Notes under the pieces: model-generated
Seen by the model: only the letters and a program-made list of their open reading frames with translations
Databases searched by the model: none
Told to the model about the DNA's origin: nothing
NCBI GenBank assembly: GCA_001655195.1
Contig: LPNY01000042.1
Coordinates: 37,544-98,560, forward strand
Origin: Arcobacter sp. EP1
Lineage (GTDB): Bacteria; Campylobacterota; Campylobacteria; Campylobacterales; Arcobacteraceae
DNA length: 61,017 bases
Reading direction: 5' to 3'
Position numbers and translations under genes: made by a program
Part shown: positions 1 to 61,017 of the stretch, in pieces
Numbering within the stretch: position 1 is the first letter of the stretch
How the letters are laid out: every line of letters starts with the position of its first letter

Positions 1-116
1 TATTAACAGGTTGTGGAGAAGAGACAACAGGAGATAAAGTAGATAAAGCAATTGATTCAACAAAAGAGGCTTCTGAAAAAGCAGCTGATAGCGTAAAGAA
101 AATCTTTAAAGACTAA
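1..116 (+). CDS. C-terminal part of a small lipoprotein (5' end outside window)
   Basis: An open frame runs in from the left edge (codons in phase from base 3) and stops with TAA at 114-116. The visible part begins Leu-Thr-Gly-Cys, a good lipobox, so the cysteine is probably the lipidated first residue of the mature protein. The mature part is only about 35 residues, rich in Lys, Asp, Glu and Ala, and ends in a probable amphipathic helix (EKAADSVKKIFKD). This resembles entericidin-like or other very small lipoproteins, but no family is assigned. It lies 21 bases upstream of the next gene on the same strand. Confidence 0.6.
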   Translation, partial: LTGCGEETTGDKVDKAIDSTKEASEKAADSVKKIFKD

Positions 117-137
117 CTAACATACAAGGGAGCGATT

Positions 138-473
138 ATGAAAAAGTTACTATTATCACTAAGTGCAGTAGCAATGTTACTTGTAGTTCCTCAAGTTGCA
201 AGTGCCGAAAAAGCATCTTGGGTGGGGAAAGGTAAAAATGCTAAAGTAGAGATTGACGAAAGAAACTATGCCAACAAAATGGAACGTCAAGATGCTAAGG
301 CAGAGAAAAAATATAACAAAGAGCAAAAGAAAGCAGCTAAAAAGGCTCAAAAAGAAGAGAAGAAGTATTTAAAAGAACAGCGTAAGGCAGAGAAAAAATA
401 CAACAAAGAACAAAGAAAACAAGAGAAGAAAGCCAATAAAGCTTGGAAAAAGAATAAAAAATCTGACGATTAA
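138..473 (+). CDS. Lys/Glu-rich periplasmic protein with a short internal repeat
   Basis: A 111-aa protein with a clear signal peptide (about residues 1-23, cleavage after ASA). After a short segment (WVGKGKNAKVEIDERNYANK), the rest is a highly charged helix of Lys, Glu, Gln and Ala. The phrase KAEKKYNKEQ occurs twice (about residues 54-63 and 83-92), with degenerate copies between and after. This predicts a long coiled coil or single alpha-helix in the periplasm. A good SD, AAGGGAG, lies at 126-132. Function is unknown; similar highly basic secreted proteins are common in this phylum. A stem-loop follows the stop codon. Confidence 0.8.
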   Translation: MKKLLLSLSAVAMLLVVPQVASAEKASWVGKGKNAKVEIDERNYANKMERQDAKAEKKYNKEQKKAAKKAQKEEKKYLKEQRKAEKKYNKEQRKQEKKANKAWKKNKKSDD

Positions 474-478
474 TATTT

Positions 479-499
479 AAAGTCGCCTTGAGCGACTTT
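479..499 (+). terminator. Stem-loop after the Lys-rich protein gene
   Basis: An 8-bp perfect stem, AAAGTCGC / GCGACTTT, encloses a 5-base loop (CTTGA) starting 5 bases after the stop codon. There is no long U tract afterwards, so it may terminate weakly or stabilise the 3' end. Confidence 0.55.
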
Positions 500-567
500 G
501 GATACGCATTTAATAAAACCCCTAAGTACATTTTGTTAAACTACCCTACTTTATTTTGGAGCATTCA

Positions 568-831
568 ATGAACATAGATAACGAAATCAAACACATTTTT
601 GACAGCTTACGTAAAATTGCATTTTTTGCAGGTCATGGAAAATATAACCATGTGATGCATATTGATGATGTTGATAATATCAAAAGAGTATTAGAAGAGA
701 TTTTAGAGATAGAAAAAGAGTATGAACAAACAACAACATTAGAAGAAAAAGAGGCGATTTATAAACGAATCGCTATTTATAAAACCTACACTATTCGTGA
801 TTTTATGGATTTTAAAATAGAGCGACTCTAA
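568..831 (+). CDS. Small conserved-looking cytoplasmic protein, unknown function
   Basis: An 87-aa acidic, mostly helical protein without signal peptide or membrane segment. An in-frame TTG at 556 is possible, but the SD-like GGAG at 558-561 is correctly spaced for the ATG at 568, which is chosen here. The middle (residues about 35-65) is Glu/Lys-rich and likely a helical hairpin. I recognise no family. It is convergent with the EF-hand gene, and the two share the stem-loop at 869-893. Confidence 0.65.
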   Translation: MNIDNEIKHIFDSLRKIAFFAGHGKYNHVMHIDDVDNIKRVLEEILEIEKEYEQTTTLEEKEAIYKRIAIYKTYTIRDFMDFKIERL

Positions 832-868
832 TAAATTGAATTAGTCCAAAAGTATTCGTAGATAAAAG

Positions 869-893
869 AAAGGAAGACTTACTGTCTTCCTTT
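869..893. terminator. Probable bidirectional terminator between convergent genes
   Basis: A 10-bp perfect stem, AAAGGAAGAC / GTCTTCCTTT, has the loop TTACT. It is followed by T residues on both strands. The stop codon of the minus-strand EF-hand gene (879-881) sits in the loop, so the left arm lies just beyond that gene and the right arm is its last codons. Confidence 0.75.
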
Positions 894-1271
894 TCCTTGT
901 CCCATGCGTTGACCCTGTTGACCTTTGTTTTTCATATTCCCTTTACCCTTATTACTTTTATTAGCTTTTTTTTCAGCCATACGTTCTTTCATTTGGGCAT
1001 TTTGTTTGGTAAGTAACTCTGTATTAGAGATTTTACCATCATTATTAGTATCTATGTCTTGAAAGGTTGGAGAGTTTCCTGCATTTTTTAGACGTTTGCC
1101 TTGATTGAGTTTTTCTTGCATATTTTTATTTTTTGCATTTGTAAACTCCGTATCGCTAACAAAACCATCGCCATTACTGTCCATGACATTAAACTGCATG
1201 TTTGCGTTTGCTGTCACAAAAACTGTCATACTACATATTAGTAGTGTTGACAAAAAAGAGATCTTTTTCAT
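879..1271 (-). CDS. Secreted EF-hand calcium-binding protein
   Basis: A 130-aa protein with an N-terminal signal peptide (about residues 1-23, cleavage near ANA). It has two canonical EF-hand loops: DSNGDGFVSDTEF (about 31-43) and DTNNDGKISNTEL (about 73-85). The acidic and Gly residues at positions 1, 3, 5, 6 and 12 of each loop are intact, so both should bind Ca2+. The C-terminal 40 residues are Lys/Gly/Gln/Met-rich and probably disordered. This matches small periplasmic EF-hand proteins; the partner is unknown. The final codons form one arm of the shared terminator. Confidence 0.85.
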   Translation of the reverse strand: MKKISFLSTLLICSMTVFVTANANMQFNVMDSNGDGFVSDTEFTNAKNKNMQEKLNQGKRLKNAGNSPTFQDIDTNNDGKISNTELLTKQNAQMKERMAEKKANKSNKGKGNMKNKGQQGQRMGQGKGRQ

Positions 1272-1378
1272 AATTTCCTCCTTTATGAATAATCTCTTAT
1301 ATATATTATAGGACGAAGATGTTAATTATCTGTTAAAGTGAATATATATTCAGTAAAGAATGGTTTTAATCTCACGTG

Positions 1379-2416
1379 TTACTTTAAATAGAATCTTGCA
1401 AAAATAGGTGCTAAATTAAATACGATGATAAGTCGTACAATATGATGCAGGGTAATATATGGCACATTTGCTGCTACTAAAATGGCTATCAAATTGGACT
1501 CAGTTTGTCCTCCTGGCATAAAGGCTAACACAATAGAAAGTGCTGGAAAATCTAAGGTATAATGCACCAAAACAACAAAGAGTGTTGTGATAACTGCCAA
1601 AATAATAAAATGCCCCAATGTCCCTACTAAGGTTTTAATAATCTCTTTTACTTTCACCCCTCTAAAGGTAAATCCAATTGAAGCTCCAATAACAACTTGC
1701 ACAAATTTGAGCAGTTCATCGGGAGGTTTTGACTCAATGAATCCTGCTGAAAAAGCTACGACGCTCACCATCATAGGACCAATCAAATAAGCCGCAGGCA
1801 TATTGATTTTTTTGCCCATAACAGCACCAGTAATTCCAATAAGTGTAAGAATCATGATATCTATAGAAGAAAGAGTATTAAACGATGGGGTAATAAGTCG
1901 GTTTCCACTAATATCAATTTGAAAAATATACTGAATAATAAAAGGTAAAGTTAATACTAAAAAGAAAAGCCTGCTTGCTTGTACGAGGGTGATTTTAGCT
2001 ACATTGGCTTTGAGTTCTTCTCCTAAGAGTACCATCTCAATAATACCACCAGGCATGGCCGCCATATAAGCAGTTTTCTTATCAAAGCCTTGAAACTTCC
2101 AGTAATAAATGATGCCACAAAAAGCAGTGAGTAATACGTAAGGTATGACAAACAACATGGAGTAAAAATAGTTTTGAGCCTGTTCTAAAATGGCTGGGGT
2201 AAAAGCACTACCAATAGTAACACCCACAATAATACGAACAGGTGTTGAAAAATAACTGTTGGGTTTGCTGATGGGTAGTTTTTCAAAACGTATTAAAATA
2301 GAAGTGATAAAAATAGAACCTAATAACCACGGTAAAGGCAGGTTCAAATAGATAAATAAAATACCACCGATACTTGCTAATAAAATAGCCAGTAACATGT
2401 TTAAAAGATTTTGCAA
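1379..2416 (-). CDS. AbrB-family (duplicated domain) integral membrane protein
   Basis: A 345-aa very hydrophobic protein with about ten membrane segments in two similar halves. Repeated features are NxPxPWLLGS and NMPAAYLIGPM, followed by IVGVTIGSAFTP and VIGASIGFTFRG, and then AAMPGGIIEM and AFMPGGQTES. This internal duplication is the signature of the AbrB membrane family (COG3180; formerly called ammonia monooxygenase-like), whose substrate is not settled. TTG at 2416 is taken as start because it retains the first membrane segment and has a GCGGAA upstream; ATG at 2398 is the alternative. It stands alone between divergent and convergent neighbours. Confidence 0.8.
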   Translation of the reverse strand: MQNLLNMLLAILLASIGGILFIYLNLPLPWLLGSIFITSILIRFEKLPISKPNSYFSTPVRIIVGVTIGSAFTPAILEQAQNYFYSMLFVIPYVLLTAFCGIIYYWKFQGFDKKTAYMAAMPGGIIEMVLLGEELKANVAKITLVQASRLFFLVLTLPFIIQYIFQIDISGNRLITPSFNTLSSIDIMILTLIGITGAVMGKKINMPAAYLIGPMMVSVVAFSAGFIESKPPDELLKFVQVVIGASIGFTFRGVKVKEIIKTLVGTLGHFIILAVITTLFVVLVHYTLDFPALSIVLAFMPGGQTESNLIAILVAANVPYITLHHIVRLIIVFNLAPIFARFYLK

Positions 2417-2550
2417 GAAGTTCCGCTTTAAATAAATTTTTGGAAGTATACACTTTTCAATCTTTAAGTGTTATCTTGTAGTGTTTATAACAAAAACTAT
2501 TATCTAAATCATTGTATAATCTGTCAATTTTAAATATAAAGAGGAAGAAG

Positions 2551-2745
2551 ATGTTACGATTGATTTTAGCTATTTTGGTTCCTTGGTTAAACTTTTTTAC
2601 CATTGGACGACCAATTTCGGGAGTTATTTGTCTGATTTTGCAATTAACACTAATTGGGTGGTTGCCTGCAGCAATCTGGTCTGTTTATATGTTAGGACAG
2701 TATAAGACCGATAAAAAAATTGAAAAAGCATTAAAAGGTAAGTAA
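2551..2745 (+). CDS. YqaE/Pmp3-family small membrane protein
   Basis: A 64-aa protein with two membrane segments (about residues 2-18 and 25-47). The order FxxIGRPxSG then LTLIGWLPAAIWSVY matches the YqaE/Pmp3 (PF01679) pattern, a stress-associated family of small proteolipids in the inner membrane. The start is ATG 2551, behind the SD GAGGAAG. Its stop codon overlaps the next start by one base (TAATG), so the two genes are translationally coupled. Confidence 0.75.
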   Translation: MLRLILAILVPWLNFFTIGRPISGVICLILQLTLIGWLPAAIWSVYMLGQYKTDKKIEKALKGK

Positions 2746-3392
2746 TGAAAAAAGTAAGTTCAATAGTTTTGACAGCAGTTTTTGCCCTACTGATAAGTGG
2801 ATGTGCAAACAACGCTTATTATGCAGGAATGGAGAAAGTTGGTTTTCATAAACGGGATATTATGGTGAGTCGTGTGGAGAGTGTTCAAGACTCTCAAAAA
2901 GAAGCACAAGAGGAGTTTAAATCTGCACTAGAGCAGTTTGGAACACTGGTTAATATCAAAGATAGTGATTTAAAATCTGCCTATGAAAAGTTCAATGACG
3001 AATATGAAGGAGCACAAGAAGCAGCGGATGATTTAAGTAATCGTATTGATAAGTTAGAGGATGTATCTCTTTCACTTTTTGAAGAGTGGAAAGATGAGCT
3101 AAATGAGTATAAAAGTGCAAAACTAAAAGCACAAAGTGCAAAACAACTAAATAATACAATGGCAAAATATAGAACAATGATGAAAGCAATGCGAAGTTCT
3201 GAAAAGAGTATGGAACCAATTCTAGCTACTTTTAAAGATAATGTACTGGTATTAAAACATTCATTAAATGCGCAAGCTATTGGAGCACTGCAAGGTGAGT
3301 TTGGAAATCTAAAAAAAGAGATTTCATCACTTATTTCTCAGATGAATCATTCTATTAAAGCTTCGAATACATTTATCAAACAGATGAGATAA
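2745..3392 (+). CDS. DUF2959-family lipoprotein
   Basis: A 215-aa protein with a lipoprotein signal peptide (lipobox LISGC, Cys at about residue 20). The mature part opens with YYAGMEKVGFHKRDIMVSRVE, characteristic of DUF2959, followed by long alpha-helical stretches with heptad-like patterns (about residues 45-120 and 140-215), predicted to form a helical bundle on the membrane surface. Family function is unknown. It is coupled by a one-base overlap to the YqaE-like gene and ends at a strong stem-loop, so this is a two-gene envelope-stress-type unit. Confidence 0.8.
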   Translation: MKKVSSIVLTAVFALLISGCANNAYYAGMEKVGFHKRDIMVSRVESVQDSQKEAQEEFKSALEQFGTLVNIKDSDLKSAYEKFNDEYEGAQEAADDLSNRIDKLEDVSLSLFEEWKDELNEYKSAKLKAQSAKQLNNTMAKYRTMMKAMRSSEKSMEPILATFKDNVLVLKHSLNAQAIGALQGEFGNLKKEISSLISQMNHSIKASNTFIKQMR

Positions 3393-3410
3393 TTAGTCGT
3401 GAATATGAAG

Positions 3411-3443
3411 TAATTTGAAGTCACTTACTGTGACCTCAAATTA
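3411..3443 (+). terminator. Long stem-loop after the DUF2959 gene
   Basis: Fourteen-base arms (TAATTTGAAGTCAC / GTGACCTCAAATTA) with one mismatch and the loop TTACT, 18 bases after the stop. It probably ends the YqaE/DUF2959 transcript. It also lies 25 bases beyond the stop of the minus-strand microprotein and may serve both strands. Confidence 0.7.
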
Positions 3444-3468
3444 TAAGATTGTTGTTATAGAAGCATTA

Positions 3469-3564
3469 TTATTTAAAATTCTTTTTGTCAAAGACATAAA
3501 CACCAATAACGCTCAGAAATCCCAAACTAACGACACTTGCCGCTAGGTACATTATGCTTTCCAT
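3469..3564 (-). CDS. 31-aa single-span membrane microprotein A
   Basis: A 31-codon frame starting ATG, with an AGGAT-type SD 7 bases upstream. The product begins MESIMYLAASVVSLGF, has one hydrophobic span (about residues 4-24) and ends FDKKNFK. It is too short for ordinary gene callers. Support comes from a paralogous frame at 6091-6204 that shares 13 of the first 28 residues (MES, S, V, LGF, I, V, FDxK), also on the minus strand. Function unknown; such peptides often bind larger membrane complexes such as oxidases. Confidence 0.6.
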   Translation of the reverse strand: MESIMYLAASVVSLGFLSVIGVYVFDKKNFK

Positions 3565-3657
3565 TGCTTATCCTATGAATAAATCTCTCCCATAACAAAA
3601 TTTTATTACAGGAGCGTCACAGTTTGCGTCACACTTTTACTTTTTTAATAAATTGTG

Positions 3658-5058
3658 TTATTTTAATTTTCTAGCATACTGCATTTCATAATCTACGACT
3701 AATTCAAAACTCTCTTTAGGGTCTAATTCAATGGTGTATTTAAAGCTATTTAAACCCTCTTTTGTAACAAAACAGGTCTTGGTACAGTTATTGTTATTTT
3801 CAAGTGTTTTGATGTTATTAGAGTAGTTAGACTCATTTATTTCTATGACTTGTGCAGTATCTGTTTTATTTTCTAAAAGACGACTATATTTTGAACGTAT
3901 ATCATATTTGGTCTGTTTAAACTCGTGTTGTTTAATGGTTTGTGTAATATCAAAGAACTTTCCAATATTGAGTTTAATCTCTTCATCTAGTGCTGTATGG
4001 TTGATACGATCTTGTCCAATAAAGTGTGACAGCTTTTCATCTTTTTTATAAACACGAATGGTTCCTTTTGGTAGAGGTAGACCTAAACCATTCTCTTTAC
4101 TGTTTTTAAGTTGGAGTTGTTGGTTGAGCTTTTGGTTTTTGATGGTTGAAAACCGGTGAAAATAGATACTATTGTTACTCACTGCTCTTGTATTAATGTT
4201 AATGCTGTTTTTCGTCACAAAATTAATCTGTTTTTTCTCTTTATTTTTAATACTTTCATTAAATGGAATTTCATACAAATGATAACCTGCAAAAGCTTTT
4301 TGAGTAACCGTTTCAAAGTTTGCACTGTCATACGCCACTGCTTTCATTTGCATTGTACGATGACGCAGTTCAGGTTGTGAAGTTTTCACATCCCCAGCAA
4401 TACAATAAATCTTGGCATTATCGTAAGTTGTCCCTGAGTTATTAGTAATGGTAATCCAACCATTGAGTGTATTGCTATCATCCAAATTTAAAACATAGTC
4501 ACTTTTCCATGCAATGTTTTTTGTTAGATAGTTCAGTTTAATACTCTGTTTTCCTTGTTGGGATTTAGTCTTCCACACTAAGCTTGGTTTGGTGATTAAA
4601 TTATCAGGGATTTTTGAAAAGATAATATCAGCAGGTTTGATGCCTGAAATAATTGCGCCCTTTTTTTGCACTAAAATAGGATTGAGGGATAATAAAACCC
4701 CTTGCTCTTTTTTGTAAGTATAATCTCCCGTTTGTACTTTGTAACTAATGGTTTTATTGATATGTTTTTCTAAAAGTTTATTCAATGATAAAATATCGTA
4801 GTGATAGTTTTGAGAGTACAATGTTGTAGGTTTTGAAAAATAAGGAATAATGGATTCAAAAATCACAGAAGTTGGTATTGCTTCATAAACTAGATTGTTT
4901 TTTCCTGTTTTATCTACATTAAATGCTCGTTCTTCATTGACCATAGCTAGATTGTTGTTATAAATGGTTAGACTTAAGTTTTGGCTCTCTTGGATTTTGG
5001 TTAACTCTTGGGCATTGATTGCACATAGGGCTAAGGCACTAAAGATGATTTTTTTCAT
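3658..5058 (-). CDS. DUF4139-type secreted protein
   Basis: A 466-aa protein with a signal peptide (about residues 1-16, cleavage after INA). It is largely beta-rich with stretches typical of DUF4139/COG5316 proteins: IYNNNLAMVNEERAF near the N-terminus, LNYLTKNIAWKSDYVL, and NGWITITNNSGTTYDNAKI in the middle. The C-terminal domain carries a pair of cysteines (NCTKTCFV, about residue 424) that could form a disulphide. Role unknown, probably periplasmic or outer-membrane associated. Single gene with 66 bases to its upstream neighbour. Confidence 0.7.
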   Translation of the reverse strand: MKKIIFSALALCAINAQELTKIQESQNLSLTIYNNNLAMVNEERAFNVDKTGKNNLVYEAIPTSVIFESIIPYFSKPTTLYSQNYHYDILSLNKLLEKHINKTISYKVQTGDYTYKKEQGVLLSLNPILVQKKGAIISGIKPADIIFSKIPDNLITKPSLVWKTKSQQGKQSIKLNYLTKNIAWKSDYVLNLDDSNTLNGWITITNNSGTTYDNAKIYCIAGDVKTSQPELRHRTMQMKAVAYDSANFETVTQKAFAGYHLYEIPFNESIKNKEKKQINFVTKNSININTRAVSNNSIYFHRFSTIKNQKLNQQLQLKNSKENGLGLPLPKGTIRVYKKDEKLSHFIGQDRINHTALDEEIKLNIGKFFDITQTIKQHEFKQTKYDIRSKYSRLLENKTDTAQVIEINESNYSNNIKTLENNNNCTKTCFVTKEGLNSFKYTIELDPKESFELVVDYEMQYARKLK

Positions 5059-5124
5059 AAGGGCTCCTTTATTGGAAAAGATTTTAGGGTATAAAAGTGT
5101 AAGGAATGTGAATTCATGTGTTGA

Positions 5125-5997
5125 TTACTGAATAACAAATTTATCCTCTTTTTTGTGAATAAAATAGTCGAGATATTTTTTTCGAAATTGTGGGTTTTTT
5201 TCATTCCACTCTTCGTGATAACTTAGAAATTTTTTGTGTACTTTTGGGGTGATGAGTTGATTGAGTTTTTCAATAACTGTTTTACCTAAATTGCTTTTAT
5301 CACATGAAACATATATTTTTTTATAATAGGGGTCTTCTTTGATGGGATAAAAAAGGTAATTGTTAGGCTGTTTTTTTATACGGCTAAATGCCGTTGCTGT
5401 TGTAGGATAAGCGATGAGATAATCAGCTCGGTTTATATCTAACATCCTTGGTGAAACCTCATTGGCTGATGTTGTCACTTCTAATAGGTGTTTTTTCCCA
5501 ATATGCGGCTTAAAATAGTCGTAGAGTATGGGATAACGACTTCCCTCTTTTTTATATCGAAATAGGGGTACTGTAAGTGTAAGAGAACTATCATTTAAAA
5601 TGCTTTCTAGGGAAAGCATACTGTTTTTTTCGCCAAATTTCTTTTGATTTTTTTTGTGAATTAAAATTCCATGAGGTGCAGTTAAGGTATACGCTTTCGA
5701 GTAGTATTGATCGTCTAACTTAAAACGTTTCCAAATATGGGGAGTACAGTGTCCTTTTTTGCTGCTTTCTAAAAACCAACGCCGTGTATTGAGTACAACG
5801 ATAGAGTGATTGTATTCAGGAAGCATGGTGATAAAATCTTTTAGAAACTTATCGGCGTAGCCATTTTGAGCCTCTTTTCCCTTGGAAATAAATTCAGGGT
5901 TTAATTCCCAAATCAGCCATTTGATTTCCTCTTTGGCATATACGCTACTGTGAAATATTAGTAGAAAAAGTAATGTTGCTTTGAGTAGATTGTTCAT
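5125..5997 (-). CDS. Periplasmic solute-binding-like protein (SBP_bac_3 / TIGR02285 type)
   Basis: A 290-aa protein with a signal peptide (residues 1-21, cleavage after VYA). Features such as IKWLIWELNPEF, NGYADKFLKDF, an Arg-rich segment at NTRRWFL and the spacing of hydrophobic strands resemble the extracellular solute-binding proteins of family 3 that occur without a transporter (TIGR02285-like). Cys residues at CTPHIW and SCDKS may pair. No permease or ATPase is adjacent, so it may act as a stand-alone sensor or scavenger. Ligand unknown. Confidence 0.6.
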   Translation of the reverse strand: MNNLLKATLLFLLIFHSSVYAKEEIKWLIWELNPEFISKGKEAQNGYADKFLKDFITMLPEYNHSIVVLNTRRWFLESSKKGHCTPHIWKRFKLDDQYYSKAYTLTAPHGILIHKKNQKKFGEKNSMLSLESILNDSSLTLTVPLFRYKKEGSRYPILYDYFKPHIGKKHLLEVTTSANEVSPRMLDINRADYLIAYPTTATAFSRIKKQPNNYLFYPIKEDPYYKKIYVSCDKSNLGKTVIEKLNQLITPKVHKKFLSYHEEWNEKNPQFRKKYLDYFIHKKEDKFVIQ

Positions 5998-6090
5998 ACT
6001 TTATTGTATCTAAAGTTATGCTTTTTACAATTATAAATGTACAGTAATTACATCAATGAAGTGAAGAATAAAATTTAAAAGAGTTTGCTT

Positions 6091-6204
6091 TTACAATGAC
6101 TGATTAGTTTGCGTTGCCATTTTTTGATCAAATTTAAAAACCGAAATAATACCAACAAATCCAAGAGTAACAATAGATACAATCATAATGATTAAACTTT
6201 CCAT
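6091..6204 (-). CDS. 37-aa single-span membrane microprotein B (paralogue of A)
   Basis: A 37-codon frame starting ATG, with AAGGC about 7 bases upstream as a weak SD. The product begins MESLIIMIVSIVTLGF, has one membrane span (about residues 4-23), then a polar tail with FDQK and a Gln/Thr-rich end. It aligns without gaps to microprotein A at 3469-3564. It sits in an otherwise gene-poor stretch (5998-6554) beside a small cytochrome c. Function unknown. Confidence 0.6.
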   Translation of the reverse strand: MESLIIMIVSIVTLGFVGIISVFKFDQKMATQTNQSL

Positions 6205-6437
6205 TTTTTTGCCTTTTTTTTGTGATAATGTATTGTATTAGAAAAGAGTATCACAATGGTATGATGCTAATTGGTTATTTAAAATAACTTTTTAATAACC
6301 TTTAAAAGACCAATAAATGATACTTTTTGTAATATTATTTTTATAAATAAAATAAAAATAATAAAAATTGACCTAAGTCTAGTAAACGATAAGATTTTGT
6401 CGCTATAGTATCACTAGTAAAAATAAAAGGAACAATA
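6205..6437. other. Intergenic region between divergent microprotein genes
   Basis: An A/T-rich gap of 233 bases separating microproteins B and C. On the plus strand a TTGACC at about 6368 followed after 16 bases by TAAGAT is a plausible sigma70-type promoter for the 6438 frame. No repeats or other coding signal seen. Confidence 0.35.
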
Positions 6438-6530
6438 ATGTTTAAAGATTCAGCTTTTTTATTAACATGTATGACAATTTATGGATTAAGTTCAGCAGCA
6501 TATTATACAATCTATACTGTACTAATGTAA
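6438..6530 (+). CDS. 30-aa hydrophobic microprotein C
   Basis: A 30-codon frame starting ATG 8 bases after an AAAGGAA SD. The peptide has one hydrophobic segment (about residues 6-28) with a Tyr-rich end (AAYYTIYTVLM) and a single Cys. It does not resemble microproteins A and B. The SD, the codon use and a promoter-like element upstream support expression, but a frame this short can be chance. Confidence 0.45.
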   Translation: MFKDSAFLLTCMTIYGLSSAAYYTIYTVLM

Positions 6531-6554
6531 TCAAAGAAAATGACTAAGAGACAC

Positions 6555-7034
6555 TTACTCTTTTTTTTTGACAAAGAGTTTGTTTGCCCCTTCAAAACCT
6601 TCTAAAAAGTATAAGAAGAATGTGACATCAGAAATTTCATCTTCTGTGATCTTGCCTTTCATGGAGGGCATGGTATCAAAGTGACGAATTACACCTGGTA
6701 AGCAAATGGTTTTAGATTTATCTGGATGATACAGATAGTCAATGACAAAATCTATGGCTTCTTCAATTTGGAACTCTATATCCTCACGACTTCCTATTTG
6801 ACTTTTTAGTCGATAAGAGATCTCATTACCCGTAGGTGCTTTGAGATTGAGAAGTTTGTTATCTTCATAAATAAAGTTTCGCATAAGAAGTTTAACGTCA
6901 AGGTATTTTTCATGACAAGCAGTACACTTATTTTCAAAAAGTTTTTCACCTGTTTCATAACGTTGTTTGTCAAACTCTTCAGGTAGTGCAAAAAGTGAAC
7001 ATAGACCTATGAGTAGTATGAATAGAACTTTCAT
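6555..7034 (-). CDS. Small periplasmic c-type cytochrome
   Basis: A 159-aa protein with a signal peptide (about residues 1-17) and one haem-attachment motif CTACH (Cys37, Cys40, His41). A C-terminal HFDTMPSMKGKITEDEISDVTFFLYFL, with Met residues as candidate distal ligands, is typical of class I cytochromes c. The ATG at 7034 is preferred to the one at 7040, since AAGGA abuts the latter with no spacing but is 6 bases from the former. It probably carries electrons in the periplasm. No oxidase or reductase gene is adjacent. Confidence 0.85.
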   Translation of the reverse strand: MKVLFILLIGLCSLFALPEEFDKQRYETGEKLFENKCTACHEKYLDVKLLMRNFIYEDNKLLNLKAPTGNEISYRLKSQIGSREDIEFQIEEAIDFVIDYLYHPDKSKTICLPGVIRHFDTMPSMKGKITEDEISDVTFFLYFLEGFEGANKLFVKKKE

Positions 7035-7152
7035 AACCATTCCTTGATAAAAGTAGTAGCTGTGCTGTTGAATTTTAACAAAAAAGCTAAAAAGAAACTT
7101 ATAATAAATAGATTACTTTGTTGGTTTAATATTGAAGTCTTTAGCGGATAGA

Positions 7153-8997
7153 TTAACCAATAGTGACTTGGTTTTTCCCCTCTTTTTTTGACTTATACAG
7201 TAGGGTGTCAACACGTTTATAAAGAGTATCAAGGGTATCGCCTTTTTGCATTTGTGTTAATCCAATACTCACTGTGACCGTTATATTTTCTACAATTTTC
7301 ATCTCTTCAATAAACTGTAGTATCTTTTGTGAAATAATATCAGCGTTATTAATATTTTCTTTTGGCAAGAGAATCACGAACTCTTCTCCACCTACTCTAA
7401 AGAGAAAGTCAGTTTTTCGGATGGTTTTTTGAACCTTTTTTGTGGTTTCGATTAAAATTTTATCTCCCACATCATGACCATATTTGTCATTGATTTTTTT
7501 GAAGTTATCTAGATCATACATAAGAATACAAAAAATGTCTCCATAGCGATTAAACAGATCAATTTTTTCATGCATGTGTTCATTAAAAGAGCGTCGATTA
7601 AAGGTTTTGGTTAACTCGTCAATAAGGCTTTGCTCTTTAATCTTTTTTTGTGCTAAATATAAATCAGTAATATCACGGCTAATACCTAAAATCCCAATAT
7701 TCCCATTGTGATAATTAAAAGGTATTTTTTTTGTCTGTAAATAGACCTCTTTTCCATTGGCGTAGGTAACCCACTCGTTATTAACACGAATGTCACCTTC
7801 TTCAAGCATTTTTTCATCCATTTGCCTAAAACTTGTAGCTACTTCATCATCAAAAATATCAAAATCATTTTTCTCAAGAATCTCTTCGCGTGTTTTACCC
7901 ACAAACCCTTCAAAGGCTTGGTTACAACCAATGTAGTTAAACTTTTTGTCTTTATAAAAAATTAGGTCATTGGTGGAGTTAATCACAGAATTAATTAAGA
8001 TGTTATCGGTTTTTGTTCGCTCATAAACTAGTTGTCGTTTATAGAGGTTAGTAATATAAGAGGAGACAAAATAACCAATAGGAATCCCCAGTAAAGTAAC
8101 AAAGATGAGTATGTAAATACGTGATTTCATCTCTTCGTGAAGTTGCGTATATTTATTGAGTTGGCGTGGTACAAGTAACATATAGATTTTATTGGGGGTA
8201 TTAATTGGTAGTTTAGATAGATAGTAGTTTTTATCTTTGTATACGTCAAAGTAGTTAAAGTTTTTTGGAAACTTTTCAAAGAGGTCAAGGACTTTGACCT
8301 TTCTATTAAAATCACGACTCCAGTTGTAGGCACTCTCTTTATTGATAATGATCTCACCATCATCATAAATAAGGTTCACATAATGTAAAGGTGAGTTTTG
8401 TAAATCGATTAAAAATTTTGTTAAATTGATATTTAGAATAATAATACCTTCGGCTTTTCCATTAATCATAATTGAAGTTGCAAGTCTAAGGGTTGGTACT
8501 ATTGGTCTTTGAATTTCTCCATGTTCAACGTTTAAATCAATATTTGAATAGTAGATATTATCCTTGTTTTTGAGAGTATCTTCAAAATAGTAGCGTCCCT
8601 TTTTATTTTGTAGTTCTTCTTTTGGTACAAGTTTCGCATTGCCTTGGATACTATCCACTCGAATAATCTCATCACCATTTTTATCAATGTATCGAAATTG
8701 AAATATCTCTTGATGGGATTGGCTAAATGAGAGAAAAAGATTCTCGACAGTAGATTTATTTTGATTTTTGGCAATAAAGTTTAATAGGTCTGGATTTGAA
8801 GCAACAGATTCTAACAGTTGTTGTCGGTGCTCAATAAAGTTGTTAAAAAAGGAAATTCTTTCAGATTTTTTTGCACTAAGCTGTTCTTTTGAGAGAGTAT
8901 TGATTGTAAATTTTTCAAGTAGAAAAATTGATGAAAAGAGAGTAAAAACAATAATCCCTACAAACATAGAAATTATTATAAATATTTTATTTTTCAT
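7153..8997 (-). CDS. Membrane diguanylate cyclase: Cache sensor, PAS, GGDEF
   Basis: A 614-aa protein. One TM (about 5-27), a periplasmic double-Cache-like sensor (about 30-290), a second TM (about 293-312), a PAS domain (about 330-445) and a GGDEF domain (about 455-614). The active-site loop is GGEEF at 536-540, with an intact inhibitory RxxD site (RKTD) five residues before it. It should make c-di-GMP from two GTP in response to a periplasmic ligand and be product-inhibited. Stands alone; ligand unknown. The upstream SD is poor. Confidence 0.93.
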   Translation of the reverse strand: MKNKIFIIISMFVGIIVFTLFSSIFLLEKFTINTLSKEQLSAKKSERISFFNNFIEHRQQLLESVASNPDLLNFIAKNQNKSTVENLFLSFSQSHQEIFQFRYIDKNGDEIIRVDSIQGNAKLVPKEELQNKKGRYYFEDTLKNKDNIYYSNIDLNVEHGEIQRPIVPTLRLATSIMINGKAEGIIILNINLTKFLIDLQNSPLHYVNLIYDDGEIIINKESAYNWSRDFNRKVKVLDLFEKFPKNFNYFDVYKDKNYYLSKLPINTPNKIYMLLVPRQLNKYTQLHEEMKSRIYILIFVTLLGIPIGYFVSSYITNLYKRQLVYERTKTDNILINSVINSTNDLIFYKDKKFNYIGCNQAFEGFVGKTREEILEKNDFDIFDDEVATSFRQMDEKMLEEGDIRVNNEWVTYANGKEVYLQTKKIPFNYHNGNIGILGISRDITDLYLAQKKIKEQSLIDELTKTFNRRSFNEHMHEKIDLFNRYGDIFCILMYDLDNFKKINDKYGHDVGDKILIETTKKVQKTIRKTDFLFRVGGEEFVILLPKENINNADIISQKILQFIEEMKIVENITVTVSIGLTQMQKGDTLDTLYKRVDTLLYKSKKEGKNQVTIG

Positions 8998-9256
8998 AGT
9001 AAGTACTTTAATAATTTAAAAAAGCTTCATTCCTACGATTATTATATATCAAAATAACTAAAAAGATTGCATTGAAGTGAAAATGAATAAAAATATTAAT
9101 GATGTGTCATTTTAATGATACTTTTTAAGATAATAATAGAGTAATTTAGTAAAGTTAGTTGAGAAAAACCCTAAAAATGTCTCCTTGAAAAGTAATAATA
9201 TTTAAAATATTTTTTTAATAATTTTATTTTTCCCGCAATTTTTGTAAAATTTAAGG

Positions 9257-9262
9257 TATAAT
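9257..9262 (+). promoter_or_regulatory. Sigma70-type -10 box for the OmpA-like/HhH operon
   Basis: Consensus TATAAT 26 bases before the ATG at 9289, giving a predicted start site near 9269. No clear -35 box, as usual in this phylum. The rest of the 9020-9256 gap is A/T-rich and shows nothing else. Confidence 0.5.
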
Positions 9263-9288
9263 ATTTCATCCTAAAAAAGAAAAGTAAT

Positions 9289-10194
9289 ATGAGTGTAGCA
9301 AAAAAGATTTTTTTACTAGTTATTCTACTTCTATTGTTAATGGTAACGTGCGTTTATACGCATATTGATGAGTTTACTCAAACTGATGAATCCATACCAC
9401 TTTCTGAAGAAATTATTGCTATTGATGTTGTAAAAGAAGTAACAATAACCCAATGGTTTAGTAACATAACTAGCTCAATTACTGAAAAACTTATGCCTAA
9501 TGATGAGGAAGCTTCAAAAAAAGTTGAAGATAATGATGCGATAAAAGTCAAAGAAGTTATTGTTGAAGAGGTTGTTGTGGGTGAACCAACCCATGAACTT
9601 CCAAAAGCAGAGCTACCTGAAGATCCACAAGAAAAGGCCATTTTAAAAGAAACAGAAGAATCTGCAAAACCATTAGTAACTCCAAAAACTCAAAAAGAGA
9701 CAACTTCTTTAAACGTAGAACCATCGGTAGAAAAACCAAAAGAACTAATAGTAGAATCAGCACAAGAGGTCATTCCTGTTGAAGTAACACAAGTAGAAGT
9801 CTCTTCTGAAGCACCTCTAAAATCCTATGGTGAAATACAAGATGAGTTAGATGATATTACAAATAATAATCGTATTATTTTTAAACGTTTAAGTACAGAT
9901 GTTACACAAAAAAGTTTAAAAACTGTAGATGAAATTGCAAGTTTGTTAAAAAAATATAAAGATATTAAAGTCGAAATTGGTGGTCACACCGATGCCAAAG
10001 GTGATGATGAGGTTAACGCGTATGTCTCTAAACACCGGGCATTAAGTGTACGTAAGCTACTAATTAAAGCAGGTATAGCTGAAGAAAGATTAACTGCTAA
10101 AGGTTATGGTGAGAGTCAACCTATTGTAAAAAATGATGTACAAGGTTACTCCATGAAGAATAGACGAGTAGAGTTTAAGATTATAAAGGACTAG
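9289..10194 (+). CDS. Membrane-anchored OmpA-like peptidoglycan-binding protein
   Basis: A 301-aa protein. An N-terminal hydrophobic segment (about 5-24) anchors it, followed by a long Glu/Pro/Val/Lys-rich linker (about 45-180) like that of TonB or TolA. The C-terminal OmpA domain (about 190-301) has the peptidoglycan-binding signature (IGGHTDAKGDDEVN, LSxxRALSVRKLL-like, AKGYGESQP, NRRVEFKI). The long extended linker suggests it spans the periplasm from the inner membrane to the wall. It is followed after one base by the HhH gene. Confidence 0.85.
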   Translation: MSVAKKIFLLVILLLLLMVTCVYTHIDEFTQTDESIPLSEEIIAIDVVKEVTITQWFSNITSSITEKLMPNDEEASKKVEDNDAIKVKEVIVEEVVVGEPTHELPKAELPEDPQEKAILKETEESAKPLVTPKTQKETTSLNVEPSVEKPKELIVESAQEVIPVEVTQVEVSSEAPLKSYGEIQDELDDITNNNRIIFKRLSTDVTQKSLKTVDEIASLLKKYKDIKVEIGGHTDAKGDDEVNAYVSKHRALSVRKLLIKAGIAEERLTAKGYGESQPIVKNDVQGYSMKNRRVEFKIIKD

Positions 10195-10195
10195 T

Positions 10196-10588
10196 ATGGT
10201 AGAAATAGCGTCAAAAATTGTTATATGTTTGTCAATCGCTGCTTTCATTGGATTTCTCATTGGGTTTTTAATTGGACGAGTTTCAAAATCTGACAGTAAT
10301 AATAATACAAATATCAATCCTATATTTACTAAACAAGGAAATATTTATAATAAACCATTTATTTTAGGACATCCTAGACCAACGGGAAAAGATGACTTGA
10401 CGCAAATTGAGGGGATTGATTCTAATATAGAGTCTTTACTTAATGGATTAGGAATCTATCACTATGACCAAGTTGCAAAATGGACACCAAACAATTGTGA
10501 TTGGGTTGAAGAACACCTCTCTTTAGTGGGTCAAATTTCAGAAAATAGTTGGATTGAACAGGCTAAAAAACTCTATTCAAAGATTTAA
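10196..10588 (+). CDS. Membrane-anchored helix-hairpin-helix protein
   Basis: A 130-aa protein with an N-terminal TM segment with Gly zipper-like spacing (IGFLIGFLIGRV, about 18-29) and a C-terminal domain (about 60-130) reading DLTQIEGIDSNIESLLNGLG then YHYDQVAKWTPNNCDWVEE. This matches the small helix-3-turn-helix (flap-endonuclease-like, COG3743) domain often fused to NuoE or ribosomal L21-like proteins. It starts one base after the OmpA-like gene, behind AAAGGA, so the two are co-transcribed. Whether the domain binds DNA or protein here is unknown. Its last 4 bases overlap the convergent gene. Confidence 0.75.
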   Translation: MVEIASKIVICLSIAAFIGFLIGFLIGRVSKSDSNNNTNINPIFTKQGNIYNKPFILGHPRPTGKDDLTQIEGIDSNIESLLNGLGIYHYDQVAKWTPNNCDWVEEHLSLVGQISENSWIEQAKKLYSKI

Positions 10589-11181
10589 AACATATACTTG
10601 GTTTCATTGTGTTGAATAACTTGATGCTCTTCTAAAAGGGTGTAGGTAAAACTATTTCCATAGTGACTCTCATGGACTAAACAAAGTTCTAAAAACTCTG
10701 TGAACTCTTCGTTGTATCGAAAACGATGGCAACTATAATCTAAATTTTTTTCACAGAAGGTGATATCAAAATAACCTGTTTGAATGGAAAATGGATCAAA
10801 AAAGGCATTGTTATTTTCAAAGGTATCTCTAAAAACATCCACCTCTTTGTGTTGGATAAGTCTATTATCTTTAATAGTAAATAGTGCCTCGTATTGATTA
10901 GGAATTACAATATAGTATTGATCATAGGATTTAATAGAGGGTACCGTATTGATTTCATAAATAGAAAACTCTAAATTCTCTTGCTCATCATAATAAAAAA
11001 TTACCAGTTGATCACAAAAGATATTGTCATCATCTTTTAAAGAGTTCTCCATATTGTGTTTTGTACGAATTCTGGCGTCATCTTTTCGAATGCCAACAAT
11101 ATTAAGTTGAAATGGTTTGGTATAAATGTGGTAGTTGTTACTTTCGAGTGTTTCTAAAAGCTTTCTGATGAATGGTAGCAT
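10585..11181 (-). CDS. Unknown protein, possibly related to phage or peptidoglycan-associated proteins
   Basis: A 198-aa soluble, acidic protein with no signal peptide and a good SD (AAGGGG). The stretch KPFQLNIVGIRKDDARIRTK followed by FCDQLVIFYYDEQENLEFSIYE and an Asn-Thr-Val-Pro-Ser-like loop is reminiscent, from memory, of a conserved domain in proteins found near phage endolysins. The match is weak. It lies 58 bases downstream of a lytic transglycosylase on the same strand, which fits a cell-wall role but does not prove it. Confidence 0.5.
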   Translation of the reverse strand: MLPFIRKLLETLESNNYHIYTKPFQLNIVGIRKDDARIRTKHNMENSLKDDDNIFCDQLVIFYYDEQENLEFSIYEINTVPSIKSYDQYYIVIPNQYEALFTIKDNRLIQHKEVDVFRDTFENNNAFFDPFSIQTGYFDITFCEKNLDYSCHRFRYNEEFTEFLELCLVHESHYGNSFTYTLLEEHQVIQHNETKYMF

Positions 11182-11239
11182 GATAAACCCCTTGTGACAA
11201 CTATATTATAACTTATAAATGTCACAAATGGAGATTATT

Positions 11240-11761
11240 TTAACTATTTATTTCTTTATTATTTAGAACGTCAACTTTTTTAAGTTCTTTGATAATTTTG
11301 ATGATATCTTTTGAGTATTTTTGCCCTCGTGTACTGTCAAAATTCCAGCCAGCGTTATAACTACCCCAAATTTTTGTCCAGTTACCTTTGTGTATTTTTT
11401 TCCAATAAACTAACTCGGCAATGGCATTGCTGGTTGCAAAATCAAAATCGTTGATAAGCATCATTGCTACTTTGTTTCGATTTGAGTTTGAGTTTTTCAT
11501 TTGGTGTCGTCTAATAACCGTATTGATATTTGCTTGGTAAAGTCCATAATCAAAGCTGTCCACATTGATTTTAAATCGTCCAATTGAGGACTCTTTAACG
11601 GCAATTGCCATGAGTGAATAACTTAAATTATATTCATCTCCATATGATTTTATCTGTTTAAGTAGTTCCATATCTTTAGGTGTAAGATATGAAGCTTTAA
11701 AATTAATAGCATAGATATTAGTTGTAAATAGTAGCGCTAAAAATAGTATAACTGTTCGCAT
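11240..11761 (-). CDS. Periplasmic lytic transglycosylase-like (lysozyme fold) protein
   Basis: A 173-aa protein with a signal peptide (about residues 1-18). The lysozyme-fold markers are present: a catalytic Glu in AIAVKESSIG (Glu about 57), DYGLYQAN (about 71-78) and SYNAGW (about 133-138). This order, E(S)S, GLxQ and YNAG, is that of SLT/goose-type transglycosylases, which cleave the MurNAc-GlcNAc bond. It is shorter than housekeeping enzymes. SD AAAGGAG fits ATG 11761. Probably co-transcribed with the 198-aa gene. Confidence 0.8.
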   Translation of the reverse strand: MRTVILFLALLFTTNIYAINFKASYLTPKDMELLKQIKSYGDEYNLSYSLMAIAVKESSIGRFKINVDSFDYGLYQANINTVIRRHQMKNSNSNRNKVAMMLINDFDFATSNAIAELVYWKKIHKGNWTKIWGSYNAGWNFDSTRGQKYSKDIIKIIKELKKVDVLNNKEINS

Positions 11762-11848
11762 TTAACTCCTTTAAAAGTTTCCAATATTTTTTTGAGCGCG
11801 GATTATACAATAAAAAACAACTGTTGTCAAGAATAATGCTATAAAATA

Positions 11849-11908
11849 CTAGTTTTAATACTGTGATAACCTAGTTTTTATCTTGTTTTTAGGTTGAATC
11901 CTTATAAT
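11849..11908 (+). promoter_or_regulatory. Promoter with phased CTAGTTTT repeats before the small HTH gene
   Basis: CTAGTTTT occurs at 11849-11856 and 11871-11878 (22-base period), with a variant CTTGTTTT at 11882-11889 (11 bases further). A consensus TATAAT sits at 11903-11908, 27 bases before the GTG start. The phasing of one and two helical turns suggests a regulator binding site, perhaps autoregulation. Confidence 0.4.
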
Positions 11909-11934
11909 AATCCCATTGAAAAGATGGGGACTAC

Positions 11935-12159
11935 GTGAAAAAAGCAGAATTTAGAAAAATAATTAAAACAGCAGGTTTTTCTTCGCAAGGAGATTTTGTA
12001 GAGTTAATAGGGATTAAGGCAAACACCTTTACCACCTATAAAAAAGTGCCAGCCCATGTGGTTCGTATTGCGAACTTGGCTTTGTTAGCGCGTAATCAAG
12101 GTGCTTCGTTAGAGCAAATCACACAACAACTTCAAATTGAAAGAGATGCAATGCTTTAG
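11935..12159 (+). CDS. Small helix-turn-helix DNA-binding-like protein
   Basis: A 74-aa protein starting at GTG 11935 behind the SD GGGGA. The sequence FRKIIKTAGFSSQGDFVELIGIKANTFTTYKK-VPAHVVRIANLA reads as a Cro/CI-like helix-turn-helix (helices about 3-12, 17-25, 29-35 and 39-50), with a C-terminal segment that may dimerise. The residue pattern is like short phage-type regulators or the HTH of XRE proteins, but no prophage is present. Its 3' end overlaps the convergent phosphatase gene by 4 bases. Confidence 0.65.
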   Translation: MKKAEFRKIIKTAGFSSQGDFVELIGIKANTFTTYKKVPAHVVRIANLALLARNQGASLEQITQQLQIERDAML

Positions 12160-12623
12160 TGCATGCATTTCTCATCAATTAGATTTCTTACACAAATATC
12201 AATCATTTCGTAAACTTTATCAAACCCTTCAAATCCATCAAAGAAGTATGGGTCGGGAACATCCTCACCTTCATAACCAAAATCACCCAAAAGAATAGCA
12301 TCACTTCTCCCTAACTGTTTTAAAGAAGTAATATTTTTACTATCAAGCCCTACAACAATATCAAATTTCTCTAAATCATGTTGGGTCACTTGACGTGCTC
12401 TTTGTTCAGCAATATTAATGCCATGTTGATTAGCAACTTTGATTGAGTTTTCGCAGGGTGCTTCTGCTATATGCCAGTCCCCTGTTCCTGCACTATCAAT
12501 GCGAATATCTAAATTTTTGGCTTTCACATAACGTTTTGCAACCCCTTCTGCAATGGGTGAACGACAAATATTTCCTAAACAGACAAAAATGATACTCTTT
12601 GTGCTTGAATTTTCATGTGACAT
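12156..12623 (-). CDS. Low-molecular-weight protein-tyrosine phosphatase
   Basis: A 155-aa cytoplasmic enzyme with the active-site P-loop CLGNICRS (Cys15, Arg21, Ser22) near the N-terminus and the general-acid motif DPYFFDG near residue 116-122, the hallmarks of the LMW-PTP family. It hydrolyses phosphotyrosine, or in other members phospho-arginine, or acts on capsule kinases. No tyrosine kinase gene is visible. It follows the nitrilase-fold gene by 9 bases and the phosphohexomutase, so the three probably form one operon. Confidence 0.9.
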   Translation of the reverse strand: MSHENSSTKSIIFVCLGNICRSPIAEGVAKRYVKAKNLDIRIDSAGTGDWHIAEAPCENSIKVANQHGINIAEQRARQVTQHDLEKFDIVVGLDSKNITSLKQLGRSDAILLGDFGYEGEDVPDPYFFDGFEGFDKVYEMIDICVRNLIDEKCMH

Positions 12624-12632
12624 GGGTGACCT

Positions 12633-13349
12633 TTATTGAATACCCACATCTAAGTGGTTACGCATTTGTGTTATCTCTTCTAAGTTGACATCTTTTGAAA
12701 TCATCTCTTTCATATCATCTTGGAATTTTTTACCATTAGGGGTAATAATTGCTGAACTTTTAGCACAATCACTGTTTGCACTACCACTTGCCATGACAAA
12801 ACATTGGTTAGCAACTGCTAAGGCTTGGGTGAGTGTCTCAAAGTTCTCTTTTCTAGGAAGTCCCCACATGGCAGGAACCAAAATAATATCAGCACCTTGA
12901 ATTTGTTTCCACAACTCAATAAATCGAAGTTCAAAACAGATAAGAGCAGCTACTTTAACCCCATCAATATCAATGAGTTTGATATCTTCAAGTGCTCCAT
13001 CAGTAAAGTACTCTTTTTCTTGGTTGAGTACAAATATTTTATGTTTTGATTGTTGATGTACTATTTTGCCTTTATGGAAAATATGTAAGGTATTAAAATA
13101 GTTATTTGCTTCTTTGGTTATAAGCGTAATAGCAATGGTTTTATCCACGGAAAGTTTTATAAAACTATCAATGGCTTGTTGGGTGTACTCTACAGCTAAG
13201 TCCATGTTGTCATAACTGTAACCTGTTACTGCAAGTTCAGGGGCTAAAATAAAGTCCCCTTTTTTGCAGTGAAGGATTAATAACTCTAGGTTTTGTAAGT
13301 TTGCACTAAAATCATTGGTGCTTTTAGTTTGTAGTACTGTTAAGTTCAT
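12633..13349 (-). CDS. Carbon-nitrogen hydrolase (nitrilase superfamily)
   Basis: A 238-aa protein with the complete catalytic triad in the standard order: Glu38 (APELAVTGY), Lys104 (SKHKIF) and Cys138 (ALICFELRF). It is cytoplasmic and probably an amidase or omega-amidase/carbamoylase of small molecules; the exact substrate cannot be read. The start is ATG 13349 (SD TGAGG), not the TTG at 13361. It overlaps the 3' end of the phosphohexomutase gene by 26 bases, implying translational coupling. Confidence 0.88.
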   Translation of the reverse strand: MNLTVLQTKSTNDFSANLQNLELLILHCKKGDFILAPELAVTGYSYDNMDLAVEYTQQAIDSFIKLSVDKTIAITLITKEANNYFNTLHIFHKGKIVHQQSKHKIFVLNQEKEYFTDGALEDIKLIDIDGVKVAALICFELRFIELWKQIQGADIILVPAMWGLPRKENFETLTQALAVANQCFVMASGSANSDCAKSSAIITPNGKKFQDDMKEMISKDVNLEEITQMRNHLDVGIQ

Positions 13350-14727
13350 TTTTTGCCTCAACTATTAATTGGTTTAATTGTTCTTCATACTCTTTGGCTT
13401 CTTCTTGTGATGTAGATTCAAAACGTGTTACTAATACAGGTGTTGTATTGCTGGCTCGCACTAATCCCCATCCATTTTCAAAAATCACACGAACCCCATC
13501 AACATCCACGATATCAAGAATTTTTGGGAACCCCTGAGGTGGCGTTTGAAGACGTTCTTTGATTTTATCCATTAACACAAATTTCTCTTCTTCGGTTGTA
13601 GTAACTTTAATCTCTTCAGTTGAAAATACTTTAGGAAGTTTTGCAATTTCTGCATCAATATCCATGCCATTTTGAATCAACTCTAAAAGTCTAAATGTAG
13701 CATAAACGGCATCATCGTACCCGTAATATCTATCATTAAAGAAGATGTGACCCGAAACTTCTGCTGCCATATCTGCATTGAGCTCTTTTAGTTTTACTTT
13801 GAGGTTTGAGTGCCCTGTTTTATACATGACTGCTTGACCTTTTTCGTTGATCAAATCATACATGATTTGGGTACATTTAACTTCTCCAATAATAACAGGG
13901 TTATGCATAGTTTTAGCAAATAAAAGGGCCATGATGTCACCTTTTACATTGTTCTTTTTAGTTAAAAATGCGATTCTATCTGCATCTCCATCATAAGCAA
14001 ATCCATACTCAAAATCACCTTTTAGAGCATCCATAACATCCACTAGGTTTTTCTCTTCGCTTGGGTCTGGATGATGATTTGGGAAAGTTCCATCAGGTTC
14101 ACAATAAAGACCTTGGTAATTAAGCTCTAATCTGTCTAAAATTTGTGTCAATACTGTATCTGCAACCCCATTTCCACAATCAATAATCAGTTTTTGAGGC
14201 ATTGCTTTTAAATGCTCAAACTCTTTTACCATATAATCAATATACATAGATTTTACATTGATTGCTTCATAAGCGTTGTTATCTTCAATGGTAAAGTCAC
14301 TATTTTTGATAATTTTGTCACCCATAGTATAGATATCTTCTCCAAAGAATGGTGCATTACCTATAGTGATTTTAAATCCATTATATTCACTTGGATTGTG
14401 ACTTCCTGTAATCATTACAGAAGCGTCAGGTTTAAGTCCATTAAACTCTTGAAAAGAAGCAAAGTAATTAACCCCCGTTGCGACCATTCCCATTCCTAAA
14501 ACTTTACACCCCGCTTTATTAAATCCTGAAGTTAGGTAGTTAAAAAGCTCTGGAGAGTGAGTTCTCGCATCATATCCAATAACAACAACTGGTGTCTCTT
14601 TTTTAGTTCGGCTAATAGCCTCAAGTCCTAAATTATAACCAATCAGTTTTACGCTTGTTTCATGTAGGTCAGCCCCCACAATTCCTCGAATATCATACTC
14701 TCTAAAAATGGATTTGTTTATCATCAT
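13324..14727 (-). CDS. Phosphomannomutase/phosphoglucomutase
   Basis: A 467-aa alpha-D-phosphohexomutase. Motifs in order: N-terminal FREYDIRG (8-15), the phosphoserine loop TGSHNPSEYNG (Ser109), the metal loop DGDADR (Asp246, Asp248, Asp250), the sugar-binding EVSGH (about 319-323) and the phosphate-binding RASNTTP near the C-terminus. It interconverts hexose 1- and 6-phosphates for lipopolysaccharide and exopolysaccharide precursors. Two adjacent ATG codons; 14727 is used. First gene of the phosphohexomutase-nitrilase-phosphatase unit. Confidence 0.93.
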   Translation of the reverse strand: MMINKSIFREYDIRGIVGADLHETSVKLIGYNLGLEAISRTKKETPVVVIGYDARTHSPELFNYLTSGFNKAGCKVLGMGMVATGVNYFASFQEFNGLKPDASVMITGSHNPSEYNGFKITIGNAPFFGEDIYTMGDKIIKNSDFTIEDNNAYEAINVKSMYIDYMVKEFEHLKAMPQKLIIDCGNGVADTVLTQILDRLELNYQGLYCEPDGTFPNHHPDPSEEKNLVDVMDALKGDFEYGFAYDGDADRIAFLTKKNNVKGDIMALLFAKTMHNPVIIGEVKCTQIMYDLINEKGQAVMYKTGHSNLKVKLKELNADMAAEVSGHIFFNDRYYGYDDAVYATFRLLELIQNGMDIDAEIAKLPKVFSTEEIKVTTTEEEKFVLMDKIKERLQTPPQGFPKILDIVDVDGVRVIFENGWGLVRASNTTPVLVTRFESTSQEEAKEYEEQLNQLIVEAKNELNSTTN

Positions 14728-14854
14728 TATCCCTATATATAAATTGGTAAAATTATATCAAAGTTATACTTGGTGTAATTTGTAGCTAAACATCAATTTT
14801 TATAATTTATCATTTTTAAATATGACATTAAGACATAACTTTGACACAATTTTG

Positions 14855-14883
14855 CAATTTTATAAGTTCATCTTATGAAATTG
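14855..14883. promoter_or_regulatory. Inverted repeat upstream of the di-haem peroxidase operon
   Basis: CAATTTTATAAG, loop TTCAT, CTTATGAAATTG: 12-base arms with one mismatch (wobble in RNA). It lies 38 bases upstream of the ATG and just upstream of likely -10 boxes (TATACA at 14891 or TAAAAT at 14909), so it is well placed as an operator. The peroxidase gene lacks a clear SD; with the second -10 box its message would be leaderless. Confidence 0.4.
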
Positions 14884-14920
14884 TGCTAATTATACAACGA
14901 AAATAGTGTAAAATATTAAT

Positions 14921-15847
14921 ATGAGGATTACACTTTTAATTATACTAATAACCAATTTACTCTTTGCCAAAGAGTTGATTTCTCCGATTGAGGAAAATGT
15001 CATTGTTGATATTAATAAAGCACTGCTTGGGAAAAAGCTCTTTTTTGAAAAACGTTTAAGTAAAGATAATACAATCTCTTGTGCTTCTTGTCATATTATT
15101 GCAGAAGGTGGCGATGATAACAAAAGAGTTTCAGAAGGCATAAATAAAAAGAAGGGTTCATTAAATGCACCCACAGTACTGAATTCTAAATATAATTTTG
15201 TTCAATTTTGGGATGGGCGTGCTAAAAATTTAGAAGAGCAAGCTGCAGGACCAATCCATAACCCAATTGAAATGGGTAGTGACCTTAAAACTGTGGTCAA
15301 AGAGCTTAAAAAAGACCCTGGATATGTGAAACGATTTAGGGAGGTTTTTAATGATGTTATTAAACCAAACTATATCACCGAAGCTATTGCAGAGTTTGAA
15401 AATGCCCTTGTTACGCCAAACTCACGTTTTGATAAATTTTTAAAAGGTGATATCCATGCCATAACTGAGTATGAAAAAGAGGGCTTTGAACTCTTTAAAA
15501 GTTACGGTTGTATTTCGTGTCACAATGGCGTAAATATGGGAGGGAACCTTTTTCAGAAAATGGGGATTTTGAAGAAAAAGGACTACCAAAACAAAGAGTA
15601 CCTTGGGCGGTATAATGTGACAAAAGATGAAGAGGATAAGTTCTTTTATAAGGTACCAGGATTACGAAATATTGAACAAACAGCTCCCTATTTTCATAGT
15701 GGTGAAGTTAAAACACTCAAAGAAGCAGTAGAGTTAATGATGGAGTTTCAGTTGGGAATTAAACCCAACAGTAAAAGTGTTGAAAAGATTGAAGCATTTT
15801 TAAAAACACTGAACGGTGAAATGCCAAAAATTATGGAGCTCAAGTGA
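14921..15847 (+). CDS. Di-haem cytochrome c peroxidase (CCP/MauG family)
   Basis: A 308-aa protein with a signal peptide (about 1-17). It has two haem motifs: CASCH (Cys54, Cys57, His58) and CISCH (Cys197, Cys200, His201). FWDGRAKNLEEQAAGPIHNPIEMG and PGLRNIEQTAPYFHSGEVKTL are standard for bacterial di-haem peroxidases, which reduce H2O2 in the periplasm with electrons from small cytochromes c. Its stop codon overlaps the GTG start of a histidine kinase by four bases (GTGA), so enzyme and sensor are made together. Confidence 0.92.
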   Translation: MRITLLIILITNLLFAKELISPIEENVIVDINKALLGKKLFFEKRLSKDNTISCASCHIIAEGGDDNKRVSEGINKKKGSLNAPTVLNSKYNFVQFWDGRAKNLEEQAAGPIHNPIEMGSDLKTVVKELKKDPGYVKRFREVFNDVIKPNYITEAIAEFENALVTPNSRFDKFLKGDIHAITEYEKEGFELFKSYGCISCHNGVNMGGNLFQKMGILKKKDYQNKEYLGRYNVTKDEEDKFFYKVPGLRNIEQTAPYFHSGEVKTLKEAVELMMEFQLGIKPNSKSVEKIEAFLKTLNGEMPKIMELK

Positions 15848-17745
15848 AAAAATCACTTTTAATTTCTCTCTTTTTTATCATGCTTGTTGCCACACTTATT
15901 TTTAGTGTGAATAATGCTAACAGTAAAATCGATAACTTTTTTTTATTACATAAAAAGGTAGCTAAACTCATTGCAACTAATAAAAACTTTGATATTTTTA
16001 TGTCGGGAAATTTTGATTATAATAATTTTGACTATATTCAAGGGGATATTCGAACGATACAAGAAGAGAGTTCCTATATTGCGCAGGATGAGCTTTTTCA
16101 ATCCTTTTCAAATAAACAGTTGGTGAAATCTTTTAAAATAATTCAAGAAGATATAAAAACAAAAATAAACTATGTTAATCGAATTATCTCAAAAAGTGCG
16201 GTTTTGAATAACTCTTTTCGTTACATCCAAAATATGCAATCTCATACGTTTGATAAAGATGTCATTGCTATATATACGGGAGTTATAGGATTAGACCATA
16301 ATGATGCTGTAAATTTAATGCAACTGATGGATAACATAGAGGATTTTGTTCCAAAAGATGAAACTCAATCTATATTTCTTTCCCATTCAAAAATTATTAT
16401 TCAGTATTATGATACCTTTGAGAGAATTAAATTAGATGCTAAGAAATTAGAGTTAAGTACCAAGCTAGAGAAGTTTGAAAATAGTTTTACAAATCATTCG
16501 ACAAATATCATGAGAGGATTAAAGGGTGTCATTTGGTTATTGATGATTCTTCTATTCCTTGCATTAGTAGTTTTTCTCTATTATATTCATCAAATGACAC
16601 GAAAACAAATTGAGCTTAATCGGTTTAAAAAAGCTGTTGAAAACAGTGATAATATTGTTGTTATTACTGATAAAAATAAAAAAATACGCTATGTTAACGA
16701 AAGTTTTGAAAAAGTGAGTGGTTATAAATTAAAAGATGTCATAGGAGAATCACCTTCTATTCTCAAATCGGATATGCAACCTGAGTCTTTTTATATGGAT
16801 TTAAATACAACTATTTTTAATGGTGATAAATGGCAAGGTGAGTTTATTAATAAAAATAGAGATGGAAACATCAGTTATGAGCGAGCTTCTATTACCCCTA
16901 TTTTAAATGAACAAGGTGATATCGAAGAGTTCTTAGCTATCAAGTTAGATATTACTAAAGAGAAACAGACCCAAGAACTTTTAAAAGAAAAAGAGCATAT
17001 TTTAGCTCAACAATCTAAAATGATAGCCATGCGTGAAATGTTAGAGAGTATTGCCCATCAATGGCGACAACCCCTATCAACAATTTCAACTGCAGCTAGT
17101 GGAATGAAACTCAATAAAGAGTTTGAAACACTTACCAATGATAAGTTTGATGAGTTTATGGATGTCATTGTGAATCAAACGGTACAACTTTCAGAGACCA
17201 TTGATAATTTTAAAAACTATTTCAATACCAAAAATGAGAAGACGACCTTTCAGTTAAAATCAACCATTAATAAGATGATTGGATTAGTAGGCTACCGTTT
17301 AAATGATGACAAAATTGAAGTCTTAGTTGAAGGAGAAGATGTAACTCTAGAAGGTTTAGAAAATGAGTTTATTCAAGCACTAATTAATATCATTAATAAC
17401 TCGCAAGAAGCTCTACATAACAATGACCTTGAACACAAGTATATTTTTATTAAAACTTCAATAAAAGAGAATGAGGTCGAACTAAGCATCACTGATAGTG
17501 CAGGAGGTATCGGTGAGGATATTGTTGAACATGTTTTTGAACCTTATTTTACGACAAAACATGAGATGACTGGTACGGGTGTTGGGCTTTATATGACTTA
17601 TGAAATTGTGGTTAAACACTTTAATGGTGTAATTGATATTCGAAATACTCAATATGAGTATCGGGATAAAACTTATGCAGGGACACAAGTGGTGATTAGA
17701 ATACCAACATGTTTACATAATATCGAAGAGGAAAAACCTGTTTAG
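15844..17745 (+). CDS. Membrane sensor histidine kinase with PAS domain
   Basis: A 633-aa protein starting at GTG, overlapping the peroxidase stop. TM1 (about 5-22), an all-helical periplasmic domain (about 25-225), TM2 (about 228-249), PAS (about 260-375), then a dimerisation/phosphoacceptor region with AHQWRQPLS (His405) and an ATPase domain (about 515-625) ending in the G boxes DSAGGIGEDI and GTGVGLYM. The periplasmic part has no recognised ligand domain; its placement suggests sensing peroxide, the peroxidase or its redox state (inference). The cognate regulator is probably the next gene. Confidence 0.92.
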   Translation: MKKSLLISLFFIMLVATLIFSVNNANSKIDNFFLLHKKVAKLIATNKNFDIFMSGNFDYNNFDYIQGDIRTIQEESSYIAQDELFQSFSNKQLVKSFKIIQEDIKTKINYVNRIISKSAVLNNSFRYIQNMQSHTFDKDVIAIYTGVIGLDHNDAVNLMQLMDNIEDFVPKDETQSIFLSHSKIIIQYYDTFERIKLDAKKLELSTKLEKFENSFTNHSTNIMRGLKGVIWLLMILLFLALVVFLYYIHQMTRKQIELNRFKKAVENSDNIVVITDKNKKIRYVNESFEKVSGYKLKDVIGESPSILKSDMQPESFYMDLNTTIFNGDKWQGEFINKNRDGNISYERASITPILNEQGDIEEFLAIKLDITKEKQTQELLKEKEHILAQQSKMIAMREMLESIAHQWRQPLSTISTAASGMKLNKEFETLTNDKFDEFMDVIVNQTVQLSETIDNFKNYFNTKNEKTTFQLKSTINKMIGLVGYRLNDDKIEVLVEGEDVTLEGLENEFIQALINIINNSQEALHNNDLEHKYIFIKTSIKENEVELSITDSAGGIGEDIVEHVFEPYFTTKHEMTGTGVGLYMTYEIVVKHFNGVIDIRNTQYEYRDKTYAGTQVVIRIPTCLHNIEEEKPV

Positions 17746-17755
17746 ATAGTTTTGA

Positions 17756-17761
17756 TATAAT
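17756..17761 (+). promoter_or_regulatory. Internal -10 box giving a possible leaderless message
   Basis: Consensus TATAAT in the 22-base gap between kinase and response regulator, ending 6 bases before the ATG at 17768. A transcript started the usual 7 bases downstream would begin at the A of the start codon. No SD precedes that ATG, which fits leaderless translation. Confidence 0.4.
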
Positions 17762-17767
17762 GTCTTC

Positions 17768-18451
17768 ATGAATAAAGATGCCAATAAAAACATAAAAATT
17801 CTTTATGTGGAAGATGATGAAATCGCACGTGAAAACGGCGTAGAGTATTTAGAACACTATTTTAGTCATATTTATGAAGCCAGTGATGCGATTATGGCAT
17901 TACGTCTTTATGAAAAACATCAACCCCATATTATTATTAGTGATATACAAATGCCAAAACTCAATGGCTTAGAGTTTGTAAAACGAATCCGAGAACACGA
18001 TACCACAACTCAGGTGATTATTATTAGTGCTTTTAGTGATAAAGAGTACCTTTTAAAAGCTATTGAACTACAGCTAGTGAAGTATCTCATTAAACCTGTC
18101 AATGAGTCTGATTTTGAATCTGCCCTTACTCAATGTGTTGAGACTCTTAGTAATAATAGTTCAAATATTATTCCACTTGCTGAAAATATTATCTACGATA
18201 GTTTTAACCAAACACTACTGATTGATGGAGAGATTGTCAAACTAAGAACCAAAGAGTTATTACTGTTAGATCTTCTTATTAAACATAAAAGCCGTTATGT
18301 AACCTATAATGAAATTGAAAACGTAGTATGGGATGAGAGTGTTATGAGTAAAGATGCCCTCAAAACAGTGATGAAAAACCTCAAAGCAAAGTTATCCATG
18401 GTTCAAATTTTAAACTTATCTGGTACTGGGTATAAAATTGATATCAAATAA
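17768..18451 (+). CDS. OmpR-family response regulator
   Basis: A 227-aa protein. Receiver domain (about 7-125): acidic pair in YVEDDE, phosphoacceptor Asp59 in IISDIQMPKLNG, Ser/Thr region IIISAF, and Lys in KYLIKPVN. The C-terminal winged-helix domain (about 145-225) has LRTKELLLLDLLIKH and NVVWDE...LKTVMKNLKAKL, as in Trans_reg_C. It lies between two histidine kinases and may answer to both. Its stop lies inside the start of the next gene (14-base overlap). Confidence 0.92.
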   Translation: MNKDANKNIKILYVEDDEIARENGVEYLEHYFSHIYEASDAIMALRLYEKHQPHIIISDIQMPKLNGLEFVKRIREHDTTTQVIIISAFSDKEYLLKAIELQLVKYLIKPVNESDFESALTQCVETLSNNSSNIIPLAENIIYDSFNQTLLIDGEIVKLRTKELLLLDLLIKHKSRYVTYNEIENVVWDESVMSKDALKTVMKNLKAKLSMVQILNLSGTGYKIDIK

Positions 18452-19763
18452 TAGTTTAATCTTAGCCTACGGTATTACCTTTGGAATTGTTTTTATGACC
18501 ATGGTTTATACCCTCATTCGATACCTCTCTAGTAAAGAGAATATTTATTTGAGTTATGGGGCGATGCAACTCTTTTCGTTGATTTATATTGTTGCAAAGA
18601 GTGAACTTTTATCAGTGCCAAAAATGATTCAAGAATTAAGCCTTGTGGGTGCGAGTTTGAGTGCTATTGTGTTTGCAATTGGATTTTATCAAGGAAGATT
18701 TTTTCCAACTATTGAGAACTACAAAGGGTTAATAGTCAATACAATTTTACTAAACATTGTAATTCTTACAGCTTTTTATCATTATATGCTTTTTGAATAT
18801 CTACCTTATACAATTATTTATGCGATTCTATTTGTCTCTATTATTTTTAATTTTAAAGATGGTTTTAAACCCACATTAGTTTATGTTTGTGGTTGGTCTA
18901 TTTTTTGTTTTTTACTCTTTATTTTTGATTTTAAAACCTACTACAGTGATACAAATTTGTTAGATATTGTTTTAGTTGCTTTTGCCATTGAGGCAGTTTT
19001 ATTTACTATCTCTGTTGCGTTTAAATATAGCTCTTTGCAACAACAGAGTCAAAGTTATGAAAATATGTTATTACAACAAAGTAAATTAGCAAAAAGTGGA
19101 GAGATGATTGGCAATATTACTCACCAATTTCGTCAACCGTTGAATAATATCGCTTATATTTTAATGAATATGAAAAAACGGTATGAACAAAAAAGTTTAG
19201 ATGAAAACTATTTTGATAAAAAAATTAATCAAGCCAATCACCAATTGCAATTTATGTCAAAAACCATTGATGATTTTAAAAGTTTTTATGCCCCTTCTAA
19301 AGAGAAAACAGTGTTTGAAATTAAAGAGTGTATTGAAGAGTCTTTAACAATTGTTGATGCCAACTTAAAAAAACGTAATATTGATTTGCAATTAGCATTC
19401 CAAACCAATGAGGATATTCAAATATTTGGAATCAAAAATGAGCTCTCACAAGTGATTGTTGCCCTGCTTTCAAATGCTATTGAAGCCCTTGTGAATATAA
19501 CTGACCCTTGGATTAAAGTGCAGGTTTCAAGTACGAATGCTGAGGTGATTATTTATGTTGAAGACAATGCTAAAGGAATTGTTCCTAAAGAGTTAGAGAA
19601 GATTTTTGAACCCTATTTTTCTACAAAAAAAGAGGGAACAGGAATTGGACTGTATTTAAGCAAACTAATTATTGAACAGAGTTTTGAGGGTAATATTAGT
19701 GTTGAAAACAGTCGCCAAGGAGCACGATTCTCCTTGACGTTTGAAAAACTTAGTTTAAGCTAG
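18438..19763 (+). CDS. Seven-TM-type sensor histidine kinase
   Basis: A 441-aa protein with about seven hydrophobic segments in the first 200 residues (7TMR-DISM-like, without the extracellular domain), then a short coiled coil and a kinase core: THQFRQPLNN (His229), an N box ELSQVIVALLSNAIEAL and G boxes EDNAKGI and GTGIGLYLSK. The start is TTG 18438, overlapping the response regulator; the first ATG would cut the first TM. It is the second kinase for the same single regulator. Its end overlaps convergent ccoG by 14 bases. Confidence 0.88.
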   Translation: MISNNSLILAYGITFGIVFMTMVYTLIRYLSSKENIYLSYGAMQLFSLIYIVAKSELLSVPKMIQELSLVGASLSAIVFAIGFYQGRFFPTIENYKGLIVNTILLNIVILTAFYHYMLFEYLPYTIIYAILFVSIIFNFKDGFKPTLVYVCGWSIFCFLLFIFDFKTYYSDTNLLDIVLVAFAIEAVLFTISVAFKYSSLQQQSQSYENMLLQQSKLAKSGEMIGNITHQFRQPLNNIAYILMNMKKRYEQKSLDENYFDKKINQANHQLQFMSKTIDDFKSFYAPSKEKTVFEIKECIEESLTIVDANLKKRNIDLQLAFQTNEDIQIFGIKNELSQVIVALLSNAIEALVNITDPWIKVQVSSTNAEVIIYVEDNAKGIVPKELEKIFEPYFSTKKEGTGIGLYLSKLIIEQSFEGNISVENSRQGARFSLTFEKLSLS

Positions 19764-21108
19764 CTTTTTGAACTAAGTCATTTCTTGGGTAGATAAAGGA
19801 GAGTGTTTTAGTCTGTTGAATGGTTTTATCTTCTTTGGTTTGCATGATGATATTAACTTTAATGGCACTATCTTTACTATCTGAGATAAAGAGTCTCTTT
19901 TTTGTCTCCAATACAAGCACTTTTTTTGTTCGTCTTTTAGCTTTTAAAGTAAAAGGTTTAAATCGTTTGATTGCAAAGTTTTCATTGTCCTCTAACAAAA
20001 TTTCATACGTATAGGCTTTATCTTGTGTATTGTGTACGGTTAAGATATAGTTATTTCTCACCATTCCATTCTCTTTGATATTATAAAGTTTGGTTGTTTT
20101 ATTTATATTGAGTAAGAAAAACTCCTTTTTAGCGGCAAAAACGGCAGTAAGTACAAGAGAGAGAATCAGTGCTAAATAGTACATGTTATTACGTTTTGTA
20201 AAAAGTGAATTTTTAATTCTTTTTAATACGGTATTGCTGCTTCCCCAGTAAATCAATGACTCTTTACCCAGTTTTCCCATTACGCTACTACACGCATCAG
20301 AACACTCCAAACAGTTTATGCACTCTACTTGTAATCCTTTTCGTATATCAATATGAGTTGGACAGACTTTAACACAAGCTTCACATGTGGTACACTCTTC
20401 GTTGTTTTGCCACTGTTTTATATTTAAAATGGATTTTTCACCATTATTATAGATGTTTCCTCCTCGGTTTGTATTGTAAACAACTTGTTTCGTATCATCA
20501 TCATATAAAACGGATTGGATTCGTGAATAAGGGCACACATAGGTACAGAAGTTCTCTTTCATAAACACAATATCATAAAATAAAAAAGTAGCAGTACTAA
20601 TAATAAACATAATCATAAAACTGTGTTCATTTGGTTGCATGATATATGCAAAAAAATCTTTTGGCGGTATAAAATACCACATGAAGTTAGTTGAAATAAC
20701 CAAACAAAGAATTGCCCAAAGAAAAAGCGATAGGTATTTTCGAAAACCAACGGAGAAACTAGTGTATTGAATCTCTTTTTGTTTGTTTTTAATTTTTCTT
20801 AAATCCAGTAAGCCCCCTTCGATTAAGTCGCGGTAAATTACTCTAAAGATTGTTTGTGGACAGGCCCAACCACACCAAACTCGTCCAAAAATTGCTGTCA
20901 TAGCAAAGATGCCAATAAATAAAAACATCAGTAAAAAAGGCATAATAAAAAGTTCATTCATATTAAAGACTGCACCCATAAAATGAAACTGCAATTTATC
21001 AAAAGAGAGTAGTAATAAATGGTTTCCATTAATGGTAATAAATGGAGTTCCTAAAGTAAACAGAGTAATGAGTAGGTAAGTTAAATACCGTTTTTTTGTA
21101 TAAGTCAT
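19750..21108 (-). CDS. ccoG: CcoG, cbb3 oxidase copper/Fe-S accessory protein
   Basis: A 452-aa inner-membrane protein with about five TM segments. It has the CcoG/FixG/RdxA set of cysteine motifs: CGWACPQTIFR, CTYVCPYSRIQ, then two ferredoxin-type clusters CTTCEACVKVCP and CINCLECSDAC. A C-terminal Ig-like domain (about 340-452) is typical. CcoG reduces Cu(II) for assembly of cbb3-type cytochrome oxidase. The ccoNOQP genes are not in this window. Neighbouring peroxidase and kinases suggest a respiratory redox neighbourhood. Confidence 0.93.
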   Translation of the reverse strand: MTYTKKRYLTYLLITLFTLGTPFITINGNHLLLLSFDKLQFHFMGAVFNMNELFIMPFLLMFLFIGIFAMTAIFGRVWCGWACPQTIFRVIYRDLIEGGLLDLRKIKNKQKEIQYTSFSVGFRKYLSLFLWAILCLVISTNFMWYFIPPKDFFAYIMQPNEHSFMIMFIISTATFLFYDIVFMKENFCTYVCPYSRIQSVLYDDDTKQVVYNTNRGGNIYNNGEKSILNIKQWQNNEECTTCEACVKVCPTHIDIRKGLQVECINCLECSDACSSVMGKLGKESLIYWGSSNTVLKRIKNSLFTKRNNMYYLALILSLVLTAVFAAKKEFFLLNINKTTKLYNIKENGMVRNNYILTVHNTQDKAYTYEILLEDNENFAIKRFKPFTLKAKRRTKKVLVLETKKRLFISDSKDSAIKVNIIMQTKEDKTIQQTKTLSFIYPRNDLVQKASLN

Positions 21109-21229
21109 ATTTATCTCCTAAATTTTTTGTAGTATAAAAAGATTTAGTGTTCATTTGGTGGCACGTAAAAATATATGACAAAATATTTTTATTTTTGTTA
21201 TAATACTGCTTTTTAAAAGGAATAACTTT

Positions 21230-21856
21230 ATGGAATTAGCAAATATCCTACTCTTTATTGGTGCCTCTTTTTTATTGTGTTTAGCACCCGGTCCTGATAA
21301 TATCTATGTATTAACCCAAGGAATGACGCGTAGCAAAAAAGCGGCCATTGTGACAACTCTTGGATTATGTAGTGGGCTTGTTTTACATACCAGTGCAGCA
21401 GCATTTGGAATTACTATGATTTTTCAAACTTCACAAGTAGCTTTTGACATTGTAAAATATTTAGGGGTAGCGTATCTGCTTTATATTGCTTATCAAGCTT
21501 TTAAATATCGTAATGAACCTTTGGATTTAACGACACAAAACTCTGCTCAAGAGTTAAAAAAACTTTATATAAAAGGGTTTATTATGAATATTTTAAATCC
21601 TAAAGTCTCTATCTTTTTCTTAGCATTTTTACCTCAGTTTGTTAATCCCGCAGCAGGAAGTGTTCCTCTACAAATGATTATACTTGGGGCTATTTTTATG
21701 GTGATGACCATTGTTGTTTTCTCTTCAATTGGTGTTGCTGGAAATCTTTTAAGTGCAAAACTTTTAGAGAAACCAAGTATTGTAAAGTATATGAATATTT
21801 TGACGTCGTTTGTATTGGTAAGTTTAGGGATTAAACTGGCGTTAGCAGAGCGTTAG
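21230..21856 (+). CDS. LysE/RhtB-family exporter
   Basis: A 208-aa protein with about six TM segments. The family signature near the N-terminus, FLLCLAPGPDNIYVLTQGM, and the mid-protein GFIMNILNPKVSIFFLAFLPQF are diagnostic of LysE/RhtB amino-acid exporters. Substrate (Lys, Thr, homoserine or other) cannot be told. Single gene ended by the terminator shared with proA. Confidence 0.9.
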   Translation: MELANILLFIGASFLLCLAPGPDNIYVLTQGMTRSKKAAIVTTLGLCSGLVLHTSAAAFGITMIFQTSQVAFDIVKYLGVAYLLYIAYQAFKYRNEPLDLTTQNSAQELKKLYIKGFIMNILNPKVSIFFLAFLPQFVNPAAGSVPLQMIILGAIFMVMTIVVFSSIGVAGNLLSAKLLEKPSIVKYMNILTSFVLVSLGIKLALAER

Positions 21857-21865
21857 TTGGTATGG

Positions 21866-21892
21866 ATTAGATAGGTATATAACCTATCTAAT
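21866..21892. terminator. Bidirectional terminator between the LysE-type gene and proA
   Basis: Perfect 11-bp stem ATTAGATAGGT / ACCTATCTAAT with loop ATATA. The proA stop codon (complement of 21884-21886) lies in the right arm. It serves both converging genes. Confidence 0.75.
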
Positions 21893-23116
21893 TTGCCCAT
21901 TACCGTAGATTTTATATTTAAATGTGGTTAAGTCATTGATTCCCATTGGACCTCTTGAGTGAAGTTTATTGGTAGAAATTCCTACTTCTGCACCCAACCC
22001 AAAAGCACCACCATCAGTAAATCGTGTACTGGCATTGGCATAAACACACGCGGCATCCACTTCACCTAAAAACTTATTGACAGTATTGTAGTTTTCACTT
22101 AAAATTGCCTCTGAGTGTCCTGAGCCATACTTATTGATATGATAAATTGCGTCATCAACATTATCAACTACTTTGATGTTTAAAATGTTTGCTAGGTACT
22201 CTGTATCATAATCTTCATGGGTTGCACACTGGATATCAATATGTTTTCGTGATTCAGCACACCCTTTTAACTCTGTACCTTCAGCAATAAATGCTTCATA
22301 CAGTGGTGGTAAAATATATGGTGCTACATCTTTATGAACTAAAAGTGTCTCCATCGCATTACAAACACCTGGTCGTTGTACTTTTGCATTGATTGCAATA
22401 TCAATTGCTTTTTCATGGTTAGCATTTTTATCCACAAAGATATGACAAAGTCCCTTATCATGTTTAACCACTGGAACTGTTGCATTAGCACTAACGTGTC
22501 GAATGAGTGCTTCTCCACCACGAGGTACAATTAAATCAACGTATTTATCTTGTTTAATAAGTACATCAACCCCTTCGCGTGTTGCATCAGGTAGTAGTGC
22601 AATGGCTTGTTCTGGAAGTTTGTTTTTCCCTAAAACATTTCGTAATACCGTAGCAATTGCTTTGTTACTGTGTTCTGCTTCTTTACCACCCTTTAAAACA
22701 CAAACGTTTCCACTTTTAAAACATAAAGCGGCTGTATCACTTGTCACATTTGGTCGACTCTCATAGATGATACCAATAACACCAATTGGGATAGAAACTT
22801 TTTGGATATTGAGACCATTTTCTGTTACCCAACCTTCGAGGGTTCTTCCTACTGGTTCTTTGAGAGTGGCAATTTCACGAATAGCATTTGCCATATCAAT
22901 AATACGATCGCCTGTTAGTAACAGTCTATCCATTAGTGCAGGAGATAGATTGGTTAAAACGGCATTACTCATATCTTTTTCGTTGTTACTAACAATATAG
23001 TCACAATGTTCAATTAAGGCATCTGCCATTTCATTGAGAACTTTGTTTTTGATTTCACCACTTAAGGTTGCGATTTCTCGGCTAATTTTTTTTGATTCTT
23101 CTAAAAATTGTTGCAT
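21884..23116 (-). CDS. proA: Glutamate-5-semialdehyde dehydrogenase (ProA)
   Basis: A 410-aa enzyme of normal family length (gamma-glutamyl phosphate reductase). It has YESRPNVTSDTAALCFKSGN, LIVPRGGEALIRH, and the catalytic cysteine in VQRPGVCNAMETLLVH, with the C-terminal FTDGGAFGLGAEVGIST. It reduces L-glutamyl 5-phosphate with NADPH in proline synthesis. proB is not adjacent. The 139-base gap to trxA holds a short palindrome (GGGTTTT T AAAACCC at 23141-23155). Confidence 0.97.
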   Translation of the reverse strand: MQQFLEESKKISREIATLSGEIKNKVLNEMADALIEHCDYIVSNNEKDMSNAVLTNLSPALMDRLLLTGDRIIDMANAIREIATLKEPVGRTLEGWVTENGLNIQKVSIPIGVIGIIYESRPNVTSDTAALCFKSGNVCVLKGGKEAEHSNKAIATVLRNVLGKNKLPEQAIALLPDATREGVDVLIKQDKYVDLIVPRGGEALIRHVSANATVPVVKHDKGLCHIFVDKNANHEKAIDIAINAKVQRPGVCNAMETLLVHKDVAPYILPPLYEAFIAEGTELKGCAESRKHIDIQCATHEDYDTEYLANILNIKVVDNVDDAIYHINKYGSGHSEAILSENYNTVNKFLGEVDAACVYANASTRFTDGGAFGLGAEVGISTNKLHSRGPMGINDLTTFKYKIYGNGQIR

Positions 23117-23220
23117 GTTGTTTCCCTATTATATGCTCTTGGGTTTTTAAAACCCTTTTAGATATTTTGGCTATTTTATCTAAAAAATTCTTTGTAATAG
23201 AAAAGTTGGAGGGGATTAGG

Positions 23221-23249
23221 ATCAGATATTACCTCGGGCAATATCTGAT
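23221..23249 (-). terminator. Terminator hairpin after trxA
   Basis: Ten-base arms ATCAGATATT / AATATCTGAT with a 9-base loop, starting 6 bases beyond the trxA stop on the minus strand. The loop (ACCTCGGGC) may pair further. Confidence 0.65.
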
Positions 23250-23255
23250 AATAAA

Positions 23256-23573
23256 TTATGAAAGTGAGTTGATTTTATCTGATAGTGCTTGTTTAGATTG
23301 TGCACCAATTAGTTGGTCAACTACTTCTCCATCTTTCATGAAAAGAATTGTTGGAACAGATCTTACACCATATTTTACGGCTAAATCTTGTTGTTCGTCT
23401 GTGTTTACTTTACAAATGTTTGCTTTACCTTCAAACTCTCCTGCTAATTCATCAATAACGGGACCAATCATTCTACAAGGGCCACACCATGGTGCCCAAA
23501 AGTCAACTAGAGAAACACCTTCGTTTACTGTTGCATCAAAATTTTCTGCTGTTAATTCAATATATTTACTCAT
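23256..23573 (-). CDS. trxA: Thioredoxin
   Basis: A 105-aa classical thioredoxin: FWAPWCGPCRM with the redox pair Cys30/Cys33, the cis-Pro loop VRSVPTILFMKDGE, and the usual length without signal peptide. It is the general cytoplasmic dithiol reductant recycled by thioredoxin reductase. Divergent from an HxlR-type regulator gene, whose operator may lie in the 155-base gap. Confidence 0.97.
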   Translation of the reverse strand: MSKYIELTAENFDATVNEGVSLVDFWAPWCGPCRMIGPVIDELAGEFEGKANICKVNTDEQQDLAVKYGVRSVPTILFMKDGEVVDQLIGAQSKQALSDKINSLS

Positions 23574-23654
23574 ATTTTTTTCCTTTTAATTATATTTTTT
23601 AATAAAATTTGTGAAATAATATCAGTAAAGAAACTATTTGTCAAGTATGTACTT

Positions 23655-23682
23655 TATAGTTATATAGTTACTAAAAGGTACC
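23655..23682. promoter_or_regulatory. Operator-like repeats between trxA and an hxlR-type gene
   Basis: A tandem 8-base repeat TATAGTTA (23655-23670) runs into an inverted repeat GTTAC-TAAAAG-GTACC (23667-23682, one mismatch). A similar layout, TATC-TAAAAA-GATA, occurs before the other hxlR-type gene at 29696-29709. Both are candidate binding sites for their own regulators. Confidence 0.45.
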
Positions 23683-23728
23683 TATAAGCTATCTCTTTAT
23701 ATACTATGTGAACAAAAAGAGGTACTCA

Positions 23729-24085
23729 ATGGAAAATAAAAACTACAGTTGTTTTTTTCAATTAGCAACAGATATTATTGGTGGAAAATGGAAAGGTATG
23801 GTGCTTTGGGCCCTAAAAAAGGGAATAAAACGCAACGGTGAGCTCAAACGTATGATTCCCTCAATTAGTCAAAAGATGTTAACCCAACAACTACGAGAGT
23901 TAGAAGATGCAGGTATTGTTGAGCGTATTGTGCATCCAGTAATTCCCCCTAAAGTTGAATATAAATTAACTAATTCAGGACAAAAATTAATTCCCATATT
24001 AAATGAACTGCACGATTGGGGCAAAGATTATGCGTTAAATGAGGGCATTGATTTAAAAAGTGATGCTAATTGTGTTATAGACTAA
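23729..24085 (+). CDS. HxlR-family transcriptional regulator
   Basis: A 118-aa winged-helix protein: IIGGKWKGMVLWAL, RNGELKRMIPSISQKMLTQQLRELEDAGIVER and PPKVEYKLTNSGQKLIPIL are the standard HxlR blocks. The N-terminal Cys8 (NYSCFFQ) matches the thiol used for redox or electrophile sensing in HypR/QorR-type members. The ATG at 23729 is used (SD AGAGG); a GTG at 23708 lies upstream without support. Divergent from trxA, which is a plausible target (inference). Confidence 0.9.
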   Translation: MENKNYSCFFQLATDIIGGKWKGMVLWALKKGIKRNGELKRMIPSISQKMLTQQLRELEDAGIVERIVHPVIPPKVEYKLTNSGQKLIPILNELHDWGKDYALNEGIDLKSDANCVID

Positions 24086-24131
24086 CAATACTTTATTCAA
24101 AAAACAGATAAAATATTTTAAATGGAGTTAT

Positions 24132-24740
24132 ATGAGCAGTAAAAAAATATTAATTATAGATGAATCAAAAACCTGTGTTGAGAAGTTGAGTATTCTTTTT
24201 AAAGCTTTTACCTCTTCTGAAATCGATGTTATTGATTCTTATGATAAAGCTACGCAATTTTTTAATACCTATGAGTATGAGTTTGTTATTATTGACCATA
24301 ATTGTAAGAGTGCAAACCCTTTTATGGAGTATGTTTTAACAGAAAAACAGAGTCAAAAAGTAATACTATTAAGTGATAGTTTAAACTGTCCTATTGATTG
24401 TCAAAGTTGTCTTAATACATTTAAATTTGTACGACTTTTAAAACCTATAAATTACCAAGAGTTATTGAGTTATGTTCAAGGAAAAGCTCTCTTTGATTGC
24501 CCCAACCAATACCGTTTTAGTAGTATTGATACGATTGAGAAACTTTATGAGTTTATTAATTTAAGTAATAATGTTGCCTTTGTTCAGAAGTTTATTGAAA
24601 ATGATAAGCTCATTATAAAAGCAAAATCACCCAGTTTAGTCAATGTTGATGAGTTACTAAAAATTGAAGATATGATTAACCCTACTTATTTTAAACATAA
24701 ATTAGATGCTAATTATGACATTATAATTAGCCAGGTTTAA
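24132..24740 (+). CDS. Receiver-domain protein with a CX3CX2C motif
   Basis: A 202-aa protein. The N-terminal half is a receiver domain: Asp10/Glu11, phosphoacceptor Asp55 (VIIDHN), Ser81 and Lys104 (LLKPIN). Between the fourth strand and the Lys is CPIDCQSC (Cys86, Cys90, Cys93), unusual for a receiver. Cys15 and Cys58 are extra. The C-terminal 90 residues resemble no output domain I know. It follows the HxlR gene by 46 bases and overlaps the convergent diguanylate cyclase by 4 bases. Possibly a metal- or redox-responsive single-domain regulator (inference). Confidence 0.7.
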   Translation: MSSKKILIIDESKTCVEKLSILFKAFTSSEIDVIDSYDKATQFFNTYEYEFVIIDHNCKSANPFMEYVLTEKQSQKVILLSDSLNCPIDCQSCLNTFKFVRLLKPINYQELLSYVQGKALFDCPNQYRFSSIDTIEKLYEFINLSNNVAFVQKFIENDKLIIKAKSPSLVNVDELLKIEDMINPTYFKHKLDANYDIIISQV

Positions 24741-26158
24741 GCAATAATATTAATTGTATTTTTTCCTTCATCTTTTGAACAATATAGCGCCTTATCTGCT
24801 CGGTAAATGATTGCTTCAATATTTTTATCTTCTTTGTGTTTGATAGTAGCCACTCCAAAACTTGCAGTGATTTTTAGTTGATTTTTTTTATGATGATTAA
24901 ATTCATCTTTGATTCGCTCCGCGACTTTAAGGGCTTCGGTTGCATTAGTTTGATGTAGTAGTATAATAAACTCTTCACCACCATATCGTGCACAGGTATC
25001 AAAATCTCGAATATTCTTGATAATACTTTGTGAAAGAAGTTTGATGACGCTATCCCCTTTTTGGTGTCCATGGGTATCATTGATAGGTTTAAAGTCATCA
25101 ATATCAATCATGATAATTGAGAGATTCTCTTTGAGACGTCGTGCTCTGCTAAACTCTTGATTGGCTTTGTGAATAAAAAAACCTCGATTATAAACTTGGG
25201 TTAATCCATCTTTTTGTGAAAGATTAATCAATTTTTGTTGCAAACGAGTGTAATAAATAGTTAAAGCAATAAAACCTAACCCAATAACTAAAGCTATAAA
25301 CAATGTTTTTGTTTTTTGTTTTTTCCAACTGCCTAAAACTTCTTGGGTGAGTAGACTGTTACCTGTAATAATTGGATAGTTATTAGAACGAATAAGTGTA
25401 GCAATACGCTCTTTGTTGTCAAGTGGAGAAGGAATAGTATATTGTTGAATCTCTTTTTTAGAGTAAGAAAAACTTTTAATCTCCTCAATTTGTTTCCCAA
25501 TATAGCTTAGTTTGTGGGGGTATCTGGCATAGATTCTACCTTCTGTACTTCCAATAAATATAGAACTGTTTTCACTACTAAGACTACTTCTATAACGTTT
25601 ATTAAAAAACTCTAAATCTAAAATCATCACAATAATATGTTTAAATTTTCCAAGGGTATAAAAGGGTTTGCTAATTGCAAAAAACCATTTATCTTTGTGT
25701 ACCTTTGAAAGCTGTGGCTCCCCTATGTATGTTGAATAGGAATACTCTTTTCTTAAGTGGTGAGTAATATACTCTCGTGTAGTAATATCTGGTTTTTTTT
25801 GATTACGTGTCCAATGGATAATCTCCGCCTCTTTATTAACAATCAAAATATCCATGATGTAGGGACGTAGATTTTTGATAAGCAGTGCTTCAATTTCTTG
25901 TTCATGATAAGGTGATTCATGAATATGCTCTTCTGCGTTATCTATACCTTCCATAAGCTCTTCAACTCCAAAGATAAAACGATCTAAATCGGTACTAATA
26001 ACTCGTGCTAATACTTCTGTTTTATTTTCAGCCTCTTTGATGAGACTTTCATATTGTTGTTTTAAATTGGCATAAAGTAAGTAGAGTATAATCATTGAGA
26101 TACACAGGAGTGAAAAAACATTAATATAGTAAATTTTTTTATCTATATTATAGTGCAT
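24737..26158 (-). CDS. Membrane diguanylate cyclase with periplasmic Cache-type sensor
   Basis: A 473-aa protein: TM1 (about 10-29), an extracytoplasmic sensor (about 30-275) in the style of dCache domains (ISTDLDRFIFG, REYITHHL, FFAISKPFY), TM2 (about 280-300) and a GGDEF domain (about 310-473) with GGEEF at 393-397 and an intact RxxD inhibitory site (RDFD). It should synthesise c-di-GMP. Unlike the cyclase at 7153-8997 it has no PAS domain. Confidence 0.92.
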   Translation of the reverse strand: MHYNIDKKIYYINVFSLLCISMIILYLLYANLKQQYESLIKEAENKTEVLARVISTDLDRFIFGVEELMEGIDNAEEHIHESPYHEQEIEALLIKNLRPYIMDILIVNKEAEIIHWTRNQKKPDITTREYITHHLRKEYSYSTYIGEPQLSKVHKDKWFFAISKPFYTLGKFKHIIVMILDLEFFNKRYRSSLSSENSSIFIGSTEGRIYARYPHKLSYIGKQIEEIKSFSYSKKEIQQYTIPSPLDNKERIATLIRSNNYPIITGNSLLTQEVLGSWKKQKTKTLFIALVIGLGFIALTIYYTRLQQKLINLSQKDGLTQVYNRGFFIHKANQEFSRARRLKENLSIIMIDIDDFKPINDTHGHQKGDSVIKLLSQSIIKNIRDFDTCARYGGEEFIILLHQTNATEALKVAERIKDEFNHHKKNQLKITASFGVATIKHKEDKNIEAIIYRADKALYCSKDEGKNTINIIA

Positions 26159-26248
26159 GACTATTCCTTACCTAAATATAGCACTAGTAAACAAAATGAT
26201 TCCTAAAATAATAAACTTAACTTATATGTTAAATAATATGAACAAATA

Positions 26249-28453
26249 TTAATCTTTGAATTTATCTCGAATGGCGATGAAATCTTCTTTATTTTCTAAG
26301 AAAAGATCGATGAGTTCTGGATCAAAACTCTGTTCACGCTCATCTTTTAAGTAGTCAAATATATCTTGATTTTTCCACGCTTTTTTATAACAACGATCAC
26401 TTCCTAGTGCATCAAAGACATCAGCAATAGAGGTAATACGACCGTAGATATGGATTTCATCTTCTTTTAATCCTTGTGGGTAACCTTTGCCATTCCATTT
26501 TTCATGGTGTTGCATGGCTACAATTGCTGCCGCTTTTAATACTTTTCTTTTAGAACATTTGAGAATGTTATAACCCGCTTGAGCATGGGTTTTCATTATT
26601 TGAAACTCCTCTTGGGTTAGGGAGGATGGTTTTTTCAAAATAGCATCAGGAATACCAACTTTTCCAATATCATGCATGGGTGATGCAGTAAAGAGTAAAT
26701 CGATATCTTCATCTTCTAAACCATACAGTTCTGCTAATAGTTTTGAATAAAGAGCAACCCGTTTGACATGGTTTCCTGTCTCATTACTACGGGTTTCACC
26801 TATCTCTCCCATACGATAGATAATCTCTTTTTGTGTCTCTTCTATTTCTGCATGTAGTTCAAAAAGTTCTGTTAAATCACTACGTATTGCCATGTACTCA
26901 ATGATATTTTCATTTTTATCTTTAATAGGAACGATTGTAGAATTGACCCAATAGGCTTGGCCACTTTTATTTTGATTTTTGATAATACCTTGCCAAGTGA
27001 GTCCATTTTGAATGGTTCTCCATAAATCTATAAAAATATCCTTACTCATATCAGGATGACGTATAATATTGTGAGGGTGTCCCATTAATTCTTCTCTTGA
27101 GTATCCTGATATTTCGCAGAATTTGTCATTAACAAAAGTAATCTCACCTTTTAAGTTCGTACGTGAAACCAAGTTACTTTCATACATTGCACGTTTATAC
27201 TCTTTTGCTTTTTGCATGGCATAGACGAGATTTTGGTTGGAGGTATTGAGTTGGTTTTTAAAATAGTCTTCAACAAGGATATTCTCAGTAATATCATTAC
27301 TAATAGCGATATATTCAATCACTTCATTATTTGCATCTAAAATAGGGTTAATAATAATATTAATCCAAAAAGAAGAGCCATCTTTTTTTCTATTTTTGAG
27401 TTTGCCTTGCCATGGTCGTTTTTTGACCTGTATGGTCTCCCATAACTCTTTAAAGGTATCATCCTTTGTATCTTTATTGCGTAACAGGTTGTGCTTCTTA
27501 CCAATAAGTTCTTCTTTGTTATATCCTGTTGTTTTACAGAACTGTTCATTGATATAGATTATGGTACCTTGATCATCTGTTTTAGAAACAATAGAGGCTC
27601 TATCAACGGTCTCTTTGTACTGTGCTAAGAGTTTGGTAGAGTTCTCTATTTCCATATTTTTGCGGTTATAATCAATCCATAAATCAACTTTTAACACAAT
27701 CTCTTCAATCACATAAGGTTTTTTAATAATATCAACGGCACCTGCTTTTAGACCATCTCGTATTAGTGCAGAGTTAATGAGTCCTGAGATTATGATAATA
27801 GGTAGTTTTTTTCTTGTAATAAGTTCAACATTGTGTTCATGTAAAAAATCCAAACCATTGGAGTTTTTTAGTTCAATATCCAATAAGATGAGGTGGATAT
27901 TCTCTTGTTGTGTTATTTCATAGGCTGTTTGTGCATTATCCGTGATGAGCGTTTGGTAGTTACGATTTCCCAAAATATCTTGAAGTTGTTCTTGAATAAT
28001 TTTTGAGTCATCCACAATCAAAATTTTACTAAAACGGTTTTTTTCAAGTTGTTCAATACTTTTGGTAATACCTTCGATTTTATGAAAAAAATCTTTATCT
28101 TTAATGATAAAGTCAATGACTCCTTTTTGGTAAGACTCTTTACGAAAATTGGCATCTTTTTGTGCGGTTAAAACAAAGATTTTTGTGTGGCTATTTTCCA
28201 ATTGGATTATGAGTTCTGAACCATTACCATCGGGTAAATTAATGTCCAGTAAGAGATAATCGATGATCTGTTCTTCTAAAATAGATTTCGCTTCTTGGAG
28301 GTTAAATGCTGAAAAACAGTTGTACTGTAGCTCTTGGAGTTCATTGGTGAGTATTTTATTAATGGATGTTGAGTCTTCAACAATAAGAATATTAAAGTGT
28401 GTTGGGTTGAAGATAAAATTAGAATTAAAGTGAAGTTTTTCTTCCAAAACCAA
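26249..28453 (-). CDS. Two-receiver, two-PAS HD-GYP phosphodiesterase
   Basis: A 734-aa cytoplasmic protein. Two receivers in tandem (about 20-135, Asp70 in LLLDINLPDGNG; about 142-255, Asp192 in LILLDIELKNSNG), two PAS domains (about 285-395 and 415-520), then an HD-GYP domain (about 545-730) with HDIGKVGIPD (His594, Asp595) and HHEKWNGKGYPQGL. HD-GYP enzymes hydrolyse c-di-GMP to GMP. The start codon is probably TTG 28453 behind AAAGG. It stands next to a cyclase gene, so this cluster both makes and removes the messenger. Confidence 0.92.
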   Translation of the reverse strand: MVLEEKLHFNSNFIFNPTHFNILIVEDSTSINKILTNELQELQYNCFSAFNLQEAKSILEEQIIDYLLLDINLPDGNGSELIIQLENSHTKIFVLTAQKDANFRKESYQKGVIDFIIKDKDFFHKIEGITKSIEQLEKNRFSKILIVDDSKIIQEQLQDILGNRNYQTLITDNAQTAYEITQQENIHLILLDIELKNSNGLDFLHEHNVELITRKKLPIIIISGLINSALIRDGLKAGAVDIIKKPYVIEEIVLKVDLWIDYNRKNMEIENSTKLLAQYKETVDRASIVSKTDDQGTIIYINEQFCKTTGYNKEELIGKKHNLLRNKDTKDDTFKELWETIQVKKRPWQGKLKNRKKDGSSFWINIIINPILDANNEVIEYIAISNDITENILVEDYFKNQLNTSNQNLVYAMQKAKEYKRAMYESNLVSRTNLKGEITFVNDKFCEISGYSREELMGHPHNIIRHPDMSKDIFIDLWRTIQNGLTWQGIIKNQNKSGQAYWVNSTIVPIKDKNENIIEYMAIRSDLTELFELHAEIEETQKEIIYRMGEIGETRSNETGNHVKRVALYSKLLAELYGLEDEDIDLLFTASPMHDIGKVGIPDAILKKPSSLTQEEFQIMKTHAQAGYNILKCSKRKVLKAAAIVAMQHHEKWNGKGYPQGLKEDEIHIYGRITSIADVFDALGSDRCYKKAWKNQDIFDYLKDEREQSFDPELIDLFLENKEDFIAIRDKFKD

Positions 28454-28533
28454 ATAACCTTTTTTCTATCAATGCTATTACAATTAAAGTATAACATAAA
28501 AGTATAAAAAGGTTATTTGTTTAAGAAATTAGT

Positions 28534-29508
28534 TTAGATTTTTACTAAATATCTTCCTACTGCTTTACCTGATAATAATGCCTCGTAAGCTGTTTTAATC
28601 TCATCTAGTCCAATCTCATTGGTTAAATCATCCAAGGTATCAATTTTAAAATCAGTAGCAATTTTCTCCCATGCTGCAATTTTTTTCTCTCGTTTACATT
28701 CAACAGAATCAATACCCACTAATCGAACACCTCGTAGGATAAATGGGAAAACATTGGTTGGAAGTTCGTGAGATGACGTTAATCCACAACATGTAGCAAC
28801 ACCATCATACTGAACAAGTTTTAAGGCTTCTGCTAAAATATTTCCACCAACGGTGTCAATAACACCTGCATACTGTTCACTTCCCATAGGACGTTTATTT
28901 TCTACATCGAAGTCTCCTCTTAAGATAACATCACTTGCCCCTAAACTTTTTAAGAATGGGATTTTGTCCTCTTTTCCAGAAATAGCAATAACATCAAATC
29001 TTAATTTACTTAAAATTGATACGGCAATACTTCCAACGCCTCCTGTTGCACCAGTTACTAAAACTTTTCCTTGTGTAATACCATTGTTTAATAATTCGTT
29101 GACACTTAAAGCAGCTGTTAATCCAGCTGTACCATAAGTCATGATTTCTTTATCAGAGATACCTTCTGGCATTGGTACAACCCATGATGCAGGAACTTTT
29201 ACAAATTCCGCGTGTCCACCATTGGTATTCATACCCATATCATAACCTGTCACTAAAACTTTGTCTCCAATGCTAAATTCATCACTATTACTTGTTTCAA
29301 TTGTTCCTGCAACATCAATACCAGTTACATGGGGGAAAACTCGTGTAACTCCAGGGTTTCCAACTGAACTTAGTGCATCTTTGAAGTTGAGTGATGAGTA
29401 GCTTACTTTTATTAATACTTCATTTTCTTCAACTGTTGGAGTCTCTATCTCTTGTACTCCTGAAGTAAATTTTTTGTCTTCTGATTTTTCTACAACGTAG
29501 GCTTTCAT
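28534..29508 (-). CDS. Zinc-independent MDR oxidoreductase (YhdH/AcuI family)
   Basis: A 324-aa medium-chain reductase. YSSLNFKDALSSVGN, FPHVTGIDVAGTIE, the nucleotide-binding VTGATGGVGSIAVSILSKLRF and the late GVRLVGIDSVECKREKKIAAWEKIA are family blocks of YhdH/YhfP, which includes acrylyl-CoA reductase AcuI. It uses NADPH to reduce activated double bonds or quinones. Lacks the zinc ligands of alcohol dehydrogenases. Divergent from an hxlR-type gene, a common pairing in electrophile-stress control. Confidence 0.88.
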   Translation of the reverse strand: MKAYVVEKSEDKKFTSGVQEIETPTVEENEVLIKVSYSSLNFKDALSSVGNPGVTRVFPHVTGIDVAGTIETSNSDEFSIGDKVLVTGYDMGMNTNGGHAEFVKVPASWVVPMPEGISDKEIMTYGTAGLTAALSVNELLNNGITQGKVLVTGATGGVGSIAVSILSKLRFDVIAISGKEDKIPFLKSLGASDVILRGDFDVENKRPMGSEQYAGVIDTVGGNILAEALKLVQYDGVATCCGLTSSHELPTNVFPFILRGVRLVGIDSVECKREKKIAAWEKIATDFKIDTLDDLTNEIGLDEIKTAYEALLSGKAVGRYLVKI

Positions 29509-29566
29509 TTAGATCCTTTTAGGTGTCCATTATAAATAGGACTTAAAATTTAATGATATCTTTTAA

Positions 29567-29586
29567 TGATAGAAGTTCTTCTATCA
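29567..29586. promoter_or_regulatory. Palindrome upstream of the MDR oxidoreductase gene
   Basis: TGATAGAAG-TT-CTTCTATCA, perfect 9-base arms, 59 bases upstream of the start codon of the oxidoreductase. Candidate operator; it could also act as a hairpin in the leader of that gene. Confidence 0.4.
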
Positions 29587-29695
29587 CAAGAAACAAATCC
29601 TAAAGAGAACAGCGTTTTTCTTGTTTTCTTTACTTATGCTGAAATTTTAGCTAAAATATATCAAAAGAGCAAGAACTTACTAAAAAGAAATGTAC

Positions 29696-29709
29696 TATCT
29701 AAAAAGATA
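29696..29709. promoter_or_regulatory. Inverted repeat before the second hxlR-type gene
   Basis: TATCT-AAAA-AGATA, perfect, 27 bases upstream of the ATG at 29736. Written as TATC-TAAAAA-GATA it shares spacer length and sequence with the element before the first hxlR-type gene (GTTAC-TAAAAG-GTACC). Confidence 0.45.
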
Positions 29710-29735
29710 CCATGCTCTTTTTTTTAGGATAAAAG

Positions 29736-30071
29736 ATGACAAAAAAAGTAGAAACAAAAGTAGAAAAGTGTCCCGTAGAAACGGCACTTGATGTGCTTGC
29801 AGGGAAATGGAAAATTCTTATTTTATGGTATTTACGAAGAGAAACAAAACGTTTTAATGAATTACAAAAGTTACTACCACGTACGACACAAAAGATGTTA
29901 ATTCAAAAATTACGAGAGTTAGAAGAGGATGGAATTGTACACCGAGAAGTCTATCCTGTTGTTCCTCCTAAAGTAGAATATTCACTAACAGAGTATGGAC
30001 AGAGTTTGAAGCCAATACTAAAGCAACTCTATTTATGGGGTGAAATTCATAAAGAAAGATTTAATAAATAG
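29736..30071 (+). CDS. HxlR-family transcriptional regulator
   Basis: A 111-aa winged-helix protein. Blocks as in the family: [65 protein letters not shown]. The N-terminal Cys12 (EKCPVETAL) is at the classical sensing position. It is divergent from the MDR oxidoreductase, the likely target. Closely related to the regulator at 23729-24085. It abuts the convergent small membrane protein gene with no gap. Confidence 0.92.
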
Positions 30072-30275
30072 TTAACGTTTTTTAGGTTTACACTCACATT
30101 TACTTGATGAAAAGAACCAATCTTTGATGATAAGTATGATTGAGATAGTCCACAAAATATTTAAAATCCAGTTATTTGGGTACTCTAAATAAAAATAGCC
30201 TACAGGAAGTCCAATAGCAATAGGATATTTGACAAAATAAAAAAAGAAAATGAGTGTTCCATAGAGTGTTTTCAT
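30072..30275 (-). CDS. Small two-span membrane protein downstream of fetB
   Basis: A 67-aa protein with two hydrophobic segments (about 5-27 and 35-53) and a basic tail with a Cys-Glu-Cys (SSSKCECKPKKR). Its ATG overlaps the FetB-like stop by 4 bases (ATGA), so it is translationally coupled to that permease. No family recognised. The Cys pair could bind metal, which would fit a metal transporter partner (inference). Confidence 0.65.
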   Translation of the reverse strand: MKTLYGTLIFFFYFVKYPIAIGLPVGYFYLEYPNNWILNILWTISIILIIKDWFFSSSKCECKPKKR

Positions 30276-30967
30276 GAGTTGTTCCTTTTTTTGAGTAAAA
30301 AATAGATAATCACAGAGATTCCAGAACTTGAAATCATCATGGTCATAATCATAATTTGGTATCGTACTGCAATGAGCGGATCAATCCCTGATAAAATTTG
30401 TCCTGTCATCATCCCTGGAAGGGCAACTAACCCAACAGCTAAGAGGGTATTAATTTGAGGAATCATCGAGGCTTTAAAGGCAATTTTGCGTGCTTGTTCA
30501 AATCCAATATTATGTAAAGATTCTTTTTCAAAACGTTCTACACATAATGAGACAGCATTCATTGTATTTGCAAAAATCATTCCAGCAATAGGAATAACAT
30601 AGCGGGGTTCATAAAGGGACTCTAAATTTAAAACAAATCCAATAATAAGTATCAGATGAATAACTCCTGAGAGGGTGATGGCTGCAAATATTGTTAGATA
30701 ATGTTTTTGTGATTTATCATCTGTATTACGCAGGGTTATCCAAGTTGAAACAACACACATAAAAGCAATGATAAAAAAGCCAATGAGAGCGTTTTTCTCC
30801 TCAAAGATGAATAGGAGTAGGTAACCGATTAAAAGAAGCTGTATAACCATCCTAACGGTTGAATAAATGACCTCTTTATTATCCCCTGTCCATTTGTAGT
30901 AAAAGTACCAAACAAAAATTAGTGGTAAGAGAGTGAGGGATAAGTTATAAAATGAGATAGTCTGCAT
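30272..30967 (-). CDS. fetB: FetB/YbbM-like ABC transporter permease (UPF0014)
   Basis: A 231-aa protein with about seven TM segments. VRMVIQLLLIGYLL, PIAGMIFANTMNAVSLCVERF, ALLAVGLVALPGMMTGQILSG and AVRYQIMIMTMMISSSGIS follow the UPF0014 family, whose E. coli member FetB pairs with the ATPase FetA in iron export under oxidative stress. No ATPase gene is next to it here; instead a 67-aa membrane protein overlaps its end. Confidence 0.82.
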   Translation of the reverse strand: MQTISFYNLSLTLLPLIFVWYFYYKWTGDNKEVIYSTVRMVIQLLLIGYLLLFIFEEKNALIGFFIIAFMCVVSTWITLRNTDDKSQKHYLTIFAAITLSGVIHLILIIGFVLNLESLYEPRYVIPIAGMIFANTMNAVSLCVERFEKESLHNIGFEQARKIAFKASMIPQINTLLAVGLVALPGMMTGQILSGIDPLIAVRYQIMIMTMMISSSGISVIIYFLLKKRNNS

Positions 30968-31006
30968 TGTTACTCCACTAATTATATATAATCAAAATAG
31001 AAGTTA

Positions 31007-31903
31007 CTATGAACTCAACAAGTCCTTGAGACTATCTTTTGGATTTTTGCCTTGTAAGATAAGTTCAACCTCATTAGCAATAGGGGTATAAATATCATGT
31101 TCTTTTGAAAGTTTTGAAATAGCTTCGCTGGTTTTAACCCCTTCTGCAACTTCCCCTAACTCTTCTAAAATCTCTTCAAGGCTTTTACCGCTTGCTAATC
31201 CTAATCCAACTCTAAAGTTACGACTTAGTGTACTACTCGCAGTTAAAAATAGATCCCCTGCACCACTAAGCCCTATAAAACTAGATTCTTTAGCATCAAA
31301 ATGTTTTCCAAATCGTTGCATCTCTACAAGTCCTCGTGAAATTAGTGATGCTCTAGCATTGTTCCCAAGCTCCAATCCATCACAAATACCTGAAGCGATT
31401 GCTAATACATTTTTATAGGCCCCACAGATTTCTGCCCCAATAACATCATCACTGTAGTAGGTTTTTATAAAGTTTGGAAAAAATGGTTCAAATTCATCAT
31501 AAAGTTTTTTATTTGAACTGTTTAATACTAACGCACAAGGAAGCCCTTTGATGACTTCTGCTGCAAAAGAAGGACCAGATATAAATCCAATATTCTCATC
31601 AGGCACAAAATCAGCGTAAATATCATTTAAAAACTGACCCGTACTTGCTTCTATTCCTTTTGAGGCTACGAGAATTTTTTGTCCCTTGAAAACAAAGTTC
31701 TCTTTGAGCCATGCACGTATTTGTTGAGCAGGAATGGCAATAATTAAATATTCGCACTCTAAGACAGTATCTAAGTCAGTAAAGTTTTTAATATCTCTAG
31801 ATGTTCGAGAGGTGATATACGCTTCTTGTTTTTGGCTCAGAGCAAAATGCAAGGCTTGCCCCCATTTTCCAGCTCCTATAACACCTATTGATATTTTACT
31901 CAT
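31007..31903 (-). CDS. gpsA: Glycerol-3-phosphate dehydrogenase [NAD(P)+]
   Basis: A 298-aa enzyme: N-terminal Rossmann motif GVIGAGKWGQAL, ASKGIE, ISGPSFAAEV, and the catalytic-Lys region CGAYKNVLAIASGICDG with the C-terminal SLISRGLVEM and LSGAGDL. It reduces dihydroxyacetone phosphate to sn-glycerol 3-phosphate for phospholipid synthesis. One base separates it from gatB, so the two are in one operon. Family length is slightly short (usually about 330), as commonly seen in this phylum. Confidence 0.96.
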   Translation of the reverse strand: MSKISIGVIGAGKWGQALHFALSQKQEAYITSRTSRDIKNFTDLDTVLECEYLIIAIPAQQIRAWLKENFVFKGQKILVASKGIEASTGQFLNDIYADFVPDENIGFISGPSFAAEVIKGLPCALVLNSSNKKLYDEFEPFFPNFIKTYYSDDVIGAEICGAYKNVLAIASGICDGLELGNNARASLISRGLVEMQRFGKHFDAKESSFIGLSGAGDLFLTASSTLSRNFRVGLGLASGKSLEEILEELGEVAEGVKTSEAISKLSKEHDIYTPIANEVELILQGKNPKDSLKDLLSS

Positions 31904-31904
31904 A

Positions 31905-33332
31905 TTATGAGAGTCTCTCTTTTAATAGTTCATTTACTTTTTGTGGATTAGCCGAACCTTTACTTGCTTTCATGGTTTGTCCTACAAAGAATCCAAAGAG
32001 TTTCTCTTTTCCACTTTTGTATTGATCTACTTTGTCTTGATTTGTAGCTAAAATTCCATCAATGATTTCTAAAATTGCACCATCATCAGATACTTGTTTT
32101 AATCCAAGCTCATCAATAACTGCATCAATCTCAGACTCTGGTTTTTCCATTAAGTAATCAAGTACCTCTTTTGCTGCTTTCCCTGAGATGGTTCCCTCTT
32201 CAATTGCTTTTACAACAGAAGCTAGTTTTTTTGCTTGTACGGGTGAGTTCTCTAAAGTAACGCCCTCAGTAAATCGTGCTGGCAATTCAACCGTTAGCCA
32301 AACTGCTGCATTTTTACCTGTAATTCCTTCTTTCATCATTTCATCAAAGAAATTTGCTGTCTCTAAAGAGGCTGTGATAACCGATGCATCATACTCTTTG
32401 ATTCCAAACTCTTTTACAAATCGCTCTTTTTTCTCATCAGGAAGTTCTGGAATTTGTGAATATTTTTCTAACATATCATCAGGAATAATCACAGGTAAAA
32501 GATCAGGGTCTGGGAAGTATCGGTAATCAGCCGCATCTTCTTTTCCTCTCATTGATCTCGTTTCACCTTTCTCAGGATCGAAAAGCCTTGTTTCTTGCAC
32601 AATTTCAGTATCATGAATACCGTCTTCCCATGCTTCAATATGACGGTTTACTTCATATTTAATCGCTTTTTCGATGAATTTAAATGAGTTCATATTTTTG
32701 ATTTCACATCGAGTATTCAGGTTTGTATCCCCTTTTGGTCGAATAGAAACATTCACATCACATCTAAAACTTCCCTCTTGCATGTTTGCATCAGAGATTC
32801 CAAGGTATCTTACAATTGAGTGAAGTTTTTTTAGATAAAGAATCGCTTCTTCAGCATTTCTCATATCCGGCTCAGAAACGATTTCAAGAAGTGGTGTTCC
32901 CGCTCTGTTTAAGTCAACATGAGACACAGTTCCTGCGTGGATATTTTTTCCAGCATCATTTTCTAAGTGCGCTCGTGTTACTCCAATTGTTTTATGGGTT
33001 CCATCTTCAAAATCAATGACTAATTCACCTAAGCCTACAACAGGCACTTCAAATTGTGAGATTTGGTACCCGTTTGGTAAATCAGGATAGAAGTAGTTCT
33101 TTCGGTTAAAAATAGACTTTTGATTAATTTGTGATTTAAGTGCAGTTCCTAACATAATTGCTTTATGAACAGCCTCTTTATTTAGAACAGGTAATGCTCC
33201 TGGCAGTCCTAAACATGTTGGACATACATTGGTGTTTGGTTCTTCTCCAAAGCTTGTAGCACAGCTACAAAATAGTTTTGAGTTAGTATTAAGTTGTACG
33301 TGTACTTCTAATCCAATAATGACTTCAAACAT
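31905..33332 (-). CDS. gatB: Asp-tRNA(Asn)/Glu-tRNA(Gln) amidotransferase subunit B
   Basis: A 475-aa protein with [56 protein letters not shown], and [14 protein letters not shown], plus a C-terminal GatB_YqeY helical domain ending [17 protein letters not shown]. It activates misacylated Glu-tRNA(Gln) in the indirect route to Gln-tRNA. gatA and gatC are elsewhere. Downstream of the SurA-like gene by 17 bases. Confidence 0.97.
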
Positions 33333-33349
33333 AGGTTGTTGATCCTTTT

Positions 33350-34174
33350 TTATCTTACTATTTTAATATCAGCAGTTAATTTTAATTTTTCGAAATACTC
33401 TTTTAAGTATGTCTTTTCTCGTTCTCTCATGATAACGTTAAAAATTCTCTCTTTTACACTCTCAAAAGGTAAAACAGAAACACCCTCTTTTTTAACAATA
33501 AGTAGTGATACGTACTGTTTGTTTGCTGTAAAAATAGGGGTAAATGTGTTTTCATTGGTATCGTTAATTAAAAATTTTAGTTGAGAGTTAAGTTTGTCTT
33601 GCTCTAAATTAATTGACGTTTTTGAAATAGCACTGTCATTCGTAATTGGGTTTTTGCGAGCGGCGATGAGTGCTTTTTTACTTTTTGATGTGTATTGAAT
33701 CGCTTTAACATTTTTTGCTGTTGTAAAAACAGTTTTATTTGCATTATAGTAGATTTTTAAATCATCTTCTGTTGCAAGATTGAGTTTCCCTCGAACAATC
33801 TTTTGTGCAAGTTTTTGTTTTAAAATTTGTTGTTTTGTTTGTTCTTCAAATGCAGCATAGTCTTTATATTTTTGTCGAATAATACCTTTAAAAGTATATA
33901 AATCCATTCCATTTGCAGCAGCAATTTTTTCTAAATGGTTATTGATATCAAATACATCTGCTGTGATATTTTTCTTTGCAACCTCTTGGTTGAATAAAAT
34001 TTCATCAATCATTTCACTTACAGCATCAGGTTTGCTCATTTTTAATTGTGCCATTTTTTCTTTAATATCATAACTGGTTACAGGCTCTTCATTAACGGTA
34101 AATGCGATAGCTCCAATAGTGTTTGCATTAGCAATTCCACAGGCTAAAAGAAGGGTAAAAAGTATTTTTTTCAT
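33350..34174 (-). CDS. SurA-like periplasmic chaperone / peptidyl-prolyl isomerase
   Basis: A 274-aa protein with a signal peptide (about 1-17). The N-terminal half (about 20-135) is the SurA_N helical domain ([38 protein letters not shown]). The second half is a diverged parvulin-like domain (about 150-250; [32 protein letters not shown]). It resembles the SurA-like protein Cj1289 described in Campylobacter. Likely role: outer-membrane protein folding. Operon with gatB and gpsA. Confidence 0.82.
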
Positions 34175-34314
34175 TGGGGTCCTTTTTTATAAAGCAAATA
34201 TTTTACCATAATATTAGTAAAACAATTATGTGTTGAAATATTTTGTTTTAAAATGCACTATTTTTTTTAAATTTTTTTAGTTATTATTATAAACAGACTT
34301 ATTAAGGAGTCCCG

Positions 34315-37300
34315 ATGAAACTGCTTTTTTTTATGATTTTTTTTACATTATTTAGTTTTGCATCTACTCTTGATCTTAGTTACGATGAAAAAGAGTTTTT
34401 AAATGACCATCCCGTTATGAAAGTTTCTAACGAAAAGGACTGGGCTCCATATGATTTTCAAGAAAATGGTATTGCAAAAGGGTATGCCATAGATTACTTA
34501 AAGTTAATTGCCAAAAGATTGGATGTTCAATTTGTATTTATCACCGATACGTGGAGTAATTTAGTTAAAAAGATAAAAACAAAACAGATAGATATTATTC
34601 ACCCCATCTCTTTTAATAAAAATAGAGAACAATTTCTAAACTACAGCGATACTTTTATTAAATCAGATATGTCAATTGTCACTGCAAGTAATAACAAAGA
34701 TATAGTCTCTTTAAAGGATCTTAGATTTAAAACGGTTGCAGTGGGAAAGGGCTGGAATACAACCCAATACTTAAAAAAATTCTACCCTGAGATTATTTTT
34801 AAAGAGTATGATACCTCTAAACGTATGTTAGAAGCTGTTGCCTTTGGTGAAGTTGAAGCAACAATTGAAGGGGCATTAACTGCAAACTATATTAAACAAC
34901 GTTATTTACTGACGAATATTAAAGTGGGTAACCGTGTCAAATTTGAAAATATCAACTTAGATTTACATATTGCTACGCGAAAAGATTGGACACTTTTATC
35001 TGGAATTTTAAATAAAGCCATGAAAGATATTAGTCATGAAGAGATGCTTGCATTAAATCGAAAGTGGATTAATGTCAAACCCGGTAACTTGCAACTTACA
35101 ATCGAAGAGCGTAAGTTTTTAAAAGAGAATCCCATTTTTAAAACACGGGTTGCCCCTGATTATTACCCTTTTACTTTTACTGAAAAAAACAAACCTGGTG
35201 GATATATTATTGAGTACACTAATTTGTTGGCTAAAAAGCTGGGGATAACCATTGAGTATATTAAAGGACAATCTTGGGTTGATGCATTACAAGATTTGAA
35301 GTCTCAAAAACTTGATATTATACCTCTTATGAAAAAAACACCTGAACGACGAGAGTACGCTCTGTTTAGTAGTTCAATTTTACAAACTTATGTGGGAATT
35401 GCTGCCTTAGATTCCAAAATTAAAAATATGAATATGAAAAACTTAAAACACAAAAAAGTGGGTGTTTTAACTGGTTATTGGGTTGTTCAAAATATAAAAA
35501 AGAATTATCCTCATATTGAGATAGTGAACTACAATACAAATTTAGATGCACTTTTTGCTTTACGAACAGGAGAGATTGACGCAGTTATTTCCACAGAAGC
35601 TGTTTTAAACTATTTAGTCAAACAAAATTATCTAGTTAATATTAAAGCTAAACCTATTTTGAATAACCCCTATTTACAAAAAACAGTAGAGCACTATGGA
35701 ATACGAAAAGATTGGGTCCTTTTACCCTCTATTTTACAAAAGGCCATGCAGAGTTTAAACGACGAAGAGGTTTTAAAATTACAACAAAAGTGGTTTGGTA
35801 AACAGACCAGTTTTAGTAGTCCTTTAAGTTTGGAATTTACACGTGATGAGTTAAACTATTTAAAAAATAAACAACAAATCACCATGTGTATTGACCCCAA
35901 TTGGTTGCCTTATGAAAAATTTGATAAGGGTAAACATATTGGTATGAGTTATGATTATTTTAACTATTTTCGTCAGGTTTTACCAATTCCTATTAAAACT
36001 ATACAGACAAATACATGGGATGATACTTTGACTTTTGCAAAAAATAGAGTATGTGATATCGTCTCTTTAGCTGTGGAAACGCCTTCTCGAAAAGAGTATT
36101 TAGATTTTCCTGGAACCTATTTACAACTTCCTTTAGTTGTTGCAACAACACCCGATAAACCTTTTATTGCTTCGATTATTGATGTGATGGATAAACCTCT
36201 TGGTGTTGTTAAGGGTTATGCATATATTGAGTTACTTAAAGAGAAATACCCTCAAATCAATTTAATAGAAGTACCTTCAATGAAAGAGGGATTTGCAAAG
36301 GTTTTATCAGGAGAGTTTTATGGATTTATTGATTCTCTAGCTTCTGTTGGATATGCCATTCAGAATGATTTTTTAGGAAATATAAAAATTGCAGGAAAAA
36401 TTGAAGAGAATCTTGATATCGGTATTGGAGTACGTAATGATGAAAAACTGCTCTCCTCTGTTTTTGATAAATTGGTTAAAAGTATTGATGAAGGAGAACA
36501 CAATCGTATTTTAAATAAATGGGTATCTGTTAAATATGATAAGGCATTTGACTATACACTTCTTTGGCAAATTCTTCTTGTGGTCTCTATTATTGTCTCT
36601 TTCTTAGTCTATCGCCAATATAGCCTAAAAAAACAAAATGATCTTTTACAGGCCTCCAATGAAGAGTTTGAAGCACTTATTGATTCAACTATTGAAGCTC
36701 TGTATATTTTAGAAAATGGTAAATGTATTGATGTAAACTCTGAAGGGATAAAACTCTTTGGTTTTGAGAGTCGTGATGATGTGATTGGTTTACACGCTTT
36801 AGAGGTTGTTCATCCCGATTTCCAAGAGTTGTTTTCCACTAATTTTAAAGAGAATGTAACTGAGCCCTATGAAGCCAAAGTAATAAAAGATGATGGTAAA
36901 GTAATTCCTGTATTAATTAAAGGGCGAAAATTTAACCTACGGAATAAAGAGGTTAGCGTAACAGCTATGATTGATTTAACGGAGTTAAAACATAAGGAGA
37001 AACTTCTTTCTGAACACACAAAAATGGTCGCCTTAGGTGAAATGCTTTCAAATATCTCTCACCAGTGGCGACAGCCTCTTTCAATCATCTCTACCGTTGC
37101 TAGTGGAGTGAAAATGCAAAAAGAGATGAATATGTTAGATGAGGATAATTTTGGTGAGTCTATGGACTCTATTATTATTAATACAAAGTATCTGTCTAAT
37201 ACCATTGATGATTTTACCAATTTCATCAAAGAGGAAAAGATACTTAAAACGTTTGCGTTAAAAGAGCATGTGAATAAAAACTTAACAATCTTACACTCGA

Positions 37301-37713
37301 TGTTAAAACTCAACAATATTACTCCAATAGTAAGTATTAGTGAAAAATTAACCTTAACAACATTGGAGAATGAACTTGCACAAGTCTTTATGAATATCAT
37401 CAACAATGCTAAAGATGCCTTTAATGAACAAGAGATTGAGGAACGATATATTTTTATTGAAGCAAAAGAAGACGAGGGTAAAGTGATTATTACGTTAAAA
37501 GATACCGCAGGTGGGATTGCTGATGATGTTATTGATAAAATCTTTGAACCCTATTTTACCACCAAACATAAATCTCAGGGAACCGGGTTAGGATTATACA
37601 TGACCAGTAAAATTATCAATGATAGTTTAAATGGAAAAATAGAAGTGGAGAATATACTCTTAAGTTATGGGGGTAATGATTATAAAGGAGCCCTATTTAG
37701 GCTCACTTTATAA
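34315..37713 (+). CDS. Histidine kinase with three tandem solute-binding sensor domains
   Basis: An 1132-aa protein: signal peptide (about 1-16); three family-3 solute-binding domains (about 20-255, 258-505 and 508-742), each opening with LxxxExxFLxxHP/ENP-like then a WxPYxF/ YPFTF / WLPYEKF segment; one TM (about 750-770); PAS (about 780-895); phosphoacceptor SHQWRQPLS (His916); ATPase domain (about 1010-1130) with GTGLGLYM. SD AAGGAG fits ATG 34315. Three binding sites could let it read several ligands or one cooperatively. No response regulator is adjacent. It ends one base before the lactate dehydrogenase gene, on the opposite strand. Confidence 0.93.
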   Translation: MKLLFFMIFFTLFSFASTLDLSYDEKEFLNDHPVMKVSNEKDWAPYDFQENGIAKGYAIDYLKLIAKRLDVQFVFITDTWSNLVKKIKTKQIDIIHPISFNKNREQFLNYSDTFIKSDMSIVTASNNKDIVSLKDLRFKTVAVGKGWNTTQYLKKFYPEIIFKEYDTSKRMLEAVAFGEVEATIEGALTANYIKQRYLLTNIKVGNRVKFENINLDLHIATRKDWTLLSGILNKAMKDISHEEMLALNRKWINVKPGNLQLTIEERKFLKENPIFKTRVAPDYYPFTFTEKNKPGGYIIEYTNLLAKKLGITIEYIKGQSWVDALQDLKSQKLDIIPLMKKTPERREYALFSSSILQTYVGIAALDSKIKNMNMKNLKHKKVGVLTGYWVVQNIKKNYPHIEIVNYNTNLDALFALRTGEIDAVISTEAVLNYLVKQNYLVNIKAKPILNNPYLQKTVEHYGIRKDWVLLPSILQKAMQSLNDEEVLKLQQKWFGKQTSFSSPLSLEFTRDELNYLKNKQQITMCIDPNWLPYEKFDKGKHIGMSYDYFNYFRQVLPIPIKTIQTNTWDDTLTFAKNRVCDIVSLAVETPSRKEYLDFPGTYLQLPLVVATTPDKPFIASIIDVMDKPLGVVKGYAYIELLKEKYPQINLIEVPSMKEGFAKVLSGEFYGFIDSLASVGYAIQNDFLGNIKIAGKIEENLDIGIGVRNDEKLLSSVFDKLVKSIDEGEHNRILNKWVSVKYDKAFDYTLLWQILLVVSIIVSFLVYRQYSLKKQNDLLQASNEEFEALIDSTIEALYILENGKCIDVNSEGIKLFGFESRDDVIGLHALEVVHPDFQELFSTNFKENVTEPYEAKVIKDDGKVIPVLIKGRKFNLRNKEVSVTAMIDLTELKHKEKLLSEHTKMVALGEMLSNISHQWRQPLSIISTVASGVKMQKEMNMLDEDNFGESMDSIIINTKYLSNTIDDFTNFIKEEKILKTFALKEHVNKNLTILHSMLKLNNITPIVSISEKLTLTTLENELAQVFMNIINNAKDAFNEQEIEERYIFIEAKEDEGKVIITLKDTAGGIADDVIDKIFEPYFTTKHKSQGTGLGLYMTSKIINDSLNGKIEVENILLSYGGNDYKGALFRLTL

Positions 37714-40551
37714 TTATAAAGCAGTGGTAACTCTATTGACTAGATAGAATATAGAGTTATAATCAATTCCTGCATTTTCACTCAGACCTATTTCACAGGT
37801 TTTACTGGTTGAAAAGGCCATTTTAATCTCAGGATTGAGTGCTGGTTTTAGGTTTCTTAATGCCGATTCGTTTAACTCTGGGAAGTTAAATCCTCTATCA
37901 CCTGCAAACCCACAACAACTCACATCACTAGGAACGGTTACATTGGTTGAACACATTTTAGCTAATTCAATAAACTTACCATGTAATCCCATTTTTCGTG
38001 TACTACAGGTACTATGAATAGCAATAGGTTCATCAACGGCTTCAAAGTTAAGGTATTGAGGAAGGACTTCAACACTAAACTCTACGGGTTCATAGATTTT
38101 AATATTACTAGAGAAACTCTCAATCATCTTTTTTGTACATGGACTTGTATCACATAGTACTGGGTATTCACCATTGTTTGTTGTTTTTAATAGAAGCTCT
38201 TCTAATGCATCTGATTTTGCTTTTGCTTGAGAGGTAAAGCCTTTTGAACTAAATGGCATACCACAACACTGCTCTTCTAAATCGTCTGGAATAATTATCT
38301 CAAACCCTGCTTTTTGTAAAATAGCTATGGTTGTATCAAAAAGAGATTCTTGCTCTATATTATCTCTGCTTTGTCCCATTGTTCTACTAATACAAGATGG
38401 AAAGTAAACAATTTTTTGAGAAGAGACTTTATTGGTAAATCGTAAATTTATTTTATTGCCTTTTGGCAGTGATTTACTCCACAATGGCATATTATCACCT
38501 GAAAGGTTTCGCAATGTTTTTGTAAAGGTTTCCATTGATGCTGTTCCAAGAACAGCGTGGGTTACATTAGCACTGTTTAAACCAAAACTCATACCACGTA
38601 AGGTTTTAGAGAAGTTATTGGTAATAGCATTGGCAATTTTGTTTTGTAGTGGAGTGATTTGTTCGGCTCGTAAATGTTTTGTTAAAGCACCCGTATCAAT
38701 TCCAACAGGACAAACTGTTGAACAGAGGCTACAAGTTGCACAGGTCTCTAAACCATCATAAACATAAGCTTCTTTGAGTTCTTTTGCTTCTTTGAACTCT
38801 CCAGCTCGCTCTAATCTTGAAATCTCTCTATTTGCTACAATACGATGTCTTGGCGTAAAAGTAATAGCATTTGATGGACAAACAGGTTCACAGAATCCAC
38901 ACTCAATACAGGTATCTACTAGTTCATTGGTTGCTGGCAGTGGTTTTAAATCTTTAAGGTGTGCTTCTTTGTCATAGTTAATAATAACACCTGGGTTTAA
39001 AATCCCTTTGGTGTCAAAAAGATTTTTAATGTTTTGCATCATTTTATAAGCAGTTTTGCCCCACTCTAACTCAATAAAGGCCGCCATATTACGACCCGTA
39101 CCATGCTCAGCTTTTAAACTACCTTGATATTTAACGGCAACTGATGAGGTAACATCATTCATAAAGTTATCGTATCGTTCAACCTCTTTTGGATCAGAGA
39201 AGTCTTGGGTGAATACAAAGTGAAAGTTTCCTTCTAAAGCGTGTCCAAAAATAAGGGCTTCATCATAACCATGTTTTATAAACATTGCTTGAAGTTCCAG
39301 TGTTGCTTGCGCTAAATGTTCAATTGGATAAGCAACATCTTCAATGATAACAGTTGTACCAATTTTTCGTACGGCTCCAACTGCTGGGAAAAGTCCTTTT
39401 CGTATCTTCCAAAAGAGAGTGTACTCTTCAACTTTTGAAGTAAACTCAATAGGACGTACGGTTTTAAACTCTTTTAAAAGTGCTTCGATTTGTGAAACTT
39501 GGCTGTCTAGTTCTGGTTTAAATTCTGCTCGTGTTTCAACTAATAAAGCAGTAACTTCATCATCAAACTCTTTTAGGTATTCAGGCATTCCTTTTTCATC
39601 TTGTACAGTCTTTAATGCTCGGTTATCCATCAGTTCAACGGCATCTACAATAATTGATTTATCATCTCGTGCAAGTTTGAGCTTTGTTACGGCATTACAG
39701 GCATCTTCGATATTTTTAAAGAAAATTAGCGCACTGGCTTTATTTGGGTAGTCTTCAACGGTATAATAGGTTACTTCTTCAATAAAGGCTAAGGTTCCTT
39801 CACTACCAATAATTAGGTGTGCTAAAATATCAAATTCATCTTCAAAATCAACTAGGGCATTCAAAGAATATCCACAGGTGTTTTTGATTTTAAATTTTTT
39901 ATTAATGAGTTTTGTAAGTTTTTTATCCTCTTTTGTTTGCGTGGCTAATCGCTTTAACTCTGTTAAAAAAAGTTGATGTTTTGCCCTAAAAGCATTCTTC
40001 GAATCTTCGCACGCAGTATCAAGTCGTGTTCCATCAGCCATGATAAGTTTAAGCGCTTTGAGTGTTTTATAGGAGTTTTGAGCAATACCACAACACATTC
40101 CTGAGGCATTGTTTGCGGCAATTCCACCAATCATCGCTGCATTAATACTTGCTGGGTCTGGACCAATTTTTTTTGCATATTGTGATAAAATATTATTGGC
40201 TTGCTGCCCAGTAATTGCAGGTTCAAGTGAGATACTACTTTGATCATCTGATACTTTAAAATTTGTAAATTTTCGTGAAGTAATGACTAAAATAGAATCA
40301 CTAATAGCTTGTCCCGAAAGTGATGTTCCAGCTGCTCTAAAGGTAAGTGCTAAATCCATTTCATGGGCTAATTCAACAATAGATTGTACCTCTTGGGCAT
40401 TGTCTGCTTTTATAACTATTTTTGGAAGTAGTCGATAAAAAGAGGCGTCAGTGCCGTAAGTAAGAGTGTGTAACTTATCAGTAAATATATTAGTCTCTGA
40501 TACTTTGTGTTTGATGTTTTCATAAAAATCTTGGTATTTCCCTTCTAACAT
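37714..40551 (-). CDS. dld: FAD/Fe-S D-lactate (2-hydroxy acid) dehydrogenase
   Basis: A 945-aa protein. FAD-binding domain (about 35-180; FRAAGTSLSGQAISD, GPDPASINAAMIGGIAANNASGMCCG), FAD-oxidase C-terminal domain (about 225-510; FGHALEGNFHFVFTQ, KAEHGTGRNMA), two 4Fe-4S clusters (CIECGFCEPVCP and CATCSLCSTVCP, about 528-620) and CCG domains (CCGMPFSSKGF, CCGFAGDRGF). This layout is that of the large quinone- or cytochrome-linked D-lactate dehydrogenases. Last gene of the lut-dct locus, so lactate is the likely substrate; D-2-hydroxyglutarate is an alternative. Confidence 0.9.
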   Translation of the reverse strand: MLEGKYQDFYENIKHKVSETNIFTDKLHTLTYGTDASFYRLLPKIVIKADNAQEVQSIVELAHEMDLALTFRAAGTSLSGQAISDSILVITSRKFTNFKVSDDQSSISLEPAITGQQANNILSQYAKKIGPDPASINAAMIGGIAANNASGMCCGIAQNSYKTLKALKLIMADGTRLDTACEDSKNAFRAKHQLFLTELKRLATQTKEDKKLTKLINKKFKIKNTCGYSLNALVDFEDEFDILAHLIIGSEGTLAFIEEVTYYTVEDYPNKASALIFFKNIEDACNAVTKLKLARDDKSIIVDAVELMDNRALKTVQDEKGMPEYLKEFDDEVTALLVETRAEFKPELDSQVSQIEALLKEFKTVRPIEFTSKVEEYTLFWKIRKGLFPAVGAVRKIGTTVIIEDVAYPIEHLAQATLELQAMFIKHGYDEALIFGHALEGNFHFVFTQDFSDPKEVERYDNFMNDVTSSVAVKYQGSLKAEHGTGRNMAAFIELEWGKTAYKMMQNIKNLFDTKGILNPGVIINYDKEAHLKDLKPLPATNELVDTCIECGFCEPVCPSNAITFTPRHRIVANREISRLERAGEFKEAKELKEAYVYDGLETCATCSLCSTVCPVGIDTGALTKHLRAEQITPLQNKIANAITNNFSKTLRGMSFGLNSANVTHAVLGTASMETFTKTLRNLSGDNMPLWSKSLPKGNKINLRFTNKVSSQKIVYFPSCISRTMGQSRDNIEQESLFDTTIAILQKAGFEIIIPDDLEEQCCGMPFSSKGFTSQAKAKSDALEELLLKTTNNGEYPVLCDTSPCTKKMIESFSSNIKIYEPVEFSVEVLPQYLNFEAVDEPIAIHSTCSTRKMGLHGKFIELAKMCSTNVTVPSDVSCCGFAGDRGFNFPELNESALRNLKPALNPEIKMAFSTSKTCEIGLSENAGIDYNSIFYLVNRVTTAL

Positions 40552-40599
40552 TATTTATCCTTTTTATTTTGTGTTTAGGTTGTGTGTTAAAAGTCAATC

Positions 40600-40722
40600 T
40601 TACTCAAGCCTTGGTACGGTGTAAATCTTTTGTTGAGGATTGTCTATGTATGCAGTCATTATATCACATTGTTTTAAAATGGTATTGAGAAGATAGTTAA
40701 TAATAAATGCAACTTTTTCCAT
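40600..40722 (-). CDS. 40-aa microprotein between dctM and dld
   Basis: A 40-codon frame from ATG with the SD AAAGGAT 6-7 bases upstream. The product starts MEKVAFIINYLLNTILKQCD and ends in a polar segment (IDNPQQKIYTVPRLE). The first half is an amphipathic or hydrophobic helix; one Cys. It sits inside the operon, 108 bases after dctM and 48 bases before dld. I do not recognise it. Position and SD support it as a real gene. Confidence 0.5.
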   Translation of the reverse strand: MEKVAFIINYLLNTILKQCDIMTAYIDNPQQKIYTVPRLE

Positions 40723-40781
40723 GATATATCCTTTAGCTATATTTTATAGAATAGGCATGATAAAAATATGATAATTTAGCA

Positions 40782-40811
40782 TAGGTACATTTTGTAAAGA
40801 AAATGTACCTA
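40782..40811 (-). terminator. Stem-loop between dctM and the 40-aa gene
   Basis: Perfect 12-bp stem TAGGTACATTTT / AAAATGTACCTA with a 6-base loop, 19 bases after the dctM stop. No T tract follows on the minus strand, so it is more likely an mRNA stabiliser or partial terminator than a full stop for dld transcription. Confidence 0.55.
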
Positions 40812-40830
40812 CTTAAAGAGAGTGAAATGA

Positions 40831-42192
40831 CTATCGAGAAGAAGCCATTCCAAAGAATTCTGGATAGAATGCTACAATTCCTAAAACAATAACTTGTATT
40901 GCAATAAACGGCATTACCCCTTTGTAAATCTGCGAGGTACGTACACTGGATGGTGCACAACCCTTGAGATAGAAAAGGGAGAATCCAAATGGTGGGGTTA
41001 AAAATGATGTTTGTAAATTCATTGCAATTAAAATTGCAAACCAAACAGGGTTAACACCTAAAGCATCTGCTACTGGTAATAAAATTGGAACAATGATATA
41101 TGAAATTTCAATAAAGTCAATAAAGAAACCAAGAACTAAAATAGCTAACATTGTAAAGATAATGAATCCCCATTTGTCATCACCTGGAAGGCTTAACATT
41201 GCATGTTCAACAATCTCTTCACCACCTGTGTATGAAAATACCATAGAGAATGCCGTTGCACCAATAAGGATACCAAATACCATTGAAGTAATTTTAACTG
41301 ATTCTAAAGCAGCTTCTTTTACCATACCCATTGTAAATGTTTTGTAAATAAGTGCTAATCCAATAGCTCCTAAACATCCAACAGCAGCTGATTCAGTTGG
41401 TGTTGCAACACCTGCAAAAATAGAACCAAGCACTAAGATAATCAGTGTTAATGATGGAATAATTGCAATCAATGCATGAACAACTTGTTTCTTTTTTGTT
41501 CCTCGACTTGGATCTGGTGGAATAGCTGGTGCCATATCTTTGTTAAAAAATGATACAACAAGGATATATAAAATATATGCACCTACTAACGTAAGTCCAG
41601 GACCAACAGCAGAAGCAAAAAGATCACCAACGGGAACTTGGAAAACATCTCCTAAAATAATCAATACAATTGAAGGAGGAATAATTTGTCCTAACGTTCC
41701 TGAAGCACAAATCGTTCCACATGCAAGTGGTGTATTATATTTATACTTAAGCATAACTGGAAGTGAAATAACTCCCATAGCAACAACTGATGCTCCTACA
41801 ACTCCTGTTGATGCCGCAAGTAAGGTACCAACAAGTACCGTTGAAATTGCAACTCCTCCACGAATTTCTCCAAATAAGAATCCCATAGATTCTAGAAGTT
41901 TCTCTGCAAGACCCGTTTTTTGTAAAACAATTCCCATAAAAATAAACATTGGAATGGCCATTAAAATCGTATTTTGCTGAATTGAATAGATTCTAAAAGG
42001 CATATAATCAAACATTGCGATACCTTCAACCAGACCTTCTGATAGTGCTACCATTAGTCCTGAATCAAAACCTATCTCCATAATACCTGCAATCATACCA
42101 AAGAAAACAGAAACTGCTGCAAATGTAAATGCTACTGGAAAACCAATGAGTAGCATTGCAAGTGCAGTAAAAAACATAATAATACCAATCAT
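40831..42192 (-). CDS. dctM: TRAP transporter large permease (DctM)
   Basis: A 453-aa protein with about 12 TM segments. MALIGFPVAFTFAAVSVFFG-type start, AIPMFIFMGIVLQKTGLAEKLLE, STVLVGTLLAASTGVVGASVVAMG, CASGTLGQIIPPSIVLIILGD and NLQTSFLTPPFGFSLFYLKG are the conserved DctM blocks. It is the ion-coupled transport subunit for an organic acid delivered by DctP. It overlaps the dctQ stop by 4 bases. Confidence 0.95.
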   Translation of the reverse strand: MIGIIMFFTALAMLLIGFPVAFTFAAVSVFFGMIAGIMEIGFDSGLMVALSEGLVEGIAMFDYMPFRIYSIQQNTILMAIPMFIFMGIVLQKTGLAEKLLESMGFLFGEIRGGVAISTVLVGTLLAASTGVVGASVVAMGVISLPVMLKYKYNTPLACGTICASGTLGQIIPPSIVLIILGDVFQVPVGDLFASAVGPGLTLVGAYILYILVVSFFNKDMAPAIPPDPSRGTKKKQVVHALIAIIPSLTLIILVLGSIFAGVATPTESAAVGCLGAIGLALIYKTFTMGMVKEAALESVKITSMVFGILIGATAFSMVFSYTGGEEIVEHAMLSLPGDDKWGFIIFTMLAILVLGFFIDFIEISYIIVPILLPVADALGVNPVWFAILIAMNLQTSFLTPPFGFSLFYLKGCAPSSVRTSQIYKGVMPFIAIQVIVLGIVAFYPEFFGMASSR

Positions 42193-42806
42193 TTCTCTTC
42201 TCCTTTCGTCTCATCTGCACCAATGTCAACAACATGGTGTTTGTGTTCTTCTAACTCGTGTTTTAAATTATCAATCTCACCTTTTAAGTTATATTCATCC
42301 ATAGGATGTAACCCTTTATAGATATTGAGATTTCGAATAAAGAAACCAATTGTTGTAATAATCAATAAAAAGAATGATAATGGAATTAAAGCTTTTACTA
42401 TCCATCTATATGGTAAACCACCTGGATCACCACTTTGTTCCATTGTTTCAAATGCTTCTAATACATTATCAATTGAACTAATTCCAACAAGAAATGCAAT
42501 TGGTAAAATAAAGATGACTGCACCAATCATATTGATCATTGCTTTTTTTGTTGGTTTTAATCTATCATAGATTAAGTCAACACGTACGTGACCATCTTCT
42601 TTAAGAGTATAGGCAACTCCTAAAAGAATAATGACAGAGAAGAGGTGCCACTCCATCTCTTGCATACCAATATTACCTGCTCTAAAAAAATATCGCATAA
42701 TAACATCATAAAATACATTTAAAATCATAAGAACCATAGCAATAGCAGTAATAGTTCCAATGAAGTCGGCGAATTTATCAAAACCGCGCTCTAGTTTTAA
42801 CAACAT
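42189..42806 (-). CDS. dctQ: TRAP transporter small permease (DctQ)
   Basis: A 205-aa protein with four TM segments; the family signature QEMEWHLFSVIILLGVAYTLKEDGHVRVDLIYDRL is present at about 44-78. The C-terminus is a charged tail (about 165-205) that is longer than usual. It joins DctM in the membrane. The 106-base gap before it carries a strong hairpin. Confidence 0.93.
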   Translation of the reverse strand: MLLKLERGFDKFADFIGTITAIAMVLMILNVFYDVIMRYFFRAGNIGMQEMEWHLFSVIILLGVAYTLKEDGHVRVDLIYDRLKPTKKAMINMIGAVIFILPIAFLVGISSIDNVLEAFETMEQSGDPGGLPYRWIVKALIPLSFFLLIITTIGFFIRNLNIYKGLHPMDEYNLKGEIDNLKHELEEHKHHVVDIGADETKGEEK

Positions 42807-42880
42807 AAAAAGTCCTTTGGGTGTTCTAAATAGGTCAGATAAATATAATTCAGTTATATTTACATAACCTATTATATATA

Positions 42881-42902
42881 TAATCCCCCCAAGAGGGGAT
42901 TA
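42881..42902 (-). terminator. Hairpin between dctP and dctQ
   Basis: Stem TAATCCCC / GGGGATTA with loop CCAAGA, 11 bases after the dctP stop. It is the most G/C-rich hairpin in the window. Hairpins behind binding-protein genes commonly protect or partly terminate the message so that the binding protein exceeds the permease. Confidence 0.65.
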
Positions 42903-42912
42903 AGAGTTTTTC

Positions 42913-43986
42913 TTATAAGTTATCTTTTAAGTAAAGGAAGTCAGACATTTTAGTCCACTCTCTAGCTTTCTTTTGGAATGCTGCTTGAGAATCTAAAATC
43001 TCTTTTAATAGTGGTTGACCTTTAGTCTTCTCTACTAATAACTCAGCATTTGCTTTTTTCATAGCTGCCATAACTTCTGCTGGGAATGTTTTGATCTTGA
43101 TATTTGGGTAATCACTTTCTATTTTAGACCAAGCTTCAGCACTCATAGCGTAGTTTTGGATATACATGTCATAAGCTGATAATCTCATTGCTACTCTTAA
43201 GATTTCTTGTAAATCTGCAGGTAACTTTTTGAATTTCTTTTGGTTAACTAAGTATTGTAACTCAGTTCCTGGCTCATGCCAACCTGTATAATAATTAGGA
43301 GCAATTTTGTGGAATCCCATGTTGATATCCATACCAGGTCCAACCCATTCAAGAGCGTCAATTGTACCTCTTTCTAAAGATGTATATAATTCACCTGAAG
43401 CGATGTTTGTAACTGTAAGACCAAGTCTTGCCATAACTTCACCAGCGAATCCTGGAATTCTCATTTTAAGACCTTTTAGGTCATCAACTGTATTGATTTC
43501 TTTTCTAAACCATCCACCCATTTGGTTTCCTGTGTTTCCACCAGGGAAAGATAGTACTTTATGTTTTTTGTAAGCTTTTTCCATTAGCTCCATTCCACCA
43601 CCATAGTAGAACCAAGCGTACTGCTCAGGTGCAGTCATACCAAATGGCATTGTAGTAAATGGTAAAGTATTGATATCTTTACCTTTCCAGTAATAAGATG
43701 CACTATGACCCATGTCATACTGACCACCTTTTACCATATCTAAGATTCCAAGTGCAGACTTGTGTTTATTTGAAGCATCTACTCTAATGATAAGTCTACC
43801 ATTAGACATCTCCTTAACCATTTTAGCTAAGTTTTTAGGTGCGTCAATAAATGGTGACAATGTTGGTCCCCAAGTTGTTGCAAGTTTCCACTTGTAAACT
43901 TTATCTTTTGCCATTGCGGCTGTTCCTAAACCAGCAACCATTGCAGCTGCTACTAATAGTTTAGTTGTTTTACCAAACATATTCAT
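42913..43986 (-). CDS. dctP: TRAP transporter solute-binding protein (DctP)
   Basis: A 357-aa periplasmic protein with a signal peptide (about 1-26, cleavage after AMA). WKLATTWGPTLSPFIDAPKNLAKMVKEMSNGRL and MGMRIPGFAGEVMARLG-like, SGELYTSLERGTIDALEWVGPGMDINMGFH follow the DctP family. The subgroup looks like those that bind 2-oxo or 2-hydroxy acids (TakP-type), and its neighbours are lactate enzymes, so lactate is the best guess. SD GAAGGAGT. Confidence 0.92.
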   Translation of the reverse strand: MNMFGKTTKLLVAAAMVAGLGTAAMAKDKVYKWKLATTWGPTLSPFIDAPKNLAKMVKEMSNGRLIIRVDASNKHKSALGILDMVKGGQYDMGHSASYYWKGKDINTLPFTTMPFGMTAPEQYAWFYYGGGMELMEKAYKKHKVLSFPGGNTGNQMGGWFRKEINTVDDLKGLKMRIPGFAGEVMARLGLTVTNIASGELYTSLERGTIDALEWVGPGMDINMGFHKIAPNYYTGWHEPGTELQYLVNQKKFKKLPADLQEILRVAMRLSAYDMYIQNYAMSAEAWSKIESDYPNIKIKTFPAEVMAAMKKANAELLVEKTKGQPLLKEILDSQAAFQKKAREWTKMSDFLYLKDNL

Positions 43987-44033
43987 GTTTACTCCTTCAA
44001 TAAATTTGTTGTTTCATTTAAATTGTAACGTCA

Positions 44034-44081
44034 ACAAATGATATTAATATGATATTTTTTATCATATTTGACATTTGTCAA
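44034..44081. promoter_or_regulatory. Nested inverted repeats upstream of dctP
   Basis: AATATGATA-TTTTT-TATCATATT (44046-44068) lies inside a wider pair ACAAATG (44034-44040) and CATTTGT (44072-44078). The right side also forms TTGACA-TT-TGTCAA (44068-44081), overlapping the response-regulator stop codon. It could be an operator for the dct genes, or end the regulator transcript. Confidence 0.45.
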
Positions 44082-44722
44082 GGAGTTTTAAAAATATATC
44101 CGGTATCGACAACAGTCTGTATATAATCGTTCTTAAGTATCTTGCGAAGCCTACGTATAAGGCTTCTTATGGATTCTAGTGAAGCATATGCTCCTTCCCA
44201 AACATAATTTTCGATGGCTTCATAAGAGACAACTTGATTTTTTTTCGTTAAAAAGAGGTTCATTAAAAGACGTTCTTTTTTTGTAAGTCTAAAATCTTCA
44301 CCATCAATACAAACCGTTGCTTCTTTATAATTAAATGAGCAGTTTTCATCAAAAATTATCTTGTCATCACTTATTTTACATAACTTTTCAATCTTGATTT
44401 CAAGTTCATCAATAAAGAAAGGTTTTTTCAGATAGTCATTACAGCCAAAGTCATATGACTCTTTGATGATATCTAGTTCAACTGTTGCACTAATAATGAG
44501 TACGGGAACTTCGGTGTAATACTCACGAATTTTTTTAAGAATTTTTATGCCATCAACATTGGGAACATTAATATCTAAAATAAAACAGCTGTATCCATCG
44601 GTGATTGCATCAAGAGCTTCTTGTCCATCAACAAAGGCATCTAGTTCATAGCCCTTTATTTTTAATCGTTTAACAATAGTGTTATTTAGTTTTTCATTAT
44701 CTTCTAAAAGCAAAATTTTCAT
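44078..44722 (-). CDS. OmpR-family response regulator of the lactate locus
   Basis: A 214-aa protein. Receiver (about 1-115): LLLEDNE, phosphoacceptor Asp50 (CFILDINVPNVDG), VLIISAT and Lys100 (CNDYLKKPFF). Trans_reg_C winged helix (about 130-214): FRLTKKERLLMNLFL, YEAIENYVW, LRSLIRRLRKIL. Cognate kinase is the gene just upstream (99 bases away). Placed between lutABC-kinase and dctPQM, it probably controls the transporter and perhaps the oxidation genes. Confidence 0.93.
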   Translation of the reverse strand: MKILLLEDNEKLNNTIVKRLKIKGYELDAFVDGQEALDAITDGYSCFILDINVPNVDGIKILKKIREYYTEVPVLIISATVELDIIKESYDFGCNDYLKKPFFIDELEIKIEKLCKISDDKIIFDENCSFNYKEATVCIDGEDFRLTKKERLLMNLFLTKKNQVVSYEAIENYVWEGAYASLESIRSLIRRLRKILKNDYIQTVVDTGYIFKTP

Positions 44723-44795
44723 AGGTTTTCCTTTTTCATTCTTTGTCTACTTTTTAACACAGGAAATCAATTCTTTCTAAAAGTAGTAAAACCTA

Positions 44796-44816
44796 AAGAG
44801 GCAACGAGTTGCCTTT
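44796..44816 (-). terminator. Stem-loop between kinase and response regulator
   Basis: AAGAGGCAA-CGAG-TTGCCTTT (one wobble), just after the kinase stop. No strong U tract; a weak terminator or processing element within the operon. Confidence 0.5.
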
Positions 44817-44821
44817 CAATC

Positions 44822-47020
44822 TTACTCTTTAGGTTTTTTATGGGGTAATTTAATAGTAAATACGACCGAATCATTATCATTGTTAACATAAATATGTCCT
44901 TGCATTTTATCTTCAATGATTACTTTTGCCATATAAAGCCCAAGCCCAGTACCTTCTTTTTTGGTGGTAAAGTAGGGATTAAAGATATCTTGAATAATTT
45001 TTTCATCAATTTTACCAGCATCATCAATAATTTCAATCTTATTATACTGTGAAGATTGGGAAATGTTGATAGTAATTGAACCTAATTTTGAAGTTTTCTC
45101 TTCACGTTCAATAATTTTATTTTTTGCATTATTAACGAGATTGAGTAAAACTTGTTTAAACTCATTTTCATAACCAAAAATAAAAAAATCATCACGATTA
45201 TCTTGGTAGTTAACTTTTAATGTAATATTTGAATAAAAAATCTGTTTACCAATAATCTCAAAGATTTCATCAAAAGAGTTTTTAATAGAAAAAAGAATCT
45301 TTTTATTGGATGGTTTTAAGAAGTTCCTAAAATCACTCAAAGTTTGGGACATGTATTTGATTTGTACCATGGAGTCATTAACAAAATCCTCAATATTAAC
45401 TTCTTGTAACTCTTCAAGCATCGCAGCAGTTTGTATATCTTGTACTTGTGCTGATAGTTCAACTAGTGGTTCATTCCATTGGTGTGCAATGGCTGCAACC
45501 ATATCTCCCATTTCAGCTAGTTTACTTTGTTGGATTAAAAACTGTTTTTGCTGAACTCGTTCAGTGATATCATCCATGATACAGACAATCCCACCAATTG
45601 TTCCATCAATATTGGAGTAGACTGCTTTATTTAAAATAAAATATTTCATATGTTGGTTGGGCAAATTGATAGCAATCTCTGAGGTATCTGTACTGTAGGT
45701 TTTTAAGATTCGTTCGTCAACCATCGTATTTCTTTTTGCAATTTCAGGTGAGAAAAAGTCATAGGCAGTTTTACCAATGACATCACTTTTATGCATATTG
45801 ACCAATTTACAAAAGGCGTTATTACACCCAATAAATTTTCCATCTTTATTTTTATAATAAATTGCATTGGGAAGTGTATCTAATAGAACCTTCTCAAATT
45901 TTAGCTGATTTGAGAGCTCTTTTTCAAGTTTTTTACGTCGTTGAATATTCGCGCGCATCGTAATTACTAAAATACTTAAAATGGTGATTGCTAGTATTGA
46001 AATAACAAAAAACTTGGTATGTTCACGATAGACTGAAGCTGGTAAATTAATCTCTTGATATTCATTTAAAATCTCTGAAACATCAATATTAAAACGTTTG
46101 AGTTCATTATGGTCAAAAATATATCGGTTGGGAGATTTTTCTAAAATAGGAATCTCTGTTATTTTTTTGCCATTAAGTACGCGAAGTGCCATCTTTGAAA
46201 CTGCTTCTCCCTGACCTGATGCAGAAGTAAGTAACCCACCTACAACACCAAAGTCTAAATAGAAATCCCATAACCCATAAATAGGAACAGAACTTGCTTC
46301 TCTAATCTTTTGAAAACTCTGTTTATAGGTAAAGTGTTTTCCTGTTTTATCTTTAAATAGGAGTACAAAAAGAATAACACTATCTTTATCCAGTTTTGAG
46401 ACTTTCTTTTGAAGAGAGGTGATATCCATATTGTCTATATACTCTATGTTAATTAAACTTGAATATTTTTTTATGATAGGGCGAAGGTCACGTTTAACTG
46501 CATAACCTGTTTTTGAAGTATCGTTTAAAATCACTAAGTTTTTAAGGTTTGGATGTAGTTTTGTGATGAGTTCAAAGTTTTTTTCCAAATCTACTTGTTC
46601 AACAACTCCACTCATGTAGTTTTTCATATTGTTTTCGTCAAGTAACGCTTTATCAAAGTTATTTATCCCAGTAAAAAGTACGGGTAAATCTTTAAAAAGA
46701 AATTCATGGTAACGAATAGCAAAATCAAAAGCGTTATTATCGCTAGCAATGATCAAATCAAAATTTCGAGTGCTAAACTGTGATTTATAAAGTTGAGCAA
46801 GCTGGTCTAAATAGATAGGGTCGGCGACTCTTTTCGTATCCATGTAAATTGTAGTCAGTTCAATATTTTTATAGGGTGCAAATTGTTGCTCAATAGAGTG
46901 GGATATCTCGTCACTCCATTTGTATCCTTTGTGGTATGAGTGAAGTAAAAGTACCTCTTTAGAACTTGAAGCAAAAAGGCTTAAAGTAAAGAGTAAAAAT
47001 AATAGAATATATTTTCTCAC
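44822..47020 (-). CDS. Histidine kinase with ABC-substrate-binding-type sensor
   Basis: A 732-aa protein starting at GTG. Signal peptide (about 1-17), periplasmic domain (about 22-325) of the ABC_sub_bind type (LLLHSYHKGYKWSDEI, ASDNNAFDFA, PVLFTGINNF, SVPIYGLWDFYLDFGVVGG), TM (about 333-354), PAS (about 370-490), H-box AHQWNEPLV (His513) and ATPase domain (about 610-730) with GTGLGLYMAK. The H-box has Asn-Glu where sister kinases have Arg-Gln. Lies between lutC and its likely response regulator. Lactate or a related acid is the probable signal (inference). Confidence 0.92.
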   Translation of the reverse strand: MRKYILLFLLFTLSLFASSSKEVLLLHSYHKGYKWSDEISHSIEQQFAPYKNIELTTIYMDTKRVADPIYLDQLAQLYKSQFSTRNFDLIIASDNNAFDFAIRYHEFLFKDLPVLFTGINNFDKALLDENNMKNYMSGVVEQVDLEKNFELITKLHPNLKNLVILNDTSKTGYAVKRDLRPIIKKYSSLINIEYIDNMDITSLQKKVSKLDKDSVILFVLLFKDKTGKHFTYKQSFQKIREASSVPIYGLWDFYLDFGVVGGLLTSASGQGEAVSKMALRVLNGKKITEIPILEKSPNRYIFDHNELKRFNIDVSEILNEYQEINLPASVYREHTKFFVISILAITILSILVITMRANIQRRKKLEKELSNQLKFEKVLLDTLPNAIYYKNKDGKFIGCNNAFCKLVNMHKSDVIGKTAYDFFSPEIAKRNTMVDERILKTYSTDTSEIAINLPNQHMKYFILNKAVYSNIDGTIGGIVCIMDDITERVQQKQFLIQQSKLAEMGDMVAAIAHQWNEPLVELSAQVQDIQTAAMLEELQEVNIEDFVNDSMVQIKYMSQTLSDFRNFLKPSNKKILFSIKNSFDEIFEIIGKQIFYSNITLKVNYQDNRDDFFIFGYENEFKQVLLNLVNNAKNKIIEREEKTSKLGSITINISQSSQYNKIEIIDDAGKIDEKIIQDIFNPYFTTKKEGTGLGLYMAKVIIEDKMQGHIYVNNDNDSVVFTIKLPHKKPKE

Positions 47021-47056
47021 ATGATAACCTTGATTTAAATATATTCTATTATAACA

Positions 47057-47641
47057 TTAATCAATAAAAATAACATACCCCGATTTTGGACCGTGGGCTC
47101 CAATAACAAGAGACTGTTCAATATCGGCTGTTTTAGAAGGACCCGAAATAAAGGTACCAAATCCGCTTTGTTCAAAATTGATATTTTCATACGCTTCGTG
47201 CATGTTGTTTAGTATTTTACTCTTTTCAACAACAATAACGATATTTTGTGCAATAAAATACAGAGCTCTGTGTCGATTGTTTTCATTTTTTATCCACACT
47301 GCCCCATTTTCGGCAACTGCGAATTGACCCTCTACAATAGCTAAGTCAATATTTCGTAAGTCATGAACATCTTCTTCTTCGTTAGGATCAAAGTTTCCAA
47401 GAGTACATCCTTGAACATTTGACGCAATGATTTCTTCGTTATCGTAAATAGATTTTATTGTTGCATCTAACTCATCTTTAGTGCAACATAATGCATCCCC
47501 ACCAACACTTTGAATCATTTTTGTAAATTGTTCAAACTTATTCTCATAAACGATGCCATAGTTATCATATTCTGGTAACTCTTTTGGTTTTACAATGTTG
47601 TTGTTTTTAATTTTATTTAAAATTGTACTTTTAGAGCTCAT
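47057..47641 (-). CDS. lutC: LutC, lactate-utilisation LUD-domain subunit
   Basis: A 194-aa protein of the LUD (DUF162) family: AVAENGAVWIKNENNRHRALYFIAQNIVIVVEKSKI and FGTFISGPSKTADIEQSLVIGAHGPKSGYVIFID. LutABC oxidises L-lactate to pyruvate. The start is ATG 47641, whose SD AAAGGAG is 6 bases upstream; a TTG at 47647 is rejected. It overlaps the lutB 3' end by 11 bases. Confidence 0.92.
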   Translation of the reverse strand: MSSKSTILNKIKNNNIVKPKELPEYDNYGIVYENKFEQFTKMIQSVGGDALCCTKDELDATIKSIYDNEEIIASNVQGCTLGNFDPNEEEDVHDLRNIDLAIVEGQFAVAENGAVWIKNENNRHRALYFIAQNIVIVVEKSKILNNMHEAYENINFEQSGFGTFISGPSKTADIEQSLVIGAHGPKSGYVIFID

Positions 47642-49001
47642 CAGCAACTCCTTTTTTATATAACTCTTTAAATGAGTTTTTTGGAAATTTTGGAAGATCT
47701 CGTTCTTTTCCCCATACGTTAAATTTATTGTAAAGTAGAGCTTTTGGCAATAATGGAACCACTTTTCGTGCTACTTTTCCAAGTAGTGTAAATAGGAATG
47801 GTTGCTGCATTAACCATGAGGCAATCTTCATTGAGACAGTTTTTTGAGTCGATAATAACCCTTGAGTAGCTAAATCTTGTCGGTGTGTGTATAACTGAGA
47901 ATCTAAATCGATTTTTGCAGGACATACATTGGTACAAGACCCGCAAAGGGTACATGCAAATGAAAGAGTTTTATTCTCTTTTGGGGCTCTAAATGTTCCT
48001 AATGTTGAACCAATAGGTCCAGGAATAACATACCCATATGAGTGACCACCACTTCGTCTGTAAATTGGACAAGTATTCATACACGCTCCACAACGAATAC
48101 AGTTAAGTGCTTGTTGATAATCTTTGCTTGCTAAAAAAGGTGTTCGTTTATTGTCAACAATAACAATATGCATTTCACCACCTTCGGCTGGTCCATGAAA
48201 ATGTGAAGTGTATGATGTGATAGGTTGACCCGTAGCACTTCGTGCAAGTAGTCGTGTAAAGACACTTAAGTGTTCAAGTTTAGGAATAACTTTTTCTAAT
48301 CCCATAGAAGCAATATGTAGTTTTGGAACGCTCGCTCCCATATCAGCATTTCCTTCATTGGTACAAACTACAACACCACCAGTTTCGGCAATGGCAAAAT
48401 TAACTCCTGTTAATCCAGCATCTGCTGTTAAGAAGTCTTCTCGCAAACTTGCCCGTGCTGCTCGTGTTAAATAAGTAGGGTCATCATTTCCTTTTTCTGT
48501 ACCTAAGTGTTCATGAAAAGTATCAGATACATCCATTTTTTTTAAATGTATAGCAGGAAGTACGATATGTGAAGGGGGCTCATCTCTTAGTTGAACAATA
48601 CGCTCACCTAAATCAGTATCAATAACCTCAATACCTTTGCTCTCTAAATAGGGATTTAAATGACACTCTTCTGTTAACATTGATTTTGATTTTACAAGTT
48701 TTTTTACGCTGTGCTTTTGTAAGATAGAGTGAACAATTTCATTATGCTCTTTTGCATCACTTGCCCAGTGAACAGTAATACCTTTTGCTTGAGCATTTTT
48801 TTCAAACTCTTCTAAATAGTAGTCAAGTTTGCTCATGGTATGTGTTTTTATATCACTGGCATTAGCTCGAAGCTGTTCCCATTCAGGAAGTGATTTTGAT
48901 GCTAAGTCTCTTTTTTCTCTTACAAACCAAAGTGCTTTATCATGCCAATGCATTCTTTCATCATTGGCTACAAAAGCGGCTGCTTTGTCTGGATGACTCA
49001 T
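47631..49001 (-). CDS. lutB: LutB, lactate-utilisation iron-sulphur protein
   Basis: A 456-aa protein: N-terminal LUD domain (about 60-290; KSKSMLTEECHLNPYLESKGI, DAGLTGVNFAIAETGGVVV) and a C-terminal pair of 4Fe-4S motifs (CIRCGACMNTCPIYRR, CTLCGSCTNVCPAKID). It passes electrons from lactate oxidation. ATG overlaps the lutA stop by 4 bases. Length is normal for LutB/LldF. Confidence 0.95.
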   Translation of the reverse strand: MSHPDKAAAFVANDERMHWHDKALWFVREKRDLASKSLPEWEQLRANASDIKTHTMSKLDYYLEEFEKNAQAKGITVHWASDAKEHNEIVHSILQKHSVKKLVKSKSMLTEECHLNPYLESKGIEVIDTDLGERIVQLRDEPPSHIVLPAIHLKKMDVSDTFHEHLGTEKGNDDPTYLTRAARASLREDFLTADAGLTGVNFAIAETGGVVVCTNEGNADMGASVPKLHIASMGLEKVIPKLEHLSVFTRLLARSATGQPITSYTSHFHGPAEGGEMHIVIVDNKRTPFLASKDYQQALNCIRCGACMNTCPIYRRSGGHSYGYVIPGPIGSTLGTFRAPKENKTLSFACTLCGSCTNVCPAKIDLDSQLYTHRQDLATQGLLSTQKTVSMKIASWLMQQPFLFTLLGKVARKVVPLLPKALLYNKFNVWGKERDLPKFPKNSFKELYKKGVADEL

Positions 49002-49744
49002 GATAATCCCTCCCCGGCTAAAATTTGTACAATGTGCAGTACCTTAATTGGTTCATTATTACGGTTAATAATACCTTCCATATGCATAAGACAGGACATA
49101 TCAACACCTGTCATAACTTGTGCACCTGAGTCCACGTGATCTTTTACTCTATCTTTACCCATAGCTGCTGAAATTGCGTCTTCTGTAACACTAAATGTAC
49201 CACCAAAACCACAACATTCATCTTCTCGTTTTAAATCAACTAGCTCAATTCCATCTACTTTTGCCAATAGGTTTTTTAGTTTTGAGTTGTAAGGAATATT
49301 AAGTTCACTAGGTGTCGCTAAATGTAGTCCTCTGTGGGCATGACATGAGTTGTGTAGACCTACTTTATAAGGGAATGTTACATTAAATGTTTCCACTTTA
49401 ATAATATCGTGTAAGAATTCACATACTTCATAAATGGAGGTTTTTACTTTATTGTAGGCTGGATCATCATCAAAAAATGGCGCATAGTGATCTTTTACCA
49501 TGGTTACACATGAACCACTTGGTGCAACTATATAATCAAACTCTTTAAAAATTTCTACAAACTGATGTGCTAAAGCTTTTACATCTTTTGAACAACCAGA
49601 GTTTGCCATTGGTTGCCCGCAACAGGTTTGGCTCATTGGGTATTCTACATCAAGATTTAGGTTTTTTAAAACCTTTAGCGTGCTTACACAGGCTTCAGGG
49701 TATAGCTCATTCATAAAGCAAGGAATAAATAATCCTATTTTCAT
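48998..49744 (-). CDS. lutA: LutA, lactate-utilisation CCG-domain protein
   Basis: A 248-aa protein with two CCG (cysteine-rich) domains: MSQTCCGQPMANSGC (first), HNSCHAHRGL and DECCGFGGTFSV (second), as in LutA/LldE and heterodisulphide reductase subunit B. The start is ATG 49744, with the SD AGGAGG 5 bases upstream; the longer frame from 49771 is not used. First gene of the lut-dct-dld locus, divergent from an AraC-type regulator. Confidence 0.94.
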   Translation of the reverse strand: MKIGLFIPCFMNELYPEACVSTLKVLKNLNLDVEYPMSQTCCGQPMANSGCSKDVKALAHQFVEIFKEFDYIVAPSGSCVTMVKDHYAPFFDDDPAYNKVKTSIYEVCEFLHDIIKVETFNVTFPYKVGLHNSCHAHRGLHLATPSELNIPYNSKLKNLLAKVDGIELVDLKREDECCGFGGTFSVTEDAISAAMGKDRVKDHVDSGAQVMTGVDMSCLMHMEGIINRNNEPIKVLHIVQILAGEGLS

Positions 49745-49846
49745 GTTTCCTCCTAGTCTACCATACGGCATTTCTTTTATTTTTTTTGTCTTAACTAAAT
49801 TCTAATATCTTCATATAAGATAGACATGATAATTCTTAATAATTAG

Positions 49847-49885
49847 TTATCTATTTTTAATATTTTTTTTATCTATTTTTAATAT
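49847..49885. promoter_or_regulatory. 17-bp direct repeat between lutA and the AraC-type gene
   Basis: TTATCTATTTTTAATAT occurs at 49847-49863 and, identically, at 49869-49885, a 22-base period (two helical turns). Tandem sites of this spacing are typical for AraC-type and OmpR-type regulators. It ends 12 bases before the AraC-type start codon and about 100 bases upstream of lutA, so it could repress one and activate the other. Confidence 0.6.
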
Positions 49886-49897
49886 AATAAAGGAAAA

Positions 49898-50782
49898 ATG
49901 CAGAAAAAAACAACTCAAAACAGACATACCCAAATAGCAAATTATACAATGAACTATATATATAATTATATAGATACGGACATCAATATTGATGAACTAG
50001 CCGACAAGTTTGAAATAAGTCGAGTATACTTTCAAAAACTATTTAAAGAACAAATAGGCAAAAATATTTATGAAGCAATTAAAGATATTAGGTTGTATAA
50101 AGCTTCAAATTTATTACTTACCAATAAATCATCTACCGTTAAAGAAATTGCTAATATGTGTGGTTATTCTTCTCAACCTTCTTTTATTAGAGCATTCAAA
50201 TTAAGATTTAATCAAACCCCAAAAGAGTGGAAAAATGGAGGCCATAAAAACTATTCTAATAATATCTTAAAAAACATTGACATTAATTTTGATGAAAATG
50301 AACATTTCTTACAAATTAATCCAAAAATTGTAAACCTAGAACCAATGAAAATTTATTATCTGAGAAATAAAGGTTATAGTAAAGAGAGTTTGAAAAAAAC
50401 ATGGCAAAAGATTCAGGCTTGGATTTTGACCAATAAGATAAAAAAATATAGGGAATTAGCTTTTTATCATGATAACCCTGTAATTACTCCAGCAGATGAT
50501 TGTGTTTATGTTGCAGGTGTTATTTTAGATGAAAAAATAGATTTATCAAGTACAAATTTGCCCTACTTCAAAATTGTTGGAGGTTTATATGCCTCTTTTG
50601 AACTTAGCGGAAAACATGGGGACATATTAAGATTTTTGCAATGGGTATATCATGATTGGCTTCCCGAAAGTGGATTTGAAACTACAACAAATCCTGCACA
50701 CACAGTATTAAGTCAAAACCATTACACCCATCCAAGTGAAACGTTTCAAGCAACGTTATATCTTCCAATACAATATAATTAA
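49898..50782 (+). CDS. AraC-family regulator with GyrI-like effector domain
   Basis: A 294-aa protein. N-terminal double HTH (about 10-110): IDELADKFEISRVYFQKLFKEQIG then VKEIANMCGYSSQPSFIRAFKLRFNQTPKEW. C-terminal effector-binding domain (about 135-294) of the GyrI-like/AraC_E_bind type (MKIYYLRNKGYS, CVYVAGVILDEK, YASFELSGKHGDI, AHTVLSQNHYTHPSETFQATLYLPIQ). The HTH-first order is that of Rob. Divergent from lutA, which may be its target. A perfect direct repeat lies immediately upstream. Confidence 0.9.
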   Translation: MQKKTTQNRHTQIANYTMNYIYNYIDTDINIDELADKFEISRVYFQKLFKEQIGKNIYEAIKDIRLYKASNLLLTNKSSTVKEIANMCGYSSQPSFIRAFKLRFNQTPKEWKNGGHKNYSNNILKNIDINFDENEHFLQINPKIVNLEPMKIYYLRNKGYSKESLKKTWQKIQAWILTNKIKKYRELAFYHDNPVITPADDCVYVAGVILDEKIDLSSTNLPYFKIVGGLYASFELSGKHGDILRFLQWVYHDWLPESGFETTTNPAHTVLSQNHYTHPSETFQATLYLPIQYN

Positions 50783-50795
50783 ATTTAGTTGTGGT

Positions 50796-51365
50796 TTATT
50801 TTTCCATAAAGATGGTTAAATCATTATAGAGATAGTTATGAGTCGTGGTTACTTCACGTGCTAGTAATTCACAAAAGGCGATAACTTTATGTTTATTGAT
50901 AGGATTAAAAGTGTCTTGCACTAAAAAGTTAAATGCAAACCCTTTTTTACTGTAGTGAAAACAGATTTTAATAAAATTAAAAAATTCTTCCTCATTAAGT
51001 ATGTTGAGTGCTCCAGAACAGAGATAATAATCTGCATAAAAGAGTTTATCTTCTAGAACATTTTTACAATAAAAAGTTTCTTTAGGAAAACGTTTTTTTG
51101 ATAGTTCTATCATTTTATCTTCACAATCAAGACCTAAATAGGTTTTTGGTGTTAGATTATGGATACTTAAATAGTGATAATACTCTGCAAAACCACAACC
51201 CACATCAAGAATAGTGTATTCTTTGATGTTCTCTTTTATAAAGTGTGTGAGAACTTCAAAACGTTTATATTGGTTATGTTGAGAGTTCCAGTGCACACCT
51301 TGGGGTGAAATTCCATATTTTTCAATAGCTTTTTTATAAAATTGGTAGTTATCACTATATTGCAT
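50796..51365 (-). CDS. Class I SAM-dependent methyltransferase
   Basis: A 189-aa protein with the SAM-binding motif ILDVGCGFAEYYHYL (about 53-67), the second-strand acidic residue in YLGLDCEDKMIELSKKRF, and a later LYNDLTIFMEK. A small-molecule or generic methyltransferase; acceptor unknown. ATG overlaps the deaminase stop by one base (TAATG), so the pair is coupled. Confidence 0.82.
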   Translation of the reverse strand: MQYSDNYQFYKKAIEKYGISPQGVHWNSQHNQYKRFEVLTHFIKENIKEYTILDVGCGFAEYYHYLSIHNLTPKTYLGLDCEDKMIELSKKRFPKETFYCKNVLEDKLFYADYYLCSGALNILNEEEFFNFIKICFHYSKKGFAFNFLVQDTFNPINKHKVIAFCELLAREVTTTHNYLYNDLTIFMEK

Positions 51366-51802
51366 TATCTTTTAATTTGTTCAATCTTTACATTGTTGTC
51401 TTGAATAAAGGTAGAGACAACTTCAGAATTTGTATGTTCATAGGCTTTATCATAAACAATTCGAGTGATTCCTGCTGCAATTAAATTCTTTGAACACTCA
51501 CTACAAGGCTCCAACGTTACATAAATAGTTGCATTTTCAATGGAGATACCTTTTCGTGCTGCCCAAATAATTGCATTCATCTCTGCATGGATTTCATAGG
51601 TTTTTGACCAATCATGGTGCTCTTTTGTGTACTCTCCCTCCCAATGGCTACTACAATTTGTATATCCAGCTGGAGTTCCGTTGTATCCAGTGGATAAAAT
51701 GCGTCCATCTTTAACAATAACTGCACCCACTTGTTTTGATACACATTTTGATGCACTGGCTATCTCTTTTGCTATATTTATAAAGCTTTGGTCACTTATC
51801 AT
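51365..51802 (-). CDS. dCMP/cytidine deaminase-family protein (ComEB type)
   Basis: A 145-aa zinc deaminase: HAEMNAI (zinc ligand His72, catalytic Glu74) and TLEPCSEC (Cys100, Cys103). The N-terminal SKQVGAVIVKDGRILSTGYNGTPAGYTNC is typical of deoxycytidylate deaminase, which makes dUMP for thymidylate synthesis. SD AGGAG fits ATG 51802. Coupled to the methyltransferase gene. Confidence 0.9.
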   Translation of the reverse strand: MISDQSFINIAKEIASASKCVSKQVGAVIVKDGRILSTGYNGTPAGYTNCSSHWEGEYTKEHHDWSKTYEIHAEMNAIIWAARKGISIENATIYVTLEPCSECSKNLIAAGITRIVYDKAYEHTNSEVVSTFIQDNNVKIEQIKR

Positions 51803-51945
51803 CGATTCTCCTAAATAACTAAAAAATAAATTTCTTAAAACTTCAGATTTTTGTCAATTTTTGTCTAAAAATGGCTGAAAATGTACAAATTATGTCGAAT
51901 TTTGGCAAAAAATTGCAAAAACTGGCTAAAACTGTTTTATTGGAT

Positions 51946-51951
51946 TATAAT
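51946..51951 (+). promoter_or_regulatory. -10 box for accBC
   Basis: Consensus TATAAT 45 bases before the accB ATG. Upstream (51835-51945) are runs of A or T spaced about ten bases apart, the phased-tract pattern often seen in promoters of this phylum instead of a clear -35 box. Confidence 0.5.
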
Positions 51952-51996
51952 AAATTTTGTTGTATTATATCAAAAATTTGACAAAAAAGGCTAGGA

Positions 51997-52461
51997 ATGG
52001 ATTTTAAAGAAATTAAAGAATTAATTAGAGTTTTTGATAAAAGTGAATTAAATAAACTTAAAGTTAAAGAGGGTGAATTCGAAGTTGCTATGCAAAAAGG
52101 TTTTGAAGGAAATACTGTAGTAACAACTACTGCAGCAGCTCCTGCACCAGTTGCAGTTCCAACAGCAGCACCTGCAGTACCAGTTGCAGCTGTAACAGCA
52201 GATGCTCCAGCAGCAATTAGTGGTGATACAATTGACTCTCCAATGGTAGGAACATTTTACGCTTCTCCATCTCCTGAAGCTTCGGCATTCGTAAAAGCAG
52301 GAGACACAGTGAAAAAAGGTCAAACTTTATGTATCTTAGAAGCGATGAAAATTATGAATGAGGTTGAAGCTGAATTTGATTGTAAAATCGTTGAAGTACT
52401 TGTTAAAGACTCTGACCCAGTTGAATATGACATGCCACTTTTCGTAGTTGAAAAGTTATAA
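51997..52461 (+). CDS. accB: Biotin carboxyl carrier protein of acetyl-CoA carboxylase
   Basis: A 154-aa protein: a helical N-terminal region (about 1-45), an Ala/Pro/Val-rich flexible linker (about 46-75) and a biotinyl domain (about 76-154) with the biotin-attachment motif EAMKIMN (Lys118). It carries CO2 on biotin from AccC to the transcarboxylase AccAD in fatty-acid synthesis. Nine bases before accC. Confidence 0.96.
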   Translation: MDFKEIKELIRVFDKSELNKLKVKEGEFEVAMQKGFEGNTVVTTTAAAPAPVAVPTAAPAVPVAAVTADAPAAISGDTIDSPMVGTFYASPSPEASAFVKAGDTVKKGQTLCILEAMKIMNEVEAEFDCKIVEVLVKDSDPVEYDMPLFVVEKL

Positions 52462-52470
52462 GAAGCTCAC

Positions 52471-53823
52471 ATGGCTGAAATTAAAAAGATTTTAATAGCT
52501 AACAGAGGTGAGATTGTTCAACGTGCTGTTAGAACTATTAGAGAAATGGGTAAAAAATCAGTTGCTGTATACAGTGCTGGTGATAAAAATGCGTCTTATT
52601 TAAAACATGCTGATGAAGCTGTTTGTATTGGTGGACCAAAATCTGCTGATTCGTACTTAAGTATTCCTGCAATTATTACTGCTGCTGAAATGACAGGGTG
52701 TGATGCAATTTTCCCTGGATACGGTTTTTTATCAGAAAATCAAGATTTTGTAGAGATTTGTCGACTTCATAATATTAAATTCATTGGACCTTCAGTTGAA
52801 GTAATGGATAAAATGGCTGATAAGTCACAAGCAAAAGATGAGATGATTAAAGCAGGTGTTCCGGTAGTACCTGGATCTGATGGAGCAGTACATACTGTTG
52901 AAGATGGTCGTAGAATTGCTAAAGAGATTGGTTATCCAATTATGGCAAAAGCGAGTGCTGGTGGTGGGGGTCGTGGTATGCGACTTATCAACGAAGAATC
53001 AGAATTCGACCAACTCTTTATGGCAGCATCTTCAGAAGCATTAGCAGCATTTGGTGATGGTACAATGTACTTAGAGAGATTTATTAATAACCCTCGACAT
53101 ATTGAGGTTCAAGTTATTGGAGATTCTCATGGTAACGCAATTCATATTGGTGAGCGAGATTGTTCTTTACAACGACGTCATCAAAAAGTTATTGAAGAGT
53201 CACCTGCTATTTTACTAAACGAAGAAACCCGAGCACATTTACATTCAGTTGCCGTTAAAGCAACAAAATATTTAGATTATGAAGGTGCAGGAACATTTGA
53301 ATTCTTGGCTGACGATAAACAAAATATTTTCTTTATGGAAATGAACACGCGATTACAAGTAGAGCATCCAGTTTCTGAGATGGTTTCAGGACTTGATATT
53401 ATTGAGTGGATGATTAAAGTAGCAGAAGGTGATGAATTACCACCTCAAGAAGCAATCAAATTTAGAGGTCACGCTATTGAGTGTCGAATCACAGCAGAAG
53501 ATGCTAACTCATTTTTGCCGTGTCCAGGAAAAGTAAAACAATGGTTTGTACCAGGTGGAAGAAATGTACGAGTTGATTCACATGTTTATGCTGGATATGT
53601 TGTTCCTCCATATTATGATTCAATGATTGGTAAATTAATTGTTTGGGGTCGTGATAGAGAAAAAGCAATCAATATCATGAAACGAGCATTAAACGAGTTT
53701 GAGGTTGAAGGAATTAAAACAACGATTCCATTCCACCAAAAAATGATGGAAAATGTTGATTTCATTTCAAACAACTATGATACAAAATACTTAGAAGGTT
53801 ACAAGAGTCTTGATGACCTTTAA
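52471..53823 (+). CDS. accC: Biotin carboxylase subunit of acetyl-CoA carboxylase
   Basis: A 450-aa ATP-grasp enzyme of standard length: KILIANRGEIVQRAVRTIREMGKK, the Gly-rich ATP loop MAKASAGGGGRGMRL, HIEVQVIGDSHGNAIHIGERDCSLQRRHQKVIEESP and MNTRLQVEHPVSEMVSGLDIIEW. It carboxylates the biotin on AccB using ATP and bicarbonate. SD-like AAGAAGCTC precedes the start. Confidence 0.97.
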   Translation: MAEIKKILIANRGEIVQRAVRTIREMGKKSVAVYSAGDKNASYLKHADEAVCIGGPKSADSYLSIPAIITAAEMTGCDAIFPGYGFLSENQDFVEICRLHNIKFIGPSVEVMDKMADKSQAKDEMIKAGVPVVPGSDGAVHTVEDGRRIAKEIGYPIMAKASAGGGGRGMRLINEESEFDQLFMAASSEALAAFGDGTMYLERFINNPRHIEVQVIGDSHGNAIHIGERDCSLQRRHQKVIEESPAILLNEETRAHLHSVAVKATKYLDYEGAGTFEFLADDKQNIFFMEMNTRLQVEHPVSEMVSGLDIIEWMIKVAEGDELPPQEAIKFRGHAIECRITAEDANSFLPCPGKVKQWFVPGGRNVRVDSHVYAGYVVPPYYDSMIGKLIVWGRDREKAINIMKRALNEFEVEGIKTTIPFHQKMMENVDFISNNYDTKYLEGYKSLDDL

Positions 53824-53825
53824 TT

Positions 53826-53848
53826 ATTAGGGCAACTCTTGCCCTAAT
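53826..53848 (+). terminator. Terminator-like hairpin after accC
   Basis: Perfect 10-bp stem ATTAGGGCAA / TTGCCCTAAT with a 3-base loop, two bases after the stop codon. No T tract follows, but stem strength and position support termination. Confidence 0.7.
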
Positions 53849-54092
53849 AGGTACTACTTAATTTATTAAAGCTTAAATTTATATTAAATTAGATACAATC
53901 CACGAAATTTACATATCCCAACCATACAACCTGTAATATTAATTTAAAAATGCATTCTTAAAAGTAGCCATAAGCAAAGTTATTTGCTAATTCATTTTTA
54001 TACCAGTATTACAAAAGTAATCTACGAGAAAATGATTATATTTACTATGGCAAACATAAAGATGTGAATTAAATTAAAATACAAAGGTCAAC
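53849..54092 (+). other. Long leader region of the DEAD-box helicase gene
   Basis: A 244-base non-coding gap. A TACAAT-type -10 box near 53890 would give a leader of about 190 bases, resembling the long 5' untranslated regions of cold-induced helicase genes. No ORF longer than ten codons with SD was found; no clear long hairpin was seen. Confidence 0.35.
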
Positions 54093-55595
54093 ATGACATT
54101 TCAAGAATTTAACTTTAAAAAAGCGTTACAGCAATCAATTGATGATGCTGGATTTAAAGAACCAAGTCCTATTCAAGCTGATGCAATCCCAGTAGTACTA
54201 AACGGTAAAGATATGGTAGGACAAGCACACACAGGTACAGGTAAAACTGCAGCTTTTGGTTTACCTGTTCTTAACTTGATGAAAGAAACAAACGGTGTTC
54301 AAGCTTTAGTAATTGTTCCCACAAGAGAGCTTGCAATGCAAGTATCAGATGAGCTATACAGATTTGGAAAATACTTAAAAGTTAACACTGCAACAGTCTA
54401 TGGAGGACAATCATACTCTAGACAATTAAAAATGGTTGATAACGCAGGAATTGTAGTAGCAACTCCAGGTAGACTTATTGATTTACTTAAAGGTGGAAAA
54501 ATCAACATTAAACCTTCATTTGTAGTTTTAGATGAAGCGGATGAAATGCTTGATATGGGGTTCTTAGATGATATTAAAGAAATCTTTACTTTTCTTCCTG
54601 AAGAACGACAAACTTTATTGTTCTCTGCAACAATGCCTCCTGCAATTAAAAATCTTGCAAAAAGAATTCTAAAAGAACCAGAATTTATTACTGTTACTAA
54701 ATCAGAAGTAACAAACTCCAAAATTAAGCAAACATTTTATGTAGTGGATGAATATGAAAGAGATGATGCATTAATTAGATTATATGATTACAAAAACCCA
54801 ACTAAATCAATTATCTTTTGTCGAACAAAAAAAGAAGTAGATAGATTATCTACGTACCTTATCTCTCAAGGATATACGGCAAAAGGACTTCATGGTGATA
54901 TGGAGCAACGACAAAGAGAAGAAGTAATTAGAGCATTTAAATCAAATAAACTAGAGATTTTGATTGCAACGGATGTTGCTGCACGTGGTCTTGATGTCAA
55001 TGACGTATCTCACGTATTTAACTACCACTTACCATTTGATTCAGAGTCTTATGTACACAGAATCGGACGAACAGGACGAGCAGGAAAAGACGGAAGTGCT
55101 GTTTCTATTGTTACTCCACATGAATTTAGAATGCTTCAAAAAATTAACAAAAATGTTGGTGGGAAGTTAGAGCCAAAAGTTGTTCCAAATATTAAATCAG
55201 TTAAAGAGAAAAAAGTAAATACTCTTTTAGAAAAAATCAAAGAGCAAAAAACAAATGATGCTGTATTTGAAATTATTGAAGAATTAAAAGAAGAGTTTGA
55301 TATTTCTACAATTGCATACAAATTAGCATCAATGTTAGCTAATGATACTTATGTAAAAGGAAGTAACTATATTGGTAAATCTGAAAATGATATTACACGA
55401 CTATTTGATCGATTAAAAGAGGGACGAGACGATGACCGTGGTGGTCGAGGTCGAGGTCGAGGTGGATACAGAGGCGGTCGAGGTGGCGGTCGAGGTGGAA
55501 ACCGAAATGGTGGTGGAAACCGAAGTGGTGGAGGTCACAGAGGTGGTCGAGGTGGAAACCGAAATGGTGGCGGAAACCGAGGAAGAAGAGATTAG
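54093..55595 (+). CDS. DEAD-box RNA helicase with RGG-rich tail
   Basis: A 500-aa protein with all core motifs: Q motif (FKEPSPIQADAIP), I AHTGTGKTAA, Ia PTRELAMQ, II DEADEML, III SATMPP, then RGLDVNDV and HRIGRTGRAG. After the core (about 1-365) comes a helical segment and a Gly/Arg/Asn tail (about 447-500) with repeated RGGRGG and RNGGGNR units. Likely role: RNA unwinding in ribosome assembly or mRNA decay, especially in the cold. SD AAAGG. Confidence 0.93.
   Translation: MTFQEFNFKKALQQSIDDAGFKEPSPIQADAIPVVLNGKDMVGQAHTGTGKTAAFGLPVLNLMKETNGVQALVIVPTRELAMQVSDELYRFGKYLKVNTATVYGGQSYSRQLKMVDNAGIVVATPGRLIDLLKGGKINIKPSFVVLDEADEMLDMGFLDDIKEIFTFLPEERQTLLFSATMPPAIKNLAKRILKEPEFITVTKSEVTNSKIKQTFYVVDEYERDDALIRLYDYKNPTKSIIFCRTKKEVDRLSTYLISQGYTAKGLHGDMEQRQREEVIRAFKSNKLEILIATDVAARGLDVNDVSHVFNYHLPFDSESYVHRIGRTGRAGKDGSAVSIVTPHEFRMLQKINKNVGGKLEPKVVPNIKSVKEKKVNTLLEKIKEQKTNDAVFEIIEELKEEFDISTIAYKLASMLANDTYVKGSNYIGKSENDITRLFDRLKEGRDDDRGGRGRGRGGYRGGRGGGRGGNRNGGGNRSGGGHRGGRGGNRNGGGNRGRRD
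55435..55590 (+). repeat. Degenerate tandem repeat coding the RGG tail
   Basis: A run of 6- to 9-base near-copies such as GGTCGA and GGTGGAAACCGAAATGGT within the helicase gene. The pattern is G-rich on the plus strand, in contrast to the A/T-rich surroundings, and could change length by slippage. Protein units: RGGRGG, GGNRNGGGNR (twice). Confidence 0.75.
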
Positions 55596-55604
55596 TCTCT
55601 TCTT

Positions 55605-55820
55605 CTACACTTCACTGTAATATTTTTTAACTGCTTTTTTCGCTCTTTTATATGCGACTTTGGTATTTTTACCAAACCCTCTAAAAACTCCATCTTTATT
55701 AAAAAACTCAATCATTTCTAGCTTGCCTTTTTTGACATCGACAATTCTGAAAATGTCAAACTCTTTTTTGATTTTAGCAATTCGTGGGTACTCTTTTTCT
55801 GTTAATATTCGAATTGACAT
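55605..55820 (-). CDS. Small basic protein, unknown function
   Basis: A 71-aa protein, rich in Lys/Arg, with alternating strands and a C-terminal helix (VAYKRAKKAVKKYYSEV). SD AAAGGAT precedes ATG 55820. It ends 9 bases past the helicase stop, in convergent orientation. Basic charge suggests nucleic-acid or ribosome binding, but no family is recognised. Confidence 0.6.
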   Translation of the reverse strand: MSIRILTEKEYPRIAKIKKEFDIFRIVDVKKGKLEMIEFFNKDGVFRGFGKNTKVAYKRAKKAVKKYYSEV

Positions 55821-55992
55821 TTTTTATCCTTTTCTCTATATTTTATTACTATTATAAATATTTTAATTTAATTTTTGCTTAAAAAAACTATTTTTTCTGA
55901 AAAGTAATGTCTGGAAAATGTCAAGAAATTGCAAAATTCCTTAGGAATATATTATAGAGAAATCAAATAATATAGTAACTTTATCTATATAA

Positions 55993-56038
55993 ATTTAAGT
56001 TTTATTTAAGTTTTATGTAAACTAATACCCACTATAAT
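55993..56038 (+). promoter_or_regulatory. Pho-box-like direct repeat and -10 box before the phosphate transporter gene
   Basis: ATTTAAGTTTT is repeated in tandem at 55993-56003 and 56004-56014, giving GTTTT-N6-GTTTT (11-base period). From memory the Campylobacter jejuni Pho box is GTTTC-N6-GTTTC, so this is a near match. A TATAAT follows at 56033-56038 after 18 bases, placing the repeat where the -35 box would be, as in PhoB-activated promoters. Predicted start near 56045. Confidence 0.55.
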
Positions 56039-56081
56039 CCTACAAATTTTTAATTACAAACTGGTTACAAAAAGGGTTACT

Positions 56082-57662
56082 TTGGATATTAATACAATCG
56101 AGAAAATCAACGAAGCAACAGGGAAGACTCTTCCTGGTTTTGCAAAGGTTTCTTTAGCGCTGCTATTTATGGCATTAGTATTTTTATGGAGTTATACTTC
56201 ACACGGGAATGTACCTAATAATTCATTCTTAATTATTGGTGCTGTATTTGGTGCCTATATGGCAATGAACATTGGTGCAAATGATGTTGCAAACAATGTA
56301 GGTCCTGCGGTTGGTTCAAAAGCGATGACACTTATGTGGGCAATTATTATTGCCGCTATCTTTGAAGCTGCTGGTGCCTTTATTGCTGGTGGTGATGTTG
56401 TTAAAACAATCAAAAAAGGTATTATTGACCCTGCATTAATCACAAACCCTGAGATTTTTATCTGGGCTATGACAGCGGCACTATTATCCGCAGCATTGTG
56501 GCTTAACTTTGCTACTTCAGTTGGAGCACCTGTATCAACAACTCACTCAATTGTTGGTGGAGTTATGGGTGCTGGAATTGCAGCTGCTGGATTTGCAATT
56601 GTAAACTGGGGTACGATGGGTAAAATTGCCGCATCTTGGGTTATTTCACCTGTTCTTGGTGGTATTATTGCTGCCTCTTTTCTTCTGTTTATTAAAAAGA
56701 AGATTATGTTCAAAAAAGATATGGTCAGCGCGGCTAAAACATTTGTACCTGTACTAATTGCTCTTATGTCTTGGGCTTTTGCTACATATTTAATTTTAAA
56801 AGGTATTAAGAAATTAATTAAGCTTGATTTCTTTACAGCTGCAGGTATTGCATTAGTTATTGCTATTATTGTTTATGTGATTGTTAAACCTTTAGTTGCA
56901 AAAGCAGCTGATAAGATTGAAAATACTCGTTTAGGTGTTAATACTCTATTTACAATCCCACTTATTTTTGCTGCGGCACTTCTTTCATTTGCTCACGGTG
57001 CAAATGATGTTGCAAATGCAATTGGACCACTAGCTGCTATTAATGATGCAGTAATGAGTTCTGAAATTTCTAAAAAAGTTGATATTCCATTTTGGGTAAT
57101 GGCAGTTGGTGCTATGGGTATTGCTATTGGGTTAGCTCTTTATGGTCCTAAATTGATTAAAACTGTTGGTTCTGAAATCACTGAATTAGATCAGGTTCGA
57201 GCTTTCTCTATTGCTATGGCTGCTTCAATTACAGTTATTATTGCTTCTCAATTAGGTCTTCCTGTCTCTTCAACGCACATTGCGGTTGGTGGTGTATTTG
57301 GTGTTGGATTCTTAAGAGAATATTTGGATTCAAGTGAAACTAAATTTATCCAAGAGATGCGAAGCCGATTTAAAAAAGATAAAAAAGAGTTAGATAAGTT
57401 TGAAAATGAATTATCAAAACTTGAAGCTATTGAGAAAAAAGGTAAATCAGACTACAAACGAATTGTTGAATTACACGGTTTAATCGAAGATAAACAAGAG
57501 TTAGTTAAACAAGAGAAAAAAGATTTTAAATCTGCAAAACGAATTAAATATGTAAAACGAGATGCTGTTAAAAAAATCATTGCAGCATGGGTTATTACTG
57601 TACCTGCGGCGGCTATTCTATCTGCGTGTATCTTCTTTATGATTAAAGGAATTATGTCATAA
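56082..57662 (+). CDS. pit: Inorganic phosphate transporter (Pit family)
   Basis: A 526-aa protein with about ten TM segments and the two inverted-repeat signatures of the PiT/PHO-4 family, GANDVANNVGPAVGS (about 66-80) and GANDVANAIGPLAAI (about 305-320), each followed by PVSTTHxxVGG. A charged coiled-coil-like cytoplasmic loop (about 425-495) precedes the last TM. It imports phosphate with a cation. TTG 56082 is the start, 5 bases after AAGGG. A Pho-box-like repeat is upstream. Confidence 0.94.
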   Translation: MDINTIEKINEATGKTLPGFAKVSLALLFMALVFLWSYTSHGNVPNNSFLIIGAVFGAYMAMNIGANDVANNVGPAVGSKAMTLMWAIIIAAIFEAAGAFIAGGDVVKTIKKGIIDPALITNPEIFIWAMTAALLSAALWLNFATSVGAPVSTTHSIVGGVMGAGIAAAGFAIVNWGTMGKIAASWVISPVLGGIIAASFLLFIKKKIMFKKDMVSAAKTFVPVLIALMSWAFATYLILKGIKKLIKLDFFTAAGIALVIAIIVYVIVKPLVAKAADKIENTRLGVNTLFTIPLIFAAALLSFAHGANDVANAIGPLAAINDAVMSSEISKKVDIPFWVMAVGAMGIAIGLALYGPKLIKTVGSEITELDQVRAFSIAMAASITVIIASQLGLPVSSTHIAVGGVFGVGFLREYLDSSETKFIQEMRSRFKKDKKELDKFENELSKLEAIEKKGKSDYKRIVELHGLIEDKQELVKQEKKDFKSAKRIKYVKRDAVKKIIAAWVITVPAAAILSACIFFMIKGIMS

Positions 57663-57674
57663 TCATAAAGAGCT

Positions 57675-57698
57675 AAGGGCTGTTATTACAGCCCTTTT
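57675..57698 (+). terminator. Rho-independent terminator after the phosphate transporter gene
   Basis: Stem AAGGGCTGT / ACAGCCCTT with loop TATT followed by TT; 9 perfect base pairs, 12 bases after the stop codon. Confidence 0.8.
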
Positions 57699-57730
57699 AT
57701 GCTAAAATTCCTTTTTTTAAAGGACACACT

Positions 57731-58645
57731 ATCGAAGCACTCATTTCAGTTGCTACCATCTACCTTTTTATCATTATTGGTTTTTTATTCAAACGTTTTT
57801 TTTCACAAGATGTTAACGAAAAGAGTTTTGTTTTATTAAATCTTTATTTTCTACAACCGATACTTATATTTTGGGGTTTAACTCGAGCACCAATTAACAG
57901 TGATTTTATTTTAGCTCCTATTGTTTATTTTGTGGCTGTGTTTATTGCATTACTCCTTGCTTTTATTTACGGGCGAAAAGTTTTATCTGATACTCAAGAC
58001 CGTTCTATTTTTATGGCTTCTTCTTTAGTAGGAAATACGGGTAATTTGGGAATTCCTCTTGGTATCGCACTTTTTGGTGTGGCTTCAGTTCCTTATACCT
58101 CTATTTTAAATATCGCAAACATTTTTTATATCTATATTTTTTCTGTCTATTTTTTTGCAGGGGATAAGTTCAGTTTCAAGGATGCTCTTTTTGAAATATT
58201 TAAAATTCCTGCCATTTGGGTTGCTTTTTTAGCCTTAGCTTTTAATGCTTACGGTTTTGAACTTAATGCTGATTTTGAAAATGTTTTTACTATGGGTGCT
58301 TACGCTGCTATTGTTATGCAGCTCGTTATTTTTGGTGTTTTTATGTCTCAGGTAAAATTAAAAAGTGCTAATTGGAAACTTTCGTTAAACATCACTCTTT
58401 TTAAACATATTTTATTACCTTTGATTGGGTTAGTGGTGATTGTTTACTTTGACTTGAGCCCTTTTGTTGCTTCTATTATCTTTCTAGAGCTTATGGTACC
58501 ACTTGCAGTTAATAATGTAAATTTATCCGCACTTTATAACTGTAAGCCTATTGATACAACTATGGCAGTTCTTGTAAGTAGTTTTGCCTTTGTTGCGCTT
58601 ATTTACTTTTACATACTCATTATGCAACACTTTTTTGGAGTTTAG
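57731..58645 (+). CDS. Auxin-efflux-carrier (AEC) family permease, apparent ATC start
   Basis: A hydrophobic frame of about 304 aa with roughly ten TM segments. GNTGNLGIPLGIALFGVASVPYTSIL (about 103-128 from 57731) and LELMVPLAVNNVNLSALYNC are AEC-type blocks. The first standard start (GTG 57932) would cut off 67 residues, including two TMs. Upstream the frame stays open and protein-like to ATC at 57731, about 7 bases after AAAGGA; no ATG, GTG or TTG lies between. ATC initiation or a sequence error are both possible. It probably exports an organic acid or amino acid. Two bases before asnB. Confidence 0.8.
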   Translation: MEALISVATIYLFIIIGFLFKRFFSQDVNEKSFVLLNLYFLQPILIFWGLTRAPINSDFILAPIVYFVAVFIALLLAFIYGRKVLSDTQDRSIFMASSLVGNTGNLGIPLGIALFGVASVPYTSILNIANIFYIYIFSVYFFAGDKFSFKDALFEIFKIPAIWVAFLALAFNAYGFELNADFENVFTMGAYAAIVMQLVIFGVFMSQVKLKSANWKLSLNITLFKHILLPLIGLVVIVYFDLSPFVASIIFLELMVPLAVNNVNLSALYNCKPIDTTMAVLVSSFAFVALIYFYILIMQHFFGV

Positions 58646-58647
58646 GT

Positions 58648-60426
58648 ATGTGTGGTATTTTAGGGTGTAATTTTAACTCAGATAACTTTTCTGAAGCCTT
58701 GAGTATTATGAAAGAACGTGGTCCTGATGTTACTCAGGAGTTTAATATTGCTAATGCCCATTTCGGTCACACACGTCTTTCTATTATTGATTTAGATACA
58801 GAAGCAAATCAGCCTATGGTCTTTGATGAGTTGGTTTTAGTATTTAATGGTGAAATATATAACTATAAAGAGCTTATTGCCAGCGAAGAGCTGTTATGCA
58901 AAACAGCTTCAGATAGTGAAGTGATTATTCGTTTGTATCAAAAATATGGTGATGACTTTTTAAACAAACTTAATGGGATGTTTTCCTTTGTTCTCTATGA
59001 TATTAAAAAAGAGCGCTATTTTTGTGCTCGAGATAGGTATGGGAAAAAACCATTCTTCTATTTTTTGAAAAATAATCAGTTTATTTTTGCCTCTTCTCTA
59101 AGAAGCATTATAAAAGTCCTCTCTTATACTCCTAAGCTCAACAAGGAAGCTCTTTCTCAATATATGCAATACTTTGTACCTTTGGGAGAAAACACCTTTT
59201 ATAGTGGCGTTAAAAAGCTTGAAGCGGCAACTTATATGATTTTTGAAAACAAACAGTGTTATTTAAAGAAATATTACAAAATCAACACCTATAAAAAAAT
59301 TCATGATGAAAAAACAGCTTTAGATGATATTGAATCACTTTTAATTAAAAGTGTAACTTCTCGATTAACCTCTGATGTAGAAGTGGGCTCACTGCTTAGT
59401 GGCGGTATTGACAGCTCACTAATCTCTGCCTTGTACACACGAATCAGTGGTCGTAAAATTAATACTTTTAGTGTTGGTTATGATGAACATGAACGTTATA
59501 GTGAACTCCCTTTTGCAAGTATTGCTGCTAAACATATAGGTTCTAACCATCATCCTTTGGTTATTAGCAAAAAAGATTTTGAAACTAGTTTGGAGTCAAC
59601 ATTTGAAGCTTTAGAGGAACCCCATGGGGATAGTGCAGCTATTCCTTTGTATTGTCTAACGCAGTATATTAAGCAAAGTGATATCAAAACTGTCCTAAGT
59701 GGCGAAGGAAGTGATGAACTCTTTTTAGGTTATGATAACTATTCAAAGTTTCTAAAATACTATGATTTTGCTAAGTCTTTATCTCAAGGTCAAAATGACT
59801 TTCTCAACGGTATTATTTCTGCTTTACAGAATAATACCAAAGAGAGTGAGTATTTACGTAGAATTGTTAAAAAACAGAATCTTTATTACTCTTTTGGTGA
59901 AATATATACAGAAATTCAAAAGAAACGTCTCTTTAAAAAGGTTCCTACTTTTAAATTGGAAAAACCAAAAAGTGATCCTGTTGATTGGATGAGTTACACA
60001 GATTTAAAAATTTGGTTAGGAGAATCTCTACTTTCAAAGGTTGATAGAATATCAATGGCTAACTCTTTAGAGGTGCGAACTCCATTTTTGGACGTATCCT
60101 TGGTGAACTATTTGTTTTCTGTCGATTCTTCGTTAAAAGTGGGAAATACAAACAAATATCTACTTAAAAAAATAGCATCAAAATATATACCCAATGAAAT
60201 CATTACACGCACAAAAAAGGGCTTTAACTCACCATTTAACGAATGGATGCACGAATTATACGGTTCTTCTGTGATTGAAGTGATTCTAAAAGTCAACGAA
60301 CATACTCAACTGTTCAACGAAACATACATTCTATCCATTTATGAACTCTCTTTAAAAGGCAAGTTTAAACAGCATCTTTGGTCTCTCTTTGTATTTTCAA
60401 AGTGGTTTGAAAAAAACTACCTATAA
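58648..60426 (+). CDS. asnB: Glutamine-hydrolysing asparagine synthetase
   Basis: A 592-aa protein: N-terminal glutaminase domain starting MCGILGC (Cys2 nucleophile) with ERGPD, HTRLSIID and FNGEIYNY; C-terminal synthetase domain with the ATP-pyrophosphatase loop SGGIDSSLIS and LSGEGSDELFLGY. It makes asparagine or amidates a related acid; AsnB-like proteins also occur in surface-polysaccharide pathways. Starts 2 bases after the AEC permease stop, so the two are likely co-transcribed. Confidence 0.93.
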   Translation: MCGILGCNFNSDNFSEALSIMKERGPDVTQEFNIANAHFGHTRLSIIDLDTEANQPMVFDELVLVFNGEIYNYKELIASEELLCKTASDSEVIIRLYQKYGDDFLNKLNGMFSFVLYDIKKERYFCARDRYGKKPFFYFLKNNQFIFASSLRSIIKVLSYTPKLNKEALSQYMQYFVPLGENTFYSGVKKLEAATYMIFENKQCYLKKYYKINTYKKIHDEKTALDDIESLLIKSVTSRLTSDVEVGSLLSGGIDSSLISALYTRISGRKINTFSVGYDEHERYSELPFASIAAKHIGSNHHPLVISKKDFETSLESTFEALEEPHGDSAAIPLYCLTQYIKQSDIKTVLSGEGSDELFLGYDNYSKFLKYYDFAKSLSQGQNDFLNGIISALQNNTKESEYLRRIVKKQNLYYSFGEIYTEIQKKRLFKKVPTFKLEKPKSDPVDWMSYTDLKIWLGESLLSKVDRISMANSLEVRTPFLDVSLVNYLFSVDSSLKVGNTNKYLLKKIASKYIPNEIITRTKKGFNSPFNEWMHELYGSSVIEVILKVNEHTQLFNETYILSIYELSLKGKFKQHLWSLFVFSKWFEKNYL

Positions 60427-60485
60427 TTTCTTACAACTTAAGATAAAAAGATGTAAAATGCCTCAACATTACTTAAAGGAACACA

Positions 60486-60788
60486 ATGACTGTTTTAATT
60501 CCTACAAATAGTACAAGTCGTCATGAAGCTCAAATCTCTAGCATGGAAGAGAACCAATCATGGGCTTTTGTTACCCTCGATGAAGGACAAATTGAGAGTT
60601 GTAATTTCTTTGAACGTCGAGAAGATATCCTTGAATGGATTGATGCGGTGGTTGTTATTAATGAACAAGAGTACGTTTGGCCTTTTATGGAAGAAGGTGT
60701 TATTGTACTAATTGCACCAGTACAAAGAAGTATTGATGAAATTATTGAAGCTTTCCTTTTCAAAGAGCTACACGACTTATCTGTTTAA
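60486..60788 (+). CDS. Conserved-looking 100-aa protein with a NifX-like pattern
   Basis: A 100-aa soluble acidic protein with SD AAAGGAA 7 bases before the ATG. Alternating strands and helices (SWAFVTLDEGQIESCNFFERREDILEWIDAVVV... EEGVIVLIAP...SIDEIIEAFLFKEL) recall the small NifX/NafY ribonuclease-H-like fold seen in metal-cofactor proteins. That is a shape-based guess. One Cys. Single gene ended by a strong terminator. Confidence 0.6.
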   Translation: MTVLIPTNSTSRHEAQISSMEENQSWAFVTLDEGQIESCNFFERREDILEWIDAVVVINEQEYVWPFMEEGVIVLIAPVQRSIDEIIEAFLFKELHDLSV

Positions 60789-60839
60789 TTACATACTCAC
60801 TTAATAAGAATAAAAATTATTAATTTCTTTTCATATTTT

Positions 60840-60868
60840 AAAAAAGTCAAATTAAATTTGGCTTTTTT
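60840..60868 (+). terminator. Strong terminator with U tract
   Basis: Stem AAAAAAGTCAAAT / ATTTGGCTTTTTT (one G-T pair) with loop TAA, ending in six T. It is A-rich on the left arm, so it can work in both directions. Confidence 0.85.
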
Positions 60869-60944
60869 AAATAATTAAATCAATTTTTTATTTACTTTAC
60901 TTCCTGTTTTTAATTTCCCTAAATTAGGGGACTTAAATTATGTC

Positions 60945-60974
60945 TTGAAATAATTAGTTAAAATTAGATATAAT
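60945..60974 (+). promoter_or_regulatory. Promoter for a gene running out of the window
   Basis: TTGAAA (60945-60950), 18-base spacer, TATAAT (60969-60974): a near-consensus sigma70 promoter. An ATG at 61014-61016 with AAAGG eight bases upstream may be the start of the next gene; nothing of its product is visible. Confidence 0.55.
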
Positions 60975-61017
60975 AATACATAATATTCTATAGACCCATT
61001 AAAGGCATTTGATATGA

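Follow-up and report, generated by a model that had tools for sequence, protein, structure and literature searches.

Four genes reading in the same direction occupy positions 14921 to 19763 of the window, the whole stretch of 61,017 nucleotides from Arcobacter sp. EP1 that was analysed here. Open reading frames and Pfam domains confirm the layout given by the first-pass annotation, in which a peroxidase gene (CCP) overlaps a kinase gene (HK1) and is followed by a response regulator (RR) and a second, 7TM-type kinase (HK2). The CCP stop and the HK1 start overlap by 4 nt (GTGA), the gap between HK1 and RR is 22 nt, and RR and HK2 overlap by 14 nt.

14921..15847, + strand: CCP, periplasmic di-haem peroxidase (308 aa; N-terminal signal-like segment; PF03150, CCP_MauG, E=8e-59)
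15844..17745, + strand: HK1, membrane receptor histidine kinase (633 aa; GTG start; DAHL-PAS-HisKA-HATPase)
17768..18451, + strand: RR, OmpR-type response regulator (227 aa; forms a conserved module with HK2, separate from CCP-HK1)
18438..19763, + strand: HK2, 7TMR-DISM-HATPase histidine kinase (441 aa; TTG start; conserved partner of RR)
19750..21108, - strand: CcoG, convergent with HK2 and overlapping its end

A promoter and terminator scan of the locus gave 27 matches against a shuffled expectation of 25.9, which is not above chance. The TATAAT found directly 5' of RR is uninformative.

The solved structures nearest to the window CCP are those of di-haem CCPs (1iqc, E=3e-83), and the protein has the two CXXCH motifs, the Trp/Gln/Glu set, and the axial Met of a bacterial di-haem cytochrome c peroxidase.

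15080..15094, + strand: first haem motif, CASCH, of the peroxidatic haem (residues 54-58)
15269..15271, + strand: catalytic Glu117 (equivalent to Glu114), invariant in A1
15509..15523, + strand: second haem motif, CISCH, of the electron-transfer haem (residues 197-201)
15737..15739, + strand: Met273, equivalent to the axial ligand Met275

The axial position of Met273/Met275 is occupied by Tyr in MauG; a MauG-like Tyr ligand is not supported for CCP, in which Met273 is kept. Among 163 CCPs linked to a DAHL receptor, the haem motifs are kept in 163, Trp and Gln in 159 each, Met in 155, and Glu in 151; a minority are without Glu or without Met. The distal (activation) His of classical CCPs is kept in none of the 163, and in the window CCP the segment SEGINKKKG stands in place of SIGHGWQKG. 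With no distal His there is, therefore, presumably no reductive activation step. The absence of this ligand is shared with E. coli YhjA and non-classical bacterial peroxidases, and YhjA does not need reductive activation (PMC10301912). YhjA differs in carrying a third haem and in being anchored in the membrane, whereas the window CCP has two haem motifs.

The receptor kinase HK1 carries its DAHL domain on the periplasmic side, ahead of a PAS domain and the kinase core.

15991..16503, + strand: DAHL periplasmic sensor domain (residues 50-220; PF19443, 39.0 bits, above the cut-off of 38)
16024..16032, + strand: N-F-D motif of DAHL (residues 61-63), whose conservation goes with CCP linkage
16213..16224, + strand: Ser124...Tyr127 of DAHL, whose conservation likewise goes with CCP linkage
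16384..16386, + strand: His181 of DAHL, present in 129/165 linked receptors and absent from the genus g2 orthologues without CCP
16621..16947, + strand: PAS domain (PF00989, E=2e-14)
17026..17706, + strand: HisKA and HATPase (AHQWRQPLSTIST)

An AlphaFold model of the DAHL domain (pLDDT 91) predicts that the periplasmic part, flanked by two membrane helices, is entirely helical, with long terminal helices at 2-54 and 204-248 and a TorS/McpS-like helical bimodular fold. Its top structural match is the sensor domain of TorS (Z 13.7 and 17.7), and the McpS and helical bimodular (HBM) receptors are also alike in fold (Z 13.5-16.6), such high Z values being common among helical bundles. McpS binds malate directly. 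In the DAHL alignment no Trp, Tyr, Cys, or Met is invariant, and Tyr62 is Phe in the window HK1. A thiol switch in DAHL is not supported, there being no conserved Cys.

The window CCP shares its superfamily (CCP_MauG) with MauG and MbnH, enzymes that oxidise protein substrates, which favours the notion that CCP modifies DAHL covalently in their manner. We consider this very improbable. Unlike these enzymes, the window CCP and 155 of the 163 linked CCPs carry Met rather than Tyr as the second axial residue, the window CCP scores 153 bits against a cut-off of 444 for the MauG model and 161 bits against 363 for the MbnH model, and DAHL has none of the four residues named above as an invariant one, Tyr62 being replaced by Phe in the window.

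In 169 linked pairs a CCP gene is followed by that of a DAHL protein, 88 of them with an overlap of exactly 4 nt and 165 within -23 to +9 nt. Among the complete proteins encoded downstream of relatives of the window CCP, 46 of 47 contain DAHL as defined by Pfam, with outputs that include 27 GGDEF, 27 EAL, 18 HATPase, 3 receiver, and 1 MCP domains. The adjacency of CCP and receptor is not due to chance, since it is found in about ten genera of Arcobacteraceae and, beyond these, in several bacterial phyla. The reverse tests, which started from unselected DAHL genes above the Pfam cut-off, found CCP directly upstream in 44 of 48 cases in Pseudomonadota (28/28 of the best and 16/20 of the weaker matches) and in 48 of 51 in the window's own order (28/30 plus 20/21); in cyanobacteria the linkage is weak (1/3). 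The window genome has a single DAHL match, which is HK1, and three further CCPs, none followed by DAHL. On the CCP tree the DAHL-linkage label needs 2 changes, against a shuffled mean of 30.8 with 0 of 500 shuffles as low, and the linked CCPs are essentially one clade. CCP-HK1 is a conserved unit in which CCP and DAHL stay together while the output changes among kinase, GGDEF-EAL, and chemoreceptor. An apparent CCP-receptor gene fusion in genus g9, where open frames reach 1251-1269 aa, was rejected, as an in-frame TAG stop precedes an ATG.

It could be argued from the retention of the catalytic residues that CCP only sets the local peroxide level, leaving DAHL or PAS to sense peroxide or redox state by itself, with no contact between the proteins. 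Yet DAHL has no conserved Cys, several DAHL proteins have no PAS domain, and in one case the gene of a mono-haem cytochrome c takes the place of CCP while most of the DAHL motif is kept. We regard this explanation as quite improbable.

The conservation of CCP-HK1 does not extend to the four-gene run, which, among the genomes examined, is confined to the window genus (g1) and genus g15. In the sister genus g17, CCP-HK1 and RR-HK2 lie 3-4 kb apart, in genus g3 they are separate, in genus g20 CCP-HK1 has no close RR, and many relatives have RR-HK2 without CCP-HK1. The DHp (phosphotransfer) helices differ, STISTAASG in HK1 versus NNIAYILMN in HK2, and HK1 is the same whether RR adjoins it or not. 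Judged by gene order and these helices, RR-HK2 is an independent two-component pair beside CCP-HK1, and the earlier suggestion that two kinases serve one regulator as a system is not supported by the same observations. The phosphorylation of RR by both HK1, as a peroxide branch, and HK2 within one integrated system would be compatible with a sensory role for CCP, and it gains from the four co-directional genes with short gaps or overlaps in g1 and g15 and from an independent RR-CCP-HK-CCP cluster with an OmpR-type regulator in some relatives. The four genes are not jointly conserved as a branched two-component system would lead one to expect, and RR and HK2 stand as their own pair in g17; we find this arrangement rather unlikely.

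The conservation of DAHL at its hydrophobic positions is equal with and without CCP (0.73 versus 0.74). Its polar positions differ: Phe/Tyr62 is found in 90% of receptors with CCP versus 3/10 without, Asp63 in 99% versus 6/10, Ser124 in 91% versus 4/10, and Tyr127 in 82% versus 2/10, the set without CCP being small (n=10) and not phylogenetically independent. At one locus in genus g2, three genomes have an HK1 orthologue but no CCP, with 59-61% identity to the CCP-linked receptor. In these receptors Ala119 and His181 are lost in 3/3, Asn61 and Asn123 in 2/3, and Asp63 in 1/3, while Tyr62 and Ser124 are retained. By comparison of the sequences, CCP is a gene lost or gained between relatives at this locus, and several DAHL residues, there and elsewhere, are seen to be conserved with CCP and to drift without it. 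The first-pass annotation had held that a peroxidase unlinked from the kinases in close relatives would speak against its role in sensing; such unlinking occurs only in the three g2 genomes, and there the DAHL residues have drifted.

A comparable gene pair occurs in Campylobacter jejuni, where, according to the published account, docA lies immediately upstream of docB, colonisation falls when docA is lost, and neither of the two CcP loci contributes to peroxide resistance (PMC3156733). The product of docB is Tlp10, and the DAHL domain of Tlp10 is reported to detect several classes of small-molecule ligand, including malate (PMC9796306). In six genomes (1.5-1.6 Mb) of the same order as the window, the gene after CCP likewise encodes a DAHL protein about 600 aa long, a DAHL-MCP in both of those scanned. 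Compared by published description, docA (peroxidase) and docB/Tlp10 (DAHL chemoreceptor) appear to be an instance of the CCP-DAHL pair, with the peroxidase gene directly upstream as in the window and the six genomes, and with chemoreceptor output where HK1 has kinase output. The published work consulted does not treat docA and docB/Tlp10 as one sensor, and no statement of a general CCP-DAHL rule was found in the open-access literature. The view that no system of this form had been described holds only in part, as C. jejuni appears to have the same peroxidase-DAHL architecture.

The reported ligands of Tlp10, together with the closeness of the DAHL fold to that of McpS and the existence of DAHL receptors that stand alone, are the grounds for supposing that the receptor directly detects a small molecule (a carboxylate, sugar, or amino acid), CCP being an enzyme expressed alongside it for the same physiology, e.g., peroxide respiration at the oxic-anoxic boundary, with no contact. 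Against this, CCP stays linked across phyla even where the output has been swapped, the polar positions of DAHL are lost without CCP while its core stays, and the C. jejuni CcPs add nothing to peroxide resistance (PMC3156733). Direct ligand sensing is, in our judgment, unlikely.

The joining of the CCP gene to a DAHL receptor gene, here and across several phyla, suggests that the peroxidase acts within the sensor and not only in detoxification. We propose, with a probability of roughly 0.6, that CCP and HK1 make up a sensory unit of two genes, in which the peroxidase serves the DAHL receptor as its sensory partner. The linkage, output swapping, clade structure, residue conservation, and fold similarity are observed; from them we infer physical contact between CCP and DAHL, peroxide as the stimulus, and the direction of signalling. 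CCP, which has two haems, keeps its catalytic site intact, and leaves its peroxidatic haem open, would be exported to the periplasm and would react there with peroxide, drawing electrons from periplasmic donors. The all-helical DAHL domain may then read this reaction or the redox state of CCP, probably through direct protein contact via the Asn-Phe/Tyr-Asp motif, Ser124/Tyr127, and His181, and the signal would pass from DAHL through TM2 and PAS to the HK1 kinase core. The same CCP-DAHL head would drive GGDEF/EAL or chemoreceptor outputs in other bacteria, and in the window genome RR-HK2, directly downstream of HK1, could be co-transcribed. The earlier idea that the peroxidase belongs to the sensing apparatus is upheld at the level of gene evolution, where CCP is tied to the receptor, specifically to DAHL, and stays with it as outputs swap; physical coupling is putative.

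TorS is a sensor kinase that receives the periplasmic protein TorT. Its helical sensor fold is the top structural match of the HK1 DAHL model, and on the sensory-unit reading HK1, too, would take its input from a protein of the periplasm; the partner of TorS is a periplasmic binding protein, whereas the proposed partner in the window is a di-haem peroxidase without the binding-protein fold. Several observations count against the sensory-unit reading. The malate detection reported for Tlp10 (PMC9796306) implies that a protein partner need not be required, a few DAHL receptors exist without CCP, and the HK1 orthologue persists without it in the three g2 genomes. The window HK1 has Asn and Ile at DAHL positions 112 and 115 in place of two otherwise common residues, and some linked CCPs are without Glu or Met.

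Whether DAHL is in general a peroxidase-reading domain across several phyla seems to us evenly poised; DAHL kinases, c-di-GMP enzymes, and chemoreceptors (C. jejuni Tlp10 among them) would then have in CCP a dedicated sensory subunit that reports peroxide or periplasmic electron flow by contact. The simple rule of a CCP gene directly upstream of DAHL and the candidate interface residues lend themselves to study by single gene deletion and point mutation. Were this general reading correct, receptors of a widespread family, for which inputs have been sought among small molecules, would take their signal from a peroxidase, which would account for the role of docA in colonisation by C. jejuni despite CcPs that give no peroxide resistance.

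The genes for a periplasmic di-haem peroxidase (CCP), a DAHL receptor kinase (HK1), an OmpR-type regulator (RR) and a 7TMR-DISM kinase (HK2) were confirmed by ORF listing, Pfam and sequence, bearing out the layout of peroxidase, kinase, regulator and 7TM-type kinase in the first-pass annotation.

14921-15847, CCP: di-haem peroxidase, first gene of the run at 14921-19763
15844-17745, HK1: TM-DAHL-TM-PAS-HisKA-HATPase, with a GTG start and a 4-nt overlap with the CCP stop
17768-18451, RR: OmpR-type regulator, 22 nt after HK1
18438-19763, HK2: 7TMR-DISM kinase, 14-nt overlap with RR

DAHL (PF19443), the periplasmic sensor domain of HK1, has one match in the window genome, HK1 itself, and three further CCPs there are without DAHL. 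Downstream of another CCP of this genome (L236, contig C206), and overlapping it by 14 nt, lies a gene that encodes a membrane multi-haem cytochrome of 603 aa.

The CCP-HK1 pair, with an overlap or few-base gap, recurs in the window genus (g1), in the Arcobacteraceae genera g17, g15, g3, g8, g12, g19 and g20, and in part of g2. Synteny thus upholds the adjacency of peroxidase and kinase across genera but not the four-gene run, since RR-HK2 directly follows CCP-HK1 only in g1 and g15 among the genomes examined. In g17, whose CCP groups with the window CCP (98% SH-aLRT), RR-HK2 lies 3 to 4 kb from CCP-HK1 with the same flanking genes, and g20 contains CCP-HK1 without a close RR. RR has a match in 89/104 family genomes (E<=1e-35), the best being 55 to 71% identical; in 9/9 best-matching relatives examined it is followed by HK2 (62 to 71% identical to the window HK2), and in most of these nine a PMM gene lies upstream, as in the window. 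The DHp helix of HK1 (STISTAASG) differs from that of HK2 (NNIAYILMN), and HK1 is unchanged by RR adjacency in the relatives compared. Given this separability and the differing helices, the earlier proposal of one regulator served by two kinases describes a local juxtaposition rather than the conserved system, although HK1 might still phosphorylate RR.

The family search with CCP gave 59 matches, 43 to 65% identical apart from self-matches. In the neighborhoods fetched, the gene after CCP has an HK1-like DAHL N terminus with varying output: kinase, GGDEF or GGDEF-EAL. By Pfam, DAHL was found in 46/47 complete downstream proteins, and outputs are swapped among these 47 (27 GGDEF, 27 EAL, 18 HATPase, 3 receiver and 1 MCP). 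In alignment A3, one or two CCP-linked DAHL proteins gave one MCP-output match and one CZB zinc-binding domain match. The genome collection places the arrangement in Sulfurimonas, Sulfurovum, Hydrogenimonas, Persephonella, Magnetococcales, Zetaproteobacteria, Comamonas, Gallionella, Pseudomonas, Motiliproteus, Moorena and Poribacteria. Over all loci, a DAHL protein lies downstream of 169 CCPs, a total that is no unbiased rate because part of the set was found through DAHL; the exact 4-nt overlap occurs in 88/169 and a spacing of -23 to +9 nt in 165/169.

The coupling also holds for above-cutoff DAHL genes selected independently of CCP. Among 299 evenly drawn Pseudomonadota genomes, CCP is directly upstream of the DAHL gene in 28/28 best and 16/20 weaker matches; the window's order (249 genomes) gave 28/30 and 20/21. 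In cyanobacteria, CCP was found at only 1/3 such genes.

A further arrangement occurs in several Arcobacteraceae (L110, L111, L231, L232, L233 and L238), where CCP and a DAHL-like kinase are followed by another CCP, one that belongs to the classical clade, with an OmpR-type regulator gene upstream of the first CCP in L110 and L111. At L114:5636-6214 and L230, CCP precedes a membrane DAHL-like protein of just 186 to 192 aa without output domain, possibly a truncated receptor or an adaptor; the 390-aa DAHL-only protein downstream of CCP at L141:4930-6099 likewise had no output domain by Pfam. A stop splits the g3 HK1 orthologue (L043:6783-8702) into 196-aa and 418-aa frames, possibly receptor decay. 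In g9 (L096, L097, L098 and L214), the receptor ATG directly follows the CCP stop codon in the same frame.

On a maximum-likelihood CCP tree (CCP-sampled; 113 linked and 34 unlinked), the linkage label changes 2 times versus 30.8 in shuffles, so the linked CCPs fall into what is essentially a single clade; a group of CCPs without linkage, from Bacteroidales, Vibrio and others and with longer open frames, branches within or beside it. Linked CCPs (n=163) retain both haem motifs (163/163), Trp (159), Gln (159), Glu (151) and Met (155), and the distal His is present in 0/163. Escherichia coli YhjA, in which the distal ligand is likewise missing, dispenses with reductive activation and is able to bind substrate in its oxidized state (PMC10301912); by this analogy, linked CCPs would presumably be constitutively open.

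The 169 linked receptors conserve Asn/His61, Tyr/Phe62, Asp63, Lys107, Asn123, Ser124, Tyr127 and His181 (HK1 numbering); no invariant Cys, Trp or Tyr was found in their DAHL. Hydrophobic-core conservation is alike with CCP (0.73) and in ten DAHL proteins without it (0.74), whereas Phe/Tyr62 (90% versus 3/10), Asp63 (99% versus 6/10), Ser124 (91% versus 4/10) and Tyr127 (82% versus 2/10) are constrained in the linked receptors (uncorrected Fisher p ~2e-5 to 2e-4, with the ten CCP-less proteins a small, nonindependent sample). One of the ten, at L361, has a mono-haem cytochrome c gene (1012-1344) directly upstream instead of CCP and carries most of the CCP-associated motif. A same-locus comparison in g2 agrees in direction. 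L047 contains CCP-HK1, and L048, L049 and L050 carry an HK1 59 to 61% identical to that of L047, with no CCP remnant found at these three loci; adjoining genes of L047 and L050 match in size and order. Ala119 and His181 are lost in 3/3, Asn61 and Asn123 in 2/3 and Asp63 in 1/3; Tyr62 and Ser124 are kept. To judge from these sequences, the receptor can persist without CCP, yet its polar DAHL positions drift.

Predicted models of the window DAHL (pLDDT 91) and a Pseudomonas DAHL (pLDDT 93) best match the TorS sensor domain (Z 13.7 and 17.7, respectively), followed by McpS and PilJ. TorS is the receptor for the periplasmic protein TorT, and McpS itself binds malate. The modeled fold therefore allows a protein partner and a small molecule alike, the latter being the main rival explanation, in which DAHL senses a small molecule directly and CCP is a co-expressed enzyme.

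An apparent published instance is Campylobacter jejuni docA-docB, in which a CCP gene (docA) lies immediately upstream of a receptor gene (docB, or Tlp10), as in the CCP-DAHL pairs; docA loss lowers colonization, and neither of the two C. jejuni CcP loci adds to resistance against peroxide (PMC3156733). Tlp10 itself has a DAHL domain and is reported to detect several ligand classes (PMC9796306). Six genomes of the order (1.5 to 1.6 Mb, resembling Campylobacter in size and layout) have CCP followed by a ~600-aa DAHL protein, DAHL-MCP by Pfam in the two scanned. The sequence-similarity-network paper on CCP_MauG does not mention sensor or kinase linkage (PMC6405878), and we found no paper in the open-access library searched that sets out a general CCP-DAHL rule. 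The genomic coupling, the swapping of outputs and the residue constraint are direct observations. They are best read as a sensory unit of peroxidase and receptor, close to the first-pass suggestion that the peroxidase belongs to the sensing apparatus, with CCP as the periplasmic input partner of DAHL; we infer the contact between the two, the stimulus and the direction of signaling.
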